Shown in pieces: positions 1 to 64,000 of a stretch of DNA of 64,000 bases. Position 1 is the stretch's first letter; every line of letters begins with the position of its first letter. Origin of the DNA: Iocasia fonsfrigidae. Lineage in GTDB: Bacteria; Bacillota; Halanaerobiia; Halanaerobiales; DTU029. The translations under genes were made by a program, and so were the position numbers. The notes under the pieces were generated by a model. That model was given only the letters and a program-made list of their open reading frames with translations. It searched no databases and was not told where the DNA came from. Location: positions 3,018,137-3,082,136 of the forward strand of contig NZ_CP046640.1 of the NCBI RefSeq assembly GCF_017751145.1, in the 5' to 3' direction.

Positions 1-87
1 ATAATAAGCTACACCCTTAATCCCTAAAATTATAATAATCAATCCTAAAATAAGTAAAATCACTTTTTTCTTACTTAACATTTTCAT
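1..87 (-). CDS. N-terminus of a membrane-anchored or secreted protein (partial)
   Basis: Reading leftward from an ATG at 87, 29 codons run open to the window edge. They start M-K-M-L-S-K-K-K-V, then a long hydrophobic stretch (I, L, G rich), which is the shape of a signal peptide or N-terminal membrane anchor. An AGGGTG sequence precedes the ATG. It begins 9 bases after the stop of the acetyltransferase gene, so the two are probably cotranscribed. The rest lies outside the window and the family cannot be named. A second in-frame ATG at 81 is possible. Confidence 0.6.
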   Translation of the reverse strand, partial: MKMLSKKKVILLILGLIIIILGIKGVAYY

Positions 88-95
88 CACCCTAT

Positions 96-638
96 TTATA
101 GTTTTTTTATTATCTTAGCAGGATTTCCCCCCACAACTACATTATCAGGCACATCTTTCACCACAACAGCCCCTGATGCCACTACCACATTATTACCTAC
201 GTTTACCCCTGGATTTATGACTGCACTCCCACCAATCCAGACATTATCTCCAATCTTTACTGGTTTAGCATATTCTAAACCTGAAACTCTAAGTTCCGCA
301 TCCAAAGGATGTGTAGCGGTGAAAATACATACCTTTGGCCCTAGCATACAATTTTTGCCTATAACAACCTTACAAACATCCAGTATAGTACAATCATAAT
401 TTGCATAAAAATTATCTCCTAAATAGATATTACTGCCATAATCACAGCGAAAATTAGGTTCAATGTAAATTCCTTCTCCTGTGCTACCAAAAAGCTTTTT
501 AAGTATTTCAATTTTATTTTCTTTTTCAGATTCATTAAAGCATTTGGTCATTTTTCTAGCATACATCCTTTCACTTAACAGCTGTTCATCAGATGCATTA
601 TAAAATTCCCCGGCCAACATTTTTTCCTTTTCTGTCAC
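96..638 (-). CDS. Maltose/galactoside O-acetyltransferase family protein
   Basis: Left-handed beta-helix acetyltransferase of the Maa/LacA/NodL type, which moves an acetyl group from acetyl-CoA to a sugar hydroxyl in the cytoplasm. The N-terminus [15 protein letters not shown] is the typical Mac domain start. Hexapeptide repeats fill the second half, the ATHP motif near residue 110 carries the catalytic His, and the [10 protein letters not shown] end is typical. The open frame extends three codons upstream, but GAGGAG stands 8 bases before the GTG at 638, which gives the family's usual start. About 180 residues is the normal length. The acceptor sugar cannot be told from sequence. Confidence 0.9.
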
Positions 639-847
639 ATTTTCCACTCCTCATTTACCTTTTTTACAATCTGTCCACATCCAGACCCTATACATAAATT
701 TGAAATCCTGCATCTTTTGTGTATAGAATATGGAAATTACATATACCAGCAGAAAGGAAATCAGTATTAGCATGGGCTAAATATATTTTTTCCTAACTAT
801 CATAATCACTCCATAGTATAATAAAACCTGAGTAATACAAAGATTTT

Positions 848-1297
848 CTATTTCAAATCATTATTAACTATAATCTCTACTTTGCATTTTTTCCCTTTCC
901 ATAATGTCTCTAATACCTTGAACTTAATATCTGAATTTATTCCCTTTACCATTCCTTCCATCGGATTAAGACAATATATATAGCAAGGCATCCCCGCCCC
1001 AAGTTTTTTACAAATATCACAAAGCTTACATTTTTCTGCTATAGCTAAAAAACCATCTTCTGTTTTATTAATATCCCAAACTGCACAGTTAAACACCTCA
1101 GAACACCATGTAAAAACCTCTTCGGGATACTTGATACCAAAATTCTCTACTAAACCCTTTCCTGAAACAAAACTCTTTTCCTTTTTCTCCTTTACAATCT
1201 CATTTAAAATACCTTCTTTATTATAATAAAATACTGATTCTGCCAATACATTTGTATAAATACTTTGTAATACACTAAGTTTTACTTCTGTATTCAT
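848..1297 (-). CDS. Small Cys-rich protein, ATC-hydrolase-like C-terminus
   Basis: 149 residues. The N-terminal half is helical and without clear motifs. The C-terminal half has a cysteine cluster (CKLCDICKKLGAGMPCYIYC) followed by N-P-M-E-G-M-V-K-G-I and a short strand region. That Cys pattern and the following segment resemble the end of L-2-amino-thiazoline-4-carboxylate hydrolase family proteins and related metal-binding sensors, but I recognise only the general shape. A GGGAG site precedes the ATG. It stands alone, with no operon partner. A metal-cluster or thiol role is inference. Confidence 0.55.
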   Translation of the reverse strand: MNTEVKLSVLQSIYTNVLAESVFYYNKEGILNEIVKEKKEKSFVSGKGLVENFGIKYPEEVFTWCSEVFNCAVWDINKTEDGFLAIAEKCKLCDICKKLGAGMPCYIYCLNPMEGMVKGINSDIKFKVLETLWKGKKCKVEIIVNNDLK

Positions 1298-1530
1298 TAA
1301 AATCGTCTCCCTTCTAAGTAAAATTAAGCACTAATCCCCCCAACAGAGACCAACCTCATTCATAGTACTAACTTTCCTTATAATCTTCTTATATTATTTT
1401 AATAAATCTTTTATCACTAATCTATGTTAATTTTTTAAAAAAAGTAATCAAGTATAAAATCTTGAATCAATTTGACAGTTAATTAAGTTTTTTTATGATT
1501 AAGGCACTAAGAGCTTCTATTAGTATCTAA

Positions 1531-2241
1531 TTACCATAATTTAATAATTAATCTATACTTAACTTTCTCAGCATAATCTATATAACCATCTAAGTCTCTT
1601 TGTAACATATCATCTTCCAATTTAGTTCTAATTACCACAAAAATCACAGCCAAAATTCCTGGTATAAATGTATAAACATAACCAATAATTACCGGCTGAA
1701 CAAATGATGTTAAAATCATACCTAAATTACCAGGATGTCTTATATATTTATATGGTCCCTTTTCTATTATCGCCTGATTCCTATCAGTTTGTATACGAAC
1801 TGTTCCCTCAAAATGTTTATTTATTACCATGGCCCAGGTAATTATAATTAAGGATACTAGATAGAGTAAAACACCCAAAAAAATATATTGAGCTGATAGT
1901 TGTAACCAGTCAAACCTAAAACCTAGGCCTGAAATAACAGGTATAATAAAAATATGGATTAAAGTATAAAACCCAAGTATTATTTTATCCCATTTTTTTG
2001 TATTACTCCCTTCTTCTGCTCTTGAACTCAATACTTCTGGATTATATTTTAATAATAAATAATTATTGATTACTGCCCCAGAGATAACCAACAAATAGTA
2101 AACCCATCCCCTAATAACCAATATGCTACCACTACATAAAAAAAACACAATTGCTGATATAAAATATAAAATCATATTTTTTAAAATGGCTTTTTTTTGA
2201 TTATTTATTTTTTGTTTTACTTGTTTTGCTTTTAGCATCAT
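1531..2241 (-). CDS. Isoprenylcysteine carboxyl methyltransferase-like membrane protein
   Basis: About 236 residues with five or six hydrophobic segments. The C-terminal signature is of the ICMT/PEMT (NnrU-like) family: GPYKYIRHPGNLGMI, later an acidic T-K-L-E-D-D-M and an aromatic Y-I-D-Y-A segment. These methyltransferases use S-adenosylmethionine at the membrane; bacterial members often act on lipids or small molecules of unknown identity. The open frame starts at a GTG at 2247, but an ATG follows two codons later behind GGGGTGG, so 2241 is chosen (2238 also possible). It diverges from a second, shorter member of the same family. Confidence 0.8.
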   Translation of the reverse strand: MMLKAKQVKQKINNQKKAILKNMILYFISAIVFFLCSGSILVIRGWVYYLLVISGAVINNYLLLKYNPEVLSSRAEEGSNTKKWDKIILGFYTLIHIFIIPVISGLGFRFDWLQLSAQYIFLGVLLYLVSLIIITWAMVINKHFEGTVRIQTDRNQAIIEKGPYKYIRHPGNLGMILTSFVQPVIIGYVYTFIPGILAVIFVVIRTKLEDDMLQRDLDGYIDYAEKVKYRLIIKLW

Positions 2242-2389
2242 AACCACCCCAGTAAAGTTATTTAAATATTATCATTCATATTTTAGCACTTTTTTTGAAA
2301 AATAACAATTGTTTCCTGATAGATTTTCAATTAGACAGTTTTAAGATAATTTATCTTATAACCTTTTTATTATAAATATTTTTCTAATA

Positions 2390-2418
2390 TTGCAAATCTA
2401 TAGATGATTAGATATAAT
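2390..2418 (+). promoter_or_regulatory. Sigma-A type promoter
   Basis: TTGCAA at 2390-2395 and TATAAT at 2413-2418 are separated by exactly 17 bases, a near-consensus vegetative promoter. It is placed correctly for the rightward methyltransferase gene starting at 2461, giving a leader of about 35 bases that carries the AAGGAGAGG ribosome binding site. Confidence 0.75.
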
Positions 2419-2460
2419 CAAAATGGAAGACATTGAGAAAATATAAAGGAGAGGATAGTT

Positions 2461-2937
2461 ATGAAAATAATAGAATACTACTTGAATCTAAAACCAAATA
2501 TTATGATGTCATTTGGATTTATTTTAATTATTTTTATCGGTTTTTTAGGTGAATATTTTTCATGGGCAAGAATACCTTATCAACCACTATCAAATATTAT
2601 AGGGGGTATAATATTTATTACAGGCTGGTTATTTCATAAACACTGTCACAGCTTTCATAAAAAAGCCCATTTAAGATCAGACCAAATCAAGAGCATTATA
2701 AAGTCAGGTCCATTTGCTATCATTCGTCATCCAATGTATTTAAGCTTAATTCTAATGTATTTAGGTGTAAGCATGACCTGGGGAATTATCTGGATGTTTA
2801 TTCCCTTTATTGTCTTTTCCTCATTTATTATTATAATTGCAATAAGGGAAGAAACTTATTTATTAAATGAATTAGGTTCTGAATACAAGGACTATATTGA
2901 TGAGGTCTCCTGGCGTTTTATACCCAAATTATTCTAA
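2461..2937 (+). CDS. Isoprenylcysteine carboxyl methyltransferase-like protein, short form
   Basis: 158 residues, three to four membrane helices. The family motif GPFAIIRHPMYLS occupies the middle, then a long hydrophobic segment, R-E-E-T-Y-L and Y-K-D-Y near the end, all typical of ICMT family enzymes that bind S-adenosylmethionine and methylate a membrane-embedded acceptor. A strong ribosome site AAGGAGAGG lies 7 bases before the ATG. It is a single-gene unit with its own promoter and a hairpin terminator at 3007-3034. It is related to the divergent neighbour but shorter at the N-terminus. The substrate is unknown. Confidence 0.82.
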   Translation: MKIIEYYLNLKPNIMMSFGFILIIFIGFLGEYFSWARIPYQPLSNIIGGIIFITGWLFHKHCHSFHKKAHLRSDQIKSIIKSGPFAIIRHPMYLSLILMYLGVSMTWGIIWMFIPFIVFSSFIIIIAIREETYLLNELGSEYKDYIDEVSWRFIPKLF

Positions 2938-3006
2938 ATGAATCACTTTTTAAAAGCCACCTGAGTAAAAAGCTAATAATTAGCATAATTTAGAAAATGT
3001 GAATAT

Positions 3007-3034
3007 AAACGGCAGCTAGTACTACCTGCCGTTT
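3007..3034. terminator. Bidirectional terminator between convergent genes
   Basis: Perfect 9-bp stem AAACGGCAG / CTGCCGTTT with a 10-base loop, between two convergent genes (stops at 2937 and 3056). A stem of almost the same sequence recurs at 11963-11992. Confidence 0.75.
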
Positions 3035-3055
3035 AATAATTCCCTTGATCAATAA

Positions 3056-3970
3056 TTAAATTACAAATTGCTCTAAATACTTTTTAGAAATTCGCAAACT
3101 ATCAAGAACACGTTCTTTACTACCTTCAAAAGCTCTATCTTCTATTTCAATACAGGAATATCCATTATACCCTATGTCAGTTAAGGCAGATACATATGCC
3201 CCCCAATCTACATCACCAAGACCAGGCAGTTTAGGTCGCATATATTCAAGGGGATATGCCATAATTCCTACATTCTTTAATTGCTCAACATCGAGTTTAA
3301 TATCTTTAAAATGAACATGAAAAATTCTATCTTTAAATTCATAAATAGGTAAAATATAATCCATCATCTGCCAGACAAAGTGACTGGGATCTAAATTAAT
3401 ACCGAAATTTTCATTAGGGATAATCTCAAATAATTTTCTCCAGATTTTAGGAGAAGTAAAGAGATTTTGTCCTCCAGGCCATTGATCTGCCTCAAAAAGC
3501 ATTGGACAATTTTCAATAGCTATCTTAACACCTTTTTCCTCAGCATACCTTATTATTGGCGGCCATATTTCTTTAAATAATTCAATATTTTCTTCAACTG
3601 TTTTATTTTGATCCCTTCCAATAAAAGTGGTAACAAGATTAATTTTAAATTCTGCACTAGCAGCAATCACTTTTCTCAAATGTTCAATATTTTCTTTGCG
3701 TTTATTCAAATTACCATCCATAGTATTCGGATAATAAGCCAGAGAAGATATTTCTATATTTTTACTGTTACAATAGTCTTTTATATATGATACTTTATTA
3801 TCAGTGAGATTATCTACATCAAGATGACTTACCCCTGCATAACGACGCTCAGCCTTGCCCTGCGGCCAGCAGGCAACTTCAATACATTGATATCCCATAT
3901 CACTTGCAATATCAACTAATTCTTCAAAATCATAATCCTCAAGAATTGAACTTACAAAACCTAATTTCAT
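3056..3970 (-). CDS. Sugar phosphate isomerase/epimerase (TIM barrel)
   Basis: 304 residues of the xylose-isomerase-like TIM barrel family (AP endonuclease 2 superfamily, IolE/IolI/UxaE-like). Visible features are the GFVSS start, the central IAIENCP strand end (metal-binding Glu), LDPSHF and HVHFKD (metal-binding Asp/His), and CIEIED at the end. These proteins isomerise or epimerise keto-sugars or inososes using a divalent metal. It is the last gene of a leftward sugar operon, 15 bases from the dehydrogenase stop, with AGGAGGTAAAG before the ATG. The pairing with a Gfo/Idh/MocA dehydrogenase suggests oxidation then isomerisation of an imported sugar or polyol. Confidence 0.88.
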   Translation of the reverse strand: MKLGFVSSILEDYDFEELVDIASDMGYQCIEVACWPQGKAERRYAGVSHLDVDNLTDNKVSYIKDYCNSKNIEISSLAYYPNTMDGNLNKRKENIEHLRKVIAASAEFKINLVTTFIGRDQNKTVEENIELFKEIWPPIIRYAEEKGVKIAIENCPMLFEADQWPGGQNLFTSPKIWRKLFEIIPNENFGINLDPSHFVWQMMDYILPIYEFKDRIFHVHFKDIKLDVEQLKNVGIMAYPLEYMRPKLPGLGDVDWGAYVSALTDIGYNGYSCIEIEDRAFEGSKERVLDSLRISKKYLEQFVI

Positions 3971-3984
3971 CCTACTTTACCTCC

Positions 3985-5025
3985 TTAATCTTGTTTGACA
4001 ACAATAGAGCGTCCGGTTTTTGATGACTCAATACTGGCAAAAATCGCCCTCATTGCCTTTATTGCCTCTACACCAGAAATCTCAGATTTTTTCTTTTCCA
4101 TAAGACATTCAATAAAATGATCAATAACACCTGATTTTGTTTGCTCATCATTGGTTTGAATTTTATCAATGTCATAATAGATATTTTCTCCATTTTTAAG
4201 CATTACTTTAATGGAGTATTGTGGATCATCGTAAATACTCATAATTCCTTTTGTTCCATATAAAATAGTACTATTATCTTCTGAACCATAATAATTCCAA
4301 CTAGCCGTCATTGTACCAATGATGCCACTACTCATTTTATAAATACAAATTGCATTATCATCTACTCCAATAAGATTTCCCTGTGAATCCTTCTTGTCTA
4401 AAGTCACCACCTTAGCAGTAGCCTCTACTACAACATCCCCTGTTAAAAATTGAATTAAATCTGTTTTATGTATTCCCAGATCTGCCATAGCCCCCATAGC
4501 AGCCTCTTGTTTATCAAAAAACCAGACATTTTTACCAGGATCAATACTCCATGTTTCTGGGCCACTATGTCCAAAAGTTGTTTTAAAACTTATAATATTT
4601 CCTATTAACCCTTGATTAATCAACTCTTTAGCCTTTATATGGGCCTTGGCAAAGCGTTGATTATGTCCTATCAGCAGATATTTCCCTGTTTCGTCGGCTG
4701 TTTTGACCATTTCTTCACATTCTTCAAGCGATGTGGCCATTGGCTTTTCACACAAGACATGTTTTCCTGCTTTAAGGGCAGCAATGCTTATTTCAGCATG
4801 AACATGATTAGCAGTACAGATACTTACAGCATCTATTTTAGTATCCTTCAGTAATTCCTGATATGATGTATAAACTTTTCCATTATATTTGTCTCCCATC
4901 TCTTCTGCCCTATTTATATTTCTATCATAATAACCTATAATTTCAGTGTTTTTATTGTCCATATATTCTGGTATATGCCGCACTTGGGCAATTTTTCCGC
5001 AACCAATTATTCCTATTTTATACAT
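3985..5025 (-). CDS. Gfo/Idh/MocA family NAD(P)-dependent dehydrogenase
   Basis: About 346 residues. The N-terminal Rossmann fold shows GIIGCGKIAQVRH. CEKPMA near residue 95 is the hallmark Glu-Lys-Pro, and GHNQRF follows. The C-terminal half is the alpha/beta substrate domain with D-L-G-I-H-K-T-D, where the catalytic His lies. Such enzymes oxidise sugars, polyols or inositols. The open frame starts at 5043, but GGAGGG lies inside that extension just before the ATG at 5025, giving the canonical MYKIGIIG start, so 5025 is preferred. Sits between the ABC permease and the isomerase gene in the same operon. Confidence 0.9.
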   Translation of the reverse strand: MYKIGIIGCGKIAQVRHIPEYMDNKNTEIIGYYDRNINRAEEMGDKYNGKVYTSYQELLKDTKIDAVSICTANHVHAEISIAALKAGKHVLCEKPMATSLEECEEMVKTADETGKYLLIGHNQRFAKAHIKAKELINQGLIGNIISFKTTFGHSGPETWSIDPGKNVWFFDKQEAAMGAMADLGIHKTDLIQFLTGDVVVEATAKVVTLDKKDSQGNLIGVDDNAICIYKMSSGIIGTMTASWNYYGSEDNSTILYGTKGIMSIYDDPQYSIKVMLKNGENIYYDIDKIQTNDEQTKSGVIDHFIECLMEKKKSEISGVEAIKAMRAIFASIESSKTGRSIVVKQD

Positions 5026-5066
5026 AAAGAGCCCTCCAATCAAATAATAAGTTATTCATCTTAGGC

Positions 5067-6107
5067 TTAATCTTTTTTTTGAAGTAGAACCGCAGCAACC
5101 AAAATCAAACCCTTAAAAGCCTCTCTTAAAAACGGTGGTACTCCCAGGAGATTTAACAAGTTGTTCATCACCGCAATAATTAACATACCAAATACTGTAC
5201 CAATGATGGCTCCTCGACCACCGCTCATGCTAGTTCCTCCAACAACCGCAGCTGCAATGGCATCCATCTCATAGCCACTACCTGCATTGGCAAAATCCAT
5301 TGAACCAATTCGCGACACTTGAATAATAGCTGAAAAGGCTACCAATAATCCCATCAGGGCATAAACACGCCGTTTTACACGGTTCACATTGACTCCTGAC
5401 AGCTTTGCTGAACACTCATTTGAGCCAATAGCAATCACCTGCCTACCAAAAGTCGTTCTTTTGGATATAAAATACAGAACTGCTGCAATAATTAGCCAGT
5501 AAATAATAGGCATCAGCATATATTTCCCCATTTTAAAACCGGAAATCTGCAAAAATTCCCTTGGTACCCTGGGGAGAAATCCCTGCATAAAATGTTGGGT
5601 TACACTACGATATATTTTCATTGTTCCTAAAGTAGCAATAAATGGTGGAATTCGCCCCTTTGTTATTAATAAACCTATTAAGTTACCAAGTAGAATACCA
5701 AAACCCGTTCCTATAATAATAGCAATAATAATTACTGACACACCAGTAATTCCCATATTGCAAAGAATCCCATTAGGACCGCTATCCAGCAGCACCATCA
5801 TTACAGCTCCAACTGAGGCAAGAGTTGAACCTACTGACAAGTCTATTCCACCAGACATAATAACAAAAGTCATCCCTAAAGCTATAATTCCAACCCCTGC
5901 ATTATTTCGTAAAATATTTATCCAGTTATTAATCCAGGAATAAAACCAGGCCCCAAACGAATCATAACTGAACCCTAAAGTTAATGTCTGCAAAATAATC
6001 ATAATAAATAACGCAACTGCTGTGCTAAAAATGGGTTCAGTAGACCATTTATGTAAAAACCAATGTAAAAATCTATTTTTGTTTTTATCATTACTGTTTC
6101 TTTCCAT
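5067..6107 (-). CDS. Sugar ABC transporter permease (RbsC-like)
   Basis: 346 residues, about eight to ten membrane helices, BPD_transp_2 family (ribose/galactose/xylose permeases). Characteristic stretches are MSGGIDLSVGS, the glycine-rich loop GVNVNRVKRRVYALMG and AAVVGGTSMSGGRG. Its start lies one base after the stop of the ATPase gene, with GGGAGGG in the ATPase end, so the two are translationally coupled. It forms the membrane channel of the importer encoded at 5067-8649. The sugar is not defined by sequence; flanking dehydrogenase and isomerase genes suggest a polyol, inositol or unusual hexose. Confidence 0.93.
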   Translation of the reverse strand: MERNSNDKNKNRFLHWFLHKWSTEPIFSTAVALFIMIILQTLTLGFSYDSFGAWFYSWINNWINILRNNAGVGIIALGMTFVIMSGGIDLSVGSTLASVGAVMMVLLDSGPNGILCNMGITGVSVIIIAIIIGTGFGILLGNLIGLLITKGRIPPFIATLGTMKIYRSVTQHFMQGFLPRVPREFLQISGFKMGKYMLMPIIYWLIIAAVLYFISKRTTFGRQVIAIGSNECSAKLSGVNVNRVKRRVYALMGLLVAFSAIIQVSRIGSMDFANAGSGYEMDAIAAAVVGGTSMSGGRGAIIGTVFGMLIIAVMNNLLNLLGVPPFLREAFKGLILVAAVLLQKKD

Positions 6108-6108
6108 A

Positions 6109-7617
6109 TTATGTTCCCTCCCTCTGATTTAAGGCAATTGTCCCACCAGTAGCCAGTCGCATAATATCATGTTTGTTCATTGTTTCTCCACTTACCTCAC
6201 CTTGAAGTACACCATGGTACATAACTAATGCCCTGTCACAAATACGAATGATCTCCTTTGCTTCACTAGATAAAACCACTATAGCAATATTTTCTTTGGC
6301 CAATCTAAGGATAATGTCATAAATCTCTTCCTTAGCCCCTACATCTACCCCCTGGGTAGGATTATCTAGTATTAACAAATTAGGATTGGCAATCAACCAT
6401 TTAGCCAGTACCACCTTTTGTTGATTTCCTCCCGAAAGACTATTAATTAAATCAGTTTTAAGACTCATTTTTATTTTTAAATCTTTAACTTGTTTTTCAA
6501 ACTCTTCCTCTTGAGTTTTTTTGTTAATTATTCCCCATTTGGAAAATTTCGGCCAGGTAACAATCGAACCATTTTCAAAAATGTTCATATCCTTGATAAT
6601 TCCATTTTCTTTTCTATTACGGGGAAGGTAGCCAATTCCTTTTTCTACAGCCTGAGTAGTATTATTTACCTGAGTCAACTTCTCTGCTAAATATATTTTA
6701 CCTGAACAAATATCCCCATTTCCAAAAATAGCCTTAAAAAGCTCACTTCGTCCATCTCCAAGTAGTCCTGTCACACCCAGTATTTCTCCAGCCCGAACTG
6801 AAAAACTAATATTACTGAAATTATTGTCATCAGATAAACCTTCTACCCGCAATACTTCTCTCCCTAATTCCCTGGAGCACTGTAAGGATATAGTACGCAC
6901 ATCATGTCCTACCATAAATCGTGCTAAATCATCTGTTGTAACATCGTCAACTGGTCCTTCTGCTGCCAGGACACCATTTCGCAATACTGTATAGCGGTCA
7001 CAAAACTCCATTACTTCCCCAAGTTTATGAGAGATAAATACAATGCCGACATCATGACTTTTTAGAGTTTCCATCATCTGAAATACCCTCTTAATTTCTG
7101 AATCAGTTAGAGAAGTTGTTGGTTCATCCATAATAATGATTGAGGCATCCATCATAATAGCACGGCATATTTCTACAATCTGTTTGTACGAAGTATCCAG
7201 GTCGCGTACCATGGTACGAGGATTTAACTCAACATCCATCCGTTCAAATACTTCCTGGGTCTCAAAAATCATTTTTTCCAGGTCTAAGACACCACCCTTT
7301 TTCTTTATTTCCCGTCCAATAAACATATTCTCATAGATGGGCAAATCATTAATTAAATTAAGCTCTTGATGGACAAAAGCAATCCCTGCATCTAATGAAT
7401 CTGCTGGCATATCAAATTGCGTTTTTTTATCATCAAGATATATATCCCCTGAGTCCATGGACACTACCCCACCCAGAATATTCATCAGAGTAGATTTCCC
7501 TGCACCATTTTCTCCCAGCAAAGCACATACTTCTCCACCTTTAATGGAAAATGAAACATTTTTTAAAACAATATTGGCCCCGAAGGCCTTACAGATATCT
7601 CTCATTTCTATCTTCAT
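6109..7617 (-). CDS. Sugar ABC transporter ATPase, double domain (RbsA/MglA-like)
   Basis: 502 residues, two fused nucleotide-binding domains as usual for CUT2 importers. Domain 1 has Walker A GENGAGKST (about residue 36), Walker B IIIMDEPTTSLT and the atypical signature DTSYKQIVEI. Domain 2 has a degenerate Walker A (GLLGDGRSE), the canonical LSGGNQQKV signature and LILDNPTQGVD, the normal asymmetry for this family. Strong GGAGGTGATC ribosome site. Energises the neighbouring permease. A long hairpin at 7642-7669 separates it from the binding-protein gene. Confidence 0.94.
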   Translation of the reverse strand: MKIEMRDICKAFGANIVLKNVSFSIKGGEVCALLGENGAGKSTLMNILGGVVSMDSGDIYLDDKKTQFDMPADSLDAGIAFVHQELNLINDLPIYENMFIGREIKKKGGVLDLEKMIFETQEVFERMDVELNPRTMVRDLDTSYKQIVEICRAIMMDASIIIMDEPTTSLTDSEIKRVFQMMETLKSHDVGIVFISHKLGEVMEFCDRYTVLRNGVLAAEGPVDDVTTDDLARFMVGHDVRTISLQCSRELGREVLRVEGLSDDNNFSNISFSVRAGEILGVTGLLGDGRSELFKAIFGNGDICSGKIYLAEKLTQVNNTTQAVEKGIGYLPRNRKENGIIKDMNIFENGSIVTWPKFSKWGIINKKTQEEEFEKQVKDLKIKMSLKTDLINSLSGGNQQKVVLAKWLIANPNLLILDNPTQGVDVGAKEEIYDIILRLAKENIAIVVLSSEAKEIIRICDRALVMYHGVLQGEVSGETMNKHDIMRLATGGTIALNQREGT

Positions 7618-7641
7618 AAGATCACCTCCATTATTTTAAAT

Positions 7642-7669
7642 AAGAGGTTATGGTCTACCATAACCTCTT
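7642..7669 (-). terminator. Intra-operon hairpin between binding protein and ATPase genes
   Basis: Perfect 12-bp stem AAGAGGTTATGG / CCATAACCTCTT with a TCTA loop, in the gap between the binding-protein stop (7705) and ATPase start (7617). No strong U-run follows on the minus strand, so it may act as partial terminator or mRNA-stabilising hairpin that keeps binding-protein transcript in excess, as is common in ABC operons. Confidence 0.65.
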
Positions 7670-7704
7670 TTGTCTATTCTTAAATACTTCCACTTATTTG
7701 TGAA

Positions 7705-8649
7705 TTAATAAGGTGAATTGGCATCTAAAAATTCAGTATAATTCTCCCGATCAACAATAGTTGTCGGGATAATGGTTTCTTTGGCTACTTTCTCACCATT
7801 TAATAATTCTACAGCAACATCAACTGCATCTTTAACCATAGCAGGACTGTATAAAGCAGATTGAATCCAGATATCTTCGTTTTCTGGCATCATTTCAAAA
7901 TACTCCTGCATTCCACCCCCACCAGTAACAACTTTAATCTCTGTTCTACCTGCTTCCCTGATAGCCTGTAGAACCCCTATAGAAGTCTCATCATCCATTG
8001 AATATACAGCATTAATTTTAGAATGCCTGACAAGAATATCAGAAAAATCAGTTAGCCCATCCTGACGGGTAAACTTTGTTGCATAAGTAACAAGGTTCAT
8101 ATTAGGAGCAATTTTTTCTATTGTTTCAATAAATCCCTTTTTCCGCAACTCTGCAACAGAACCAGAGCTGGGAACATCTAGAATAACAACAGTACCTTCA
8201 GTTCCAATCTTATCTACGATATACTTTGCCCCTTGAGTACCCATATCTTCGTTGTCACCAGCTACTCGATATACACCATCTACATCAATGGCTATATCAA
8301 AGTTAACAAGCTTAGTCCCAGCATCTACTGCTCTTTGTATAGGTACTTCCATACCCACCCACTGCGGAAAAGCAACAATCGCTTCAGCTCCCCAGGTTAT
8401 CAGGTCGTCTAATTGAGAAGTCATTTCAGAGGCATTACTACTGGTCTGAATGTTGTACTCAACTTGATCAGATAATTCTTTACACCGTGCTTCAGCATGA
8501 TAAGCAACTGCAGCAACCCAACCATGGGTAACAGCAGGGGCTAAAATTCCCACCTTATACTTTGCCCCCGAAGCAGCCCCGGAAATACCAGCAAACAAAA
8601 GAGTAGCTAATAATGTGACCACAAGCACAAAACCAAAAACTTTTTTCAT
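7705..8649 (-). CDS. Sugar ABC transporter substrate-binding protein (RbsB-like)
   Basis: 314 residues. An N-terminal signal peptide (MKKVFGFVLVVTLLATLLFAG) is followed by a mature type I periplasmic-binding fold of the Peripla_BP_4 family: KVGILAPAVTHGW, I-V-A-F-P, VYRVAGDNEDMG, V-Y-S-M-D-D and VVTGGGG. There is no lipobox cysteine after the signal, unlike most monoderm Firmicute binding proteins. This fits release into a periplasm and so a diderm host. GGAGGAAAG precedes the ATG. First transporter gene after the LacI regulator. Confidence 0.92.
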   Translation of the reverse strand: MKKVFGFVLVVTLLATLLFAGISGAASGAKYKVGILAPAVTHGWVAAVAYHAEARCKELSDQVEYNIQTSSNASEMTSQLDDLITWGAEAIVAFPQWVGMEVPIQRAVDAGTKLVNFDIAIDVDGVYRVAGDNEDMGTQGAKYIVDKIGTEGTVVILDVPSSGSVAELRKKGFIETIEKIAPNMNLVTYATKFTRQDGLTDFSDILVRHSKINAVYSMDDETSIGVLQAIREAGRTEIKVVTGGGGMQEYFEMMPENEDIWIQSALYSPAMVKDAVDVAVELLNGEKVAKETIIPTTIVDRENYTEFLDANSPY

Positions 8650-8719
8650 ACAACTTTCCTCCTTTTAATATTAATGTACTTAGATATATGAACTAATCAA
8701 CAGTGTATTTCAACTATTG

Positions 8720-9733
8720 TTAATCCCTTTTGCCTATTGGTGCAGAAGACTCCCGTATAATTAACTCATGCTTTAACAGCAATTCTTTTTGTGTAATTTT
8801 CTGCTTAGTCATTTGTCCATATAACATATAGGCTGCCCTTCTACCAATCTCATAACAGGGTTGGGCAACTGTTGTAATATAAGGATGAAACATCATAGTA
8901 TCTTCAACATCATCAAAACCTATTATTGTCAAATCTTCAGGTACCCTAACCCCCATTTCTTTTGCCTGACTAATAGCACCAAGTGCAACCCTATCAGAGA
9001 TACAAAAAATCGCTGTAGGCCTACTTTTAAGCTGAAGCAGTTGAGCTGCAGCCCTTTTCCCACTCTTAAATGAATAATCTCCAGTAGAAAAAACAATATA
9101 ATCGTTCGGGTTTTTAATACCATGTTTATGTAATGTATCTTTATAACCTTTTAATCTTAACGAGGTAGAAATATAATTATTCTGACTACTTATAGTTGCA
9201 ATTCGCTTATGACCTAGATCAATTAAATACTCCATTACATCTTGAGCAGCCTTATAATTATCAATAGCAACATGAGAAATATCTACCTTATCATCATATT
9301 CTGAACATTGAACCACAGGATATTCCTGTGCATACTCCAGAAGCCAATCACAGCCAAGACTACTTGCTAAAAGGATAGCACCATCTGCCCTTTTCTTTTT
9401 TAACATCTCCATACCTTTTTTTTCACTTTTCGGGTCATCACCAGTATTAAAAATCAAAGCACTGTACTCAATTTCATTTGCTACATCACCTATCCCTGTT
9501 AATATATGAGAATAATAAGGATTTGTAATATTAGGGGCAAGAATAAGAATAACCCGGCTTTCATTTTTGCGGAAATTCCGTGCTAATATATTCGGTTTAT
9601 AAGAAAGCTTTTCAATAGCATCATAAACCCTTTCTGCCGTTTCTGGTCGCACCAAATCCTGATTATTTAGCACCCGTGAAACCGTAGCAACAGAAACATT
9701 GGCCTCCTTTGCAACATCAGCTATAGTTGTCAT
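8720..9733 (-). CDS. LacI family transcriptional regulator
   Basis: 337 residues. N-terminal helix-turn-helix (TIADVAKEANVSVATVSRVL) and hinge helix region Y-K-P-N-I-L-A-R, then an RbsB-like effector domain with RADGAILLAS, I-A-T-I-S-S and TIIGFDDVEDT. It is the first gene of the leftward sugar operon, 70 bases upstream of the binding-protein gene, with AGGAGGAATTT before the ATG. Two identical palindromes at 9787-9806 and 9857-9876 are its likely operators, so it probably represses its own operon until the imported sugar or a metabolite is bound. Confidence 0.93.
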   Translation of the reverse strand: MTTIADVAKEANVSVATVSRVLNNQDLVRPETAERVYDAIEKLSYKPNILARNFRKNESRVILILAPNITNPYYSHILTGIGDVANEIEYSALIFNTGDDPKSEKKGMEMLKKKRADGAILLASSLGCDWLLEYAQEYPVVQCSEYDDKVDISHVAIDNYKAAQDVMEYLIDLGHKRIATISSQNNYISTSLRLKGYKDTLHKHGIKNPNDYIVFSTGDYSFKSGKRAAAQLLQLKSRPTAIFCISDRVALGAISQAKEMGVRVPEDLTIIGFDDVEDTMMFHPYITTVAQPCYEIGRRAAYMLYGQMTKQKITQKELLLKHELIIRESSAPIGKRD

Positions 9734-9782
9734 AAATTCCTCCTGAAATTTTCCAAATAAAATTAAAAATAAATATTATGTA

Positions 9783-9811
9783 AGTCAAATGTAATTGATT
9801 ACATTTTTATT
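9783..9811 (-). promoter_or_regulatory. LacI-type operator 1 with overlapping promoter
   Basis: AAATGTAATTGATTACATTT at 9787-9806 is an almost perfect palindrome of the LacI-family type (TGTAAT ... ATTACA). On the minus strand a TTGACT (9783-9788) touches its edge and a TAATTT box follows after 17 bases, so a repressor bound here would block the lacI/sugar operon promoter. Confidence 0.7.
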
Positions 9812-9856
9812 AATATCTTGCCCTTTTAGGGGAAATTCCTAGTTTTATGAAATTTC

Positions 9857-9876
9857 AAATGTAATTGATTACATTT
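9857..9876 (-). promoter_or_regulatory. LacI-type operator 2
   Basis: Exact second copy of the 20-base palindrome of operator 1, centred 70 bases upstream of it. Two identical sites at near-helical spacing fit DNA looping by a tetrameric LacI-type repressor or cooperative binding. A TATAAT-like box (about 9886-9891, minus strand) lies just upstream. Confidence 0.7.
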
Positions 9877-9968
9877 TTTAATATTATATATAGAATATCA
9901 TTAATTTAATTAGATATCAATACTTCTTTCCAAAATAATTATATTTTATATATTGTATTTTTATATAA

Positions 9969-10949
9969 TTATTCTTGATTATGATTTAATATTTCTTCAA
10001 GTATCTCAACCACTGTTATAACTTGTCTTTCGCTTACTTTATCAGATGGAATTCCTTGTTTTATACAATTCAAAAAATGAGATAGTTCATGATAAAACAT
10101 TCCTGTTGGTGGGAGATTTATTCCCGTAGGAATTTTTATCTCATCCTCTATATCAAAATAATAAGGTTCCCTTTCAGACTGATATAAAATCAAATTTTTT
10201 CCGTCGAAGACTACTAATGCATTCTCAAAGTAAATCCTCCAGCGTGTAGTAAATGGATAATCAGCATTATACCATGCCGCTTCAGCAACTATATTTAATT
10301 TTCCATATTTATAGTTAAAACGGTATTGTTCTTTAACTTTCCTATTTTTTCCTCCACAGCTGGTAAAATCATACTTGTCTGGCTTCCCAAACAAACTAAC
10401 TATTAGATCAAGGTCATGAATATGTAAGTCAAATGGTAAAAGTCCACTCTTATCCTTATCAAACAACCACCCACCTTGTGCCCAGCCTGGAGATCCTGTA
10501 ATGCGTTCAAAATACCCATCAAGTGGTTTCCCAAACTCCCCATTTTCTATAATCTGATGCAAAATTTCTGCTGCTTTAGTAAACTGTAAAACCTGACCCA
10601 CAAATAATAATAATCCCTTCTCCTCCGCTAAATTAAACATATCTTCAGCATCTTCTTTGTGAAGTGCTATAGGTTTTTCTACAATAACATGTTTCCCAAG
10701 AAAAAGGCTTTTCATAACCTGTTGTTTATGTAAAAAGGTAGGTGTACAAATATCAATAACATCGATCTCTTCCACCTGTACCATACTATCAATATTTTTA
10801 TAAACAGGAAGACCCCATTTTTCTGCTTTTTTCCTGCCAGATACAGAATTACTAACCACAGCTGCAACTTTACATCCATCGATTTCCGCATAATTATTAT
10901 GATGTACGCTGCCCATCCCGCCAATACCAACAATACCAATTCTTATCAT
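9969..10949 (-). CDS. Gfo/Idh/MocA family oxidoreductase
   Basis: About 326 residues. Rossmann motif GIVGIGGMGSVHH at the N-terminus, EKPIALH near residue 95, then GQVLQF and D-L-H-I-H-D-L-D, where the catalytic Asp/His of this family lie. The open frame can begin at a GTG at 10952, but the ATG three bases later has AGGAGGAG at better spacing, so 10949 is chosen. It is a paralogue of the dehydrogenase at 3985-5025 and follows an isomerase gene by about 20 bases; the two form a second dehydrogenase/isomerase pair in front of lacI. Confidence 0.88.
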   Translation of the reverse strand: MIRIGIVGIGGMGSVHHNNYAEIDGCKVAAVVSNSVSGRKKAEKWGLPVYKNIDSMVQVEEIDVIDICTPTFLHKQQVMKSLFLGKHVIVEKPIALHKEDAEDMFNLAEEKGLLLFVGQVLQFTKAAEILHQIIENGEFGKPLDGYFERITGSPGWAQGGWLFDKDKSGLLPFDLHIHDLDLIVSLFGKPDKYDFTSCGGKNRKVKEQYRFNYKYGKLNIVAEAAWYNADYPFTTRWRIYFENALVVFDGKNLILYQSEREPYYFDIEDEIKIPTGINLPPTGMFYHELSHFLNCIKQGIPSDKVSERQVITVVEILEEILNHNQE

Positions 10950-10970
10950 CACTACTCCTCCTCATATATT

Positions 10971-11792
10971 TTAAATTTCAAGTCCTATTGATTGTAAATA
11001 TTGATAAGAATCTTTTACAGCTTGATTAATTTCCTCAATATTTTTTGCCCCATTTTTAGTAAATTCTATTTCAATACTTAAAGGACAATTATTTTCTGCC
11101 TGTTTCAATTTGCTTAGTATCATCTTGAAATCTATTCTTCCTTTTCCAAGTGCAGGAAAATTCCATTCATCTTGTCTCCCCGCTTTATCTTTGAGATGTA
11201 TATGTCCAATTTCATTAATACAGGCTTCAACATCTTCTTCTAAGTTTACTGCACCATAAAAAATGGCATTAGCTGTATCATAATTAATGACTACACGTGG
11301 TGAGTTGACAATATCTATAATATCTTTCAAACACTTACCTGTTCCATGTTTTCCATGGTTCTCTAATCCTAAAATTAAATTATATTCCTCTAAATACGGT
11401 ATCAATTCTTGGATATGCCCTGCTACCTCAAAATTAGATATTTCTGCCTTATCTTTCAAATGGGCTTCTCCAATAGAGGAAATAACATGCTCACATCCAA
11501 AGAATCCTGCAAGACGAATGTTAGCTATAAAATCAGTGATTCGCCCTTTATCCATTAGATTACAGTGACCACTCATGGAAATGGGGATTAAATCATTCTC
11601 CTTTAATTCATCTTTAATCTTATATAATTGCTTTAAACTCATTGTAGGAAAAACATGTTCTGTCCAACCCTTTGTCGCTGTAAGTTCAATATACTTAAAA
11701 CCAGCCTTACTTATTCCATCCATTGCTTGACATAACGAATAGCCATGATAAGTATTAGAGTTAACGGCTATTATCCTCTGCAATATATCCAT
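10971..11792 (-). CDS. Sugar phosphate isomerase/epimerase (TIM barrel)
   Basis: About 273 residues, AP endonuclease 2 superfamily. Motifs: NSNTYHGYS at the N-terminus, L-I-L-G-L-E-N-H-G-K (metal Glu), VVINYDTANA (Asp), IGHIHLKDK (His/Lys) and LSIEIEF (Glu). The open frame continues to 11900 but its first 36 residues look non-coding. ATG at 11792 abuts GGAG, and a TTG three codons later (11783) has better spacing, so either may be the true start. Similar in fold to 3056-3970 but not a close copy. Pairs with the dehydrogenase next to it. Confidence 0.85.
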   Translation of the reverse strand: MDILQRIIAVNSNTYHGYSLCQAMDGISKAGFKYIELTATKGWTEHVFPTMSLKQLYKIKDELKENDLIPISMSGHCNLMDKGRITDFIANIRLAGFFGCEHVISSIGEAHLKDKAEISNFEVAGHIQELIPYLEEYNLILGLENHGKHGTGKCLKDIIDIVNSPRVVINYDTANAIFYGAVNLEEDVEACINEIGHIHLKDKAGRQDEWNFPALGKGRIDFKMILSKLKQAENNCPLSIEIEFTKNGAKNIEEINQAVKDSYQYLQSIGLEI

Positions 11793-11962
11793 CTCCTTTT
11801 TTATAATATTTAAATTATTATAACATTGTAATATATGCGTTTTCAATAAATTGAGCAAACATAAAAAAATTTCATTATTAAGCCTCTTTGGTAAAGTCAA
11901 AAATTATGGTGGTCTTTCCACCCTATTCTTTTATAAATCTATAAGGCAGATGACCACCAGAA

Positions 11963-11992
11963 AAACGACAGCTTTTAATAAGCTGCCGTTTA
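11963..11992 (-). terminator. Terminator after the livF region
   Basis: Stem AAACG-CAGCTT / AAGCTG-CGTTT with a short AT loop. On the minus strand it is followed by a run of U, placing it just after the stop (12001) of the binding-protein tail downstream of livF. Its sequence resembles the terminator at 3007-3034. Confidence 0.65.
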
Positions 11993-12000
11993 ATAATTAA

Positions 12001-12102
12001 TTATGGTTTTTTTGGCAATTTTTTAACTACAACACTATCAGTAGTAATCTTACCATCAACAATCTTCCAGACGCCTATAGTGTCATATCTATCAACCCCC
12101 CA
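12001..12102 (-). pseudogene. C-terminal tail of a lost substrate-binding protein
   Basis: Overlapping the end of livF in another frame, 33 codons run open to a TAA at 12001: W-G-V-D-R-Y-D-T-I-G-V-W-K-I-V-D-G-K-I, then V-V-V-K-K-L-P-K-K-P. The V-W-K-I-V-D-G-K-I pattern is typical of the extreme C-terminus of type I ABC binding proteins of the branched-chain amino acid (LivK) kind. The rest of the gene is missing, apparently by a deletion that fused its end to the livF stop. Identity as LivK is inferred from the neighbour. Confidence 0.5.
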
Positions 12103-12793
12103 GGAAAAGTTCGGCTACTTCATCATTATTTAATAATCCCTGACCAGTATCTTCATATTTATTTTGACCAGTTGCCAGAACATAGCCTCTATCTGACATC
12201 CCCAGAGCTTTTTTAGCATTTTGTTCAACCATCAAAATAGATACACCAGTCTTATTAATATCTTTTACCTTATCAAGGATCATATCTATATACATTGGTG
12301 CCAGCCCAGCAGTAGGTTCATCTAATAAAAGAAGGTCTGGTTCTATAATCAATGCTCGACCAAAGGCAACCATCTGCCGCTGCCCACCGCTCAGTGTACC
12401 CGTTCTTTTCTTCCTCTTTTCTTTCAAGGGGGGGAATAAATCATAAATCAATGTTAATCTATCTTTCATGTTCTTGTTATTGACAAAAGCCCCCATTTCC
12501 AAATTCTCATGTACAGTAAGTGAGGGAAATACATTATCACTCTGAGGTACAAATGAAAACCCAAGCCTTACCAAACGATCCGGCTTAAAACCACCTATTT
12601 CCTCTTCCCGATATAACACCTTCCCCTCTCTTGGTTTTACCAGACCAAAGATAGTCTTTAACAAGGTTGACTTACCAGAACCATTAGGTCCAACTATAGA
12701 AACTACCTCTCCTTGATTAACCCTGATCGATATCCCATGTAATATTATCATCTCTCCATAGCCAGCTACTACATCTTTTACTTCCAAAAGCAT
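12092..12793 (-). CDS. livF: Branched-chain amino acid type ABC ATPase (LivF)
   Basis: 233 residues, normal LivF length. Walker A GPNGSGKST (about residue 35), Q-loop V-P-Q-S-D-N-V-F-P, signature LSGGQRQMVAFGRAL, Walker B LLLLDEPTAGLAP and VEQNAKKAL (H-loop replaced by Gln, normal for LivF). The C-terminus V-A-E-L-F-L-G-G is the classic LivF end. It should power a branched-chain amino acid or amide importer, but no livG, livH, livM or livK is intact here. It is an orphan between two relics of those genes, so it may have no partner. Confidence 0.88.
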   Translation of the reverse strand: MLLEVKDVVAGYGEMIILHGISIRVNQGEVVSIVGPNGSGKSTLLKTIFGLVKPREGKVLYREEEIGGFKPDRLVRLGFSFVPQSDNVFPSLTVHENLEMGAFVNNKNMKDRLTLIYDLFPPLKEKRKKRTGTLSGGQRQMVAFGRALIIEPDLLLLDEPTAGLAPMYIDMILDKVKDINKTGVSILMVEQNAKKALGMSDRGYVLATGQNKYEDTGQGLLNNDEVAELFLGG

Positions 12794-12827
12794 AAAACAT
12801 CATCCCTTTCAACCCCTTATAAAACAG

Positions 12828-12901
12828 CTACTCCCTATGCCACCTAAGTACGGTCTCAATTACTAGTGGGTGTTTCCGTATGTCATCAAGCACACCTTAA
12901 C
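12828..12901 (-). pseudogene. C-terminal relic of livG
   Basis: Immediately upstream of livF, a frame reads V-K-V-C-L-D-D-I-R-K-H-P-L-V-I-E-T and then, after a small frame slip, L-G-G. LivG ATPases end in just this way (T-x-D-D-I-R-x-x-P-x-V-I-E-x-Y-L-G-G). The remainder of livG is gone. This is the normal gene order livG-livF, so the local liv operon has been deleted from both sides. The remaining upstream stretch to 13129 shows no coding signal. Confidence 0.55.
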
Positions 12902-13129
12902 AAATACCATTTAAAAACACATTTATTACTTAATAAATATTATATTTATGATATGTTTGTGTTACTTACATGTTAATTTTATACCCGCTTTTTCTTTTTG
13001 TCAAGGCATTTTCATTCGATTTCAAATGGATACATGTTTTTGCTAATTATTACGTTAGCTTTTGGAGGCAACGTCCACAAAACATAACATGATTTAAGAG
13101 CAATTTTATATGATAACAGAAATAAAAAT

Positions 13130-13160
13130 ACACCCCTGTTTTATTTAATAACAGGGGTGT
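13130..13160 (-). terminator. Terminator after the DUF2721 pair
   Basis: Perfect 11-bp stem ACACCCCTGTT / AACAGGGGTGT with a 9-base AT loop, about 50 bases after the stop at 13209. Confidence 0.75.
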
Positions 13161-13208
13161 AAATTAAAAGAAATTTATTATCTTATTATTTATTTTAATA
13201 ATATCTTA

Positions 13209-13607
13209 TTAAGAAATGTCCTTTTCACCAAGTTGAATATTCAAGGCATGAACAGACATGTTAATTTCGATTGCAGAAATAATCAATGAAATCATAAGCA
13301 GTACAAGCGCTACTGCAAAGACTATTTCTCCAGCAAGAGATTTTTCAAAGAATAATAAAAACATAGAGAAAACACAAAAAAACAAAGCAATAATAGCCAG
13401 AAACTGCATATTCCTGATAAGTTTAACTCTACGTTTCAACGATTTTATCTGAGATGATATAACAATATTATCTTTCCCTTTTTCCTCTATTTCATCATGA
13501 AGGCTTCTAATTAAACTAGCAATAGCAGAAAACCTATTCGTATATGCCAGCATCAATAAAGAAATCGTAGAAAAAACCAATGCTGGCGTAGTTAATGTAA
13601 AACCCAT
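13209..13607 (-). CDS. DUF2721 family membrane protein
   Basis: 132 residues. Starts TLTTPALVFSTISLLMLAYTNRF, followed by a basic/charged loop with a helix of about 40 residues, then two adjacent membrane helices and an amphipathic end. This is the DUF2721 layout (three membrane helices). The family has no known function. It lies 14 bases after its paralogue at 13622-14011, with GGGGTGAGG before the ATG; both have the T-P-A-L-x-F start. They may form a hetero-oligomer. Confidence 0.8.
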   Translation of the reverse strand: MGFTLTTPALVFSTISLLMLAYTNRFSAIASLIRSLHDEIEEKGKDNIVISSQIKSLKRRVKLIRNMQFLAIIALFFCVFSMFLLFFEKSLAGEIVFAVALVLLMISLIISAIEINMSVHALNIQLGEKDIS

Positions 13608-13621
13608 TTATCCTCACCCCA

Positions 13622-14011
13622 TTAATATTCTATATCTAAATTAATATCTAAAGCCTTTAAGGAAAAATATATCTCAATTAAAACTGATATAAGTGCAGCT
13701 AAGAAAAATATCAATCCTGCAGAAAATAACAAATTTACTATTATTCCTCCCCCTAATAATGTGAAAAACATTGCTGATATCTCAAAAAACAAAGCTAAAA
13801 CACCAAAGATATGAATAAATTTAATAATCCTCAGTCTGATTGCAAAAATATTAATCTGTTCTTTAACATTTTCTAGACTGCTCTCATTTTTAAACATTAT
13901 ATTGAAGTTTCTAATTAACCTGGAAAGCCTGGTAAATCTCAAAATATAAGCCGACATTAATAGACATACCCCTTTAAATAATAAGGCAGGTGTCCCAATA
14001 CTTAAAAACAT
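13622..14011 (-). CDS. DUF2721 family membrane protein (paralogue)
   Basis: 129 residues, same architecture as the next gene: I-G-T-P-A-L-L-F-K-G at the N-terminus, R-L-S-R-L-I-R, a central charged helix, two membrane helices and an acidic C-terminus. Ribosome site AGGAGGGATGGT. First gene of the pair. No function is known for the family. The two share family motifs but are clearly diverged, so the duplication is not recent. Confidence 0.78.
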   Translation of the reverse strand: MFLSIGTPALLFKGVCLLMSAYILRFTRLSRLIRNFNIMFKNESSLENVKEQINIFAIRLRIIKFIHIFGVLALFFEISAMFFTLLGGGIIVNLLFSAGLIFFLAALISVLIEIYFSLKALDINLDIEY

Positions 14012-14157
14012 ACCATCCCTCCTGGCAGATAAGATTTTATTGCTATTATATCTATGTTATTTATTAAATTTAACATTATAACTAGGCATATGTCAAGACT
14101 TTCATCCTATGTGCAAGTGTATATACAGATATACATTGATAAATTATACCTAAAGCA

Positions 14158-14184
14158 AAAAAACACCCTTTTAAGGTGTTTTTA
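14158..14184 (-). terminator. Terminator after the phosphoesterase gene
   Basis: AAAAACACC / GGTGTTTTT stem with a short AT loop, 20 bases after the stop at 14205. A U-run follows in either direction. Confidence 0.7.
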
Positions 14185-14204
14185 GTAAAACATTTATAAC
14201 TTTC

Positions 14205-14759
14205 TTAGAAATACTTATATGATTCAATAACTTTACCATTATCTAAATTCAAAATAGAGATTTCTCCATTTTTTATACTGGCCAGGGTTGGTACTCCAGG
14301 TGTCTGTTTAGGTAGTGCAATACTACCAGGATTAAGAAGTATTACCCCATCATCTTCCTTAATAACCGGGATATGTGTATGTCCATAGATAAGTATTTTT
14401 GCCCCAAATCTCCTGGCAAAATCAAACCTCTCTGCCTCATTATCATGTTGAAACCCGTGATAAATAACTATTCGCAAACCATTATCTTCTACTACAGACA
14501 ACTCTGGCAGAGGATATGGTAGTACCCAGTCATCTACCAGGGCATCAACATTCCCTTTTACTGCTAATAAGTTGTAGTCAGCCTTATTAATTAAATCAAC
14601 AAGGCCTTTGGTATCATAACCATCTGGCAGGCGATTACGAGCACCATGATAGAGTATATCCCCAGCATGGAGTACCATATCGGCCTGTCCAAAATAAGTC
14701 TCAGCCTTTTTCCAATTAGCCAGACTACCATGTGAGTCACTAAGCACTATAAAATTCAT
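14205..14759 (-). CDS. YfcE/MJ0936-type metallophosphoesterase
   Basis: 184 residues, normal for the family. Metal-binding motifs in order: SDSHG (8-12), H-A-G-D-I, VKGNVD, Y-H-G-F and YGHTH. These small cytoplasmic phosphodiesterases hydrolyse bis-pNPP-like substrates or short phosphodiesters; the physiological substrate is usually unknown. It has its own terminator and AAGGGGGCTG ribosome site, and is probably a single-gene unit downstream of the ECF operon, from which a short repeat element at 14844-14869 separates it. Confidence 0.92.
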   Translation of the reverse strand: MNFIVLSDSHGSLANWKKAETYFGQADMVLHAGDILYHGARNRLPDGYDTKGLVDLINKADYNLLAVKGNVDALVDDWVLPYPLPELSVVEDNGLRIVIYHGFQHDNEAERFDFARRFGAKILIYGHTHIPVIKEDDGVILLNPGSIALPKQTPGVPTLASIKNGEISILNLDNGKVIESYKYF

Positions 14760-14843
14760 AGTTATCAGCCCCCTTTCTGCTAATTAATCTTATCCCAACT
14801 AGACAGAAATTACAAGGTCTACCATCTAACCGCAAAGCTAATA

Positions 14844-14869
14844 TGACAGCCGAAACCGTCCCCTTGTCA
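14844..14869. repeat. Dispersed short palindromic element, copy 1
   Basis: On the minus strand TGACAAGGGGACGGTTTCGG continues to CTGTCA, so the ends TGACA / TGTCA form an imperfect hairpin. The same element is at 19613-19637. Elements of this look (GTGACAAGGGGACGGTT...) are scattered through many Clostridia-related genomes and resemble REP sequences served by RAYT (IS200-like) transposases. Its first bases supply the TGA stop of the EcfA gene ending at 14867. Confidence 0.6.
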
Positions 14870-15676
14870 CCTAGTTTTCGCTTTTTTATATTCCAAATAC
14901 TCCTCAACAGTTAAAAAAGTATTCTGAGCACCTAGTTTATGGCAAAGCTGGGTTACGTGTGGTGGTTCCAGGTAGGCATCTTTGAGGACTGCCTCCTGAG
15001 AATAGACATCCCTTGTGTTACTGTCAAGTAAAACCCTGCCTTCATTAAATACTACTGTCCTTTCAAAAGTCTCCGCCACAAAATCCATGTCATGGATAAT
15101 AGTTAACACAAGTTTTCCTTGCTTACTCAGATCTTTAATTAAAACCTTAATCTTCTCTTTGCCTGCATAATCCTGTGCAATTGTCGGTTCATCTAAAATA
15201 ATAATAGCTGTATCCATGGCCAGGATAGAAGCAATAGTGACCAGTTTCCTGTCAGAAAGGGTTAGGTCATAGGGGTTTATTTCCTGCTTATCTGCTATAT
15301 CCAGCATCTTAAGTGCTTTTAGGGCATTATCGCGTGCAGTATCCTCATCCTGTCCAATATTAAGTGGGCCAAACATAACCTCATCAATCACTTTACCCTT
15401 AAAAATCTGGTCATTAGGGTTTTGAAACACCAGACCAATTTCACCAGCCAGTTCAGCTACCGTAGCTTCCCTGGTGTTTTTGCCATTTATAATTATATCT
15501 CCTATCTTAGGTTTTAAAATACCTTTTAATAGTTTAACAAAAGTAGTTTTACCGGCACCATTTTGACCAATAATAGCTGTAGACCTATGATCAAATTCTA
15601 AGCTAATCCCTTTTAATACCTCTTCCTCTTCAGTATAAGAGAAATGTAGGTTTTCTACTGAAATTTTTTTATCCAT
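14867..15676 (-). CDS. ECF transporter ATPase, second subunit (EcfA-like)
   Basis: About 269 residues. Walker A GQNGAGKTT, Q-loop VFQNPNDQI, Walker B IIILDEPTIAQD, and an H-loop HDMDFV. The ABC signature is unusual: L-T-L-S-D-R-K-L-V instead of LSGGQxQRV, so the active-site asymmetry of the heterodimer may rest here. The open frame runs to 15844, but the ATG at 15676 (MDKKISVENLHFSY) overlaps the stop of the first ATPase gene by 8 bases, typical coupling. Forms the ATPase pair with 15669-16514. Confidence 0.9.
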   Translation of the reverse strand: MDKKISVENLHFSYTEEEEVLKGISLEFDHRSTAIIGQNGAGKTTFVKLLKGILKPKIGDIIINGKNTREATVAELAGEIGLVFQNPNDQIFKGKVIDEVMFGPLNIGQDEDTARDNALKALKMLDIADKQEINPYDLTLSDRKLVTIASILAMDTAIIILDEPTIAQDYAGKEKIKVLIKDLSKQGKLVLTIIHDMDFVAETFERTVVFNEGRVLLDSNTRDVYSQEAVLKDAYLEPPHVTQLCHKLGAQNTFLTVEEYLEYKKAKTR

Positions 15677-16514
15677 TATGATCAACCACCACTCCATAGG
15701 CCTCTTCCAGAGTAACAGGATATAGACCTGTATCTTTATCTTGATAACCAAGCCCTTTACATATCCTGGTAAAAGAAGGGGCTGCAATACCATGTTCTGC
15801 CAGGTCGTCCCGGGAAAAAACCCTCTGCGGGGTATCAAAATCAATCATTTCTCCATCATCTAAAAAAATCACCCGATCAGAGTAGGCCGCTATTTTCTCC
15901 ATTTTATGTTCCACCATAATAACAGTCATCTTCTCCTTACTAAGCTTCTGAACAGCCCTAAAAACCTCTTCAGAACCCTGGGGATCAAGCTGAGAAGTTG
16001 GTTCATCCAGTACTATAACCTGTGGTTTCATAGCAATAATACTGGCAATAGCCATCCTCTGCATCTGCCCTCCGGATAAATCAAAGGGATTGCGGTCTTT
16101 ATATTGATATATACCCAGTAAATCAAGGGCATAATCAACCCTTTCAACTATTTTCTGACGGCTAATTCCGGCATTTTCTAAACCGAAAGCCACTTCTTCA
16201 TAAACAGTTAATTTAGAACCTGTGACCTGAGTAAAAGGATTCTGGAAAACAATACCCACCTTTAAAGAAAGAACACTAATTGAGGTATTTAAAACCTCTA
16301 AACCATCAACAATTACCTTCCCACCATAGGTTCCTTTATAAAAATGAGGAACAAGACCGGCCAGAGCCTGACAGAGGGTCGATTTTCCGGCAGAGTTCTG
16401 GCCTACTATCCCAATAAATTCCCCTTCTTCTATTGAAAAAGATATCCCTTTAAGTGCTAGTTTCTCTGACATAGGGTATTTATATTTTAATTTATCTACT
16501 ATTATTTTTTTCAT
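15669..16514 (-). CDS. ECF transporter ATPase, first subunit (EcfA-like)
   Basis: 281 residues. Walker A GQNSAGKST, Q-loop VFQNPFTQV, canonical signature LSGGQMQRMAIASI, Walker B VIVLDEPTSQLD, H-loop VEHKME. Overlaps EcfT by 4 bases and the second ATPase by 8, so T, A and A' are translationally coupled. Together the two ATPases drive the T component and the substrate-specific S component encoded upstream in the same operon. Confidence 0.93.
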   Translation of the reverse strand: MKKIIVDKLKYKYPMSEKLALKGISFSIEEGEFIGIVGQNSAGKSTLCQALAGLVPHFYKGTYGGKVIVDGLEVLNTSISVLSLKVGIVFQNPFTQVTGSKLTVYEEVAFGLENAGISRQKIVERVDYALDLLGIYQYKDRNPFDLSGGQMQRMAIASIIAMKPQVIVLDEPTSQLDPQGSEEVFRAVQKLSKEKMTVIMVEHKMEKIAAYSDRVIFLDDGEMIDFDTPQRVFSRDDLAEHGIAAPSFTRICKGLGYQDKDTGLYPVTLEEAYGVVVDHNG

Positions 16515-17278
16515 GATAATATCCTCCAGATAAGGGCTACAATTACAATAAGTATTAGTATTAGTTGAATCACTTTATCATAAGACTCTTCTTTTTCTTC
16601 ATTTAAAAATGTCTTTTTAACACTGGAGTTAAATCCCCTTACCTCTAACGCCATAGCCCTTTCCCTGGTATTAATTAAAGAACTCATTACCACGGGTCCT
16701 ATCAAGGGAAAAAAGGCTTTTATCCTTGTTTTTAGACTACCTTCAGTTTCCATGCCCCTTGACCTCTGGGCTTCAGTTATTGTATTCATAGTAGCAGACA
16801 TCTGAGGAATAATTTGTAATACTGAATTTAATACATAGCCAATCCTTGGCGACAAACCCTTTCTGACCAGTGATTCAATCAATTCAGACGGCTTTGTTGT
16901 AAGAACGAGAATAGCAAAAGAACTTAAAATATTCAAAACCCTTAAGCATATATCAAAAGCATATAAAAGTCCTTCCTTATAAAAAACTATACTACCAATA
17001 CTAAATAATGCTGTCTTATTCCCTAAATTAAATAGCCCCTGAATTATAACTACTGATATTAAAACAATACTACTAAATCCAATAATAGGAAACACTTTCC
17101 TCAGTACCCGACCTGAAATTATTATTAAAAAACTCAGCAATACAGAGGCAAGCATGACCTTTCTAAGAGGAACAAGTATCAAAAGCAAGATTACTGCTAT
17201 GATATACATTATCTTACTAATGGGACTTATTTTGTGGACTAAAGTATCCCTTTCCTGATATAAACTCATAGTTTTCAA
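16511..17278 (-). CDS. ecfT: ECF transporter transmembrane component EcfT
   Basis: 255 residues with four to six membrane helices. The two X-R-G coupling motifs that contact the ATPases are present: AQRSRGME near the middle and LEVRGF about 40 residues later. Starts MSLYQERDTLVHKISPISK, a typical EcfT beginning. Links the ATPase dimer to the S component. Position directly between S and A genes makes this a dedicated (group I) ECF system. Confidence 0.9.
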   Translation of the reverse strand: MKTMSLYQERDTLVHKISPISKIMYIIAVILLLILVPLRKVMLASVLLSFLIIISGRVLRKVFPIIGFSSIVLISVVIIQGLFNLGNKTALFSIGSIVFYKEGLLYAFDICLRVLNILSSFAILVLTTKPSELIESLVRKGLSPRIGYVLNSVLQIIPQMSATMNTITEAQRSRGMETEGSLKTRIKAFFPLIGPVVMSSLINTRERAMALEVRGFNSSVKKTFLNEEKEESYDKVIQLILILIVIVALIWRILS

Positions 17279-17314
17279 CGATATCGCCGTCCTTGTTTAA
17301 AAATATTAATCTTC

Positions 17315-17926
17315 TTAAGCCTCAAAACTATCTATTTCTTTATTTCCGCCCCTGTAAAGATTAATAATGTTTTTAGGTAATCCCTTATAGATTATAAAAC
17401 TAATTAATACTGTTGCTACCTTATCAGGTAAATCAACAACTAACTCATCCAGGAATGATGCTACCCAGACAGGTGCACTATTAGCTATTAGTGAGGCATA
17501 GAGAGCATCACCCCAGACATTACCAGTCTGTCCACCCCAGAAACTAATATTTATTGGAGTTGAAATAACTGCTGCTACTAATCCTGTTATTAAACCAACA
17601 ACAATGGATTTACTAAAACTTTCAATCCAGCCCCTATAGGCCATAATACCAATTGCCAGACCAATACCTATACTGGTAAGTGCATAAATAAAAGAGATTG
17701 GGTCCATTGTTAAACCATAGATTATATTATTAATTGCACCTGAAATTGCCCCAATAATAGGGCCTGCTAACATACTGGCCAGGGCTGTACCAATAGCATC
17801 CAACCAGAGTGGGAGTTTTAAAACCCCTGCAAAGAGTTTACCAATGTAATTAATACCTACAGCTGCCGGAATAAGAACTAATGAAGCAGTCGAAAATTTG
17901 AATGACCAAAGCCTTTCCTTACTCAT
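17315..17926 (-). CDS. ECF transporter substrate-binding S component
   Basis: 203 residues, about six membrane helices rich in Gly/Ala, with LPLWLDAIGTALASMLAGPIIGAISG in the middle of the typical S-component fold. S components are integral membrane proteins that bind the vitamin or metabolite. It sits 17 bases after a nucleoside phosphorylase gene, which suggests a nucleoside or nucleobase-related ligand, but I cannot assign the ligand from sequence alone. The C-terminus is charged (R-G-G-N-K-E-I-D). Confidence 0.85.
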   Translation of the reverse strand: MSKERLWSFKFSTASLVLIPAAVGINYIGKLFAGVLKLPLWLDAIGTALASMLAGPIIGAISGAINNIIYGLTMDPISFIYALTSIGIGLAIGIMAYRGWIESFSKSIVVGLITGLVAAVISTPINISFWGGQTGNVWGDALYASLIANSAPVWVASFLDELVVDLPDKVATVLISFIIYKGLPKNIINLYRGGNKEIDSFEA

Positions 17927-17942
17927 GAAAAATTCCTCCCTT

Positions 17943-18686
17943 TTAGTTTTTATTATTTAAAGCAATTGCTTCCAGGGCTGTAATGATCTCCTGTTTCTCC
18001 CCTTCAACAGTAGCATTTAAACCATCAACATAATCATTAATCCCCTTTTCCAGATTACCATTAGAATCCACAACTACATTTAATATTGAAGCAACCTGTA
18101 ATCCCCTTAGTCCACCTATCACAAAAAGGGCAGAGCTCTCCATATCAGAACCTAATATCCCTTTAGCTGACCAGTACTGGTCAATCTCATTCTCCCTATC
18201 TGTATAGAAACTATCATGACTGCGAATCAAACCAGTATGATATGAGTAATCCAATTCTTCAGCAGCCTGTTGCAAAGCAAACAAGAGAGCTGGGTCAGGA
18301 ACAGCTGGATATCCTTTTTCTATATATGTATCAGATAGACCATCATTCCTGACAACTCCATTAGCTATTATCAAATCCCCTAATTTTATATTATCCTGTA
18401 GGGCCCCACAACTACCGATTCTTATTAAAGTCTTCACACCGATATTCTTCAACTCCTCTACAGCAATCCCTATAGACGGACCACCTATACCTGTAGATAC
18501 AACTAGAACCTTTAGGCCTTTATAATAACCTGAAATACTCTTGTATTCCCTATTAAAAGCAATATCCGTAGGGTCATCTAAAATATCACGGGCTATTTCC
18601 ACCCTTGCAGGATCACCCGGTAAAATAGCAAATTCAGCTGTGTCTTTATCAGCACAGCGGATATGAGGTTGTATATTCTTGATCAA
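17943..18686 (-). CDS. Nucleoside phosphorylase (uridine phosphorylase-like)
   Basis: 247 residues of the PNP/UDP superfamily. Phosphate-binding GDPARVEIA near residue 24, GTGIGGPSI, RIGSCGAL (phosphate Arg and Ser), and SDMESSALF (ribose-binding Met-Glu). It splits nucleosides with phosphate to a free base and (deoxy)ribose 1-phosphate in the cytoplasm. R-I-G-S-C-G and D-M-E-S-S are intermediate between UDP and PNP types, so base preference is uncertain. Clustered with the ECF importer, it suggests uptake plus phosphorolysis of a nucleoside. Confidence 0.9.
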   Translation of the reverse strand: MIKNIQPHIRCADKDTAEFAILPGDPARVEIARDILDDPTDIAFNREYKSISGYYKGLKVLVVSTGIGGPSIGIAVEELKNIGVKTLIRIGSCGALQDNIKLGDLIIANGVVRNDGLSDTYIEKGYPAVPDPALLFALQQAAEELDYSYHTGLIRSHDSFYTDRENEIDQYWSAKGILGSDMESSALFVIGGLRGLQVASILNVVVDSNGNLEKGINDYVDGLNATVEGEKQEIITALEAIALNNKN

Positions 18687-18711
18687 GTTCTCTACACCCT
18701 TTCTATATTGT

Positions 18712-19407
18712 TTACTGATTCTTACTAAGTTCCTGTTCTTTTAAAAGACCTTCCATGTCTTTAATAATAATACCCTTATTATTGATGTCTATTATCCCTC
18801 TGTCCCTTAGTTCCCTGAAAACCCTGTTAATACTCCTTTTAGTAACAGCAAGCTGTTCACTAATCTTATCTTTGTTAATGGATATCTCTATTTCTTTGGG
18901 GTGATCACCTGGCTTTTGATTACTTTCCAGTAAATATTTAATTAAACGATATTTTAGTGAATAAAGATTATCATTCATTGCTTTGATAGAAAGATTATAA
19001 AAAAGACTGGCCATGCTTTTAGCAAAGTAATTGCTAATATGTATATCCAGTTCAATCCACTTAAGAAAATAATCCCTTGCCAGGCTGATCAAAACAATTG
19101 GTGAAACAGCCTCAGCATAACACGCCGCCGGTTTTTTGTCGAATATTTCTAATTCGCCAATATAATTACCCTTTGTATACAAGGCCTGAGTATATTTCTT
19201 CCCATTTTCTGCCAGCGCATAGATATCCACATAGCCTTCAATAATAATATAAAACCTCTCTGGAATCTCACCCTGTTTTAATAATATTTCCCCTTTTTTA
19301 TACTCACAAAACTGCCAGTGTTTTAATATCTCATAGGGGCAGAACTTAAGCATCTTATTAATTTTTAAGTTATTTGCCATTACCTTTTGAATCTCAGATA
19401 TACCCAT
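18712..19407 (-). CDS. CRP/FNR family transcriptional regulator
   Basis: 231 residues. N-terminal cyclic-nucleotide-binding-like beta roll (EILLKQGEIPERFYIIIEGYV, then G-N-Y-I-G-E), a dimerisation helix around residues 120-150, and a C-terminal winged helix (KDKISEQLAVTKRSINRVFRELRD). No FNR-type cysteine cluster is seen. It lies 26 bases ahead of the nucleoside phosphorylase gene on the same strand and is probably the first gene of the ECF operon, whose regulator it may be. YeiL-like regulators linked to nucleoside use have this organisation; that match is inference. Confidence 0.88.
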   Translation of the reverse strand: MGISEIQKVMANNLKINKMLKFCPYEILKHWQFCEYKKGEILLKQGEIPERFYIIIEGYVDIYALAENGKKYTQALYTKGNYIGELEIFDKKPAACYAEAVSPIVLISLARDYFLKWIELDIHISNYFAKSMASLFYNLSIKAMNDNLYSLKYRLIKYLLESNQKPGDHPKEIEISINKDKISEQLAVTKRSINRVFRELRDRGIIDINNKGIIIKDMEGLLKEQELSKNQ

Positions 19408-19612
19408 ACTTAATCATCACCTTTATCTTATCATATTATAAAAATCCATCCCAGGACATATGTCTTCATGAACAAGTTTTTTAGATTAAAATTGTTAATA
19501 TTTCAATAATTACATTCTACCAGAATTAATTTTCATCTTCAAACTTAGTATTTGAGTATATTTTTTAAATCATTTAAATTTACAAGGTCTGTCATAATAG
19601 ATGAAAGCCATG

Positions 19613-19637
19613 TGACAGATGAACCGTCCCCTTGTCA
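19613..19637. repeat. Dispersed short palindromic element, copy 2
   Basis: Minus strand TGACAAGGGGACGGTTCATC then TGTCA: the same REP-like element as 14844-14869, with identical TGACAAGGGGACGGTT core and hairpin-forming ends. Lies between the aminotransferase terminator and the CRP-like gene. No RAYT transposase gene is in the window, so any mobilising enzyme must be elsewhere. Confidence 0.6.
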
Positions 19638-19642
19638 TAAAA

Positions 19643-19673
19643 AACACCAGAGATCAAATTGATCCCTGGTGTT
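19643..19673. terminator. Terminator of the lysine operon
   Basis: AACACCAGAGATC / GATCCCTGGTGTT stem (one mismatch) with a 5-base loop, then U-rich sequence on the minus strand. It closes the leftward lysine gene cluster whose last gene stops at 19699. Confidence 0.8.
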
Positions 19674-19698
19674 AGTAGTTTTTTAAGTAATTATATTT

Positions 19699-20952
19699 TT
19701 AATAATCTTTTTCTTCAATATAGACCAAGCTCTCTTCAATAGCCTTAACTGTATAATTAAGGTCTTCATCAGTATGACGATAGCAGATATAGCCGTGGTG
19801 ATATGGCTGCATAAAGACACGACGCCTGATCAACTGTGTATAGAAATCAGTTCTCTTTTCTTTATAGGTTTTAGCTTTATCCCTCTGGAAGGTTATATAG
19901 GGCATAGGGGGTATGCCAGATACCTCTGCCCCAACCGGATATTTCGCAGTCAAGGCTTTAATATCTTCTAAGAATTTACTGCCTTTTTCCCAGATATATT
20001 CTAGTACCTTTTTGGACTGTAATAACTCAATAGTCTTTAAAGCCGCGGCAAAAGAAAGACTGTTGGGAAAAAAGGTCGAAGAAACAAACACATCATGTTC
20101 TGCCTTTTTCATTACCTCTTTTTTGCCAGCTACTGCAGCAATAGCATAGCCATTTGCCATCGCCTTGCCAAAGAGTGACAGATCTGGTGTCACTCCATAA
20201 TATTCCTGGGCACCACCCAGTGCTACCCGGAAACCAGTCCTAATCTCATCAAAAATCAAGATAGTATTATACTTATCAGCCAGTTCTCTAACACCTTCTA
20301 AGAAACCAGGTTTTGGTTCTTCAATCTTATTACCCAGTGGATGGCCAACCGGTGTTATGATGATAGCAGCAGTATCATTACCATGCTCGAACAATAACTC
20401 TTCCAGACTAGCAAGGTCATTATATTTAAAACTGTAAACATCTTCATAGAGTTTTTCTGGTATACCACCCTTTACCTCAACACACCAGTCGTGCCAGCCG
20501 TGATAACCACAGCGCATAATCTTGGTCTTATCGGTATAACCGCGGGCCAGTCTAACAGCCAGGGTGGCAGCAGCAGAACCTGTTTTTAGAAAGATAACCT
20601 GTTCAGCAGATGGTATTATTTCAACCATTTTTTCTGCCAACCTATTTTGAATAGATTGAGTTAAAGAAAAACAGAAACCCTTATCTCTAATCTGTTTTAT
20701 AACAGCCTCATCTATTTCTTCCTCACAGTAGCCCATAATAATTGGACCATAAGCACATAGATAATCAATATATTCATTACCATCCAGGTCAATAATCCTG
20801 GATCCTTTACCAGATTCAAAGTAATTTGGGTATTCACCCTCTACAAAATTATAAGGTCTTCTGATCCCAAGCACCGCACCAGGTGTCAGCTCATAACCCC
20901 TGGCTACCTCACTCATGCTTTTTTCTAAATTTAATTTTCCTACTTCACTCAT
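19699..20952 (-). CDS. Class III aminotransferase (glutamate-1-semialdehyde aminomutase-like)
   Basis: 417 residues, PLP fold type I. Motifs: LDGNEYIDYLCAYGPIIMGY, KTGSAAATLAVRLAR (PLP phosphate), YHGWHDW, IFDEIRTGFR (PLP Asp) and FGKAMANGYAIAAV with the Schiff-base Lys. These enzymes move an amino group between a primary amine or amino acid and an oxo acid. Position as the last gene of the lysine cluster suggests it acts on an amino-group-bearing intermediate, such as diamino- or amino-oxo-hexanoate, but this is inference. A large palindrome (21045-21209) separates it from kdd, so expression may differ from the rest. Confidence 0.88.
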   Translation of the reverse strand: MSEVGKLNLEKSMSEVARGYELTPGAVLGIRRPYNFVEGEYPNYFESGKGSRIIDLDGNEYIDYLCAYGPIIMGYCEEEIDEAVIKQIRDKGFCFSLTQSIQNRLAEKMVEIIPSAEQVIFLKTGSAAATLAVRLARGYTDKTKIMRCGYHGWHDWCVEVKGGIPEKLYEDVYSFKYNDLASLEELLFEHGNDTAAIIITPVGHPLGNKIEEPKPGFLEGVRELADKYNTILIFDEIRTGFRVALGGAQEYYGVTPDLSLFGKAMANGYAIAAVAGKKEVMKKAEHDVFVSSTFFPNSLSFAAALKTIELLQSKKVLEYIWEKGSKFLEDIKALTAKYPVGAEVSGIPPMPYITFQRDKAKTYKEKRTDFYTQLIRRRVFMQPYHHGYICYRHTDEDLNYTVKAIEESLVYIEEKDY

Positions 20953-21044
20953 TTAACACACACCTTCTTTTATTATTTCCTTTTGCTTAAATTCAAATAT
21001 ACCTGCAATTTATTTAAGTAAGGCTCTTTCATAATAGACTTTTT

Positions 21045-21209
21045 GCATAATTGAATTATTGACCAGCCGATTAAAACGGAGCAGGATTTAGTAAAGCTGA
21101 TTACGAAAGAGGCTGTTTTCCTGTCTGACCGTAGGGAGTTTAAAACAGCCCGTAATTAGCTAATACTAAATTCGTTGCGGAGTTTTTGGATGGCAATAAT
21201 CAATTATGC
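21045..21209. repeat. Large intergenic palindrome (long imperfect hairpin)
   Basis: GCATAATTGAATTATTG at 21045-21061 pairs with CAATAATCAATTATGC at 21194-21209. Inside, GGATTTAGTAAAGCTGATTAC pairs imperfectly with the strand around 21150-21172, and GGCTGTTTT near 21111 pairs with AAAACAGCC near 21142. The whole 165 bases can fold into one long hairpin. It fills the gap between kdd (stop 21217) and the aminotransferase gene. It has no coding capacity. It could be a miniature mobile element or an mRNA processing structure. Confidence 0.7.
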
Positions 21210-21216
21210 AATACGC

Positions 21217-22260
21217 TTAAGTATATAACCTGGTATAAATCTCCCTCAACTTTTTATTCTCCCGCAGTATTTCCAGAGAAATAATGGCATGGTTATGGCA
21301 ATAACCATTTCCGATTATCATCTCTACATCTTTGCCAATTCCCTCTGCACCAAGGGCTGCTTTAGTAAAACTGGTAGCCATACTAAAGAAGTATATTGTA
21401 CCCCTGTCTTTAGCAGCCAGGATTGAAGCCATCTCTGTATTAGGGACATTAACATTATTGATGACCAGATCACATAAATTTCCATCTGTAATTTCCTCAA
21501 TCTTTGCCAGGACTTCTACAGGTTTAGTGGCATCAGCCTGGACTATATAATCTGCCAGGTCCAGAGACTTTACAGTCTGGCATTCCTTTTCATTATAACA
21601 TAAAGCAATAACTTTACCAGAGATACCGGCCCTTTTCTGGGCCTCATGGAGACAGAGCATCCCTGATTTGCCGCCTGCCCCGATAATTAAAACGGTATCA
21701 CCTGAATTCACAAGACGGGCAGTCTGGGCTGGTGCACCTGCTACATCAAGCAGGGCCAAGGCCAGAGTGTCTTCCATATCTTCAGGGAGTTTAGCATAAA
21801 TACCCGTCTCAAAAAGAACAGCCTGCCCCTCAATATCAACCTGGTCAATATCCATATGAATTTCTTTAATCTCTTTTATCTTTAGTGGGGTAAGTGATAA
21901 AGAAACCAGGGTAGCTATCCTGTCCCCTACTTTGAGTTTACAATCTGTCAGGGCATCACCAATCTTACTGACCGTACCAATTAGCATTCCACCAGAACCA
22001 GTTACTGGATTTTGATGTTTCCCCTTAGTGTCCACAATTTCCTTCATCTTCTCTTTTATCTTTTCTTCATCACCACCAGCCTCATTCTTTATCTGGGTGA
22101 AACTGGCTGAGTCAATATTTAGGGTCTGAACATCTATTAAGATTTCGTTATCATAAATCTCCATATCGTTATCAATCTTATCTGCTGTCTGGGGGAGTAC
22201 ACCCTCAGGTTCTAAAACGCGGTGCAAACCATATCTGTTGCCCTTTTTCAAATTAATCAC
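21217..22260 (-). CDS. kdd: L-erythro-3,5-diaminohexanoate dehydrogenase
   Basis: 347 residues. An N-terminal region YGLHRVLEPEGVLPQTA is characteristic of Kdd. A GroES-like portion follows, then a Rossmann fold with VLIIGAGGKSGMLCL. It oxidatively deaminates 3,5-diaminohexanoate to 5-amino-3-oxohexanoate with NAD(P)+, step three of anaerobic lysine fermentation. Its place next to kce, kal, kamE and kamD supports the call. Length is right for the family. The gap to kce is 52 bases and the cluster reads as one operon. Confidence 0.92.
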   Translation of the reverse strand: MINLKKGNRYGLHRVLEPEGVLPQTADKIDNDMEIYDNEILIDVQTLNIDSASFTQIKNEAGGDEEKIKEKMKEIVDTKGKHQNPVTGSGGMLIGTVSKIGDALTDCKLKVGDRIATLVSLSLTPLKIKEIKEIHMDIDQVDIEGQAVLFETGIYAKLPEDMEDTLALALLDVAGAPAQTARLVNSGDTVLIIGAGGKSGMLCLHEAQKRAGISGKVIALCYNEKECQTVKSLDLADYIVQADATKPVEVLAKIEEITDGNLCDLVINNVNVPNTEMASILAAKDRGTIYFFSMATSFTKAALGAEGIGKDVEMIIGNGYCHNHAIISLEILRENKKLREIYTRLYT

Positions 22261-22312
22261 ATCCTTATTAATTAATAGATATAATAAATTACACTAAACT
22301 TTAGTTAAATCC

Positions 22313-23128
22313 CTAAATAATTTCCAGAATCTCTCTGGCTTCATCAGGTTTAGCAATTTCACGGCCTAATTCATTAGCCAGGACAACTATCCTCTCTACT
22401 AATTGGGCATTACTACTGGCCAGTTGATTCTTCTTGTAGTAAATATTATCTTCAAACCCGACGCGGACATGTCCACCCATGACAATAGTATTAAGCGCTA
22501 TAGGGAGTTGATGTCTGCCGACACCTGCCGCCGTCCAGCTGGCATCTTCTGGTAAGATTTCTGTAAGATATAAGAGATTTTTTAAAGAAGCCTTAATAGC
22601 ACCGGGAACCCCCAGGACCAGATCAAAATGGAGGTGTTTATTTAACAAGCCCTCTTTTTTTAGCTGTAGTGCACTATAGATGTGACCGGGCTCAAAACAT
22701 TCCAATTCCGGTAGAATATCATATTTATCCATCTCCCTGGCAAAATTGCGCATCAAGGGAAGATCATTAACAAATATATTATCTCCAAAGTTAGTTGTTC
22801 CACAATCCAGGGTAGCCATTTCTGGCTCAAGATAGACCGGCTGTATCCTCTCCTCCCAACTCATTCCAGCTGCACCACCTGTTGAAGGCTGGATAATAGC
22901 CTTAACACCCTTCTCTTTCATTAACTTAATAGTCTCAGCAAAAACATCTTTATCCTGTGTTGGTCGGCCGGCCTGATCACGGACATGGAGGTGGATTATG
23001 GAAGCCCCCGCCTTTTCAGCCTCAAGGGCAGCTTCGGCCAGTTCTTCAGGAGCAAGTGGTAGATTGGGGTTATCCTCTTTAGTAACCTCAGCACCACAAA
23101 TAGCTGCAGTAATAATCAGTTTCTCCAC
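22313..23128 (-). CDS. kce: 3-keto-5-aminohexanoate cleavage enzyme
   Basis: BKACE (DUF849) family, about 272 residues. Starts V-E-K-L-I-I-T-A-A-I-C-G-A-E; HLHVRD carries the zinc-binding histidines, QPSTGG follows, and D-C-G-T-T-N-F-G and GVGRHQLP are typical. It converts 5-amino-3-oxohexanoate plus acetyl-CoA to acetoacetate and 3-aminobutyryl-CoA. The open frame extends to 23167 inside kal, but AGGAGG lies 8 bases before a GTG at 23128, five bases past the kal stop, and this matches the usual N-terminus, so 23128 is used. Confidence 0.93.
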   Translation of the reverse strand: MEKLIITAAICGAEVTKEDNPNLPLAPEELAEAALEAEKAGASIIHLHVRDQAGRPTQDKDVFAETIKLMKEKGVKAIIQPSTGGAAGMSWEERIQPVYLEPEMATLDCGTTNFGDNIFVNDLPLMRNFAREMDKYDILPELECFEPGHIYSALQLKKEGLLNKHLHFDLVLGVPGAIKASLKNLLYLTEILPEDASWTAAGVGRHQLPIALNTIVMGGHVRVGFEDNIYYKKNQLASSNAQLVERIVVLANELGREIAKPDEAREILEII

Positions 23129-23133
23129 CAGCC

Positions 23134-23529
23134 TCACCTCCTCTGCCTTTCCTTTTTGACCAGACATGTTCCACTGGCCTTACCCACCAGTATAGGCTCA
23201 GCTAGGACATCTGCTGCTGAAGGAAACTCTGCATCCTCTGCAGCAGTGATCACCTTTCTGGCTGTAAAACTCATCTTTCTTGAGGTATTACCCACATGTG
23301 TAATATGCCCTACAGCCTCAATATAATCTCCCACATAAACAGGGGCCAGGAATTCAACACTATCATAGGCAACAAATAAACCCTCATCACCATCATTTCT
23401 AATCAATAATTCAGTTGCTATATCTCCAAAAATCTCCAGCATCCTGGCTCCATCCACCAGGTCACCAGCATAATGGGCATCATGTGAACTCATTCTGAGT
23501 CTAATCATAACCTCTTGCAAAAAAACCAC
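23134..23529 (-). CDS. kal: 3-aminobutyryl-CoA ammonia-lyase
   Basis: 131 residues, hot-dog fold. [13 protein letters not shown] with L-V-D-G-A-R is the recognised Kal N-terminus. It removes ammonia from 3-aminobutyryl-CoA to give crotonyl-CoA, the step after Kce. The frame opens with a GTG at 23529 inside a GGGGGTGG run. The ATG eight codons in (23508) matches the family start better but has only a weak AAGAGG, so the true start is uncertain. The gene lies 7 bases after kamE. Confidence 0.9.
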
Positions 23530-23535
23530 CCCCTA

Positions 23536-24294
23536 TTATTTTTCAACATTTAATCCCCGTTCAACAATAGTCTGCACAATATATGATGCTACATCAGGTG
23601 GCAGGGTACCTGTTCCAAACCCTGCATCAAAACCAAGCTCTAGAGCAAGTTGATGACTAATACGAGGACCGCCAACTGCTACTACAAATTTATCCCGCAG
23701 ACCCTCTGCCTCTAGCAGCTCCACCAATTCTGTCAGGTTTTTAATATGAACATCTTTTTGAGTAACTACCTGTGATACCAGGATTGCATCTGCTTCCAGT
23801 TCTAAGGCCTTTTCTATTAATTCCTCATTGGGAACCTGACTCCCTAAATTATGGGCATTAATCTGGGGATAACGTTCCAGACCATATTCACCAGCATAAC
23901 CTTTCATATTCATAATAGCATCCAGGCCAACAGTATGGGCATCAGAACCAGTACAAGCCCCAACAACTGTTACCTTACGCCCAATCTTATCTTTTATATA
24001 ACTATTCACCTCATAATAATCCATTACATCTGTTTCCACACTGGCTACCTTTATACCAGTAAAATCAACACTATGAATTAATTTACCATATAAAACGAAA
24101 AAACTAAACCCCTCACCCATATCTTTCATTTCAACAACACCTACTTCCTCTAAACCCATCTTATTGGCTAATAAACGGGCGGCTTCCCGAGCCTCTAGTC
24201 CTGTCTCCAGAGGAAGAGTAAAACTAAGCTGTACCTTACCATCATTAAGGGTATCACCATATGGTTTAACAGCTTGATAATTTAATTCATTCAT
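23536..24294 (-). CDS. kamE: Lysine 5,6-aminomutase beta subunit
   Basis: 252 residues, B12-binding domain protein. The cobalamin motif is S-D-A-H-T-V-G with base-displacing His120; eleven residues on is Lys131 (N-M-K-G-Y-A-G). That spacing equals His133/Lys144 of the Clostridium sticklandii subunit, where the Lys binds PLP. G-x-G-T-G-T-L-P-P near the end is the usual nucleotide-loop binding site. With KamD it moves the terminal amino group of beta-lysine (or D-lysine) to carbon 5 by adenosylcobalamin radical chemistry. Confidence 0.95.
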   Translation of the reverse strand: MNELNYQAVKPYGDTLNDGKVQLSFTLPLETGLEAREAARLLANKMGLEEVGVVEMKDMGEGFSFFVLYGKLIHSVDFTGIKVASVETDVMDYYEVNSYIKDKIGRKVTVVGACTGSDAHTVGLDAIMNMKGYAGEYGLERYPQINAHNLGSQVPNEELIEKALELEADAILVSQVVTQKDVHIKNLTELVELLEAEGLRDKFVVAVGGPRISHQLALELGFDAGFGTGTLPPDVASYIVQTIVERGLNVEK

Positions 24295-24348
24295 CAGATA
24301 ATATCCCCCCTTCTAAAATAATATGGTCCTATTATTTTTTCTTAAAAT

Positions 24349-25911
24349 TTAGATGCCAAGATTTTCCTTGAAAATTTCCATAAAGGGATTATAATAGGAT
24401 TCAGCTTTTTCCACAACCCCATCAGCACCTTTTCCACCGGCAATAGGTCTTGTTATATCAGCAAACATACCTTCTTCAATAGCAGGCATAAGCCCCTTCT
24501 CTGCAATCCCCTTTAACATATCTTCTGTTTCAACCAGCACCTTATCAGCCCTTTGTTGTATTTTACCGTCTTCTTTAAAGCTTATCTCTTCTGACAGACT
24601 ACGGGCATTATTAAATATATATTTGGCATTTTCAATACTTAAAGCCCTATCACTGAGGAATGGTGTATGAATAGCTTCAGTAAGCATCCCCAATAGTTGA
24701 ATAGACTGGCCAGTCATTATTGAAGCTAGGTTAAACATACCATCCTGCAGATGTCCTTTAAAAATATTACCGGTCATATATTTAGTCGGCGGCATATATT
24801 TTAAAGGTGCATCAGGGAAAAGCTGCCTGATTAGCTGGGCCTGAGCTATCTCCAGTAGAAAACCATCTTTAATATCTGGATTAATCTCAAAGGCATGACC
24901 CAACCCCATCTGTTCAGCTTTTAGACCTGAACGGTAAGCCAGTTCCTCATTAATAAATTGTGAGGCAATTACCGTGTGCGCCTCTGCTACTGCATCAGCT
25001 GTAGTTAGGTAATTATCCTCACCAGTATTAATAATTATACCGGCAAAGGCATTAATCATCCGGGAGAAATACTGGTCTATAAAGGTTCTCTTCATATTAA
25101 TATCCCGGAAGAGAATACCATACATAGCATCATTAAGCATCATATCCAACCTTTCAATAGCACCCATAGCAGTAATTTCGGGCATTGCTAGACCTGATGC
25201 ATAGTTAACTAGCTGAATATATCTACCCGTTTCTTCACCTACTTCATCAAGTCCTTCTCGCATAATACGGAAATTCTCCTGGGTAGCATATGTTCCACCA
25301 AAACCCTCGGTTGTTGCCCCATATGGTACATAATCCAGCAGGCTCTGGGCAGTACTTCTGATCACAGCAACTATATCAGCACCCTGACGGGCAGCTGCCC
25401 TGGCCTGAGTTACATCTTCATATATATTACCTGTAGCAACAATAACATATAACCAGGGTTTAGGACCTGGAGGAAGCTTTTCCTGTAGTTCCTCTCTCCT
25501 CTTTTTAGTACCCTCTATAACGGCAACCTTCTTATCTACCAGTTCTGTTATTTTTTCCCTGATATCTGCCAGCTTATGTTCTTTAAGTTCGGTCAGGGAA
25601 AGCTTGCCCAGAGCTACCATCTCAGCTATCTCCTGTGGTTCTTTACCCAGTTCAAGCATAGCATTCCCCAACCAGTAAGCTATACCTCTATCTAATTTCC
25701 CTGCCTCCAGTACATTATCTACTACAATATTGGGAAAGGGAACCTCAGTACCCTCTTCTACCCCATCTATACCAAAAAGACGGGCCACAGTCCTTTCCAC
25801 TGAAGTAGTGGTATTTTTATCTATATGTTCCTGTATTCCATCAGCAATATCAACAGCATATTCACGGCATTTACTAACTAACTGCTCATCAATCCTCAAT
25901 TTACTTCTCAT
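24349..25911 (-). CDS. kamD: Lysine 5,6-aminomutase alpha subunit
   Basis: 520 residues, the normal length of the large PLP/adenosylcobalamin barrel subunit. Recognisable segments: N-terminal LRIDEQLVSKCREYA, ARLFGIDGVE, PGPKPWLYVIVATGNIYED, IRSTAQSLLDYVPYG and APLKYMPPTKYMTGNIFKG. It holds the substrate in a TIM barrel and pairs with KamE. It follows the KamB-like gene by 31 bases. The aminomutase is inactivated by substrate and normally needs a reactivase, which the upstream gene may supply in part. Confidence 0.95.
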   Translation of the reverse strand: MRSKLRIDEQLVSKCREYAVDIADGIQEHIDKNTTTSVERTVARLFGIDGVEEGTEVPFPNIVVDNVLEAGKLDRGIAYWLGNAMLELGKEPQEIAEMVALGKLSLTELKEHKLADIREKITELVDKKVAVIEGTKKRREELQEKLPPGPKPWLYVIVATGNIYEDVTQARAAARQGADIVAVIRSTAQSLLDYVPYGATTEGFGGTYATQENFRIMREGLDEVGEETGRYIQLVNYASGLAMPEITAMGAIERLDMMLNDAMYGILFRDINMKRTFIDQYFSRMINAFAGIIINTGEDNYLTTADAVAEAHTVIASQFINEELAYRSGLKAEQMGLGHAFEINPDIKDGFLLEIAQAQLIRQLFPDAPLKYMPPTKYMTGNIFKGHLQDGMFNLASIMTGQSIQLLGMLTEAIHTPFLSDRALSIENAKYIFNNARSLSEEISFKEDGKIQQRADKVLVETEDMLKGIAEKGLMPAIEEGMFADITRPIAGGKGADGVVEKAESYYNPFMEIFKENLGI

Positions 25912-25942
25912 ATAATTCCTCCTTCCTTATTTACACTAAATA

Positions 25943-27001
25943 TTATTTCAGGGATAAATATTCCTCACTCATTAAATCATATACTGGTATACCGGGCAGT
26001 TTTTCTCTTATTTCATCTACAAGCTGCCTGGAATCAAGATGAACCCCATAGGGGCTAAGTGGATTTACGGTAATACCCAGTATATTTATCTTATCCAGGA
26101 CAGCAAGCTCAATATTATATTTATCCAGGAGATTAAAAATTCCTCTATCTAAAAATACCCTGGTACCATCTTTAACTACTATCTTACAATTCTTTATCTT
26201 CAGGTCATATATTAAATCCTTCACAAAGCTATTTACCAGAGCACCCTTTAAAATCAAAGTTTTAAGGCCATCATTACCACACAATTCTAATCTCTTCTTT
26301 AATCCCTTTAGTGAAAAAGAGATTCTGGACTCTATCTCTACTAAGTCTCCCCTGCTATCTATCATTGCATTTTTATCCTTATGATAGACACCTTTAATCA
26401 GCTTTCTAAGCTTCGCGCCTTTTATCTCAGGGGTAGTCAGTTTTCTAACCTGATCAAGGGTTTTTTCTATCACACCCTCTACGGTATTAGCAATTACTGC
26501 CCCTGTTGAGAGAATAATACCTTCGGCCAGCAGGGGAACAGCAGAACTGCGCCGATCAAGTGCACCATCCAACAAAATCAGGTCAATATCTTCAGGGAGA
26601 TATTCCTTAATCTTCTGGAGCTGGCTGATAGAGTTTATCCCGATTAATTCGACAATACCAGATTCTTCAGCTTTATAGACCTTAACCTCACCAAAAGGGG
26701 TCAAAATATCAGTAGCTGAAAAAACCCCTGCCTTGAGATTACTGGCCTGATATACCCGATCAGCCGTTGCAAAAACATTCCCTGCTGATACCTTTATCCT
26801 CGGTTTTTTCTTTAAAGTCAGGGAGTCTATCTCTTCTCCATCACGTCCAAAAGAGATGAGGGCCAGCTTCAAACCAGCATGGGTCCCTTCTTTGACCAGT
26901 GTATTAAAAGCAACTGTTTTTCCAGAGTTTTTGGCCATTCCGATAATAGCCAGACAGTTAATCCCTCTGTCCCTGATCAACTCTATAAATCTCTTATCCA
27001 T
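25943..27001 (-). CDS. kamB: KamB-like ATP-binding protein, probable aminomutase reactivase subunit
   Basis: 352 residues. The N-terminus has a P-loop, G-M-A-K-N-S-G-K-T, then a region with D-L-I-L-L-D-G-A-L-D. The second half is alpha/beta and ends with N-P-L-S-P-Y-G-V-H-L-D, Y-D-L-M-S-E-E-Y. In Fusobacterium and Clostridia, kamB (small) and kamC (MutS-like ATPase) precede kamDE and encode a reactivating factor; length, P-loop and position fit KamB. No kamC is in the window, so this protein may work alone or with a distant partner. Assignment is from context plus motif. Confidence 0.72.
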   Translation of the reverse strand: MDKRFIELIRDRGINCLAIIGMAKNSGKTVAFNTLVKEGTHAGLKLALISFGRDGEEIDSLTLKKKPRIKVSAGNVFATADRVYQASNLKAGVFSATDILTPFGEVKVYKAEESGIVELIGINSISQLQKIKEYLPEDIDLILLDGALDRRSSAVPLLAEGIILSTGAVIANTVEGVIEKTLDQVRKLTTPEIKGAKLRKLIKGVYHKDKNAMIDSRGDLVEIESRISFSLKGLKKRLELCGNDGLKTLILKGALVNSFVKDLIYDLKIKNCKIVVKDGTRVFLDRGIFNLLDKYNIELAVLDKINILGITVNPLSPYGVHLDSRQLVDEIREKLPGIPVYDLMSEEYLSLK

Positions 27002-27017
27002 ATAAACCCACCCTTAG

Positions 27018-27674
27018 TTAAAACTCTTTTAGGTCCTCACTTATAATTAACTCAGCTTCTGTTTTCTTTATTACCTCTTCAACATCTACCCCTTTAGCTA
27101 TTTCCTTAAGTACTAATCCCTTTTCAGTAAATTCCATAACAGCCAGTTCCGTTACAATTAGATCAACCTCTTTTCTGGCAGTTAAAGGGAGGTTACATTT
27201 CTTCAAAATCTTGGCCTGGCCTTTTTTGGTTACATGCTGGGTAGCTACAATTACCCGGCGGGCACCTACCGTCAAATCCATAGCACCACCCATTCCTGGA
27301 ACCATCTTGCCGGGAATCATCCAGTTGGCCAGATTTCCCTCCTGGTCTACCTGCAAAGCACCAAGTACTGTAGCATCAAGGTGACCTCCACGAATAATCA
27401 TAAAAGAGCTAACACTATCAAAAAATGCCCCACCCTTTTTTATTGTAACCGGCTGCCCACCTGCATTAGTAATATCTTTATCTTCCTCACCCTCTACAGG
27501 AGCTGGTCCAAGACCGACAAAACCATTCTCTGAATGTAGTATTATCTCAACATCATCCTCAATGTAATCAGCAACCATCGTAGGCAGGCCAATACCGAGA
27601 TTTACTAAATCCCCATCTTCAAATTCCCGGGCCACACGTCTAGCTATCTTCTCTCTTGCCTTCAAGTAATTCAC
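27018..27674 (-). CDS. atoA: Acyl-CoA:acetoacetate CoA-transferase, beta subunit
   Basis: 218 residues. GLGIPT-type N-terminus ([15 protein letters not shown]) and the S-E-N-G motif ([14 protein letters not shown]) with the catalytic Glu that forms the enzyme-CoA thioester. With the alpha subunit at 28901-29551 it moves CoA between butyryl-CoA (or acetyl-CoA) and acetoacetate, recycling the acetoacetate made by Kce. The thiolase gene lies between the two subunits, which is unusual because they are normally adjacent; it overlaps the thiolase gene by 4 bases. Confidence 0.92.
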
Positions 27675-28855
27675 CCTCTTTCAACTATTGTAGAACAACC
27701 CTGACCCCCACCTATACATAAAGTTGCTAAACCAGAACTAACTCCTCTTTTCTTCATTTCATGTAGTAAGGTAACAAGTATCCGGGCACCACTGGCACCA
27801 ATTGGATGACCAAGGGCAATAGCACCACCATTTACATTAACTATCTCAGGGTTTAATTTCAACTCCTGTAAAACTGCCAGGGACTGGGCTGCAAAGGCCT
27901 CATTTGCTTCAATAAGTTCAATATCATCTATGCTTAAACCGGCTTTCTCCAGGGCCTTTCTGGTAGCTGGAATCGGTCCTGTTCCCATAATTTTAGGGTC
28001 AACACCTGCAGAGGCATAGGCCTTAATCCTGGCCAGTGTGGTTATCCCCAGAGCAGCAGCCTTTTCAGCTGACATTAATAAAACAGCTGCAGCACCATCA
28101 TTGATCCCGGAGGCATTTCCGGCCGTAACAGTACCGTCTTTTTTAAAGGCTGGTCTTAGTTGCGCCAGTTTTTCTACAGTAGTACCGGTTCGAGGATACT
28201 CATCTGTATCAAAAATAAGGGGTTCCTTCTTCCTCTGTGGTACCTCAACAGCAACAATTTCTTCTTTAAATCTACCTTCCTCGACAGCCTTCTCTGCTTT
28301 CTGCTGACTTAAGGCAGCAAATTTATCCTGTTCCTCACGGGACAGTTTCCACTGTTCAGCAATATTTTCAGCTGTTATTCCCATATGATAGTCTTCAAAG
28401 GCCTCCCAGAGACCGTCCTTAATCATTAAATCCACCAGCTTACTGTTACCCATTTTGTTACCCCAGCGCATGTTCTCCACCAGATAACCTGCCCTACTCA
28501 TATTTTCCATACCACCTGCGACAATTACATCTGCATCACCAAGTAATATTGCCTGGGCAGCCAGATTGATAGATTTCAGACCAGAGCCGCAGACCTTATT
28601 GATAGTTACACTGGGTATCTGATAGGAAAGCCCTGCCTTCACAGCAGCCTGCCGGGCAGGATTCTGACCGAGCCCACCCTGGAGAACATTACCCATTATT
28701 ACCTCATCAACCATCTCTGGGTCAAGACCAGCCCTTTTAAGGGATTCTTGAATAACAAGAGCTCCCAGTTCAGTAACCTCAATATCCTTTAAACTACCAC
28801 CAAATGAACCTATCGCAGTCCTCACCGCACTCACAATTACAACTTCTCGCATCAT
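27671..28855 (-). CDS. Acetyl-CoA acetyltransferase (thiolase II)
   Basis: 394 residues, full length. Active-site Cys in [11 protein letters not shown] (about residue 89), His in [11 protein letters not shown] and second Cys in LCIGGGQG, with NEAFAAQ between. Condenses two acetyl-CoA to acetoacetyl-CoA or, here more likely, cleaves acetoacetyl-CoA from lysine breakdown to two acetyl-CoA. Placed between CoA-transferase subunits in the lysine operon. Confidence 0.95.
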
Positions 28856-28900
28856 ATCACACCCTTATTTTAGAGTTTTAAAAATCTTTCCTGAAATTAC

Positions 28901-29551
28901 TTAAGAAAAATCAACTATATAATCAACAAAGATGCCAGGGGTCATAATTTGATTTGGATCAAGTTCACCTGTTGGTACTATCTCTTCTGCTTCTACTATC
29001 ACTATATCAGCTGCCGCAGCCATGACCTGATTAAAATTCCTGGCTGATTTACTATATATAATATTACCCGCCTGGTCTACCTGCCAGGCCTTTATTAGTG
29101 CAATATCAGCCCCCAGGGGCAGTTCTAGTAAATATTCTTTCCCATTAATTTCTTTCTTGTTTTTACCCTTTTCTACCACAGTTCCCACACCTGTCGGGGT
29201 ATAAAAGCCGCCAAGACCTGCTCCATAGCTACGTATCCTCTCGGCCAGGGTACCTTGAGGTACAAGCTCTACCTCTAATTCCCCCTTATTCATCTGCAAA
29301 CCTGTTTCTTTATTTAAACCAATATGTGAGGCAATTACCTTTCTGGCTCTTTTTTCTACAATTAGACTACCAAATTTTCCATCTGTAAAACCTGTATCAT
29401 TGGCTATCAGGGTTAGATCCTTAATCCCTTCAGCTAATAAAATATCAATCAACTTAAGGGGGGCACCACATTCCATAAACCCACCTACCATTATCGTCTG
29501 TTCATCTGCCAGATAATCCTTAACCTCTTCTGGATTAATTACCTTGCCCAT
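28901..29551 (-). CDS. atoD: Acyl-CoA:acetoacetate CoA-transferase, alpha subunit
   Basis: 216 residues. Typical alpha-subunit features: T-I-M-V-G-G-F-M-E-C-G-A-P, LTLIANDTG, FYTPTGVGT and L-P-L-G-A-D-I-A-L-I-K-A. Complements the beta subunit at 27018-27674. First gene after the stem-loop at 29612-29658, with GGAGGGATCT before the ATG, so this is the likely head of the lysine operon (atoD, thiolase, atoA, kamB, kamD, kamE, kal, kce, kdd, aminotransferase). Confidence 0.92.
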   Translation of the reverse strand: MGKVINPEEVKDYLADEQTIMVGGFMECGAPLKLIDILLAEGIKDLTLIANDTGFTDGKFGSLIVEKRARKVIASHIGLNKETGLQMNKGELEVELVPQGTLAERIRSYGAGLGGFYTPTGVGTVVEKGKNKKEINGKEYLLELPLGADIALIKAWQVDQAGNIIYSKSARNFNQVMAAAADIVIVEAEEIVPTGELDPNQIMTPGIFVDYIVDFS

Positions 29552-29611
29552 TAGATCCCTCCTTTTAATCTTTATTTATCCATGCCAGTTATACCATCAC
29601 TAATTCTTTTA

Positions 29612-29658
29612 AAAAATAATCTCTCTGTAATATAAAAATATACAGAGAGATTATTTTT
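29612..29658. terminator. Terminator/attenuator between transporter and lysine operon
   Basis: Perfect 18-bp stem AAAAATAATCTCTCTGTA / TACAGAGAGATTATTTTT with an 11-base loop, between the NhaC-type gene (stop 29685) and atoD (start 29551). It is U-flanked on both strands. It should end the sigma-54 transcript of the peptidase/transporter pair, with partial read-through possible. Confidence 0.82.
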
Positions 29659-29684
29659 GTATATTTTATATACAGCTAACTCTA

Positions 29685-31130
29685 TTAGGACTTAATATTT
29701 TCCTGGGCACTATAGGCTGTTGGGTCATCAAAATCACCCTCATACCAGATGGCATAGCCACTAAATCCGTAGATTACTGCTATAATCGGCACAAAGAGAG
29801 CCAGAAAGACAAATGGGAAATACTGGGTAGTCGGTACACCCAGGGCACCAGTAAAGAATACCCCACACAATCCCCATGGAACCAGTGGTGAAAAGACAGT
29901 TCCTGCATCTTCAAGTGTCCTTGATAAAACCCTGGGTAATAATTTCTTCTTTTTAAATTCAGGTATTACCATCCTACCTGTTATAATGATAGCCATATAC
30001 TGACTAGCAGTAGCCAGATTAAGGCCTATTGCTGAAACTACTGTAGTTGCAATTAAGCCACCGGTATTAGCTACTAAGCTGCTAAATTTACTCAAAAAGA
30101 CCTCTAACATCTTGGTCTTCTCCAATATTCCACCCAGACCAACACCAACAAACCCTAGGGAAACTGTCCACATCATACTCTGCAGACCACCACGGGTTAG
30201 TATCTGATCAACCTCTGCTACACCAGTACTACCAGTATAACCATAATTCATTACATTAGTAATCTCAGTAATAGTTGAACCCTGGAAGATTAACGCCAGT
30301 AAGGCAGCAACCAGTGAAGCAGCTATCATCGTAGGCAGAGATGCAACCTTCTTTACGGCCATAACTATTACCAAAATAGGAGGTATTAACATGATTGGGT
30401 TGATTACAAAACTCTCCCTTAAAGTAGAAGTAATTAACTCTACCTGTGATGCATCGGCAGTACCCTGGACATAAAATAAACCAAGCAGCCAGTATGCTAT
30501 CAGAGCAATTACAAAAGCAGGTATTGTTGTATACATCATACTCTTAATGTGGTCAAAAAGATCTGCCTCACCAACAGCAGAAGCAAGGTTTGTGGAGTCA
30601 GAAAGTGGAGACATTTTATCCCCCAAGATAGCACCACTAATTACTGCACCAGCCGTCATGGCCGCAGGTACTCCTAGACCAGCACCAATTCCCATCATAG
30701 CAACACCTACAGTACCACCAGAAGTATATGAACTTCCAGTAGACATCGAAGCCAGAGCAACTACTATCGAAGCAGCCACCAGGAAATATGATGGAGATAA
30801 GATTAATAAACCATAATAAATAATAGTCTGGATAGTACCAGAAGCAACCCATGTACCAATAACCACACCAATAATCATTAAGATTAACATCGGTAGCATG
30901 GCCAGATTAGCACCGTATAACATTGCATCCTGAATCTCCTGCCAGGTATAGCCGTATTGCATAGCCACTAAAGCAGCCACAACAATAGTCAGAATCAGTG
31001 TTACATGAACAGGAATACTTAACCATAATACTGAAATAGCCATTCCAACAGCTAAAAACAATAGAACAAACAATACACCGCCAAAACTCGGCAGTTTTGC
31101 ATCTGTCTGATTAATCTTTTCCTCAGTCAA
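29685..31130 (-). CDS. NhaC family Na+/H+ antiporter-like transporter
   Basis: 481 residues, about 11-12 membrane helices. Typical NhaC motifs: A-S-M-S-T-G-S-S-Y-T-S-G-G-T-V, GAVISGAILGDKMSPLSDSTNLA and the late L-V-P-W-G-L-C-G-V-F. NhaC proteins exchange Na+ for H+ or, in several amino-acid clusters, exchange organic substrates. Position between an M20 peptidase and the lysine operon makes lysine or a lysine derivative a plausible substrate, but sequence does not prove it. It probably shares the sigma-54 transcript starting upstream of the peptidase. Confidence 0.9.
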   Translation of the reverse strand: MTEEKINQTDAKLPSFGGVLFVLLFLAVGMAISVLWLSIPVHVTLILTIVVAALVAMQYGYTWQEIQDAMLYGANLAMLPMLILMIIGVVIGTWVASGTIQTIIYYGLLILSPSYFLVAASIVVALASMSTGSSYTSGGTVGVAMMGIGAGLGVPAAMTAGAVISGAILGDKMSPLSDSTNLASAVGEADLFDHIKSMMYTTIPAFVIALIAYWLLGLFYVQGTADASQVELITSTLRESFVINPIMLIPPILVIVMAVKKVASLPTMIAASLVAALLALIFQGSTITEITNVMNYGYTGSTGVAEVDQILTRGGLQSMMWTVSLGFVGVGLGGILEKTKMLEVFLSKFSSLVANTGGLIATTVVSAIGLNLATASQYMAIIITGRMVIPEFKKKKLLPRVLSRTLEDAGTVFSPLVPWGLCGVFFTGALGVPTTQYFPFVFLALFVPIIAVIYGFSGYAIWYEGDFDDPTAYSAQENIKS

Positions 31131-31241
31131 AATATTTTCCCCCTTTATAATTTAAATAAAAATATAAATAACAGTTTTTATGCCAGATAACACCTCCCTT
31201 AGATTAAATCTTTCCAGATTAGACCTTGGAGTACTTTCGGG

Positions 31242-32450
31242 TTAAACCAATACATTTACCAGGAAATTATAAATTATATTGGCTGTTTTAACAACAGAAT
31301 CAAGCTCAACATATTCATCTGCACTATGATAATTTTCACCTGATGGACCCATCACATAAGTAGGTATTTTTGTTCTGGAACCCAGGTAATTAAAATCACC
31401 AACACTAGAGAAATAAGCAATATTGGCCTCTTGAGAGGTGGCAGCCTGTATACTCTCCTTAATGGCCCTGGTATAGGGATTACTTTCTGAGACTACATAG
31501 GGTTGGAAACCAGCACAATCTGGATGAGGGGCATCCCGGAAAGAAATACTTGCCTTACCTTTTATATCAGCCCGCTCAATGGCTTTTTCAACCTCCTGTC
31601 TGAGATAGTTTCTGTCTTCTCCCAGGGTAACATGTCTAAATACAGAGAATGAAGCTGTATCAGGAACAGAAAGTGGAGCTCCTCCACCCTCAACATCAAT
31701 AATACAGATCGAACCTGTTCCCAGTTTTGGGTGTTCTTTAAGCTTGGACTTCTCCAGTTCTACAATAACTTTTGAGGCCTCTGTAATCGCATTAATACCC
31801 TTTTCAGGATTTGCCCCATGGGCAGATTTACCTTTAAAATTAACGGTATATTTCCAGCCACCCCTGGCCCCCAGACATAAACAAGGGAAATCTATACCAG
31901 CAAAAGCCGCACTGGGCTCTGGAACAATTGATACATCAGCATTATCATAATACCCATCCATTACCAGGGCATCTGTTCCTAAACCATATGGCCCTTCTTC
32001 ATCACAGACCAGGGTATAGAGTATCTCACCATTAAAATGTTCTACAGTCCTGGAAAAAGCCTCGACAGCCAGCATAATAGCAGTATCCCCACCCTTCATA
32101 TCAAGGGTACCCAGACCATACATGCGGTTTCCTTCAATTTCAGCAGCCAGGGGTTCTCTTGTCCAACCATCACATATATTTACTGTATCAAGGTGTCCAT
32201 TTAAGACTACCTGTGGTCCTTCATCTTCACCTTCCAATTTCCCGACAAGGTTGGTTCCTTTAAAATCTGTAATCTTCTTTTCATAAAATTTATGTGTATC
32301 AACAGGTAGATTTTTAGATTTGAACCAGTTAAACACATATTCCATTATTTCATCCTCATGAAAAAATGGACTATGAATCCTCACCAAATCACCCAGTAAA
32401 CCCTTAACCCTCTCCAGATTGATAATTTCCTCTACAGTTTTACTCATCAT
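31242..32450 (-). CDS. M20 family metallopeptidase (ArgE/DapE/YgeY-like)
   Basis: About 403 residues. Zinc ligands visible in order: NGHLDTVNI, LGTLDMKGGD (bridging Asp), CDEEGPYGLG (catalytic and metal Glu), V-P-E-P and near the end Y-H-S-A-D-E-Y. These cytoplasmic enzymes remove acyl groups or split small peptides and ureido compounds. The frame opens at 32489, but GGGAGGGG stands just before ATG-ATG at 32450/32447, so 32450 is chosen. Downstream of a sigma-54 promoter and upstream of the NhaC-like gene. It may release lysine from a peptide or acylated form; this is inference. Confidence 0.9.
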   Translation of the reverse strand: MMSKTVEEIINLERVKGLLGDLVRIHSPFFHEDEIMEYVFNWFKSKNLPVDTHKFYEKKITDFKGTNLVGKLEGEDEGPQVVLNGHLDTVNICDGWTREPLAAEIEGNRMYGLGTLDMKGGDTAIMLAVEAFSRTVEHFNGEILYTLVCDEEGPYGLGTDALVMDGYYDNADVSIVPEPSAAFAGIDFPCLCLGARGGWKYTVNFKGKSAHGANPEKGINAITEASKVIVELEKSKLKEHPKLGTGSICIIDVEGGGAPLSVPDTASFSVFRHVTLGEDRNYLRQEVEKAIERADIKGKASISFRDAPHPDCAGFQPYVVSESNPYTRAIKESIQAATSQEANIAYFSSVGDFNYLGSRTKIPTYVMGPSGENYHSADEYVELDSVVKTANIIYNFLVNVLV

Positions 32451-32573
32451 ACCCCTCCCTGATAATAATCTAACTAGATCCAACATCACTCCAGATAAAT
32501 TAGATAAATCATTATATTTATTGTATTGTCAAAAAACACTGAAAATTTATATCTATCCTTCATTTTATATTTA

Positions 32574-32590
32574 AAGCAAGAACTGTGCCA
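32574..32590 (-). promoter_or_regulatory. Sigma-54 (-24/-12) promoter
   Basis: Minus strand TGGCACAGTTCTTGCTT: TGGCAC, five bases, TTGCT, with GG and GC exactly 12 apart. This matches the sigma-54 consensus at all key positions. Transcription would start near 32564 and run into the M20 peptidase and NhaC-like genes. The adjacent gene at 33198-35279 encodes a sigma-54 activator, which strengthens the call. Confidence 0.88.
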
Positions 32591-32949
32591 GAATCTGAAA
32601 AAACAGGAATTTTCAATTAAAAAAATTAACAAAACACCTATTTTCCTGCCATTTACCTTACATTAACTCAGAAACTAACCCTGGACTATTATTTTGAATT
32701 ACCAAAAAATAGCTATTCAGCATTTAGGGAATAATAATGATTTAAAATTGTATCACTAATTAATCCTCGCCGGTAAAACCCTCTCTTTCCCCTTAAACAG
32801 GCAGAGGTTTTTATTTTTAATTCATAATTGTATCGATTGATTCAAAAACAAATCACCGTTGCCTCATTATTACTTTATACAGAAGAATAAATAAAATCGC
32901 TTTCACAATTTATAGTTATTTAGTAACAATCCTAAATCATCTTAAACCA

Positions 32950-33133
32950 GACAAATATACTTACTGAACGACTCTAGAAATTGTCTGGGGGCATGGAACT
33001 TGGCCTCGATGGCCTAATACTGACTCGACCATGCGTTATAAAAAGAAGAGTCAGTGAACCGGAAGACAATTTCTCAACAGCAAGCGAAGGCAGGACGCCA
33101 AAGCGCATGACAAGGGAAGTAAATATATTTGTC
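32950..33133. other. Structured, pseudoknot-capable intergenic element
   Basis: Outer arms GACAAATATACTTAC (32950-32964) and GTAAATATATTTGTC (33119-33133); a nested perfect 11-bp stem AGAAATTGTCT (32976-32986) / AGACAATTTCT (33064-33074). Inside it, GCATGG (32991-32996) pairs with CCATGC (33029-33034) and ACTGACTC (33019-33026) with GAGTCAGT (33048-33055). These last two are interleaved, hence a potential pseudoknot. A small GGCC-TCGAT-GGCC hairpin lies at 33002-33014. It is non-coding and more GC-rich than its surroundings. Could be a structured RNA or a non-autonomous mobile element. Confidence 0.65.
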
Positions 33134-33172
33134 GGTCGTTAGAATTATCTACAATCCAAAAATATTTTAAAA

Positions 33173-33199
33173 AAAAAGCCTGCTTTAAGCAGGCTTTTT
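33173..33199 (-). terminator. Terminator of the sigma-54 activator gene
   Basis: AAGCCTGC / GCAGGCTT stem with a tight AT loop and flanking A/T runs, overlapping the stop codon at 33198. Confidence 0.78.
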
Positions 33200-35279
33200 A
33201 AATCATATACTTCTTCCTTTTGCGCACAACTGTAGGCTGGCTCACTTCTAAAACTCTGGCCACTTCATAAGTACTACTGCATTTCTCAAAAGCCATCTTT
33301 AAGATGTCTTTCTCAACCTTTGATACTGCTTTTTTAAGGGGAATAATATCAGTAACCTTAATATCTGTCTCTTTATTCTCCATCTCTTTTATCTTCTTGG
33401 GCAGAATCCTGGGCTCAATTATATCCTGACTATACATAACCACAAACCTTTCAATCAGGTTTTTCAATTCGCGGACATTACCAGGCCACTTATAATATTC
33501 CAGGTATTCAATAGTCTCCAGGGCTATCTTCTTATTTATATTATATTTCTTGTTAAACTGATTTAAGAAATTATAACTTAAAGGGGCAATATCTGCTTTC
33601 CTTTCCCTTAGAGGAGGGATATGAATCGGCACCACATTAAGCCTATAATATAAATCCTCCCTGAAAGTCCCTTCCTGCAGCATTATATCCAAATCCCGGT
33701 TAGTAGCAGCCAGAACACGGACATCAATCTTAATACTCTCTGTTCCCCCTACCCGCATTATCTCTTCTTCCTGTAAAACACGTAATAATTTCACCTGTAA
33801 ATTCAGCGGTAATTCCCCAACCTCATCTAAGAGTATTGTCCCTTTATCAGCCAGTTCAAAAATCCCTGGTTTCCCATCAGACTTGGCACCAGTAAAAGCA
33901 CCTTTTTCATAACCGAAAAGCTCAGCCTCCAATAAATTATCTGGGATCGCTCCACAATTTACCTTCATAAAAGAATTCTTACTGCGCTTACTGGACTTAT
34001 GAATTGTTCTGGCTATAATTTCTTTACCCACACCAGATTCACCAGTAATTAAAACTGTAGAGTCTACCCCCCCAATCTGTAAGGCCAGGTCAATAATCTT
34101 CTCCATTTTATCACTTTTAACTACGACATCATCCAGTTCCAGCTGCTGTAGACGCAGTTTTTCCAGTTCAGAGTAGTATTTTTTGCTTAACTGTTTTGTT
34201 TTTTCTAATTCCTCTTTTAGGTGATTCAATTCCTTTACATCACGGGCTGTAGTTACTACCCTAACTATCTTACCTTCTTCATTAAACACAGGATTACCTG
34301 TACTTAAAATCCTCTGTCCACTCTTAAGTTCATGCATTACTGTCACTGACTCACATTTCTCTAAAACCTGAAAGGTAACTGATTCAGAAAATATTCCTTC
34401 AGCGACCAGTTCCCTCATATTTCTCCCTAAAACATCTTCACTCTTTATTCCTGTTATTTTTTCATAACTACTATTAATTCTGATGGTGTCTCCCTTACCA
34501 TTAGTAATATATAAACCATCAGAGACCGATTCAATTATAGCATCTAATTCCTTATTTAAATTCTTGACTATGTTTAATTCCTCTGAAATTTTTTCCAGAT
34601 CAGAAATATCCTGAAAAATGGCCATAGCCCCTTTTAATTCGCCATTTTTATAGATTAAACTCCGGTTAGTTAAAACAGTAACATCACCGATATTTAGCTT
34701 TTTACCTGACTCCTCTCTTTCATCTTCCAGAACACCTATCAAACCTGTATTAGGGAGGATATCTATCAGTGGTTTACCCAATACTTCTGTTGATTTACAC
34801 CCCATGATTTTTTCAGCAGCTGCATTAAAGGTAATAATTAAACCATCTTGATTAACAGCAATAATGCCATTATGGGATGAATCAAGGATAGTAGTTAGCT
34901 CCCCTACAACCTCCTGTGACTGTAGATAAAATCCCCTGACCAGGTCTGTTCTAGTTAATATCCCGACTAGTTCATTATCACTATTAACCACCGGCAGTCT
35001 ACCGACATTAGTCTCCAGTGCCTTTTCAATAGGCTCATCTTCATTTATCTTAATCAGGTCCCAGGTCATTAGTTCTTCTACTAAAGTACCTCTATCTAAA
35101 TTATCAATTATTACCTCCATCAAATGGCTTTTAGTAAATATACCCAGTAGTTTTCCCTGATTATCCACAACAGGTGCCCCATCGATTTTATTATTATGAA
35201 ATACCTGGGCCGCCCTGTTAATTGTATCCTGCCTGAATAAAGTAATGGGTTTCCTGCTCATTATATCAAATACCCTCAT
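33198..35279 (-). CDS. Sigma-54-dependent activator with CBS, PAS, AAA+ and HTH domains
   Basis: 693 residues. Tandem CBS domains (1-118), two PAS domains (about 125-235 and 245-355), a central AAA+ domain (about 385-610) with Walker A GESGVGKEI, the sigma-54 contact motif GAFTGA, Walker B ILLDEVGELP and R-fingers, then a Fis-type helix-turn-helix at the extreme C-terminus (TYEVARVLEVSQPTVVRKRK). CBS pairs sense adenosine nucleotides and PAS domains small ligands or redox state. Next to a sigma-54 promoter and the lysine cluster, it is the likely activator of lysine use. Confidence 0.95.
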   Translation of the reverse strand: MRVFDIMSRKPITLFRQDTINRAAQVFHNNKIDGAPVVDNQGKLLGIFTKSHLMEVIIDNLDRGTLVEELMTWDLIKINEDEPIEKALETNVGRLPVVNSDNELVGILTRTDLVRGFYLQSQEVVGELTTILDSSHNGIIAVNQDGLIITFNAAAEKIMGCKSTEVLGKPLIDILPNTGLIGVLEDEREESGKKLNIGDVTVLTNRSLIYKNGELKGAMAIFQDISDLEKISEELNIVKNLNKELDAIIESVSDGLYITNGKGDTIRINSSYEKITGIKSEDVLGRNMRELVAEGIFSESVTFQVLEKCESVTVMHELKSGQRILSTGNPVFNEEGKIVRVVTTARDVKELNHLKEELEKTKQLSKKYYSELEKLRLQQLELDDVVVKSDKMEKIIDLALQIGGVDSTVLITGESGVGKEIIARTIHKSSKRSKNSFMKVNCGAIPDNLLEAELFGYEKGAFTGAKSDGKPGIFELADKGTILLDEVGELPLNLQVKLLRVLQEEEIMRVGGTESIKIDVRVLAATNRDLDIMLQEGTFREDLYYRLNVVPIHIPPLRERKADIAPLSYNFLNQFNKKYNINKKIALETIEYLEYYKWPGNVRELKNLIERFVVMYSQDIIEPRILPKKIKEMENKETDIKVTDIIPLKKAVSKVEKDILKMAFEKCSSTYEVARVLEVSQPTVVRKRKKYMI

Positions 35280-35403
35280 ATAACTCCTCCTAGTTAATCA
35301 CTGTAGCACATCAGGTATATAAAGTATATCATAATATTCAGTAAAATAAAACGCTAAACCCCCTCACTTTACATAAGAAGGTTATCTAAAGACAGTATTA
35401 TTT

Positions 35404-36753
35404 CTATTTCTCAGCTAAAACCTGTTCAAGAAAGACTCTAACCAGTTGAGGGTCAAATTTGTTACCAGATAGTGATTTAAGCTCTTTAATTACTTGTCTA
35501 TTATTATGCAAACTATGCCGGTAGTAATAATCTACAACAGCCAGCATCCTGGCCTGGTATGGTATCTCTTCACCTTTTAGACCATAAGGGCCACCACTGC
35601 CGTCCCAATTTTCTCTAATAGTTAAGATCTCCTCAGCAATAGGGGCTAATTCATTAAGGTTTTTAGCAATATTATAACCTGCCTCAGATATTTTATAGTT
35701 ATCTCCTACTGTTTCGGGGTTAACCCGGCCTATATCATAATATTTGGCCAGTTTTCGTATTTTTCTAAGTTTACTATCATTAAACCCCAGAACCTGTCCA
35801 AATTTATCAGCAGTCCTGATTACCAGAGATAGGTATTTACGGAACTGTATTAAATCAGCATGCAACTTATTTAACAATTCCTTTAAGATCAGTTCTTCAA
35901 ATTTGGGCCGGTTTATCAATTTTTTTTCATACATATTCTCATCTGCTTTTTTCAAAACTCGCTCAAACCTCTCCTCTTCACTAAGCTTAGTAGCGATACC
36001 AAAACAGATTGCCGGTTTAAAGAGAACACCCTCCAGCCTTACTTCTTTCTTGTTTATCCGTTCAAGCAGTTTCTCTGCCTCTTTATAAGATGTTCCTGGT
36101 AAGATGATTATAAATTCATCACCACCCCAGCGGCCGATCAGATCACCCTGACGGCTGCTTTGCTGAATAATACGAGCAATTTCTCTTAATAGATTATCTC
36201 CTGTCTTATGACCAAAAACATCATTGGTGAGTTTTAAGCCGTTAACATCACCGATAACAATAGAAAAAGGCAGGTAACGCTTATGGTCAAGGCGTTTAAT
36301 TTCCTCTTCCAGAAAATTTCTATTATATAAGCCGGTTAATCTATCATGGAAAAACCTCTGGCTTTCCTCGGCTTTAACCTCTGTTAGTTGAGATAGACTC
36401 TGATAAATATTCAACATATATGATTTTTTGGCAGAGACTTTAAAGGGATATCCCCGTACCAAAACTGCAATCTCAGTACCATCTTTTCTGGATCTAATGG
36501 TGGACTCTTTAAATTCCTTTTTACCCGCAGCTAATTCCAATAAGGTCTCATTTTCATGATGAAGGTCTGGAGGTACTATCAATTCAGATAGGTCTTGACC
36601 TATTGAATCTAGTTCTGAATAACCAAACATCTCCTCGAAACCCTCATTTGATAAAACTACTTCTCCCTGCGCATCCAGTACAACCATTGCCAGTGGAATA
36701 TAATGGAAGGACTGCTCATAGATCGATAGTAATTCCTGCTGCTTGATTTCCAT
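35404..36753 (-). CDS. PAS-GGDEF protein with degenerate HD-GYP-like C-terminus
   Basis: 449 residues. PAS domain (about 10-130), diguanylate cyclase domain with RLTGLYNRNF and intact R-W-G-G-D-E-F (about residue 208), then an HD-GYP-like domain (about 300-449). The latter keeps E-N-W-D-G-S-G-G-P-Y-G-L and I-P-Y-Q-A-R-M-L-A-V-V-D but has Y-D-I-G-R-V where H-D-I-G-K would be, so the metal-binding HD pair is lost. It probably makes cyclic di-GMP, with the C-terminus as a sensory or regulatory module. No membrane helices. Single-gene unit next to the sigma-54 activator. Confidence 0.9.
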   Translation of the reverse strand: MEIKQQELLSIYEQSFHYIPLAMVVLDAQGEVVLSNEGFEEMFGYSELDSIGQDLSELIVPPDLHHENETLLELAAGKKEFKESTIRSRKDGTEIAVLVRGYPFKVSAKKSYMLNIYQSLSQLTEVKAEESQRFFHDRLTGLYNRNFLEEEIKRLDHKRYLPFSIVIGDVNGLKLTNDVFGHKTGDNLLREIARIIQQSSRQGDLIGRWGGDEFIIILPGTSYKEAEKLLERINKKEVRLEGVLFKPAICFGIATKLSEEERFERVLKKADENMYEKKLINRPKFEELILKELLNKLHADLIQFRKYLSLVIRTADKFGQVLGFNDSKLRKIRKLAKYYDIGRVNPETVGDNYKISEAGYNIAKNLNELAPIAEEILTIRENWDGSGGPYGLKGEEIPYQARMLAVVDYYYRHSLHNNRQVIKELKSLSGNKFDPQLVRVFLEQVLAEK

Positions 36754-37003
36754 CTCTAAACCTCACTCCCTCCACCATTATCAAATTAACTATTATTGAG
36801 CTTTATAATATATCACATTAACAAAAAAGGCAATATCGATCACCAATAAAAAAACCAAAAAATGAGACTTTGTACCTATTATAACTCAAAAAATATTATT
36901 TGTAAATGAGTTTTCAATGGTCGTTCCCAATATAGTACCAGGTCTACATTTATAACTGAGAAGATATTTATTACACACAAATCAGGAATTACTTAAAATT
37001 TTG

Positions 37004-37966
37004 CTATCCTATGTCAGCATATGATTTAAGGCCAAAGAGACTTTCAGCATTTTTCACTGCATTCAGAACTGCTTTTTCTATTACTACAGCTGCCAGCATC
37101 CCTAAAAGATTTATATTTACCTCCACTTCCCCTGCTGCCATAGTAAAAATTGTATCACCATCTACTAAAGAATGAGAAGGTCTCATAGTCCGGGCATAAC
37201 CATCATGGGCTATACTGGCAATCTTATTTGCCTGGGATTTACTGATTTTAGCATTTGTTAAGACTGCAGCAATTGTTGTATTACCACTGAAGGCAGTATC
37301 ACCCTGCAGTAGACAGGCTATTAATGCTTTTTCAGAGTTTATCACTTCTTGACCATTTTCCTTTAAAGCCCCTGCAATTACACTTCTGTTCTCAGGGTTA
37401 ATAACATCTCCAAAGCAATTAACCGCTGCTACTGCCCCAATCTTGAGTCTGCCAACCTGGCAGGCATATGTACCCTGGCCACCTTTCATAGCCCTTTCCA
37501 TACCCAGGTATTTGCCAACCGTGGCACCTAGACCAGCACCAAAGTTTCCATTCGGTATTTTCTCTCTGTAAATATGCTGACAGGCCTGATATCCCATTTC
37601 CCTATCAGGCCGTTTTTTAAAATCACCTACCCCCAGGTCAAATAAAACAGCTCCTGATACAATTGGCACCCTGCCTATCCCTACATCAAAACCACAGTTT
37701 TTTTCTTCCAGATACTCCATTACCCCTGCTGCTGCATCAAGCCCAAAGGCACTACCACCACTTAAAACTACGGCATGGATTTTTTCTACTAAATTAACAG
37801 GGTCTAACAGGTCTGTCTCCCTGGTCCCTGGGGAACCACCCCTGACATCAACACCACCAGTAGCTCCTGTTGGACAGATAATTACTGTACACCCGCTGCC
37901 CCCTTTATCATCCTGGGCCATCCCAATTTCAAAACCCTCTATTTCACTTAATGATATTGACTGCAT
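37004..37966 (-). CDS. P1 family peptidase (DmpA-type aminopeptidase)
   Basis: 320 residues, Ntn-like fold. GGSAFGLDAAAGVMEYLEE and G-A-T-G-G-V-D-V-R-G-G are N-terminal half motifs. The self-cleavage region is A-F-S-G-N-T-T-I-A-A-V, where a Thr or Ser after the N becomes the nucleophile; here it is Thr. Family members (DmpA, BapA) cleave N-terminal residues from small or beta-peptides. It could produce free amino acids, including beta-linked ones, for the neighbouring lysine pathway, but this is inference. Confidence 0.9.
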   Translation of the reverse strand: MQSISLSEIEGFEIGMAQDDKGGSGCTVIICPTGATGGVDVRGGSPGTRETDLLDPVNLVEKIHAVVLSGGSAFGLDAAAGVMEYLEEKNCGFDVGIGRVPIVSGAVLFDLGVGDFKKRPDREMGYQACQHIYREKIPNGNFGAGLGATVGKYLGMERAMKGGQGTYACQVGRLKIGAVAAVNCFGDVINPENRSVIAGALKENGQEVINSEKALIACLLQGDTAFSGNTTIAAVLTNAKISKSQANKIASIAHDGYARTMRPSHSLVDGDTIFTMAAGEVEVNINLLGMLAAVVIEKAVLNAVKNAESLFGLKSYADIG

Positions 37967-38386
37967 TTAATTCCCTCCTAATTATTATGTAACTTAAGTA
38001 TAATTTATTTTAAGTATTCTGCCAAGTATTTCTCTTTTATTAATTACCCTTTTAAACCTGTAGTCATAATACCCTCTACCAGATATCTCTGGAAAAATAT
38101 AAAAATAATGATTATAGGGAGCAAGGATAAAGTAACCTTTTATCAATAAATTTTTTTTGATAATTCATCCACATAAGTTATTTTCTAAAGTAAATTTTAT
38201 CAAATGCAGGAAATTAATCTTTCACCTAGAATTATAGTAATATATGTAATTTTAAAAATTATCTAAAATATGCAGAACTTCTTTTAACAGCAATTTCACA
38301 ATTCACTTGAATCCAATACTTCACTGCTTTACAATTCATCCTTTTATTCCTTAATATTATAGATAATAAACACGGAGGGGAATTTT
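37967..38386. other. Intergenic region between divergent P1 peptidase and chemoreceptor genes
   Basis: 420 bases, AT-rich. The only coding signal is the sugar-permease tail relic at 38044-38137. The right half should hold the chemoreceptor promoter; I do not see a convincing -35/-10 pair. CACGGAGGGGAAT is the ribosome site of the receptor gene. Confidence 0.5.
38044..38137 (-). pseudogene. C-terminal relic of a sugar ABC permease (MalG type)
   Basis: Minus strand reads V-T-L-S-L-L-P-I-I-I-I-F-I-F-F-Q-R-Y-L-V-E-G-I-M-T-T-G-L-K-G then stop at 38044. The F-Q-R-Y-x-V-E-G-I-x-x-G-x-x-K-G ending is the classic C-terminus of MalG/UgpE-type sugar permeases. An in-frame stop lies directly upstream, and the rest of the gene is absent. 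It shows that a carbohydrate ABC system was lost here. Confidence 0.75.
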
Positions 38387-40459
38387 ATGCAAAGAAAGAT
38401 TATATTGGGGACAGTAGCTGTGTTTCTGCTGATAGGTTTTGTTTTTAGACAGTTTTATATAGGTCTGGGTAATGTATTTCTGATTGTCGGTATAACTGCT
38501 TATCTAGGATCAATATACATATTTTCAAAGGATAAAAATGATTATACAAAAGTAATTTCAGAAAAGATAAAGAATAAGGACTTATTAAAAGATAAATCCA
38601 TCGAAGAAGTGCATAGAATAAACCCTGATTTATACTATATTTTTAATGAATTCACCAGAACTATTATAGAGTTTAAAGATTCTGTAGAAGAAATCATCAA
38701 ATTATCCAGTGTTGTCACCGAAACTGCCAACGAATCCACAGATTTATCTAAAACCATGATTGATATCAATAATTACATAGCCAAAGGGGCTGAACAACAG
38801 GCAGTAGAGACCGAAAACTGTATGAAAGACCTGCTCAGTCTATCTAATAGTTTTGAAGAGATGTTTAATACTGTCAATAAGACAGAAGAAGGAGTCAATA
38901 ACCTTAAAGAAATCAGTAGTGACGGCACAAAGAGTGTTTCAGTCTCCATGGAAAAAAGTAATGAAATGCAGGGGGTATTCTCTAAAGCCATCACTATTAC
39001 AGATGAATTAAAAAAGAGTGCTGACAGCTCAGATAAGATCGTTTCTGCAATAGGTTCAATCTCCAACCAGATTAACCTCCTCTCTCTTAATGCCTCTATA
39101 GAGGCTGCCAGGGCCGGGGAGTCAGGCAAGGGATTTGCCGTAGTCGCCCAGGAAATCCGACAGCTGGCCGAACAGAGTGATAAATCTGTTCAAGAAATAG
39201 GGAAAAATGTAAAAACAATCAATAAAAAGATAGATGATACCATCAATATCATCAATACACTAACTGAAAAAGCAGAACTCCAGTTAAATGCAGCTGATCA
39301 GGTAAATGATGCCTTTGAAAAAATTAATACCGCAGTAAAGAACTTTGTAGAGGAACTGGCAGTACTTAAAGATAATGTAGCGAACATACGCAGTACCAAG
39401 GATTCTGTAGTAAATGCTATTACAGACATAGCCTCTGTTTCCCAGGAATCTGCTGCCTCTACTGAGGAGGCCAGTTCAAATAGTAAGATGCAGAAAGAAT
39501 CTAATGCAACACTCTTTGACCTTGCTGAAAGACTAAAAAATACTGTGGAAGGTGTTGAGCAAGGTATCAGTGATTATAAAGTCAGAAGACAGCAGAAAAA
39601 AGTAAAAAAAATAGGATTTGTCCACACACTTGACGAAAAACACCCCTTTATTAAAAAAATGATTGAAAATGGAAAGTCAACCGCCCATCGTTATGGTTAT
39701 GAATTTATAATAAAGTGCCCTGAATCAGGAAACCAGACCTTTAATGCCCAGTTAAAGCTGGTTAAAGAACTGGAAGAAAAGGAAATTGATTACTTAATAC
39801 TTACACCTGCTGACAATGAAGCCTTTATTCCGGTTATAAACAAGCTGGATAAAAAAGGTATCAAAACAATCTGTATTGATTCTGATGCACCAGAAAGCCG
39901 GAGACTCAGCTTTATCGGCACTGATAATTATGCTGCCGGGGTTAATGTAGGTGAGGTAATCGTTAAAAACCTTAAAACTACTGCTCATGCTAATATTATC
40001 TTAAGTATGATCAATGAAAAACAGAGTAATATGATAGACCGTATGCAGGGGATTAAAGATGTCCTGAAGAAATACAGGGGAATAAGTATTATGGCTATTG
40101 AATCAGGTTATACAAATAGTAAGGAAAGACTGAGAAATATGGAATACCTTGTTAAACAATACCCCCAATTTGACCTTATGGCCGGTATAGAAGCAAACTA
40201 TGTTGATCTGGTTAAAAAACTTAAAAACAGGATGGAGCTAAGTAATAAGTCTTTTATCGGCTTTGATAATATTCCAGAAAACCTACAACTATTACAGGAA
40301 GGGGTAGTAGATGCGATAGTTGCCCAACGTCAGGAACTATTTGCCAAGATAGCAGTAAGGAAAATCTATGATCATGAAGCAGGCAAACTGGATAATAATA
40401 TTGAACTACTGGATACCTATGAAATTAACCAGATAAACATCAAGGCCCTTGCCAGGTAA
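38387..40459 (+). CDS. Methyl-accepting chemotaxis protein with C-terminal periplasmic-binding-like domain
   Basis: 690 residues. Two close N-terminal membrane helices (about 4-47) with almost no external loop; coiled-coil signalling domain with the hairpin tip [18 protein letters not shown] (about 225-245); then from about residue 404 a Peripla_BP_4-type sugar-binding fold ([53 protein letters not shown]). That domain would lie in the cytoplasm. The arrangement suggests sensing of an internal sugar or metabolite. Strong GGAGGGG ribosome site; own terminator at 40487-40531. Confidence 0.93.
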
Positions 40460-40486
40460 GAATTAAAATACTATTGAATCTTAAAT

Positions 40487-40531
40487 AACGAAAGGTCAAG
40501 AAAATTAATCATCTTGAACTTTCGTTTTTAT
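40487..40531 (+). terminator. Terminator of the chemoreceptor gene
   Basis: AACGAAAG-TCAAGA pairs with TCTTGA-CTTTCGTT across a 10-base loop, followed by a T-run. It lies about 30 bases after the stop at 40459. Confidence 0.78.
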
Positions 40532-40564
40532 ATTTTATAACTACCTTTCTGTCTGTCAACAGGG

Positions 40565-40618
40565 TTACATTATTTCTTCCAGCATACCATCTTCTAAACT
40601 TATAGTTCGATCTTTCTT
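40565..40618 (-). pseudogene. C-terminal relic of a LolD/MacB-type ABC ATPase
   Basis: Minus strand: D-R-T-I-S-L-E-D-G-M-L-E-E-I-M then stop. The D-R-x-I-x-L-x-D-G-x-L sequence is the usual end of MacB/LolD-like ATPases. It is not the end of the truncated ATPase copy next to it (which ends differently), so it derives from a second ATPase gene. Only about 16 codons survive. Confidence 0.55.
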
Positions 40619-40620
40619 AT

Positions 40621-41312
40621 TTATAAGAAAAAAAGACATTCGCGCAATCCATAATAATACATCCAACTTTCAAATTCTATGTTGTTACCGATCTTACCGT
40701 TCTTAATTCCAACTATTTTATAAGCATAATCAATCATTTGAAGATCCCGGGTAGAAAAAATCATGGTAGTTCCCAAGTCTTCATTCATTTTGATTATTAT
40801 CTCCATAATCTGGTCAGCGGTTTTTGAATCCAGATTAATAGTCGGCTCATCTAATAATACTAATACAGGTTCTTTTACCATAACTACAGCTATTACTGCC
40901 CGTTTTTTCTGAGCACTGGATAATTCATTTGGTCTTTTGTTTTTCAAGTCATATAGTTCAACATATTGTAAAATTTCATTACTTTATTTTTTAATTTTAT
41001 ATTATTTTTTTCAACCAGTCTAGCAGCATATTCTACATTCTCATAGATAGTCATATATGGTATTAAATCAAAATCATTAGAAATATACCCAATATTATTT
41101 TCTCTAAATAAATCTAAATCTTTTTTCCCCAAGCCAGATAACTCTTTACCATCAAAAAGAAATTTACCACTGCTAGGTTTATCTAAACAACTAATTATGT
41201 TCAATAAGCTTGTCTTCCCTGAAGCAGAAGGACCAAATATAGTAGTAAATTCACCTTTTTCTACTACTAAATTTATATCCTTCAAAGCAACTACCTCAGA
41301 TTCTCCCTGACA
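40621..41312 (-). pseudogene. Truncated, frameshifted copy of the ABC ATPase at 47685-48440
   Basis: Near-identical at DNA and protein level to the intact gene at 47685-48440, from C-Q-G-E-S-E-V-V-A-L-K onward. The first 17 or so codons, including the start and N-terminal strand, are missing. One G is deleted near 40974 (AAATTTCATT here against AAATTTGCATT in the intact gene), splitting the frame after K-V-M. The C-terminus also differs slightly (N-N-I-E-F-E-S-W-M). Walker A in this copy is GPSASGKTS. A recent duplication that is now dead. Confidence 0.9.
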
Positions 41313-41351
41313 GTTTTTTTATTTTTACTTGTTTTTATATCACCTCTTTAT

Positions 41352-43358
41352 TTACAAATCCATGACTAATCCATAGCCATATTCAAAAAGAGGATCATAT
41401 TGCCTATCACCATAGTTAATAGGTAATTGTGATACATGCTTTGGCCAGGTTATTGGTAGTCTACCTGTAAAATTATAATCACCGAAAATTACATCTGCCA
41501 CTCCCTGCCCTTCTGAACCTGGTAGCCAGGCCTCTATAAAAGCATCCCAGTCATCAATATAATTACTTACTATTAGAGGGCGACCAGAAACCATAACCAC
41601 TACGATTGGTATCCCAGCCTGTTTGACCTTATTTAGAGTAGTTATATCGGCTTTACTCAATGACAGATCAGGGTCATCTCCTTTCCATTCAGCATATGGG
41701 TTTTCACCAATTACCACAATTGCAATGTCGGCATTGTCAAGACTAGCTACTACTTTCCCTCTACCTTTAACAGCATTTTTAATCCCCTCTTTAATAGTAG
41801 TACCCTCAGTTATATCTCCTGTACTACCCTGCCAGGAAAGAGTCCATCCACCACATTGACTGCCTATATCATCACAATTACTCCCTGCAACATAAATATT
41901 TGCACTCCTGGAAATAGGTAATACCCCATTTTTATTTTTTAACAATACTAGAGATTTCCTTACTGCTTCACGCGCAGCCTCTCTATGTTTACTAGAACCA
42001 ATTACATTAAAGTCTACCTGTTTGGGATCAACAAAAGGCTCTGCAAACTTGCCTGCTTTAAATTTAATAGTCAAGATCCTACTTACTGCATCATTGATCC
42101 TATCTCCACTTATATCACCAGATACTACAGCTTCTTTTAAAGTGCTAATAAATCTTTTCCAGTCATAAGGTTCCATAAACATATCTATACCAGCATTAAC
42201 CGATTTAACAACCTGCTCATAATAAGATGGCAATTTTATATCATGAATCGAATTCCAGTCAGAAAGTACTATACCATCAAACCCTAATTCCTCTTTTAAA
42301 ACATCAGTAATCAAATATTGCTGGGCGTGCATCTTAGTTCCCTGCCAACTGCTATGAGAAACCATAATACAACCCACTCCTGCATCTATTGCTTTCAAAT
42401 AACCCTGCATATGTATTCCTCTCAATACCTCCTCAGACACAGAAACATCACCACGATCAAGAAGACCGTCTTGGCCCGTCCCTAATTCTACTCCACCATC
42501 ACCAAGATAGTGTTTGGCCGTAGCAATAACATACTCTCCACCCATTTCGGTATCTTCACCCTGTAAGCCTTTAATATATGCTGCTGTAAGTAGTTCCTGT
42601 AATTCAGATGTCTCCCCAAAACTTTCATAAGTCCTTCCCCATCTTTCATCACGTGCTACAGCAACAGATGGGGAAAAATTGAGGTCTAAACCTGTTGCTC
42701 GTACCTCGACAGCAGTTATTTTAGCTATTTTTTTAACTAACTTGGAATCTCGGGTAGCCCCTATACCAATATTATGAGGAAATATTGTTGCATTTTTTAC
42801 ACTATTATGACCATGTACGGCATCAATACCATAGAGAATAGGTATTCTTAAACGAGAATTCATAGCTTCCTTTTGAAAATTATTATACATTTCTACCCAG
42901 TTGGAAGCTTCATTAGGATATGGCACTGAACCCCCACCACTCAGAATTGACCCCAGATAATAGTTTTTGATATCCCCAACATTAACAGCGTCTCTTTCTG
43001 CCTGTGTCATCTGACCAATTTTTTCTTCCAGAGTCATTAAATCAATTAATTTATTAACCTTTTCTTCAATAGATAAACTTTTATCATTGATAAAATCTAA
43101 TTTCACTTCAGATATATTATTATCTTTTCCCTGTACATAATTTAATGTTAATCCATTCTGAACAGCTCCAGTTAAAGACATAAAACAAAGGAAAACAACC
43201 ACTACAAATATAAATCTGTATCTCACCTTTTTCCATAATATTTTCTTAATAATTCTCTTCCCCCTTAAAAAACCTTTTTTATTGAATATCCCTTTATCTA
43301 TTCTGTTATAAAAACTATGAATAATAGGTAACATATCCTTCTCAAAACGATAAACCAC
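41352..43358 (-). CDS. GH3 family beta-glucosidase, exported
   Basis: About 668 residues. A hydrophobic segment near residues 48-65 acts as signal peptide or anchor. The GH3 N-terminal barrel starts K-V-N-K-L-I-D-L-M-T-L-E-E-K-I-G-Q-M, and L-S-D-W-N (about residue 366) holds the nucleophile Asp. The GH3_C domain follows (V-A-G-S-N-C-D-D-I-G, Q-C-G-G-W-T) and ends L-F-E-Y-G-Y-G-L. It resembles exo-1,3/1,4-beta-glucosidases that release glucose from cello- or laminari-oligosaccharides. The GTG start at 43358 lies over 20 bases from the AAGGAGG site, so the start is doubtful. There is no C-terminal fibronectin domain. Confidence 0.92.
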   Translation of the reverse strand: MVYRFEKDMLPIIHSFYNRIDKGIFNKKGFLRGKRIIKKILWKKVRYRFIFVVVVFLCFMSLTGAVQNGLTLNYVQGKDNNISEVKLDFINDKSLSIEEKVNKLIDLMTLEEKIGQMTQAERDAVNVGDIKNYYLGSILSGGGSVPYPNEASNWVEMYNNFQKEAMNSRLRIPILYGIDAVHGHNSVKNATIFPHNIGIGATRDSKLVKKIAKITAVEVRATGLDLNFSPSVAVARDERWGRTYESFGETSELQELLTAAYIKGLQGEDTEMGGEYVIATAKHYLGDGGVELGTGQDGLLDRGDVSVSEEVLRGIHMQGYLKAIDAGVGCIMVSHSSWQGTKMHAQQYLITDVLKEELGFDGIVLSDWNSIHDIKLPSYYEQVVKSVNAGIDMFMEPYDWKRFISTLKEAVVSGDISGDRINDAVSRILTIKFKAGKFAEPFVDPKQVDFNVIGSSKHREAAREAVRKSLVLLKNKNGVLPISRSANIYVAGSNCDDIGSQCGGWTLSWQGSTGDITEGTTIKEGIKNAVKGRGKVVASLDNADIAIVVIGENPYAEWKGDDPDLSLSKADITTLNKVKQAGIPIVVVMVSGRPLIVSNYIDDWDAFIEAWLPGSEGQGVADVIFGDYNFTGRLPITWPKHVSQLPINYGDRQYDPLFEYGYGLVMDL

Positions 43359-43499
43359 TTGACCACTATTCTTATTTAATTCCTCCTTTTTAAAGACTAA
43401 GGCCTTACTTTATTTTCATTTTTTCCCATATAATTATTATATTTTTCTAAAACATCAATATTTCCTGCCTTCATATATATTTTTTTTTGTGCTAAAATT

Positions 43500-43539
43500 A
43501 ATACAAAAGCCTTACCATAAATGGTAAGGCTTTTGTATT
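43500..43539. terminator. Perfect 19-bp palindromic terminator
   Basis: AATACAAAAGCCTTACCAT / ATGGTAAGGCTTTTGTATT with a 2-base centre, between the PnuC-type gene (stop 43604) and the beta-glucosidase. Perfect stem and A/T flanks suit a bidirectional terminator. Confidence 0.8.
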
Positions 43540-43603
43540 AATGTCACCCCATTAACTATAATTTTAATATGACAAAATATAAAAAAGATTTTTAATAGCA
43601 ATT

Positions 43604-44299
43604 TTAAGTTGTTGCATATTTTTTATTTAACGCAATCTTTTTCCAGTTATAATAACCGTATGAAGAATTAAGTAAATTTGTAATCTTCATAACTATAATT
43701 ATAAGAGCTGTCTTATCCCCTGACATGTATACCATTATCCACATTGCAATAGATAAAGCATTTACAACAACCCACATTAGCCATTGTTCAGAAAATCTCA
43801 TAAGGTAAAGTATACTAGCTATAACAGAAACTACTGTAGTAAGAGAGTCCATAAATGGAAGGTTTCCTCCCATTACCTTCAATATTCCTGAATATCCAAA
43901 AATTCCTGCTACAGTACCTATAAATATCATTACCATCAACTTAGGTGTCATTGTGCGAAAACACACTTGCCCATTACTCTTTGTATTCTTTTTCCATAAG
44001 TAAATAGCAATAATACTAACAGGTATACTATATATAAGATTGTACATAACTTCACCATAAAGCTTTACTCCCATACACTGATATGAATATAAAAGACTGT
44101 TAATCACTGCAAAATAAAGTCCAGTTACTTTTCCTTTGGCACCCAAAACCAAATTAAGACTTCCTGTAAGACTTAATATCAACATGAATGGGGTATCTCC
44201 ATTTAAATACCATACACTTATCATAATAGTACAGACTAATGCAAGCCATAATTCTTCATATATTGACCAATCACTAAAATAATTTTTTATTTTCTCCAT
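43604..44299 (-). CDS. pnuC: PnuC family nicotinamide riboside-type transporter
   Basis: About 231 residues, seven membrane helices. The substrate-binding signature W-x-x-W-x-x-x-N is present as W-L-M-W-V-V-V-N (about residues 173-180), as in nicotinamide riboside channels. The frame opens at 44317, but GGGAGG lies in that extension, 10 bases ahead of the ATG at 44299 (MEKIKNYFSDWS), which is taken as start. PnuC proteins carry ribosylated compounds by facilitated diffusion, trapped by phosphorylation. Here a PfkB kinase and ADP-ribosylglycohydrolase precede it in the operon. Confidence 0.9.
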   Translation of the reverse strand: MEKIKNYFSDWSIYEELWLALVCTIMISVWYLNGDTPFMLILSLTGSLNLVLGAKGKVTGLYFAVINSLLYSYQCMGVKLYGEVMYNLIYSIPVSIIAIYLWKKNTKSNGQVCFRTMTPKLMVMIFIGTVAGIFGYSGILKVMGGNLPFMDSLTTVVSVIASILYLMRFSEQWLMWVVVNALSIAMWIMVYMSGDKTALIIIVMKITNLLNSSYGYYNWKKIALNKKYATT

Positions 44300-44348
44300 T
44301 TTTAATTGTCCTCCCATTTATTAATAAAATATAATTACTGTTTCTTTG

Positions 44349-45248
44349 CTAAACTAAAAATTGTAATTTATCAAAGGATTCTTTATCAATTTTAGTCCCT
44401 TGTACTTGCACTATCTTTCCTGCTACTTTATTTGCTAATATACAAGCATAATTAAAATCATATCCCATTGAATATGCTGAAATAATAGCTCCTATGTGAC
44501 TATCGCCTGCTCCGATTGTATCTACTACCTTAACTTTTTCCCCTTTCATTTGGGTAGTTTTATTTCCATCATAAAATAAAGTCCCATCACCTCCCATTGT
44601 AATAAATACATTATTTTTATTTAATTCATATAAAGCCAAAATACTATCTTCCACACTGTCTTTACCTGTAAAATCTAAAGCTTCTTTTTTATTTAAATGT
44701 AAGATAGGTCTAGTTGAAAAAATTCTCTTCATAACACTCTCTTCTATTTCAGTTATAACTGGTCCGGGTGCAAAAAAAATATTTTTATTTTCTTGTTCTG
44801 TTAACCAGTGTGATATTGTTTTCCCACTTTTACCACAAACCTGATATCCTGCAACATATATATATTGATATTCTTCCATATTAAGATCATCAAACCACTT
44901 TTTCTTATACTTTCCTTCTATTCCCTTTACATTTATAAATGTTCTTTCTCCATCATCTTCAACTAAGCATAAAGAATAACCACTATCCATTTCTGAATCA
45001 TTCACTAATACCTTGTAGTTCTTTGCTTTTAAGTTTTTCTTTATAATATCTGCATATACTCCATCACCTACTGGCACAAATAAATCATGATCAATATCAA
45101 AATTATATAAAATATTTGCAACATTATAAGCACATCCACCTATAGATAATGTTCTTTCATTACAAAAGATATCCTCACCCTTTTTAGGTAATCTTGGTAT
45201 CTTCATAATAATATCTACTATAGCTGCACCAATAACTAAAGTTTTCAT
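44349..45248 (-). CDS. PfkB family carbohydrate/nucleoside kinase
   Basis: 299 residues. N-terminal G-A-A-I-V-D-I-I-M and G-G-C-A-Y-N-V-A-N (PfkB signature 1), ATP and anion-hole motif D-T-I-G-A-G-D-S-H-I-G-A near residue 240 with the catalytic Asp. It phosphorylates a sugar or nucleoside with ATP. The start codon overlaps the glycohydrolase stop (TAATG), so the two are coupled. E. coli YegV, a PfkB kinase next to an ADP-ribosylglycohydrolase, is the same pairing. Substrate unknown; with PnuC, a riboside is likely. Confidence 0.9.
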   Translation of the reverse strand: MKTLVIGAAIVDIIMKIPRLPKKGEDIFCNERTLSIGGCAYNVANILYNFDIDHDLFVPVGDGVYADIIKKNLKAKNYKVLVNDSEMDSGYSLCLVEDDGERTFINVKGIEGKYKKKWFDDLNMEEYQYIYVAGYQVCGKSGKTISHWLTEQENKNIFFAPGPVITEIEESVMKRIFSTRPILHLNKKEALDFTGKDSVEDSILALYELNKNNVFITMGGDGTLFYDGNKTTQMKGEKVKVVDTIGAGDSHIGAIISAYSMGYDFNYACILANKVAGKIVQVQGTKIDKESFDKLQFLV

Positions 45249-46240
45249 TAGATAAAGTTCCTTCCTTCCATCAAGATATCAATATATTCATTAAAATTTA
45301 AATTATTTTGTTTCTCTAAAACATCAATATATTCTTTCTTAATAAATTTACCACCTTTAAGTGCTCCACAAATTGCAGTTGACATAGCCCCTATGGTGTC
45401 TGTATCTCCTGCCAAATTTGCACAAAGTAAGCAAGATTTATTAGGATCTTGTGCATAATAAGCAATTGTAACTGCTGAAGGAACAGATTCACTAATATTT
45501 GTTCCTGCACCTACTATATCATATAGTTTTTCTAAGAACTTATCATCATTTCCTTTATATTTATCTGCAATTTCAATTCCTATTTTTATTCTCTCTGTTA
45601 ATGAAGGGCTATATGTTTCTACACCTAAAATCCTTGAAATAGGTTCCATATCAAATATATCTTTTAAAACAATTTGAAAATCATCATTCTCTATAGCAGA
45701 ACTAACAGCAACTGCAATCATAGCTGCTCCAGCTATAGTTATATCACTAGTATGTGTAACCTGAGAAACTCCATATACAAATTGAGCCAATCTTTCTTTA
45801 TCCTCAGCTTTAAAAAGACATCCAATTGGTGCAATTCTCATAGCTGAACCATTTGATAATGCTTGATCTGTTACTTTCTTTGCATTTAATCCATCTCTAA
45901 AATTAGCTAATGCCACTTTTGAAGTAGGTCCTAAAATATTATTTTCGAAAGCACTTTCCTTTTCTGCCCACTTTAAAAGTCTTGTTGCAATATCCTGTGG
46001 TGAAGGTTTAAAATCTGTATTTTTAATGGAATCTAATAAAACAAGAGCTTGTCCAGTATCATCAGTAAATTGCCCTCTCTTATAGTTAAATGCCACTTCA
46101 TTTTCTTTTGGTCCATCTAAAAACCCTTCAATTTTACCAAAATAAGCTTTTACTCTATTCCTTCCCCATAACTCTGCAGGCATTCCCATTGCATCTCCTA
46201 ATGCCATTCCATAAAGTACCCCTGCCATCTTATTTCTCAC
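45248..46240 (-). CDS. ADP-ribosylglycohydrolase family protein (DraG/YegU-like)
   Basis: 330 residues. The binuclear Mg site is visible: F-T-D-D-T (about residue 60) and A-G-D-T-D-T-I-G near residue 280, with ALGDAMGMPAELW at the N-terminus. Members cleave N- or O-glycosidic bonds of ADP-ribose, ADP-ribosylated proteins or small ribosides. First gene of the three-gene operon; in this setting a small nucleoside-like substrate is more likely than a protein. Two palindromic sites lie 25-65 bases upstream of its start. Confidence 0.92.
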   Translation of the reverse strand: MRNKMAGVLYGMALGDAMGMPAELWGRNRVKAYFGKIEGFLDGPKENEVAFNYKRGQFTDDTGQALVLLDSIKNTDFKPSPQDIATRLLKWAEKESAFENNILGPTSKVALANFRDGLNAKKVTDQALSNGSAMRIAPIGCLFKAEDKERLAQFVYGVSQVTHTSDITIAGAAMIAVAVSSAIENDDFQIVLKDIFDMEPISRILGVETYSPSLTERIKIGIEIADKYKGNDDKFLEKLYDIVGAGTNISESVPSAVTIAYYAQDPNKSCLLCANLAGDTDTIGAMSTAICGALKGGKFIKKEYIDVLEKQNNLNFNEYIDILMEGRNFI

Positions 46241-46264
46241 TATTTATCACCCCGTTCAATTTTT

Positions 46265-46305
46265 AATACAACTTGTTATTATGACTAAGTAATACAACAT
46301 GTATT
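46265..46305 (-). promoter_or_regulatory. Candidate GntR/UTRA operator pair
   Basis: AATACAACATGTATT at 46291-46305 is a palindrome (AATACA-ACA-TGTATT). A second, weaker copy, AATACAACTTGTTATT, is at 46265-46280, 26 bases away. Both lie between the glycohydrolase start and the divergent GntR gene, in front of the operon they would control. Confidence 0.55.
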
Positions 46306-46817
46306 GTTTTTTTAATTATACGAGTTTCCATTCCATATGTCAATATTAAATTTAAGTCCCCTAATTAAATTAAACACAAATTTCAGATATTTTTCTCTCG
46401 TTTTTGTAGTTTTTCTATACTTTTATAATTTGGGGTAAATGCAATCTGATTATATATGTTATATACAAAATGCTAAACCTTATTTAGATTTAACATTAAA
46501 AATTAATCACTTTCATTAGTTTTTCGATTCGTTTAATATTTTATCGTCCCATTGGGCACTCCTGAGTTAGTATATATCGTCCAGTATCTAGCCGAAAGGC
46601 AGGGCAAATTTTTATGTTTTTTTCTTGAACTTTACTCTTTAAAATTGTTATAATTGAACAAAGGTCTGTATTGTTAGAAAAATGTTTCACTTCACGAGTA
46701 AATTTTAATATATTTGTATAACAGATAGACAAATACTACTTTCGACTCTCATGGATTGATGTATTAAATAAAAGTATTATTGATTACCATCTAAGACACA
46801 GGAAAACGGGGGTTAAA
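46306..46817. other. Intergenic region upstream of the GntR gene
   Basis: About 510 bases, very AT-rich. It must carry the GntR promoter and upstream part of the operon promoter. A 63-codon leftward frame at 46541-46732 looks non-coding or relic-like; no family is recognised. GGGGG lies just before the GntR ATG. Confidence 0.45.
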
Positions 46818-47549
46818 ATGAAAAACAATAAGAAATTACCAAAATACGAAAAGATTAAATTAGATTTAATAAAAAAAATAAATAATTCTGAATTAAAGCC
46901 CAATCAGATAATACCTTCAGAAAATGAATTATGTGATGAATATGGTGTAAGCAGAGTTACTGTTAGAAAGTCAATTGATGAGTTAGTTCTAGAAGGGTAT
47001 CTATATAAAATGAAAGGCAAAGGTAGCTTTGTAAAAGCTAAATCTCCAGCTGAAGGAATACCAAAAATACATAGCTTTACAGAAGCTATATTACATCAAG
47101 GAAAAACTCCATCTAAATTATTAATTTCCTTAACAATATCAAAACCAGAAAATAAAATTGCTGATAAACTAAATATAAATATAAAAGATGATGTATATAT
47201 AATAAAGTGCTTATATTCTTCAAATGGAAATCCATTTTGTTTAAATAAATCTATATTACCTCAAAAACTGTTTCCTAAACTTAATTATTTTGATCTTAGT
47301 AACAACTCTTTATATGAGATATTAAAGTCTTTTTATAACTTAAACTTTACTCGTGCTACTCAAACAATTAATGCAACTACAGGTAATGATTATATCTATA
47401 ATAAATTAAATGCTGACGTTAATACACCATTATTAAAAATAAATGCTACATCATTTTGTATACATGATAGTCAAGAAATTCCTTTTGAAATATATGAATC
47501 ATTTATTTTAACTGATATTATGAGTTATTATGTTGAAAAATTTAATTAA
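46818..47549 (+). CDS. GntR family regulator with UTRA domain (HutC subfamily)
   Basis: 243 residues. Winged helix at 1-75 (IIPSENELCDEYGVSRVTVRKSIDEL, then a K-M-K-G-K-G-S-F-V wing) and an effector-binding UTRA domain at about 90-235. Divergent from the glycohydrolase/kinase/PnuC operon, which it probably represses until a substrate or sugar phosphate binds. E. coli YegW, also GntR/UTRA, holds the same place in yegTUVW. Lys- and Asn-rich, like neighbouring genes, so no sign of foreign codon use. Confidence 0.92.
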   Translation: MKNNKKLPKYEKIKLDLIKKINNSELKPNQIIPSENELCDEYGVSRVTVRKSIDELVLEGYLYKMKGKGSFVKAKSPAEGIPKIHSFTEAILHQGKTPSKLLISLTISKPENKIADKLNINIKDDVYIIKCLYSSNGNPFCLNKSILPQKLFPKLNYFDLSNNSLYEILKSFYNLNFTRATQTINATTGNDYIYNKLNADVNTPLLKINATSFCIHDSQEIPFEIYESFILTDIMSYYVEKFN

Positions 47550-47684
47550 TGCTCTACCAATCTTATTAATACGCTTTCTTTCACCCCATATCTCTGCTCT
47601 ACCAGTTCCTGATTAACAGAATAATTGAACAACAAACTAATCTTATTAATAGACAGAACCTACCCAAATTTCTAAAATTATGGT

Positions 47685-48440
47685 TCAATATTTGTTGTTT
47701 ACAAGGAAAAAAAACCAGGTAGGTAATCCATAATAATATATCCAACTTTCTTTTTCGTCATCAGCTATCTTGCCGTTCTTAATTCCAACTATTTTATAAG
47801 CATAATCAATCATTTGAAGATCCCGGGTGGAAAAAATAATGGTAGTTCCTAAATCTTCATTTATTTTGACTATTATCTCCATAATCTGATCAGCGGTTTT
47901 TGAATCCAAATTAATAGTCGGCTCATCTAATAATACTAATACAGGTTCTTTTACCATAACTACAGCTATTACTGCCCGTTTTTTCTGAGCACTGGATAAT
48001 TCATTTGGCCTTTTGTTTTTCAAGTCATATAGTTCAACATATTGTAAAATTTGCATTACTTTATTTTTTGATTTTATATTATTTTTTTCTACCAATCTAG
48101 CAGCATATTCTATGTTCTCATAGACAGTCATATATGGTATTAAATCAAAATCACTAGAAATATACCCAATATTATCTTCCCTAAATAAGTCTAAATCTTG
48201 TTTCCCAAAGCTAGATAACTCTTTACCATCAAAAAGAAATTTGCCACTGCTAGGTTTATCTAAACAACTAATTATGTTCAGTAAGCTTGTCTTCCCTGAA
48301 CCAGCAGGACCAAATATAGTAGTAAATTTACCTTTTTCTACTACTAAATTTATATCCTTCAAAGCAACTACCTCAGATTTTCCCTGACAATAAACTTTAT
48401 TGATATTTTTTAATTCCATTAAATTCATTAACTCCCCCAC
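47685..48440 (-). CDS. Atypical LolD/MacB-like ABC ATPase, orphan
   Basis: About 247-251 residues (start at M1 48440 or the MELKNINKVY ATG at 48422). Walker A GPAGSGKTS and Walker B VLVLLDEPTINLD are normal, but the ABC signature is L-S-S-A-Q-K-K-R rather than LSGGQQQR and the H-loop reads F-S-T-R-D in place of V-T-H-D, so the switch His is Arg. Residues that position gamma-phosphate are thus altered in both spots. No permease gene adjoins it. It diverges from the sensor kinase at 48666 and has a dead near-identical copy at 40621-41312. Confidence 0.88.
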   Translation of the reverse strand: MGELMNLMELKNINKVYCQGKSEVVALKDINLVVEKGKFTTIFGPAGSGKTSLLNIISCLDKPSSGKFLFDGKELSSFGKQDLDLFREDNIGYISSDFDLIPYMTVYENIEYAARLVEKNNIKSKNKVMQILQYVELYDLKNKRPNELSSAQKKRAVIAVVMVKEPVLVLLDEPTINLDSKTADQIMEIIVKINEDLGTTIIFSTRDLQMIDYAYKIVGIKNGKIADDEKESWIYYYGLPTWFFFLVNNKY

Positions 48441-48563
48441 CCCATTATCCTTATTTTTTATACTTCTTTATGGTAATTTTGATGATACAGGAGATAATTA
48501 CTAATTCTTAATCTATATTTTGGATTTTATATAGAGTATAACTAATTATTCCATTCTTTATAT

Positions 48564-48620
48564 AGTAACTTTAGGCACTATATTACATATTACTTAAGTA
48601 ATATTTTAAAATTCTTTCCT
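48564..48620 (+). promoter_or_regulatory. Sensor-kinase promoter with palindromic site
   Basis: ATATTACTTAAGTAATAT at 48587-48604 is a perfect 18-base palindrome. AGTAACTTTAG lies at 48564-48574 and a TATAAT box sits in GATGATATAATTTT near 48629. This block is conserved, with variation, in the relic at 60390-60470, so it is probably the binding region of the response regulator. Confidence 0.55.
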
Positions 48621-48665
48621 GGATGATATAATTTTAATAGAACAATTAGGAGGGAAATTTGATAA

Positions 48666-49850
48666 ATGACTGAGCAGAATAAATATTTAATAAATAATAA
48701 ATACATTAAAATAATAATAGGTTCTTTTATCCTATTAATAACATACTATCAGATTTATAATAGTTTGAATTATATTCAAACTATTATATTTTCTATCTTA
48801 TTCTTATTATTAATAGCAAATGAGTTCTTAAGAAACACTAATGAAATGATGATAAAGAAATGGTACTATTATTCACTTGCTCTATCCATAATTTTAGCAG
48901 CTATATTAAATTGCTTAACACCCACTTTATTAATAATAGGTTATTATTATTTTTCTAAAGTAAACGAAATTTTTTATATCAAAAATAAAAAAAAGCAATT
49001 GTTGTTTCTGTTAATTCATTGTACTTTGTATTTAATTGTAGTTATTGTAAATAATCTGGAAGGAGTTATTTATCAAAATTTAATCCAGATTGGGATAGCA
49101 TTTTTTCTTTACTTTAGTATTATTTATCTCATATATATATATCATTCTATACATATAGAGAAAGAAGAAACAAAAAAACTAAATGAAAAATTGAGACTAT
49201 CAAATATAAAATTACAAGAATACTCACAAAAGATTGAAGAACTTTCTATCGCCAGAGAAAGAGAAAGAGTTGCCCAGGAAATTCATGATTCTCTGGGCCA
49301 TTCATTGACAGCCTTAATAATGCATCTAGAATTCGCAGAAAAAACTTTTACCAAGAACCCGGAAAAAGCACAAAAAGTTATTATAAAAGCAAGGAATATT
49401 GCAAAATCTAGTACAGCCAAATTAAGGGAGGCTGTTGATGTCCTAAAGAAAGAACGCAATATTGAAAGCCTAAAAAATTCTATAAATGAACTTATAGATA
49501 AATTTTCAACATTAGGTAATATAAAAATTGATTTAATAATGAATGAAGATTTAGAATCCTTAAATCCTGACTTTAAGCTCTGTCTCTATAAGACAGTTAG
49601 AGAAAGCTTAACAAATAGTATAAAACATGGAAACGCAACATTATTTAAACTAAAACTATTTATAAAAAATAATAACTTAACATTAATAATTAAGGATAAT
49701 GGTATCGGTTGTGATGAAATTACTATGTCAAATGGTTTAAAGGGGATAGAAAATAGGATAAAAACTCTAGGTGGTTATGTTGACTTTGACAGTCATAAAA
49801 ACGAAGGATTTTTAACAAAAGTAAAAATTCCCATACACCAGAAAATATAA
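48666..49850 (+). CDS. Membrane sensor histidine kinase (NarL-type, HisKA_3)
   Basis: 394 residues. Five or six N-terminal membrane helices (about 12-165) without a large external domain, a short coiled coil, then the DHp domain with R-V-A-Q-E-I-H-D-S-L-G-H (phospho-acceptor His207) and an HATPase domain with E-S-L-T-N-S-I-K-H-G, D-N-G-I-G-C and G-L-K-G-I-E-N-R. The sensing is probably within the membrane, as in LiaS/DesK-like kinases. Pairs with the regulator at 49932. Flanked on both sides by ABC genes, it is a likely monitor of envelope stress. Confidence 0.93.
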   Translation: MTEQNKYLINNKYIKIIIGSFILLITYYQIYNSLNYIQTIIFSILFLLLIANEFLRNTNEMMIKKWYYYSLALSIILAAILNCLTPTLLIIGYYYFSKVNEIFYIKNKKKQLLFLLIHCTLYLIVVIVNNLEGVIYQNLIQIGIAFFLYFSIIYLIYIYHSIHIEKEETKKLNEKLRLSNIKLQEYSQKIEELSIARERERVAQEIHDSLGHSLTALIMHLEFAEKTFTKNPEKAQKVIIKARNIAKSSTAKLREAVDVLKKERNIESLKNSINELIDKFSTLGNIKIDLIMNEDLESLNPDFKLCLYKTVRESLTNSIKHGNATLFKLKLFIKNNNLTLIIKDNGIGCDEITMSNGLKGIENRIKTLGGYVDFDSHKNEGFLTKVKIPIHQKI

Positions 49851-49931
49851 AATTATATGATATTAAGTAGATATTCTTAAAATAAAAAAAAGAATGAGAT
49901 AATCTTAATTTAATAAGGGAGGCAAATATAA

Positions 49932-50570
49932 ATGATTAACACTATAATTGTCGATGATCAGCCAATTGTAAGAGATGGTATAAAGATGATACTAAGCCTT
50001 GATGATAAAATAAATATTCTGGGGGAAGCAGAGAATGGTAAACAGGCACTTGAAATGATCCCCAAAAAGATACCTGATGTTGTCCTTATGGACATTAGGA
50101 TGCCTGTCATGAATGGAGTTGAGGCAACCAAACTGATTAAAGAAAAATATCCTGATATAAAAATAATCATTCTAACTACTTTTAATGAGGACGAGTTTAT
50201 ATTTAACGGGCTAAAAAATGGGGCTGATGGCTATATCTTAAAAGATTCCGATTCTGATGTCCTAATTGATGCTATTAAAACAGCTTATAAAGGAAATATA
50301 TTACTTAATCCTGATGTTACTAAAAAAATTTTAAATTCATTAAATAATGAAAATAAAAGTTTAAAAGATGATAAAAAACTTAAATCACTAACAGACAGAG
50401 AAATGGATGTTGCCAAATTAGTCGCTGCTGGTAAAAGTAACAAATCTATTTCTAAAAAGCTATTCCTAACAGAGGGCACTGTAAAAAATTATGTTACAAA
50501 GATTATGGCTAAATTAGAATTAAATAACCGGACTGAACTGGCACTTTATATAAATCAAATAAATCAATAA
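49932..50570 (+). CDS. NarL/LuxR family response regulator
   Basis: 212 residues. Receiver domain with acidic D8-D9, phospho-acceptor Asp54 in L-M-D-I-R-M-P, T and K-D-S-D switch residues, and C-terminal LuxR-type helix-turn-helix with L-T-D-R-E-M-D-V-A-K-L-V-A-A-G-K-S-N-K-S-I-S. Follows the kinase gene by about 80 bases with GGGAGGCAAAT ribosome site. Candidate targets are its own promoter, the divergent ABC ATPase gene and the RND operon, where a matching upstream block is found. Confidence 0.94.
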   Translation: MINTIIVDDQPIVRDGIKMILSLDDKINILGEAENGKQALEMIPKKIPDVVLMDIRMPVMNGVEATKLIKEKYPDIKIIILTTFNEDEFIFNGLKNGADGYILKDSDSDVLIDAIKTAYKGNILLNPDVTKKILNSLNNENKSLKDDKKLKSLTDREMDVAKLVAAGKSNKSISKKLFLTEGTVKNYVTKIMAKLELNNRTELALYINQINQ

Positions 50571-50641
50571 CTAATTATTCAACCTGGATTTGAACCAAAA
50601 ATAATTCTATCACCAAAACAAAATCATTTAAAAATCATAAA

Positions 50642-50661
50642 TCCAGGCATTAACACCTGGA
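50642..50661. terminator. Terminator between convergent regulator and ABC genes
   Basis: TCCAGG / CCTGGA stem with an 8-base loop and A/T flanks between stops at 50570 and 50680. Confidence 0.6.
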
Positions 50662-50679
50662 CTCTTTAGTATAACCCTA

Positions 50680-51333
50680 TTATTTTATTTTTTTTACATT
50701 TTGATTCTGAATTTTGTATGTCTCATTAGCATAACCACAAATATCTCTATCATGAGTAGCTATAATTATTAGATTATTATTAACTACACTATTTTTTTTT
50801 ATTAACTCAATAATATTATACTTATTATCATTACCAAGCGCAGAAGTCGGTTCATCAAGAAGCTTAATACCTGTTTCTGCTAGAAGAATTTGAATTAAAG
50901 AAACCCGTTGTCTTTGTCCAAAAGATATATTAGGTGGATATTTATTCTTAATCCCTAAAACATCAAGATAATCTAAATAATAATTTATTTTATCCATATT
51001 AGCTGTAACTAAAAGCAAATTTTCCTCACACGTTAACCAGTTGACTAAAGGATAGTGTTGAAACATTAAACTACACATTGTAGTGCGAAATTTGTTGAAA
51101 TCAAAGTTAACGCCTTTTTTAATTTCAATTTCATTAACTCGAACAAAACCGCTCTCTGCTAGTAAAAAACCGTTTAAAAGGTAAAGAAGAGTACTTTTTC
51201 CTAGCCCGGATGATCCTAAAATAATAATAATCCCGTTATCCCTACTAATATGGATATTTAAATTTTTAAAAATATATTTATCATTCTCATTTCTGGCGAA
51301 ACATATATCATGTAAAGTTATCTCATATAGCAT
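50680..51333 (-). CDS. LolD/MacB-like ABC ATPase
   Basis: 217 residues. Walker A GSSGLGKST, signature variant I-S-F-G-Q-R-Q-R-V, Walker B I-K-L-L-D-E-P-T-S-A-L, H-loop A-T-H-D. It lies one base from the FtsX-like permease gene and is its obvious partner. Such ATPases drive extraction or export across the inner membrane without a classic transport cycle (MacB, LolCDE). Upstream lipoprotein gene completes the set. The Walker B segment is shorter by a few residues than in LolD. Confidence 0.9.
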   Translation of the reverse strand: MLYEITLHDICFARNENDKYIFKNLNIHISRDNGIIIILGSSGLGKSTLLYLLNGFLLAESGFVRVNEIEIKKGVNFDFNKFRTTMCSLMFQHYPLVNWLTCEENLLLVTANMDKINYYLDYLDVLGIKNKYPPNISFGQRQRVSLIQILLAETGIKLLDEPTSALGNDNKYNIIELIKKNSVVNNNLIIIATHDRDICGYANETYKIQNQNVKKIK

Positions 51334-51334
51334 C

Positions 51335-52456
51335 TTAAACCCCCATAATTAATTTATCCATCCTATTATTATTTATATTTCTAATTGAAATATAAATAAT
51401 TACAAAAATTATTGCAATAAATATTGGCATATTCAACAGTAATTCGTCCAATGATATTTTGGCCATAAAAATAATATTTTTGAATACAATATATTTAAGA
51501 AATAAAATAAACAATACTGATAATAATAATCCTGATAAGAAGCTAACTATCGTCACAAGCAACATTTCCTTAATAACATAAATTATTATCCTGGATCTGG
51601 ATACGCCATTTGAATAAAATAAGGCATATTCTTTTAATCTATTCTGTAAATATAAAGACAAGTATAAACCAACAATAAGAGTTAATGAGATTGTTAGAAT
51701 ACCAGTTATTATCCATATTAATTTTATTAAATTTTTATTTTTTTTAGTATAATTTTCTATTAAAGTCCTCGCAGTCTGGAAATCCAGACCAGGAAAATTA
51801 CTTCTTAAGATACTTCTGTTCATCATTTTTATATCATTTTTAGTAAATAATATAAGCGATGTTTTTGACCCAGTTTTCCGTTTAAAATAGTCTAAAGAAG
51901 CAATTCCTAGCGATAAATTTCCAGCAATTATTCCTGTTACTTTGAACCTACCCCAGAGAAATTCATTTTTATCTATTGCATTACCAATATAATCATTAAT
52001 TTGCAATTTTTTTATTCTAATAATATCACTACTCAAGATAATCTCTCTGGTATCTTTTTTAGGCAAGTGTCCTTCCATTAAACACAAATTATTATATTTC
52101 ATAAATTTTTCAATATCTTCTTTTCCCAAAGCAAAAATCGGCCGATACTCATAATTTAAGATACCGGGAACACTTACAATAGCATCTTTAAATGAAATTA
52201 TACTTTGTATTTGATTATTTTGCCGCAGCTCTCTTTTTGAATAATTGTCAATAACATTAACTGTTGGTCTTACTATACTAAAATTATTCAAGGGTTTTTT
52301 CCAGGCCCTTAATTCTACTTCAGAAACATACCTCGTTAGAACAGATACAATAAATATCGCTGCAGAAACTAGTGAAATTATAACGATTAAAAAATATAGC
52401 TGCTTTCTATTTCGATAGATTGATAAAGCTACTGGTGGTAATTTCAAATAAATCAT
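51335..52456 (-). CDS. FtsX-like ABC transporter permease (MacB/LolC type)
   Basis: 373 residues: one membrane helix near the N-terminus (about 22-42), an external domain of about 200 residues (MacB periplasmic core type), then three membrane helices (about 245-370) with the FtsX loop R-L-K-E-Y-A-L-F-Y-S-N-G-V-S-R. This four-helix layout suits mechanotransmission from a cytoplasmic ATPase to the periplasm. It follows the lipoprotein gene by 3 bases and precedes the ATPase by 1 base. Confidence 0.88.
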   Translation of the reverse strand: MIYLKLPPVALSIYRNRKQLYFLIVIISLVSAAIFIVSVLTRYVSEVELRAWKKPLNNFSIVRPTVNVIDNYSKRELRQNNQIQSIISFKDAIVSVPGILNYEYRPIFALGKEDIEKFMKYNNLCLMEGHLPKKDTREIILSSDIIRIKKLQINDYIGNAIDKNEFLWGRFKVTGIIAGNLSLGIASLDYFKRKTGSKTSLILFTKNDIKMMNRSILRSNFPGLDFQTARTLIENYTKKNKNLIKLIWIITGILTISLTLIVGLYLSLYLQNRLKEYALFYSNGVSRSRIIIYVIKEMLLVTIVSFLSGLLLSVLFILFLKYIVFKNIIFMAKISLDELLLNMPIFIAIIFVIIYISIRNINNNRMDKLIMGV

Positions 52457-52459
52457 CCT

Positions 52460-53098
52460 TTAAAATGGTAAATTTTCAATTATTTTTTGTTGAGCAAGCA
52501 TTACCGCTTCAATCAATGACGGATCATCAGAAAAAGTTATTCCAGTTTTATTTATACCATCACTCGTGGCTTCCCATAATAATTTACCTGAATCTGTACC
52601 AAATGTAGAATAACGAACTGTTACTCTTGCTACCCCGAGTTTTACACTTGGTGCTTTTTGGTTTACACCATAATGACTATTTTCTTGATATACATTCACA
52701 ATCTCTCCTTGCATAAGACCATCAACACCAAGTACATCTCCTATTTTAAAAAGTGTTTCTGTATTAGGAACACCAGTGCTAGCATAATCTTCTAAAAAAG
52801 CTGACCATTCGGAAGTAAGCCCTTGTTTATTTAAAATTTGAATTATTTCAACTGTACTCATAATCTCAATATTTGGATTAATTTGATGAATGCCTTTAGC
52901 AATCCCTCTATTTATTGCTCGAGATTCACCAGCCGTCAAATTAACATTTTTCATTGGAAATATTGCCAACCTTGTAATTGTATTCTTTGAAAAACTTGGA
53001 TCAGAATATGTATTAATTGTAGCCCGGTCATAACATCCACTTAATAAAAAAATACCCAGTAAAACAAATAATAAAAAGATTAATTTTTTCTTATACAA
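52460..53098 (-). CDS. Lipoprotein with CsgG/LpoB-like fold
   Basis: 212 residues. Signal peptide ends in lipobox L-L-S-G-C, so it is lipid-anchored. The mature part has R-L-A-I-F-P-M-K-N, N-P-N-I-E-I-M, D-V-L-G-V-D-G-L-M-Q-G-E-I-V and K-L-L-W-E, the pattern of the CsgG/LpoB/DUF799 group of periplasmic outer-membrane lipoproteins. First of three coupled genes with the FtsX permease and ATPase. In a diderm it may be the outer-membrane-facing part of an export or envelope-maintenance complex. Confidence 0.78.
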   Translation of the reverse strand: MYKKKLIFLLFVLLGIFLLSGCYDRATINTYSDPSFSKNTITRLAIFPMKNVNLTAGESRAINRGIAKGIHQINPNIEIMSTVEIIQILNKQGLTSEWSAFLEDYASTGVPNTETLFKIGDVLGVDGLMQGEIVNVYQENSHYGVNQKAPSVKLGVARVTVRYSTFGTDSGKLLWEATSDGINKTGITFSDDPSLIEAVMLAQQKIIENLPF

Positions 53099-53147
53099 TT
53101 AAACCAACTCCTAAATATTTTAAATTATTTAATGTAAGCCATATAGC

Positions 53148-53195
53148 GCTGATAATGTATTTTAACCGTATTACCTATTTTCGGCCATTATCAGC
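53148..53195. promoter_or_regulatory. Inverted repeat upstream of the lipoprotein operon
   Basis: GCTGATAATG (53148-53157) and CATTATCAGC (53186-53195) are perfect 10-base inverted copies around a 28-base spacer, 50 bases upstream of the lipoprotein start. Could be an operator or the RND operon terminator; no T-run follows. Confidence 0.45.
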
Positions 53196-53244
53196 ACCAC
53201 TTGCTTTTAAGTAACTACTTGGCAGCTTATTGCCTCAGTAGAAC

Positions 53245-53376
53245 TTATACTTTAATGCAAATATCATTCTCCCTTTTTAAACGTTGATTTTCTTTATCCA
53301 ATTGTATTAATTCTTTTTCCTGAAGAGTTCTGTTATCCTTCACTTTAATGGCAAAAGATAATATTAATTTAGCTAC
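53245..53376 (-). pseudogene. Coiled-coil coding fragment
   Basis: Minus strand, 43 open codons without a start codon: A-K-L-I-L-S-F-A-I-K-V-K-D-N, then Q-E-K-E-L-I-Q-L-D-K-E-N-Q-R-L-K-R-E-N-D-I and stop. The heptad-like K-E-N-x-R-L-K-x-E-N-D-I is like the leucine-zipper end of IS3-type OrfA transposase subunits, but such patterns are common. It directly follows the RND pump stop. Confidence 0.3.
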
Positions 53377-53381
53377 TTAAA

Positions 53382-56300
53382 CTAAACCGATTTTTTCGAC
53401 GCTTCCCAGGAAATTACTTTTTTAAATAATCCTTTTAAATCATGGAGCAAGGTGTAGACTACAGGTATTATAAACAAAGTTAATAAGGTAGAACTAAATA
53501 GTCCTCCAATAACTGCATAAGCCATTGGTACCCGCATTTCAGAACCAGCGCCTGTAGCTAAGGCCACAGGAACCATACCAAAGATTGTTGACAAAGTAGT
53601 CATTAAAATAGGACGGAATCTAACCTGCCCGGCCTCTATCAAAGCCTCATTTATCCCCATACCTTCTTTCATTCTCTGAATAGTAAAATCAATTAATAGG
53701 ATAGCAGTTTTTACAACCAGCCCCATTAACATAATTATACCAATTAAGGCCGTAAAACCCATTGTACTACCTGTAAGATATAGCCCTACTATTGCTCCTA
53801 TTAGGGCCAGCGGCAGAGAAAACATAATAGCCAGCGGGTCCAAAAAACTTTCAAACTGGGCAGCCATGACCATAAAAATAAAAAGAACCCCCATAGCTAA
53901 AGCAATCACCAGGCCCATAAAACCCTCCTGCATAGTAGCATTCATTCCACCCGCTTTAATACTTATACCTGCCGGAACCATCATCTCATTTTTAAACTTA
54001 TTTAGATATTCGTTTAAAAAATCATCTGCAGCTATACCAGTAACATTAGCAGATAGTTCTATTTGCCTGTTCCGGTCATATCTATTTAATGTAGCATCTG
54101 TCGTAGTAAAAATCTTTTTAGTAACCTGGTCCAGGAGAACCATCTGATCATTGGAACCAGGAACATAAAGGCCATTAAGACTAGCAAGGTTACTCTGCTG
54201 TTTCCCCTGCATAGATACCCGAACATCATAACTATCTTCTTCAGTCTTGTATTTTCCTACATTAATTCCTTCAAATAAGCTGTGTAAAGTATTTATTACT
54301 GAAACCGTGTTTACCCCTAAATCTGCTGCCTTATCATTATCAACCAGTAATTTCATTTGCGGTTTCCCCGGTTTATAGTTAAGACTGACATCCCTGGCGT
54401 GGGGATCCTGACTCATCAGCTTTTTAGCTTTAAAGGCAAAACTTCTAAGTGCTTCATTGTTATCACCCTCGATACTGATACGTACTTCCTTGAGAGCATC
54501 AGTATCATTTGCAGCATTTATAGCCAGTTCAATACCTGGTACCTTTTTTAAATCCTGACGCATTTTAGAGGCAATAAGCCTGGCACTATCTTTCCTATCG
54601 TTTTTCTTAAGCAGATTAACCACAAAAGATATCTGTTCTTTTTCCACTTTCGTATAAATCGATTTCACTTCAGAATATTTGTTAATGATTTTTTCAATTT
54701 CCTCTGCCTTCTGGCTGGCTTTAGTTAAAGCCAGTCCGGAATCAAGATCTGCCAGAACCATAAGCATATTATCGTCAGTTTTGGGATCAATCTGCAGCCC
54801 TAGTAAAGAAAGCAAAGTTAGACTCGCTAAAAAAAGTACCATTACCAGAGAAAGAGTAATCAATCTATGCTGGAGAACAACAGCCAGAAATCGAGAATAC
54901 TTCTCAGCTAATTTTTCGAAGAACTGATTAAAATTATTTAAAATTTGGTAAAAAATACCTTTTCTTTTCTTCTTTCTATTTTTAAGCAACTTGGATGCCA
55001 ACATAGGTACAACGGTCAATGCCATAAATAATGAGCATAATACACTAAAAACTACCGTAAGTCCAAATTCAAAAAAATATCTTCCGATAAAACCCTTCCC
55101 CATTGCTGTAGGTAGAAATACAGATACCATAGTCATTGTTGCTGCCAGCACAGCCGGCCCTATTTCGGAGGTGGCTTCTTTTGCTGCCTGAACCGGGGTT
55201 TTGCCTAGATGCAAGTGGCGGACAATATTTTCTATAACAACAATTGCATCATCTACAAGTAAGCCTATTGATAATGACAGAGCCATTAAAGACATTGTAT
55301 TAAGTGAAAAGTTCATAACTTTAAGAGCAATAAAGGTACTGATTATTACTGTTGGGAGGGTAATAGCAGTAATCAAAGTACTCTGCCATTCATTTAAAAA
55401 AAGGAAAACAACCAGAATTGCCAGCAGACACCCTTCCAGAATACTTTTGACCACATCATTCACCGAATTACGAATACCTACTGAATTATCCTGTACAATA
55501 TTAACATTGACCCCTTCGGGAATAAGCTCTTTAAGATTAGTCAGTTCCTTTTTAACGCCATCAACAACTTGCACAGTATTAGCGCCAGATTGCTTGATAA
55601 CATCAATACCGACAGCCTGCTTTCCCTGGAAAAATGATAGACTGCTGTTCTCCTTAGCTCCATCAATTACCTCTGCAATATCGGCAACCCGTATGTTAAC
55701 ACCATTTCTTCTTGCTACCACAATATCATTAAAATCGGTAACTCTTTGGACTCTATTGTCTATTTGCAAGGAAATCTCATTATTCTTATTGGAAACAGCC
55801 CCTCCCAGGCCCTCTAGATTAACGCTTTTCAGACTATTGACCACTTCCTGTACAGTTAAACCATAGGCAGCTAGCTTCTCTTTGCGCAGTTTAATTTGAA
55901 TCTGACGTTCAGTATTACCATAGATATTTACTGTCCCCACACCTTTAATTGTATAAAGTTTTTTGGCGATTACTTCATCAACAAGCCAGGAAAGCTCTTT
56001 AAGCTCTTCCTTTCCAGTTACTGCAATAGAAAGTACAGGGCTTGCTAAAAAATCATATCTACTAATTACCGGTTCATCAATATCCTGTGGTAGCTCACCT
56101 CTAATACTAGCAACTTTATCTTTGACCTCCTGAACTGCAAGATAAGGTGATTTATCCATGTCAAATTCCACTGCAGTATTGGAAACACCTAGAGTCATTG
56201 TAGAACTAATATGTTTAACACCAGAGATCTGCCCGACAACATCCTCGACTTTCTTGGTAATGTTTGCCTCTAGCTGGGCTGGAGATGCACCATTCTCATT

Positions 56301-56447
56301 TATTGTAACTGTAACATAAGGTAAATCTGTCTGGGGCACATTATTTATAGTCAAGCTGGTATAACATAAAATACCAACAATAACTAGTGCTGCTACAATA
56401 ACGGTAATAAATACAGGCCGCTTAATACTAAGATCTGCTAAAATCAT
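53382..56447 (-). CDS. RND family efflux pump (AcrB/MexB-like)
   Basis: 1021 residues, full length: twelve membrane helices and two large periplasmic loops. Starts I-L-A-D-L-S-I-K-R-P-V-F-I-T-V; TM4 proton-relay motif G-L-L-V-D-D-A-I-V-V-I-E-N and later G-I-I-M-L-M-G-L-V-V-K-T-A-I-L-L-I. Exports drugs, dyes or lipids by proton antiport with a membrane fusion protein and an outer-membrane channel. It is the last gene of an operon with one MFP and two TolC-like genes, strong evidence for an outer membrane. Confidence 0.95.
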   Translation of the reverse strand: MILADLSIKRPVFITVIVAALVIVGILCYTSLTINNVPQTDLPYVTVTINENGASPAQLEANITKKVEDVVGQISGVKHISSTMTLGVSNTAVEFDMDKSPYLAVQEVKDKVASIRGELPQDIDEPVISRYDFLASPVLSIAVTGKEELKELSWLVDEVIAKKLYTIKGVGTVNIYGNTERQIQIKLRKEKLAAYGLTVQEVVNSLKSVNLEGLGGAVSNKNNEISLQIDNRVQRVTDFNDIVVARRNGVNIRVADIAEVIDGAKENSSLSFFQGKQAVGIDVIKQSGANTVQVVDGVKKELTNLKELIPEGVNVNIVQDNSVGIRNSVNDVVKSILEGCLLAILVVFLFLNEWQSTLITAITLPTVIISTFIALKVMNFSLNTMSLMALSLSIGLLVDDAIVVIENIVRHLHLGKTPVQAAKEATSEIGPAVLAATMTMVSVFLPTAMGKGFIGRYFFEFGLTVVFSVLCSLFMALTVVPMLASKLLKNRKKKRKGIFYQILNNFNQFFEKLAEKYSRFLAVVLQHRLITLSLVMVLFLASLTLLSLLGLQIDPKTDDNMLMVLADLDSGLALTKASQKAEEIEKIINKYSEVKSIYTKVEKEQISFVVNLLKKNDRKDSARLIASKMRQDLKKVPGIELAINAANDTDALKEVRISIEGDNNEALRSFAFKAKKLMSQDPHARDVSLNYKPGKPQMKLLVDNDKAADLGVNTVSVINTLHSLFEGINVGKYKTEEDSYDVRVSMQGKQQSNLASLNGLYVPGSNDQMVLLDQVTKKIFTTTDATLNRYDRNRQIELSANVTGIAADDFLNEYLNKFKNEMMVPAGISIKAGGMNATMQEGFMGLVIALAMGVLFIFMVMAAQFESFLDPLAIMFSLPLALIGAIVGLYLTGSTMGFTALIGIIMLMGLVVKTAILLIDFTIQRMKEGMGINEALIEAGQVRFRPILMTTLSTIFGMVPVALATGAGSEMRVPMAYAVIGGLFSSTLLTLFIIPVVYTLLHDLKGLFKKVISWEASKKSV

Positions 56448-56460
56448 TAAATTTCCCCCC

Positions 56461-57879
56461 CTATTCTGTAAAAATATTTATTATGTCGTTAGAACTTAAA
56501 TTAATAAAATTTACAAATTTAAAGTTATTGATAAATAACTGGTCTTTTAGAGAAGCTAGTTCAACTTCTGATTCCATAGCATCAAGATAGTATTCCTGAT
56601 ATTCCAGATAATCAATATAACCTATAGCCAGTTGCTGCTCTGCTATTGCTAATTCATGTTTATTTTTTTCTACTGTCAGCTCCTGTTTTTCCAAATTCAT
56701 TTTAGCCAGCTCAATTGTATTAAGATATTCTTTTAATTTTTCCTTCAAATTATTAATTAGATCTTGATAATCCTGCTGGTTACTGCTTATTTCAGCTTCT
56801 TTATCTTTCAGTTTTAGAGCATGTTCCCCACTGTCATAAAAAGTATATGAAGTACTAAAGCCAAGATAATAGCCATCAATATCATCTCCAGAATACTCAT
56901 TGCCTTCATTACTATAACCACCAATCAAGTTAAGCTCCGGTAAATTATCTTTTTTCAACCATGCTAATTCCTGTTGTAAAATTTCCTTCTCAATTAAATT
57001 AGCATAAACATCATAACTATTATTTTCCACTAATTTTAGTAGATCGGTTTGTTTTAAATGTTCAACTGTTAATTGATTCACCTTTTCTTTAATTTCACTA
57101 ATTAGAGAAATATTACTACTAATTTTAATAGTCTGCTCTCCACTCAAACCAAGAGCATTAGCTAAAGATAATTTACCTTCTTCCAACTCCTTTTTAGTAT
57201 CCTCTAAAACATATTGAGCTTCCTGTAAGCTTACCTGAGCAGTTAATAAATCATTTTTGCCAGCTTCACCTATCTTTTGTTCCTGTAGTACTTGAGCAAG
57301 GTTCTCCTGGGCTTTTTCGACTGCTTTATTATACATATCCCTTTTTTCTATCATTCTACACAAATGCAGATAATCATCTAACCAGCTCAGAATTTGACTG
57401 CTTTTTTGCTGATTTAAATTCTTTTCTGCCGCCAGTAAATTTTTGCTATTTCTAAAATAATCCTGCTGTAAATCAGTAGGTAATGAAGCCAGCAAGGGTT
57501 GACTGACTTCGATTGTATAATCATCTGAACCAAATTCGTCCTGAATAACACTTATTGTAGGATTTAGAGTAAAACCAGAAGAGAAAGATTTACTTATCGA
57601 AAGATCCATCCCACTTTTTTCCGTCAGATCACGATCCAAATATGAGTAATCTGCAGCCAGATCAACCTGCCAATCTTGCCGGGCCAGGATTATAGCTAAA
57701 TTTCTTTGCAGTTCTTCTACATCTTCCCGGGCCAAGCGAATCTCACTATTATTTTCTAAACCTATTTCAATCACTTCTTTCAGGGATAATTCTTTAGCAG
57801 AAATTACTGTTGAACTGGCAATTATGAATAACATTATTAAAACCATGACCAGTTTTTTATTTGCTCTCAGCACTTCCAT
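56461..57879 (-). CDS. TolC family outer-membrane efflux protein
   Basis: 472 residues. Signal peptide (V-L-I-M-L-F-I-I-A-S-S-T-V-I-S-A) and two outer-membrane-factor repeats of long alpha-helices with G-L-E-N-N-S-E-I and L-P-E-L-N-L-I-G-G-Y strands for the barrel; heptad-rich C-terminal half. Forms the channel through the outer membrane. Its start overlaps the end of the second, broken TolC-like gene, so translation of the pair was coupled. The two genes are only distantly alike. Confidence 0.9.
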   Translation of the reverse strand: MEVLRANKKLVMVLIMLFIIASSTVISAKELSLKEVIEIGLENNSEIRLAREDVEELQRNLAIILARQDWQVDLAADYSYLDRDLTEKSGMDLSISKSFSSGFTLNPTISVIQDEFGSDDYTIEVSQPLLASLPTDLQQDYFRNSKNLLAAEKNLNQQKSSQILSWLDDYLHLCRMIEKRDMYNKAVEKAQENLAQVLQEQKIGEAGKNDLLTAQVSLQEAQYVLEDTKKELEEGKLSLANALGLSGEQTIKISSNISLISEIKEKVNQLTVEHLKQTDLLKLVENNSYDVYANLIEKEILQQELAWLKKDNLPELNLIGGYSNEGNEYSGDDIDGYYLGFSTSYTFYDSGEHALKLKDKEAEISSNQQDYQDLINNLKEKLKEYLNTIELAKMNLEKQELTVEKNKHELAIAEQQLAIGYIDYLEYQEYYLDAMESEVELASLKDQLFINNFKFVNFINLSSNDIINIFTE

Positions 57880-58944
57880 CTTCTAACACCCCTGACTGTA
57901 GATTCATTTCTTGTTGTAAAACCTGTTTTGCTAAATAATAATTGGCTATTGCTGATAAATACTCATATTCAGCCTCCATCATATTTACCTCATATTGTAT
58001 TGCCTCTGTCCTGGTCAAAAGACCAACATCATATTGTTTTTTACTTATTTTATATTCTTCCTGGGTTTCATCCCAGATATCTTTAGTAAGAGCAATTTTC
58101 CTATCGACTCTTTAAAATCATGGTAGTCCTCTCGAACACTATTTTCCAGCTCATCACCGGTATTTTTCTTATCTAATCTAGCAGCTGCTACTTTTTTGTC
58201 CTTAATTTTCTTATCAAGTTCAGCATCAGATATCTTTGCTCTTTCAGCATCTATCTGGGCTAATTCTAAATTTTTTTCTTTTAAAATAAGCTCAAGACTA
58301 TTTTTTAAAGCAGTAGAAACCGCCTGGTCTTCCGTAATTTGCCAGCTGTTTTCAGAACTAAGGTCAGCCAGAACTAATTCAGCTTCTTCTCCCAGATCCA
58401 GACTCCTTTTTAATTCTCTAATATACTGCTGGTAATCCTCAGTAGCTGTTTCCAGAGCTAACTTGGTATCACTATAATCGTTTTCTTTTTCAATTAAATC
58501 AGTCGTTCCAATATTGCCAATTTTATATTGAGCTCTGGCCTCTTTCACCAGACGTTTCCTCACTTCTAACTGCTTTGTTTTTACTCTTAAATCATAAGTA
58601 GCCAGCCAGAGTCCAGTATACTGTTTTATGGTATCAGTAATTACCTGGTATTTAGTATTTTGATATGTATTCTGGGCTGATTTTAAATTTATTTCTGCTT
58701 CTAAATCATTATAGCGGGAAACATTGACTAGATTGCTGGCTTTATTCTGCTGATACTCTAAACTGACCCTGGCTAACTCTACCTTAGCTATTTTTAAATC
58801 CAGATTATTTTCTAGGGCCATAGTTACTGCTGTTTCAAGATCTATCTTAATCTGTTTAGCAGCAAATACAGAGCAGGATAAATTTATTAATAACAGTGTT
58901 AATAAGAGGATTAATAAATTTTTTGGGATACAATTATTTCTCAT
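57857..58944 (-). pseudogene. Second TolC family protein, frameshifted
   Basis: Signal peptide L-L-L-I-N-L-S-C-S-V-F-A-A, then TolC helices from L-E-T-A-V-T-M-A-L-E-N-N-L-D-L. The frame breaks near 58105, after H-D-F-K-E-S, giving a premature stop at 58045. The shifted frame continues as R-K-I-A-L-T-K-D-I-W-D-E-T-Q-E-E-Y-K and G-L-L-T-R-T-E-A-I-Q-Y-E, the usual OMF end, to a TAA at 57857. Total length is one base short of a whole number of codons (about 362), so a single-base deletion explains it. Could also be a sequencing error. Confidence 0.82.
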
Positions 58945-60187
58945 TTTTATTATCCTCCTCTAAATTTGGTGAAATAACTATTATCTGGTCGCCATCCTGT
59001 AAGGTATTTACATTTGTACAGATAAGATCATCTTCACTACTTAGACCAGAACTGATCTCCACCATATTTTTAATAATTTGCCCAATAGTAACATTACGTC
59101 TGCGGGCTATTCCCTGCTCATTGACAAAAATATAATAATTCCTCTCATCACCAGCTAAAGCTGTTAAAGGAATCGCTAAAATTTTTAGCTCTTGGGTTCC
59201 AGGAACTTCAACCTTGATAAAATCACCTGGATGGAGTAAATGTTTTTGATTATTCACTAATACTTTACAATTAAAAGTTCTCGATGAAGGGTCTGCTGAA
59301 ATAGAGATTTCTTTTATTGTTCCCTTCAATACAGTTTCATTTTCCTGATTTAATTTAATTAAGACTTGTTTTCCAGTCTCTATCCTGTTCATATTCTGCT
59401 GTTCAATCTTAATGACTGCATATAAAGAACTAATATCTTTTACTCTAGCCAGTATTCCTCCTGATTCAGCTATAACCATCTGTCCTAAATTCACATTTTT
59501 TGCATCCATTACCCCACTAATCGGTGCTTTTATTACTGTATTTTCAAGAGAGTCTTTTAAAGTACTGATCTTTATTTCTGCTGTTTTAAGATCCCCTTTC
59601 GAAATATCAACAGCAATTTTTCCGGCAGTTAAATTTGACTTTGCCAGCTTCAGAGATGTTTTCATATCATCCATTTGGGACTTGGTAATAGCCCCCTGTG
59701 TAAAAAGGGTTTTAGTTTTATCATAATCTTCCTGAGCCTCTGCCAGATTAATTTCAAGTTTTTCAAGCTCTACCCGGGCAGCTGCTAATTGATTATTAGC
59801 TATAATCAGTTGGTTTTCTGCTGCCTTTAACTGACTTTTTAGATCTTGATCATCTAAAACAATTAAGGGGTCACCTTTTAAAACATTTTTACCATTTTCA
59901 AATAATATTTCTTTAACTTGGCCAGATGTTTTACTGCTCACAATCCCTTCTTGATATGCTATAATATTGGCGTGATATGTTTTACCCGGCGTTTCTGTTA
60001 GTATTTTTGGTTTCTGTATTTGTACAGCAACCTTATTTGTTACAGTGGCCTGAGGGGCAACTGCTTCTTTCTCTCTTACCTGACTGTTATTTTTAATAAG
60101 AAATATTCCCATAATAATGATGAGAATAATAATACTGGACATAATAATTTTTTTGTTTTTTTCTTTTTTTGTGTTAATTGTTAACAA
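58934..60187 (-). CDS. RND membrane fusion protein (HlyD/AcrA-like)
   Basis: 417 residues. One N-terminal membrane anchor (I-I-M-S-S-I-I-I-L-I-I-I-M-G-I-F-L), lipoyl-like G-I-V-S-S-K-T-S-G-Q-V-K-E-I-L-F-E-N-G, a coiled coil of about 90 residues, beta-barrel and membrane-proximal domains. No lipobox Cys. It links the RND pump to TolC. First gene of the export operon. Start is TTG at 60187 just behind GAGGAG, spacing too tight, so the exact start is open. It overlaps the next gene by 11 bases. Confidence 0.92.
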   Translation of the reverse strand: MLTINTKKEKNKKIIMSSIIILIIIMGIFLIKNNSQVREKEAVAPQATVTNKVAVQIQKPKILTETPGKTYHANIIAYQEGIVSSKTSGQVKEILFENGKNVLKGDPLIVLDDQDLKSQLKAAENQLIIANNQLAAARVELEKLEINLAEAQEDYDKTKTLFTQGAITKSQMDDMKTSLKLAKSNLTAGKIAVDISKGDLKTAEIKISTLKDSLENTVIKAPISGVMDAKNVNLGQMVIAESGGILARVKDISSLYAVIKIEQQNMNRIETGKQVLIKLNQENETVLKGTIKEISISADPSSRTFNCKVLVNNQKHLLHPGDFIKVEVPGTQELKILAIPLTALAGDERNYYIFVNEQGIARRRNVTIGQIIKNMVEISSGLSSEDDLICTNVNTLQDGDQIIVISPNLEEDNKNEK

Positions 60188-60369
60188 CTCCTCTCTAAAA
60201 TAGTGATTTAATTCTTGTTTATAAACATATTACAAGTTTTGTAAACTGAATTTAAACTGAGTGTTAAAATAAAGAAAGAGCTATTCTCTTTTTTTCATAA
60301 ACAATTCCTCCCAATTATTGTAAATTGGATTTTTTCTTCAAATATAATAATACTTTGTTATTCTCTTAA

Positions 60370-60690
60370 TAAAAGTATAACTAATTAATCCAATTCCTTA
60401 TAGTTACTTTAGACATCAAAATATATATCACTAAAGTAACATATTAAAATATCTTATAGATGATATAATCTATATAGAAGTGTTAAAAAGGATAATTTTA
60501 ACAAACAATCGGGCAGAGTAAAACTTCCCATCTACCAGAAGATATCAAACTTATAACAGTTTAGTAGATAGAATACTCTTGAAAATAAAGGAAGGCAAAG
60601 GGGGCTGAGAATGGAATAAAATTACTTGAAATTATTGAAGAAAAGATGCCTGATATCATTCTGACGGGTATCAGGATGTGATGGGTTGAC
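60370..60690 (+). pseudogene. Decayed copy of the sensor-kinase / response-regulator locus
   Basis: Three blocks parallel 48530-50115. The promoter block 60373-60470 matches 48540-48635, including TATAAT at 60464-60469. Then V-K-L-P-I-Y-Q-K-I (about 60518-60546) matches the kinase C-terminus V-K-I-P-I-H-Q-K-I. From 60601, G-A-E-N-G-I-K-L-L-E-I-I-E-E-K-M-P-D-I-I-L-T-G-I-R-M matches regulator residues 31-56, with the phospho-acceptor Asp changed to Gly and a stop right after. The kinase body and regulator start are deleted. An ancient partial duplication. Confidence 0.82.
60403..60440. promoter_or_regulatory. Inverted repeat upstream of the export operon
   Basis: GTTACTTTAG (60403-60412) and CTAAAGTAAC (60431-60440) are perfect inverted copies. 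A related AGTAACTTTAG lies in front of the intact kinase gene. The site is about 220 bases upstream of the membrane-fusion gene, so it may tie the pump to the same response regulator. Confidence 0.5.
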
Positions 60691-60776
60691 AAACTAGTTA
60701 ACAAGTCGAAGTCAGTTAATATGGACTGAATTTAAAAATCGGCACACTGTATCTTTTGCAAAGTTAGACTCATTTT

Positions 60777-60860
60777 TCCCTGTCAACATATTCATATACA
60801 TGGAATTCCACATAGCTCCATGGGATCAATTTTACATATTTTTGTGTTTTTCCTCCAAAG
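60777..60860 (-). pseudogene. Possible transposase N-terminal fragment
   Basis: Minus strand, 28 codons: G-G-K-T-Q-K-Y-V-K-L-I-P-W-S-Y-V-E-F-H-V-Y-E-Y-V-D-R-E-K then stops. The K-Y-x-x-L-I-P-W-x-x-V-E element is seen near the start of IS5/IS1182-type transposases. Short and degenerate; identity is tentative. Confidence 0.3.
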
Positions 60861-60971
60861 CTAGTCCTTAATAGTATATTTTAGGGATAAAGAAAAATAG
60901 TCACCCCATATACTTCCTGTTATAAAAAATCTAATTTGCTCCGCAAATTACTCTCTCTTATAAACGAAAAC

Positions 60972-60998
60972 CCCCTATCATCAGTGTCTGATAAGGAG
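60972..60998 (-). terminator. Terminator-like hairpin after the GH172 operon
   Basis: Minus strand CCTTATCA ... TGATGATAGG, followed by G-rich bases and TTTT, 62 bases past the stop at 61060. Confidence 0.5.
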
Positions 60999-61059
60999 TT
61001 ATATAATAAGTCGTTATTTCTATACATTAGAAGCATAATAATCTATTTTTTATAAATAT

Positions 61060-62628
61060 TTACTTAAAATATCCTACCCGTTCACCTACAGGCACTGCTT
61101 GATATGGATCATTGCCTGCGGCAGCTTGATAAAAATAAACAGTAACTGCATATTTAGTGGCATTACCCTCCCATTCATTAGGATAATATTTTTCAAAAAC
61201 ACCCTCAAATGATTTTTGATATGGGACATTATCCGCTACCTGCAATCTTAGCAGTGAGATATTACCATTACTATTATTTTCATTTAAAGTCTGACAGTGA
61301 AAGGCACTGTCAAAATGATCTGGACAGGCCCAGGCATAGCCAAAATAGTCTTCAGTACCAGTTCCAAATGTAGAAGGGAATTTTTCCCCATCGACAAAGA
61401 ATTTTTCATCACCTTCACCCCACCAATAGTCACCAGGTTTGGCACCTTGCCAGTGTTCGACCCAAACTGGATTCCAGATATGAAGATGAATACCACAAAA
61501 ACGACCTCTACCCTCTGTCTTCAAAAAAGGCCAATCTGGCCATCTATCTTCATCTTCTATCAACAAGACATCACGGTGCCACTTAGCATGAAAACGTCCA
61601 AACTTTTCAATCTTTTCATATAAGGGTTTATGAGTAATTATGAATCTTACAGATTGCTCTTCTTTACTATCGTTACTCAATTGTAATAAAGCATTATCAC
61701 TAAAAGGCATAAACCAGCGGGAATAAAAACCTTCTTCGCTCATACCCATCATTAGGGAATAATATCTATTAACACCCGGCGCTGTACCAAAAAAGTCACC
61801 CAGTGGACTCCAGACAGATGCTTCTTCTTCATTATCCCAATAGATACTAATGGCCAATTCCCGCAGCAGTTTGCGTTCAGCAATAAGGCCTGTAGGTAAA
61901 TCCATCTTAACCTGCAATGAGGTTATGGCTCTGCATTCATCAATGTAACTAATATCTATACTGCATATATCTACTGTTTCTCCAGGTCCTACTTTTATCT
62001 CTATTTCTTCGACTTCTTCATCTTCATCAAAAATAAAGGGGTTTTCTCTTTTTTCTTTTAAATTATCATTCACTTCCTGTAATGCTTTACGATCTTCTTC
62101 ATTAAATTTACCCTTAAAAGAAGGAACTTTAGACTCCTCAGGGAATTCACCATAAGTGACATGATAATAAGCTCCCCATTCTTCACTTAAAGTTATCTTA
62201 CATGATTTCTGAAAAGTTATAGGAAGATAATTATTACACCCCCTGGCCTTTATATAAACTAATTCAGGAAAATTAAAAAATGGTTTACTATTATCAAAAT
62301 AATCTTTAAAAGGCATATCCAGTACAGGCTCTTCTGCATCATCAATATATATTTTTATATGTCCCTCTTTTGGATCAGCAGACCAGACCCGCCAGATAAC
62401 TCCTGGTCCATCTATTTCAGCGATAACTTGTTCTTCCCCCTCTTGACGGATAATACCATCACCATCAGCATTAGCCCCCCAGCCAATATAACTATCTGTT
62501 TCACTATCATATTTACTACGTCTATCATAACTGGACCATTGCTTACACTTTTCCCCCTCAAATGGTAATTCAGCGAGTTTTTCTACATTAATTAACCGCT
62601 GTACAATATCTTTATATTCCACTGCCAT
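61060..62628 (-). CDS. GH172 (DUF2961) family protein, long form
   Basis: 522 residues. DUF2961 marks: E-I-D-G-P-G-V-I-W-R-V-W-S near residue 85, L-G-D-F-F-G-T-A-P-G-V-N, and G-T-G-T-E-D-Y-F-G-Y-A-W near residue 425, whose Glu corresponds to one of the catalytic pair in characterised GH172 alpha-fructofuranosidases and arabinan enzymes. No signal peptide, so it acts in the cytoplasm on imported sugar. An acidic insert (F-D-E-D-E-E-V-E-E-I-E-I) lies near residue 200. Follows a shorter paralogue and a sugar permease gene. Substrate likely a furanoside, not determined. Confidence 0.9.
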   Translation of the reverse strand: MAVEYKDIVQRLINVEKLAELPFEGEKCKQWSSYDRRSKYDSETDSYIGWGANADGDGIIRQEGEEQVIAEIDGPGVIWRVWSADPKEGHIKIYIDDAEEPVLDMPFKDYFDNSKPFFNFPELVYIKARGCNNYLPITFQKSCKITLSEEWGAYYHVTYGEFPEESKVPSFKGKFNEEDRKALQEVNDNLKEKRENPFIFDEDEEVEEIEIKVGPGETVDICSIDISYIDECRAITSLQVKMDLPTGLIAERKLLRELAISIYWDNEEEASVWSPLGDFFGTAPGVNRYYSLMMGMSEEGFYSRWFMPFSDNALLQLSNDSKEEQSVRFIITHKPLYEKIEKFGRFHAKWHRDVLLIEDEDRWPDWPFLKTEGRGRFCGIHLHIWNPVWVEHWQGAKPGDYWWGEGDEKFFVDGEKFPSTFGTGTEDYFGYAWACPDHFDSAFHCQTLNENNSNGNISLLRLQVADNVPYQKSFEGVFEKYYPNEWEGNATKYAVTVYFYQAAAGNDPYQAVPVGERVGYFK

Positions 62629-62722
62629 GCCTCCTCATTATTTTTAGGTAATCCCACTTTTTCCAGCACAAATTGTCATCTCATAATAAACTTACTTAAA
62701 CTTCTAAATACATAAATCACTT

Positions 62723-63832
62723 CTATCTAGGCCATCTATCTTCTTTCTTCATCAAAGGAACAAAAGGGGTATGAGGTTCAGCTTGATACCAATAGGCTAC
62801 ACTGGCAAGGTCATCCTGTCTTTCAAAAAGGCCTTTATGATTAACACCAATCTGTTGGATAGTAACCCTAATGTCCTCCGCAAAACGAATGGGATCCATG
62901 ATATGCCAGCGATAAAATCCCCTCATCGGAGGACAATCATCATTATGATATAAATTGTGGACTTCTTCATCATGGTGTGAATAATATGGATAACCTAAAA
63001 ACGGAGTACAGTATGTATTTTCTACAGTCTTGCCATCTTCCTGCAAGGCAAAACTCCAGGCTCCACCAAAGTAATCTTCCATACCTGTTCCACAAATAGT
63101 TGGGTAATCTTCATCTCCATCCAGATAAACCTTAAGCTCACCCTCTCCCCACCAGTATCTCTCAAGTGTTGTAAGGGCTATATAAGTGCCGATATACTGT
63201 CCTTTACCTTTCACTCCATCTAAAATAGTATAGTCTTTTTGTTTTTCTGTCAATCTTTCCCGTTTCCACTGCGCATGAAAATAAGCGGTTTCTTCTGGTA
63301 ATTCATCATACAAACAGTAATCTATCTGATAAAAGAAAGCAGGTACTTCAACCTCATGTTGATTCTCAATTGTAATCCTTGTTTTTTTCCTAAATGGCAT
63401 TGGGAAATAACAGTTCATACCTCTGGTAGGGTTGACTACAATAGGCATTGAATTTATAATACAACCTCTACCAAAACCATTACAGAAAAAATCCCCTAAA
63501 GGACTCTCTACAGATGGTTCCTCTTCATCATCCCAATAAAACCTTATTACTAGATCCCTTAATACAAAATAATCTGCCTCAGTTTTATCTGTAACAGTGA
63601 TCCAGATATATTGAATAATACCTGGACCTTCTATTTCAGCTAAAGTGGTAGTACTCCCAGGAGCTAATCCTCTAAGACATGGTGAGCCTTTTCTGGATTT
63701 CCCTAAATTGCTTGCTGCCATACCACCTTTTCCTTTTTCTCCATGTGGATTTTCTGCCGTAATTGCACGACTTTTTCCATTATTCATTAGTGGTAATGTA
63801 CTTAAACCATTCATAAATATATTATTAAACAT
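62723..63832 (-). CDS. GH172 (DUF2961) family protein, short form
   Basis: 369 residues, the usual length. L-A-E-I-E-G-P-G-I-I-Q-Y-I-W, L-G-D-F-F-C-N-G-F-G-R-G, Y-W-W-G-E-G-E-L-K-V and C-G-T-G-M-E-D-Y-F-G-G-A-W (about residue 247) are the family's conserved blocks. No signal peptide. About 20 bases after the permease stop, so probably part of the same sugar operon as the long form. The two paralogues may attack different linkages of one furanose-containing glycan. Confidence 0.92.
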   Translation of the reverse strand: MFNNIFMNGLSTLPLMNNGKSRAITAENPHGEKGKGGMAASNLGKSRKGSPCLRGLAPGSTTTLAEIEGPGIIQYIWITVTDKTEADYFVLRDLVIRFYWDDEEEPSVESPLGDFFCNGFGRGCIINSMPIVVNPTRGMNCYFPMPFRKKTRITIENQHEVEVPAFFYQIDYCLYDELPEETAYFHAQWKRERLTEKQKDYTILDGVKGKGQYIGTYIALTTLERYWWGEGELKVYLDGDEDYPTICGTGMEDYFGGAWSFALQEDGKTVENTYCTPFLGYPYYSHHDEEVHNLYHNDDCPPMRGFYRWHIMDPIRFAEDIRVTIQQIGVNHKGLFERQDDLASVAYWYQAEPHTPFVPLMKKEDRWPR

Positions 63833-63851
63833 TGTTTTATTTCCTTTCTAA

Positions 63852-64000
63852 TTAGGCTTTTACGCCTCCAGCCATAATTCCATCCATTATTTGTTTTTCA
63901 AAGATTGCTACAAATATAATTATTGGTAAAATAATAATCCATCCCATAGAACTCACTAAATCCCATGGTACTGAATACATATTATCTTTAAGAGGGAGTT
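63852..64000 (-). CDS. Carbohydrate ABC transporter permease, MalG type (partial)
   Basis: Only the last 49 codons are inside the window: N-M-Y-S-V-P-W-D-L-V-S-S-M-G-W, then a membrane helix I-I-I-L-P-I-I-I-F-V-A-I-F and the signature end E-K-Q-I-M-D-G-I-M-A-G-G-V-K-A and stop. This is the C-terminal pattern of CUT1 inner-membrane permeases. It lies upstream of the GH172 genes in the same direction, which suggests that their substrate enters through this system. Confidence 0.88.
   Translation of the reverse strand, partial: LPLKDNMYSVPWDLVSSMGWIIILPIIIFVAIFEKQIMDGIMAGGVKA

Follow-up and report, generated by a model that had tools for sequence, protein, structure and literature searches.

A probable MITE-like mobile repeat with a conserved three-way-junction core and a second structured repeat nested in it in Iocasia fonsfrigidae

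Introduction

Small dispersed repeats (SDRs) of cyanobacteria, reportedly described by Elhai and colleagues in 2008, are very small modules precisely nested within other repeats, structural-RNA loci included (PMC4390886). Bacterial MITEs, such as ERIC, Correia/NEMIS, RPE and YPAL, are non-coding, intergenic sequences of about 130-500 bp with stable secondary structure, terminal inverted repeats and target duplications, and RPE is also present inside RNA genes (PMC2229807). REP, BIME and REPIN sequences, linked to RAYT, form many dispersed, structured intergenic copies with mosaics and inverted pairs (PMC2817692, PMC3116915), and the small RNAs CsrB, CsrC and RsmZ present CAGGA(U/C/A)G in hairpin tips, with several GGA per 130 nt (PMC7652899).

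Here, we describe an element that resembles these systems, identified within a window of 64,000 nucleotides of the I. fonsfrigidae genome (NZ_CP046640.1, positions 3,018,137 to 3,082,136, forward strand). It is very probably a non-autonomous, MITE-like mobile repeat with a conserved, strand-specific three-way-junction (3WJ) core, and the tip of its hairpin H1 hosts another small structured repeat, M1, which is independent of it. Among the traits shared with MITEs, terminal inverted repeats and target duplications were shown for 3WJ units of another genome (G325); unlike MITEs, the 3WJ repeat has conserved unpaired junction and tip sequences, strong phylum-wide compensatory covariation and units with different ends, and is strictly replication-polar in its own genome (G000). 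Compared with SDRs, M1 is longer (about 60 bp), covaries strongly and is located in hairpin loops. The inverted pairs of REP-type repeats have their counterpart here in subfamily A with subfamily B, but the 3WJ junction fold is much larger, is accompanied by 9-bp duplications in relatives and has no link to a RAYT gene. In contrast to CsrB, CsrC and RsmZ, the repeat is mobile and multi-copy, has no known promoter or terminator and occurs outside Gammaproteobacteria, and its binding of CsrA is putative. The 3WJ repeat together with M1 is a variant among known small mobile repeats, and not a local riboswitch.

Results

The window copy is composed of an outer stem, two hairpins and three junction segments (Table 1), in the order P1-(R)CGACTCTA-H1-YGACAG-H2-CGACAAG-P1'. 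The outer arms, to which an earlier note on this DNA had given 15 bases, measure 16 nt and are 94% complementary, and the perfect 11-bp inner stem that it reported was found as such. Its 8-bp helix also exists, with 8-9 bp, but belongs to the inserted M1 and not to the host, while the second arm H2, the division into host and insert and the multiplicity of copies were missing from that account. A pseudoknot of 6 bp had been proposed as well (GCATGG, 32991-32996, with CCATGC, 33029-33034), and can pair in this copy; one half lies in the host's H1 tip and the other in the M1 loop, all six pairs can form in 10 of the 17 insert-bearing copies with zero compensation, and it was rejected as a conserved feature. 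The stems go far beyond chance, with folding z-scores of -3.6 (+ strand, window copy) and -6.2 (a copy without insert), plus very strong covariation.

Table 1. Features of the window copy and its surroundings (window positions).
Feature	Coordinates	Strand	Evidence or remark
3WJ repeat, subfamily A, M1 inserted	32947..33137	+	R2 cmsearch 116 bits, E 2.9e-26; dispersed copies
Outer stem P1, 5' arm	32950..32965	+	all 15 P1 pairs with two-sided changes in alignment A3
Outer stem P1, 3' arm	33118..33133	+	partner of 32950..32965; A3 covariation
Junction segment J1 (ACGACTCTA)	32968..32976	+	overlaps first H1 base; kept across all three subfamilies (A, B, C) and in other genera
Hairpin H1, 5' arm	32976..32986	+	compensated GTCT/AGAC to ATCC/GGAT between copies
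Hairpin H1, 3' arm	33064..33074	+	perfect 11-bp stem with 32976-32986
H1 tip GCATGGAA with A(N)GGA	32991..32998	+	M1 insertion point immediately 3'; 5' half of the proposed pseudoknot
M1, ~60-bp independent structured repeat in H1 tip	32999..33057	+	R1 cmsearch 81 bits, E 2.9e-19
M1 hairpin S1, GGCC-TCGAT-GGCC (4-bp)	33002..33014	+	CG, AU, GC, UA pair types at one position
M1 hairpin S2, TACTGACTC (33018-33026) / GAGTCAGTG (33048-33056), loop GACCATGCGTTATAAAAAGAA	33018..33056	+	two-sided changes, most pairs
Junction segment J2 (CAACAG; consensus YGACAG)	33075..33080	+	conservation
Hairpin H2, tip GGC-AGGAC-GCC at 33089-33099	33083..33105	+	covariation; A(N)GGA in tips
Junction segment J3 (TGACAAG; consensus CGACAAG)	33108..33114	+	conservation
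CBS/PAS sigma-54 activator gene	33198..35279	-	
Perfect -24/-12 sigma-54 promoter TGGCACAGTTCTTGCT	32575..32590	-	upstream of M20 peptidase / Na+/H+ antiporter / CoA-transferase cluster
Perfect terminator-like hairpin AAAAGCCTGCTTTAAGCAGGCTTTT	33174..33200		between activator gene and element; source of most weak Rfam matches

The genomic context described previously, with the element placed between a sigma-54 activator gene and the promoter of its presumed targets, is confirmed by the gene and promoter positions. In the own genome (G000; 3.93 Mb, one contig), 87 blast matches to the element fell at about 45 places, and the fold model gave 56 matches, plus insert-bearing copies counted apart, so that the 3WJ repeat is present in at least 70, about 75, copies. 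These come with or without the internal M1 (~60 bp), and with or without M2 (~50 bp) near the second hairpin, M2 being nested within M1 in one copy. Subfamilies B and C have the same architecture as A with different stems, and B is frequently inverted beside an A copy. Fold model R2 detected the repeat in 14 of 61 related genomes, belonging to 12 genera, and also in four genomes from other families of the phylum. Within the plasmid collection, the terminator region accounted for the matches, apart from short stretches alike by chance, and in viral contigs the 3WJ search returned one chance pattern match without the fold, and the M1 search no match. No description of the family in Halanaerobiales was found in the open-licence literature. 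Besides M1, two other structured inserts of small size, namely M2 (~50 bp) and M3 (~54 bp), were observed in the same hairpins at L058 (copy 906076) and L114 (778786), and M2-like sequence also in another genus (g12, L082).

The earlier note had proposed an Rfam scan and a covariation analysis of homologues as checks. Against 4227 Rfam families, at gathering and permissive thresholds, no family matched the element, and there were only weak small-RNA matches, driven by the neighbouring terminator. Covariation was evident in alignment A2 (A, B and C copies lacking inserts), with two-sided, compensatory changes in 22 of 30 pairs, and more so in alignment A3, composed of 41 copies from other genomes fitted to the fold model, where 97.9% of the cells were paired and 29 of the 30 pairs had two-sided changes. 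The covariation score of A3 was 0.900, versus 0.252 for shuffled and 0.10-0.14 for slid alignments; fitting to the model biases A3 in favour of structure, although fitting alone would by no means produce so wide a margin. Since G-U cells (about 52) far outnumber A-C cells (8) in the pair tally, the + strand of the window is the folding strand. Between genera the stems are completely turned over, with junctions and tips retained, and the core is also retained in old copies with wholly diverged flanks, including the window copy.

M1 is a second, independent small structured repeat, inserted into the H1 tip of the host. In an alignment of 32 units, 10 of 13 pairs were compensated, and model R1 found it in 36 of 61 related genomes, with as many as 43 copies per genome. 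A majority of the 3WJ copies lack M1, which is present or absent at an identical junction, stands alone in other genomes, and in G046 (L153) is inserted in a 3WJ copy on the strand opposite to it. An empty and a filled site (CCTCG^CAAGTT versus CCTCG[TGACGG..GGTG]CAAGTT) differ by the insert, without duplication. By contexts and gene names read from the sequence, tandem M1 units would lie just 5' of the acpP ribosome-binding site in several species (L070, L071, L076), a site common to different genera, and M1 would also be located in 16S rRNA leaders, beside tRNA genes on the opposite strand (L155-L157), and at varying positions within the RNA-coding 3' part of IS605-type tnpB genes (L073, L074, L083, L086, L093).

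Evidence of mobility was obtained from unit ends. In G325, the fold is contained in units of 192-195 bp with terminal inverted repeats GACTAT..ATAGTC, and 9-bp direct repeats abut the unit ends at seven sites, where 61 of 63 positions match versus 23-36 at other offsets. One G325 unit lies inside a multi-copy IS, predicted from its transposase sequence to be ISAs1-like, and has since been multiplied together with it. Terminal inverted repeats were also identified in the 400-560-bp units of G048, a genome with about 50 copies (ATTGATATATTG..CAATATATCAAT), and in family C of G000 (TATATAAGT..ACTTATATA). The 9-bp duplications and terminal inverted repeats in relatives thus make the units MITE-like, and, as in MITEs, target-site duplication is of fixed length (G325), terminal inverted repeats are present (G325, G048 and G000 family C) and dispersal takes place without a transposase gene. 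Nevertheless, the same core occurs in units with different ends (G325, G048 and the G000 C family), which is unusual and counts against one MITE family.

For subfamily A of G000, the window copy included, exact ends and target duplication were not definable, with flanks that decay gradually and some copies sharing terminal hairpins. No autonomous parent with matching ends was seen among the extracted loci, and the protein search of named genomes for an orthologous empty site gave distant homologues only. About ten coreless copies exist in G000; they were rejected as empty target sites, because the arms are near-palindromic direct repeats and simple deletion suffices. As a separate observation, a hairpin unit, AACAAARTGGCTTCGCCAYCCAGACTTAA, often bounds subfamily A copies of G000 (e.g., L207, L237-L264); it is common to tandem copies, attachment-site-like, and nearly all of its 36 occurrences lie beside A copies.

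In G000, all 72 counted A and C copies follow the replichores, the folded strand being - from dnaA (base 1) to about 2.10 Mb and + beyond. Most genes next to the copies are antisense to this strand. Three copies whose neighbours on both sides run in the direction of the element still obey the replichore, so that replication, not transcription, sets the orientation; copies between genes of opposite direction led us to reject gene orientation as what causes the strand bias. In G048 the bias is absent or weak (p = 0.05). Strict replication bias is not usual in DDE transposition, and fork-coupled insertion would be the simplest idea for the cause of the polarity in G000.

Discussion

The earlier note left a choice between a structured RNA and the cargo of a non-autonomous mobile element, and both halves were partly right, since structure and strand-specificity are real and are carried by non-autonomous repeats. 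It also implied local control of the sigma-54 targets. A riboswitch or leader that acts in cis on the sigma-54-controlled genes through a pseudoknotted aptamer would agree with the location of the element, which has the activator gene on one side and a perfect sigma-54 promoter on the other; yet the same element occupies at least 70 other, unrelated places, and has mixed orientation relative to neighbouring genes in other genomes. Moreover, its position is upstream of that promoter, its strand is antisense to the genes under regulation, it has no Rfam match, and the pseudoknot helix is not conserved (10/17), making this explanation extremely improbable; a locus-specific riboswitch function is ruled out by the dispersed copies. 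Quite unlikely, too, is that the copies are unselected remnants, whose fold is merely inherited from recently active copies with nothing maintaining it. Identical recent copies in some genomes would suit such remnants, but complete stem turnover between genera despite constant junctions and tips, and an intact core in old copies whose flanks have wholly diverged, argue against them.

If the element were a REP-like unit that an IS200-like (RAYT) transposase moves in single-stranded form, this would account for both the strand-specific fold and the replication polarity. G000 encodes a 252-aa Y1 protein, the replication-polar orientation resembles single-strand transposition, and IS608 and ISDra2 target the lagging-strand template (PMC6006769). 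However, 9-bp target duplications and terminal inverted repeats are at odds with HUH chemistry, and the duplications also depart from the IS200/IS605 type, which makes no target-site duplication. Furthermore, G041 has the fold without a Y1 match, Y1 is common among genomes lacking the fold, and the folded strand is on the leading-strand template, which would be opposite to the placement expected of the mobile strand under such a mechanism. Nor is the RAYT gene flanked by the repeat, the nearest copy being about 2.3 kb from the only intact Y1 gene of G000. RAYT/IS200 was rejected as the mover on the target duplications and the distribution, and we consider this route unlikely. In the MITE-like reading that we prefer, a DDE-type transposase would mobilise the unit in trans via its ends, and the fold would be maintained since it may be required in a transcript or in single-stranded DNA. 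The single intact RAYT-like Y1 gene (252 aa) is located at G000:C1 3694995-3695324 (L127 1108-1866, -).

Regarding what the fold is for, a tentative proposal compatible with the MITE explanation is that the core is a mobile CsrA/RsmA-binding RNA, whose transcripts, with A(N)GGA tips and internal-loop GGA, would bind CsrA dimers as decoys or local sites. Multiple A(N)GGA in hairpin loops, as in CsrB/RsmZ-type RNAs, were found in the core: among the 41 copies from other genomes, 39 carry this motif in the H1 tip and 36 in the H2 tip, and in A2 each tip carries it in 34 of 37. The sequence CAGGA(U/C/A)G, known as the CsrB repeat (PMC7652899), is present in about 30 of 41 H2 tips. No trinucleotide is more enriched than GGA (112 versus 74.3 expected, z 6.2), with TCC unenriched, and almost all frequent GGA columns are unpaired. 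In addition, csrA was detected in 13 of 14 fold-bearing genomes versus 30 of 47 without the fold (Fisher p = 0.033, ignoring relatedness), and G000 carries two csrA genes. On the other hand, the antisense placement of the folded strand in G000 fits poorly, and loop conservation is partly selected for by the inclusion of loops in the search model. Just four GGA are present in the window copy, with two located in hairpin tips, and the csrA proximity in G026 and G030 is one shared event, 7-9 kb distant. Likewise, FliW is the protein known to antagonise CsrA in Firmicutes, and FliW-bearing phyla such as this one are thought to rely on it, not on RNA sponges (PMC4682653). Thus, a CsrA-binding role is putative, a lead and not a result; doubtful, in turn, is the wider reading, in which 3WJ is a mobile RNA domain that binds CsrA as a CsrB-like sponge, and in which MITEs have spread it within the class to which this genome belongs and to some other families of the phylum. 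If true, no earlier RNA antagonist of CsrA would be known outside Gammaproteobacteria, nor any earlier one on a transposable element.

Covariation of such strength is usually taken to prove a functional RNA gene or riboswitch, but here it is owned by a mobile repeat and another nested in it; consequently, surveys of structured RNAs must allow for selfish structured elements. The 3WJ family is a test case for the spread of a regulatory RNA (CsrA) domain by a transposable element. Its replication polarity, all-or-none in one genome but not so in others, suggests that a step of its amplification is linked to replication. Among minor observations, a glycine riboswitch aptamer (Rfam RF00504, 63 bits) was identified at L097 1982-2073 (-), and the csrA genes at G000:C1 507083 and 2635410 are each about 4-7 kb from a 3WJ copy, which may be chance at such copy density.

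Follow-up and report, generated by a model that had tools for sequence, protein, structure and literature searches.

A YegU–YegV enzyme pair with exchangeable importers, including PnuC, as a candidate module for nicotinamide riboside salvage

An operon of Iocasia fonsfrigidae joins a YegU-type ADP-ribosylglycohydrolase (ARH) and a YegV-type PfkB kinase to a PnuC transporter. The YegUV module to which it belongs may well be a horizontally mobile system for the salvage of nicotinamide riboside (NR), or of a near relative among the pyridine ribosides, that operates without a NadR-type NR kinase, a reading to which we give a probability of about 0.58. Since its partner here is an NR-type importer and relatives lie amid vitamin B3 recycling genes, NR import followed by sugar removal is probable. 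Although yegTUV is widespread, being carried by E. coli and by many gut and food bacteria, it has no agreed function, and our literature search turned up no published assignment.

Operon layout and control

The window (the whole 64,000-nucleotide stretch that was analysed, from contig NZ_CP046640.1) contains the following features, in window coordinates.

46818..47549, plus strand: GntR/UTRA regulator, 243 aa, divergent from ARH–PfkB–PnuC
46315..46343, minus strand: promoter-like TTGACA-17-TATAAT (12/12) upstream of ARH
46265..46305: two operator-like imperfect palindromes in the promoter-to-ARH interval, ATAACAAGTTGTATT (46265-46279) and AATACATGTTGTATT (46291-46305)
45248..46240, minus strand: YegU-type ARH (ADP-ribosylglycohydrolase family), 330 aa, GTG start, first gene of the unit
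45246..45250, minus strand: TAATG overlap of ARH stop and PfkB start, read from the sequence (CATTA on the plus strand)
44349..45248, minus strand: YegV-type PfkB kinase, 299 aa
43604..44317, minus strand: PnuC, 237 aa, with motifs EQWxxWxxxN and NSxYGYxNW
43497..43542, minus strand: strong hairpin downstream of PnuC, 21 pairs, -28.9 kcal/mol, z -9.3

All four genes that the first-pass annotation had placed here are intact and score well above their Pfam cut-offs (in brackets), with 211.7 bits for ARH against PF03747 ADP_ribosyl_GH (26.2), 144.9 for PfkB against PF00294 (25.8), 128.4 for PnuC against NMN_transporter (27.3), and 86.4 and 60.1 for the UTRA and GntR domains of the regulator (23.8 and 27.0). 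The TAATG overlap, the opposite orientation of the regulator and the intact W-x-x-W-x-x-x-N motif of PnuC, which reads EQWLMWVVVN, are likewise as it had described them. ARH, PfkB and PnuC form a single transcription unit on the minus strand. That the locus has the same composition as E. coli yegUVW, another claim of that annotation, holds well for YegU (44% identity over 326 aa) and YegV (31% over 287 aa) but is weak for YegW, because the regulator is only 23% identical to it over 239 aa. This protein, with the same domain make-up as YegW and a different position, is judging by its sequence not a clear YegW ortholog.

The sequence upstream of ARH matches a promoter at 12 of 12 positions, in a region whose promoter-like sites are overall no more numerous than in shuffled sequences. 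A near-identical counterpart of the two palindromes, CAATACAAGTTGTAATG, lies upstream of yegU in three other loci (L024-L026), where the GntR protein linked with the same operon is 59-60% identical to that of the window; the regulator is probably a repressor that acts at the two palindromes by the promoter. At the other end of the unit, the hairpin (equalled on RNA folding by none of 200 shuffles) is a probable transcript end. Control by an NAD+-II or other riboswitch was considered and rejected, since neither the window (where the hairpin drew only low-scoring spurious matches) nor eight PnuC-type loci yielded a relevant RNA family.

A fixed enzyme pair with exchangeable importers

The survey covered 92 loci chosen without regard to their neighbours, 80 of them ranked by YegU similarity; sister ARHs of Lactobacillales (E 1e-73 to 1e-83), which are members of BglG/PTS clusters, were left out. 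PfkB adjoins YegU in 89 of the 92 loci, far above chance expectation, so that the conserved adjacency on which the first-pass annotation had staked its proposal is indeed found. The transporter slot, by contrast, is filled by one of three unrelated proteins: NCS1 in 43 loci, a YegT-type MFS protein in 23 and PnuC in 20, with PnuC and NCS1 together in one. The idea that PnuC replaces the permease thus stands in that an NR-type PnuC does occupy the slot, but this is no one-off, PnuC being one among three alternative transporters, of which NCS1, and not the MFS protein YegT, looks ancestral.

In 7 of the 92 loci, the core has genes for NrtR, PncB or PncA-like proteins no more than 2.4 kb away; six of these are Lactobacillales loci of the NCS1 type. 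On a plasmid, the order is nrtR-pncB-pncA-yegU-NCS1-yegV (L105); elsewhere, pncB sits 20 bp upstream (L059) or is divergent (L078), and NrtR is found directly upstream in Secundilactobacillus (L071, L076) or 2 kb away (L077). The only PnuC-type case is L040, with a PncA-like gene 1.25 kb from PnuC. Counted over all neighbours, NAD-salvage genes make up 9 of 469 within 3 kb and 0 of 430 beyond (Fisher p = 0.003, relatedness ignored).

Properties of the transporter and the two enzymes

The window PnuC scores 98.1 against the NCBIfam NR transporter equivalog TIGR01528 (cut-off 42.45), and its residues 12-229 are homologous to the solved NmPnuC (4qtn). Among PnuC proteins linked to the operon, 20 of 21 carry EQWxxWxxxN, and they cluster with NadR-linked PnuCs on a branch (100/100) apart from 19 motif-less PnuC-like paralogs. 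On this sequence evidence, we propose that the window PnuC is an NR importer. PnuC works by facilitated diffusion, which requires that its substrate be trapped inside the cell, normally via NadR (PMC7221760). The operon PnuC is the sole PnuC of the window genome, in which one Pfam model for NadR-type NR kinases (PF13521) has no match at E <= 0.001; 14 of 19 PnuC-type genomes are also devoid of a PF13521 match above cut-off. The window genome does encode one nicotinate phosphoribosyltransferase (NAPRTase, PncB), one PncA-like and one CinA protein, and NAPRTase is present in 17 of the 19 PnuC-type genomes.

In alignment, YegU D16, E23, T59-D60-D61, D279, D281 and T282 correspond to ARH3 D34, E41, T76-D77-D78, D314, D316 and T317, and these dimetal-site residues are invariant in 37 YegU sequences. 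The ARH3 loop that holds adenine (F143, S148, Y149), a role described for F143 and S148 (PMC8319183), is missing from YegU, where the segment is three residues shorter, and an aromatic residue occurs within the five positions before NGxxMR in just 1 of 89 YegU sequences. YegU also falls far below the NCBIfam equivalogs for DraG (71.5 against 337.05) and Tri1 (57.8 against 490). Its AF2 model (pLDDT 97.3) finds MJ1187 and ARH3 as top Foldseek matches, including the alpha-NAD+ complex 7arw, and ARH3 is known to bind alpha-NAD+ and cut the bond between nicotinamide and ribose (PMC9738213, PMC8319183). The retained catalytic site, lost adenine loop and unmatched protein-hydrolase models all argue for the earlier suggestion that the ARH acts on a small riboside rather than on protein, and we propose that YegU is an N-glycosidase of a pyridine riboside or its 5'-phosphate. 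Characterised ARHs cleave alpha-N-ribosides and not beta-N-ribosides (PMC9738213), and ordinary beta-NR is therefore no automatic YegU substrate. We found nothing relevant in the literature joining NR to an ADP-ribosylglycohydrolase.

The kinase has both YegV motifs, GG[CS]xxN (as GGCAYN) and [DN]T[IVL]GAGD (as DTIGAGD), the former standing at the place of ribokinase GGKGAN with Cys for the motif Lys, and scores 100.3 against the ribokinase equivalog TIGR02152 (cut-off 299.65). Its AF2 model (pLDDT 94.1) has a PfkB fold. An attempt to read specificity from this fold was abandoned: ketohexokinase, sulfofructose kinase and ribokinase match at similar Foldseek TM-scores, which makes the fold uninformative on this point. 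We propose that YegV is a kinase either of the riboside or of the freed ribose.

A proposed salvage route and its alternatives

In the route that we propose, NR would enter through PnuC by facilitated diffusion and be converted by YegU, an ARH-fold enzyme with two metal ions, together with YegV to nicotinamide and ribose 5-phosphate, this deribosylation doubling as the intracellular trap. Nicotinamide would pass via PncA (nicotinamidase) and PncB to NAD, and ribose 5-phosphate would be recovered. YegV could act before YegU, as in pseudouridine catabolism, or hydrolysis could precede phosphorylation of ribose; the odds between these orders are about even, and the literature searched for 5'-phosphate-binding residues that might fix the order names none. 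There is a precedent in yeast, where the NCS1-like Nrt1 transports NR with high affinity and a kinase-independent route leads from NR to nicotinamide and on to Pnc1 (PMC3092764, PMC3510038). Several observations count against NR: linkage to NAD-salvage genes is confined to 7 of the 92 loci, of which only L040 is of the PnuC type; the vitamin form is beta-NR while characterised ARHs are alpha-specific (PMC9738213); NCS1 and MFS (NupG-like) relatives carry common nucleosides too, and two loci (L055, L100) adjoin purine-nucleoside enzymes; and in E. coli ADP-glucose has been put forward as the effector of YegW (PMC10819704). Possibly, the substrate of YegU is alpha-NR or alpha-NMN, which arises by epimerisation and would not be accepted by the beta-specific enzymes of NAD salvage. 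The most far-reaching version, in which cleavage of free pyridine ribosides or ribotides is the task of YegU and the pair constitutes a widely transferred, NadR-independent vitamin B3 route that includes E. coli yegTUV, is tentative and on balance rather unlikely.

The alternative that deserves most attention, by analogy with pseudouridine kinase and glycosidase, is that some other riboside, whether a purine, a pyrimidine or a modified nucleoside, might be imported, 5'-phosphorylated by YegV and cleaved by YegU to base and ribose 5-phosphate, serving as a carbon source. YegT scores 654.9 against the nucleoside permease model TIGR00889 (cut-off 446.1), the NCS1 family carries bases and nucleosides, catabolism would fit GntR/UTRA control, and genes for purine-nucleoside enzymes are found next to NCS1 (DeoD, L055) or, together with a nucleoside permease, flanking the locus (XapA, L100). 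These DeoD and XapA linkages are, however, one case each, whereas the module clusters with NrtR, PncB and PncA-like genes and window-type PnuCs group with NadR-linked NR transporters, and we consider this alternative possible at a minority level.

The other readings are far less probable. In E. coli, ADP-glucose has been proposed as the effector of YegW (GgaR), as it frees the protein from DNA in gel shifts and a yegW mutant accumulates glycogen, but the effectors tried were ADP-glucose, glucose and ADP only, and the enzymes were not assayed (PMC10819704). That the module handles ADP-glucose is very unlikely, given that PnuC is not known to carry nucleotide-sugars, that YegU is devoid of the adenine-holding loop and that YegW and the window regulator are so dissimilar. 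More improbable still is thiamine-related salvage: Pnu and NCS1 families do include thiamine carriers, Nrt1 and Thi7 are close homologs (PMC3510038), and thiMD is found close to yegTUVW in E. coli and to a remote homolog in L140, but in both the TPP riboswitch directly precedes the thi genes, apart from the yegUV-like genes, thiamine contains no ribose and it is the NR motif that the linked PnuCs carry. Equally far-fetched would be an ARH that strips ADP-ribose from protein or nucleic acid, leaving PfkB and PnuC to recycle the ribose or nicotinamide parts; family membership and the conserved dimetal site would suit it, yet the DraG and Tri1 scores, the lost loop and the near-invariant coupling to importers speak against it.

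Significance and comparison with known systems

A fixed ARH–PfkB pair, three swappable importers and linkage to NrtR, PncB and PncA-like genes make this gap in function directly testable. NR salvage by YegUV, if true, would (i) add a kinase-independent bacterial route for the vitamin B3 riboside, (ii) give ADP-ribosylglycohydrolases a small-molecule vitamin role and (iii) bear on the consumption of dietary NR by gut and lactic acid bacteria.

In E. coli yegTUVW (the ggaR regulon), as in the window, YegU and YegV orthologs are adjacent and co-directional with a GntR/UTRA regulator close by, but the transporter is YegT instead of PnuC, the window order is ARH–PfkB–PnuC, and the window regulator is divergent and upstream. 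With PnuC–NadR salvage, the window shares the transporter class (its PnuC groups with those of L142-L145, which lie beside nadR) and a mode of facilitated diffusion that needs a trap, whereas ARH and PfkB stand in place of the NadR-type kinase. ARH3 and ARH1, which are alpha-ADP-ribosyl-acceptor hydrolases, have the fold and dimetal active-site residues in common with YegU, which differs from ARH3 in having no loop to hold adenine. PsuK and PsuG combine a PfkB kinase, a glycosidase and a permease acting on a riboside, as we propose for YegUV; PsuG is of another fold than YegU, and the proposed YegUV base is nicotinamide. The Nrk-independent salvage of yeast (Nrt1, Urh1/Pnp1 and Pnc1) shares an NCS1-like importer with many YegUV loci and, like the proposed route, converts NR to nicotinamide that then passes through nicotinamidase and NAPRTase (PMC3092764, PMC3510038), but where yeast employs a nucleoside hydrolase and a phosphorylase, YegUV would use a metal-dependent glycosidase of ARH fold coupled to a PfkB kinase.

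The yegUV-pnuC operon

The first-pass annotation had described a yegTUVW-like operon, a candidate for riboside salvage, with PnuC as its permease, and the four genes on which it was based are indeed intact and correctly placed. Three of them are transcribed on the minus strand in the order ARH, PfkB, PnuC, divergently from the GntR/UTRA gene.

Features of the operon (window coordinates, strand, description)
46818-47549, +, GntR/UTRA regulator gene
46343-46315, -, promoter-like site (12/12) upstream of ARH
45248-46240, -, ARH (YegU-type), first in transcription order
44349-45248, -, PfkB (YegV-type), TAATG overlap with ARH
43604-44317, -, PnuC, third in transcription order

Two operator-like palindromes lie between the promoter-like site and the ARH start, and a 21-pair hairpin (z -9.3), the probable terminator, immediately follows PnuC. 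Just past it, a GH3 family beta-glucosidase-like gene (41352-43358) is apparently a separate unit. The likeness to E. coli yegUVW holds for the hydrolase (44% identity to YegU over 326 aa) and the kinase (31% to YegV over 287 aa), but is weak for the regulator, which is only 23% identical to YegW. In the open-licence literature this gene set is known with its function unassigned, and the PnuC variant is one that recurs across Clostridia. A palindrome, ACTTATTATAATAAGT, perfect or near-perfect, is found upstream of yegU in five other PnuC-type loci (L032, L038, L039, L042 and L050), which mostly have a divergent GntR gene, and is likely to be a second operator type.

Horizontal transfer of the operon is likely from sequence comparisons. 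The nearest relatives of its YegU, YegV and PnuC are in Clostridium saudiense (78, 61 and 73%), no YegU above 39% was found in 60 relatives of the window's own genome, Lonepinella (Pasteurellaceae) is nested inside the clostridial clade of the YegU tree, and G+C is 30.5% in the operon, 23.6% in the GntR gene and 34.9% in the window. Two copies of an ABC-transporter ATPase gene (40621-41285, split into two frames, and 47685-48440; 93-94% identical, offset 7077 bases) bracket the GH3 gene, the operon and gntR, and this island may have been brought in by a duplication or insertion event.

Conserved enzymes, exchanged importers

A YegU alignment, run against 84,980 genomes of bacteria and archaea, gave 80 best loci, selected by YegU similarity alone, and plasmid and genome searches brought the total to 92 loci with YegU. 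The core genes proved to be conserved neighbours, YegV adjoining YegU in 89 loci, all but two of which have a transporter: NCS1 (PF02133) in 43, YegT-type MFS in 23, PnuC in 20 and both NCS1 and MFS in one. A YegU tree of 93 rows puts the PnuC type in one supported clade (100/97), except for one member in which no transporter was found. The MFS type is also one clade, with the NCS1 loci of gamma-proteobacteria as its sister group, and the NCS1 type appears to be the ancestral one. On this tree 8 changes account for the transporter labels, versus 43 in shuffles which, together with the adjacency counts, indicates that the core enzymes were kept while the importer was swapped between unrelated families. 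In two clostridial loci (L139, L140), a fourth importer type, a binding-protein-dependent ABC transporter, precedes a remote YegU-YegV pair, and in L140 a TPP riboswitch stands between that pair and thi genes.

The window PnuC passes the nicotinamide riboside (NR) transporter equivalog, and 20 of the 21 YegUV-linked PnuCs, this one included, have the EQWxxWxxxN motif (EQWVLWLAGD in the exception, L126). In the PnuC tree, where several long branches elsewhere are uncertain, they cluster with nadR-adjacent PnuCs (L142-L145), two of which also adjoin pncA-like genes (nadR and pncA being named from sequence starts), and a 100/100 branch parts them from 19 clostridial paralogs that are PnuC-like but lack the motif. 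The YegUV-linked NCS1 proteins belong to the class that includes yeast Thi7/Nrt1; Mhp1 we also take to be of the NCS1 family. Nrt1 transports NR with high affinity (PMC3510038, PMC3092764); it is called MFS in one of these papers, and in the other Mhp1 is the template on which its close homolog is modelled.

Links to NAD salvage

PnuC works by facilitated diffusion, and NR is normally trapped by the kinase of its usual partner, NadR (PMC7221760). In the window genome, the operon's PnuC is the only one, and no match to PF13521 was found (NadR-type kinase; one Pfam model used). This genome also encodes a nicotinate phosphoribosyltransferase, a PncA-like isochorismatase and a protein of the CinA family. 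The phosphoribosyltransferase is present in 17 of the 19 PnuC-type genomes, and 14 of the 19 show no PF13521 match above cut-off; Lonepinella, with NadR and a second PnuC but no phosphoribosyltransferase, is an instructive exception.

NAD-salvage genes also stand beside yegUV (9/469 genes within 3 kb versus 0/430 farther; Fisher p = 0.003, kinship ignored), mostly in NCS1-type Lactobacillales. A Lactiplantibacillus plantarum plasmid (L105) has the order nrtR-pncB-pncA-yegU-NCS1-yegV. An uncultured Lactobacillus (L059) has pncB 20 bp from yegU on the same strand, and in Bombilactobacillus (L078) the two genes are divergent. NrtR (Nudix + NrtR_WHD) is encoded immediately upstream in two Secundilactobacillus loci (L071, L076) and 2 kb off in Leuconostoc (L077). 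In L040, a PncA-like gene near PnuC has 54-63% identity (partial overlaps) to those of PnuC-NadR clusters, these proteins being below the curated nicotinamidase cut-off and named by similarity.

Proposed pathway

In our proposal, NR would be imported by PnuC (or NCS1 or YegT), YegV and YegU would jointly convert it to nicotinamide and ribose 5-phosphate, in a kinase-first or glycosidase-first order, which both fit, and PncA and PncB would then process the nicotinamide. We give this reading, conditional in all its functional steps, a probability of about 0.58; it is better supported than the first-pass annotation could know. The main difficulty is the anomer, characterised ARHs cleaving alpha-N-ribosides but not their beta forms (PMC9738213): YegU would have either altered stereospecificity or an alpha-riboside as its substrate. 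A published study in E. coli favours instead a link to ADP-glucose through YegW (PMC10819704), but ADP-glucose, glucose and ADP were the only effectors tried there. As for the kinase in the NR proposal, YegV is not a ribokinase by curated score and has Cys or Ser in place of the ribokinase motif Lys, which favours, short of proof, a base-carrying substrate.

YegU among ADP-ribosylglycohydrolases

Pairing with a PfkB kinase recurs outside YegUV, for ARHs of other subfamilies, beside a ureidoglycolate lyase-like gene (L008) or ABC permease-like genes (L016). Lactobacillales sister ARHs of YegU (L132-L138) adjoin BglG-type antiterminators and PTS enzyme II genes, and their substrate is possibly a PTS-imported glycoside. 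In relatives from the same order (L005-L007, L009, L010), a distant ARH lies between an amino-acid-kinase-like gene and folP/folB/folK-like genes, which suggests a role in pterin or folate synthesis (names in both groups are from sequence starts).

The AlphaFold2 model of the window YegU (pLDDT 97.3) has Foldseek matches to MJ1187 and ARH3, including ARH3 with alpha-NAD+, whose nicotinamide-ribose bond ARH3 itself splits. In ARH3, a loop holds adenine via F143 and S148, and activity is nearly abolished when either is lost (PMC8319183). The YegU counterpart is three residues shorter, and the five positions preceding NGxxMR include an aromatic residue in only 1/89 YegUs. Together with the scores of the window YegU, which fall short of the protein-hydrolase equivalogs, this fits what would be expected of a small-riboside enzyme. 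YegU shares with ARH3 its fold and all the dimetal-site residues, but differs from it in the shortened adenine-holding loop.
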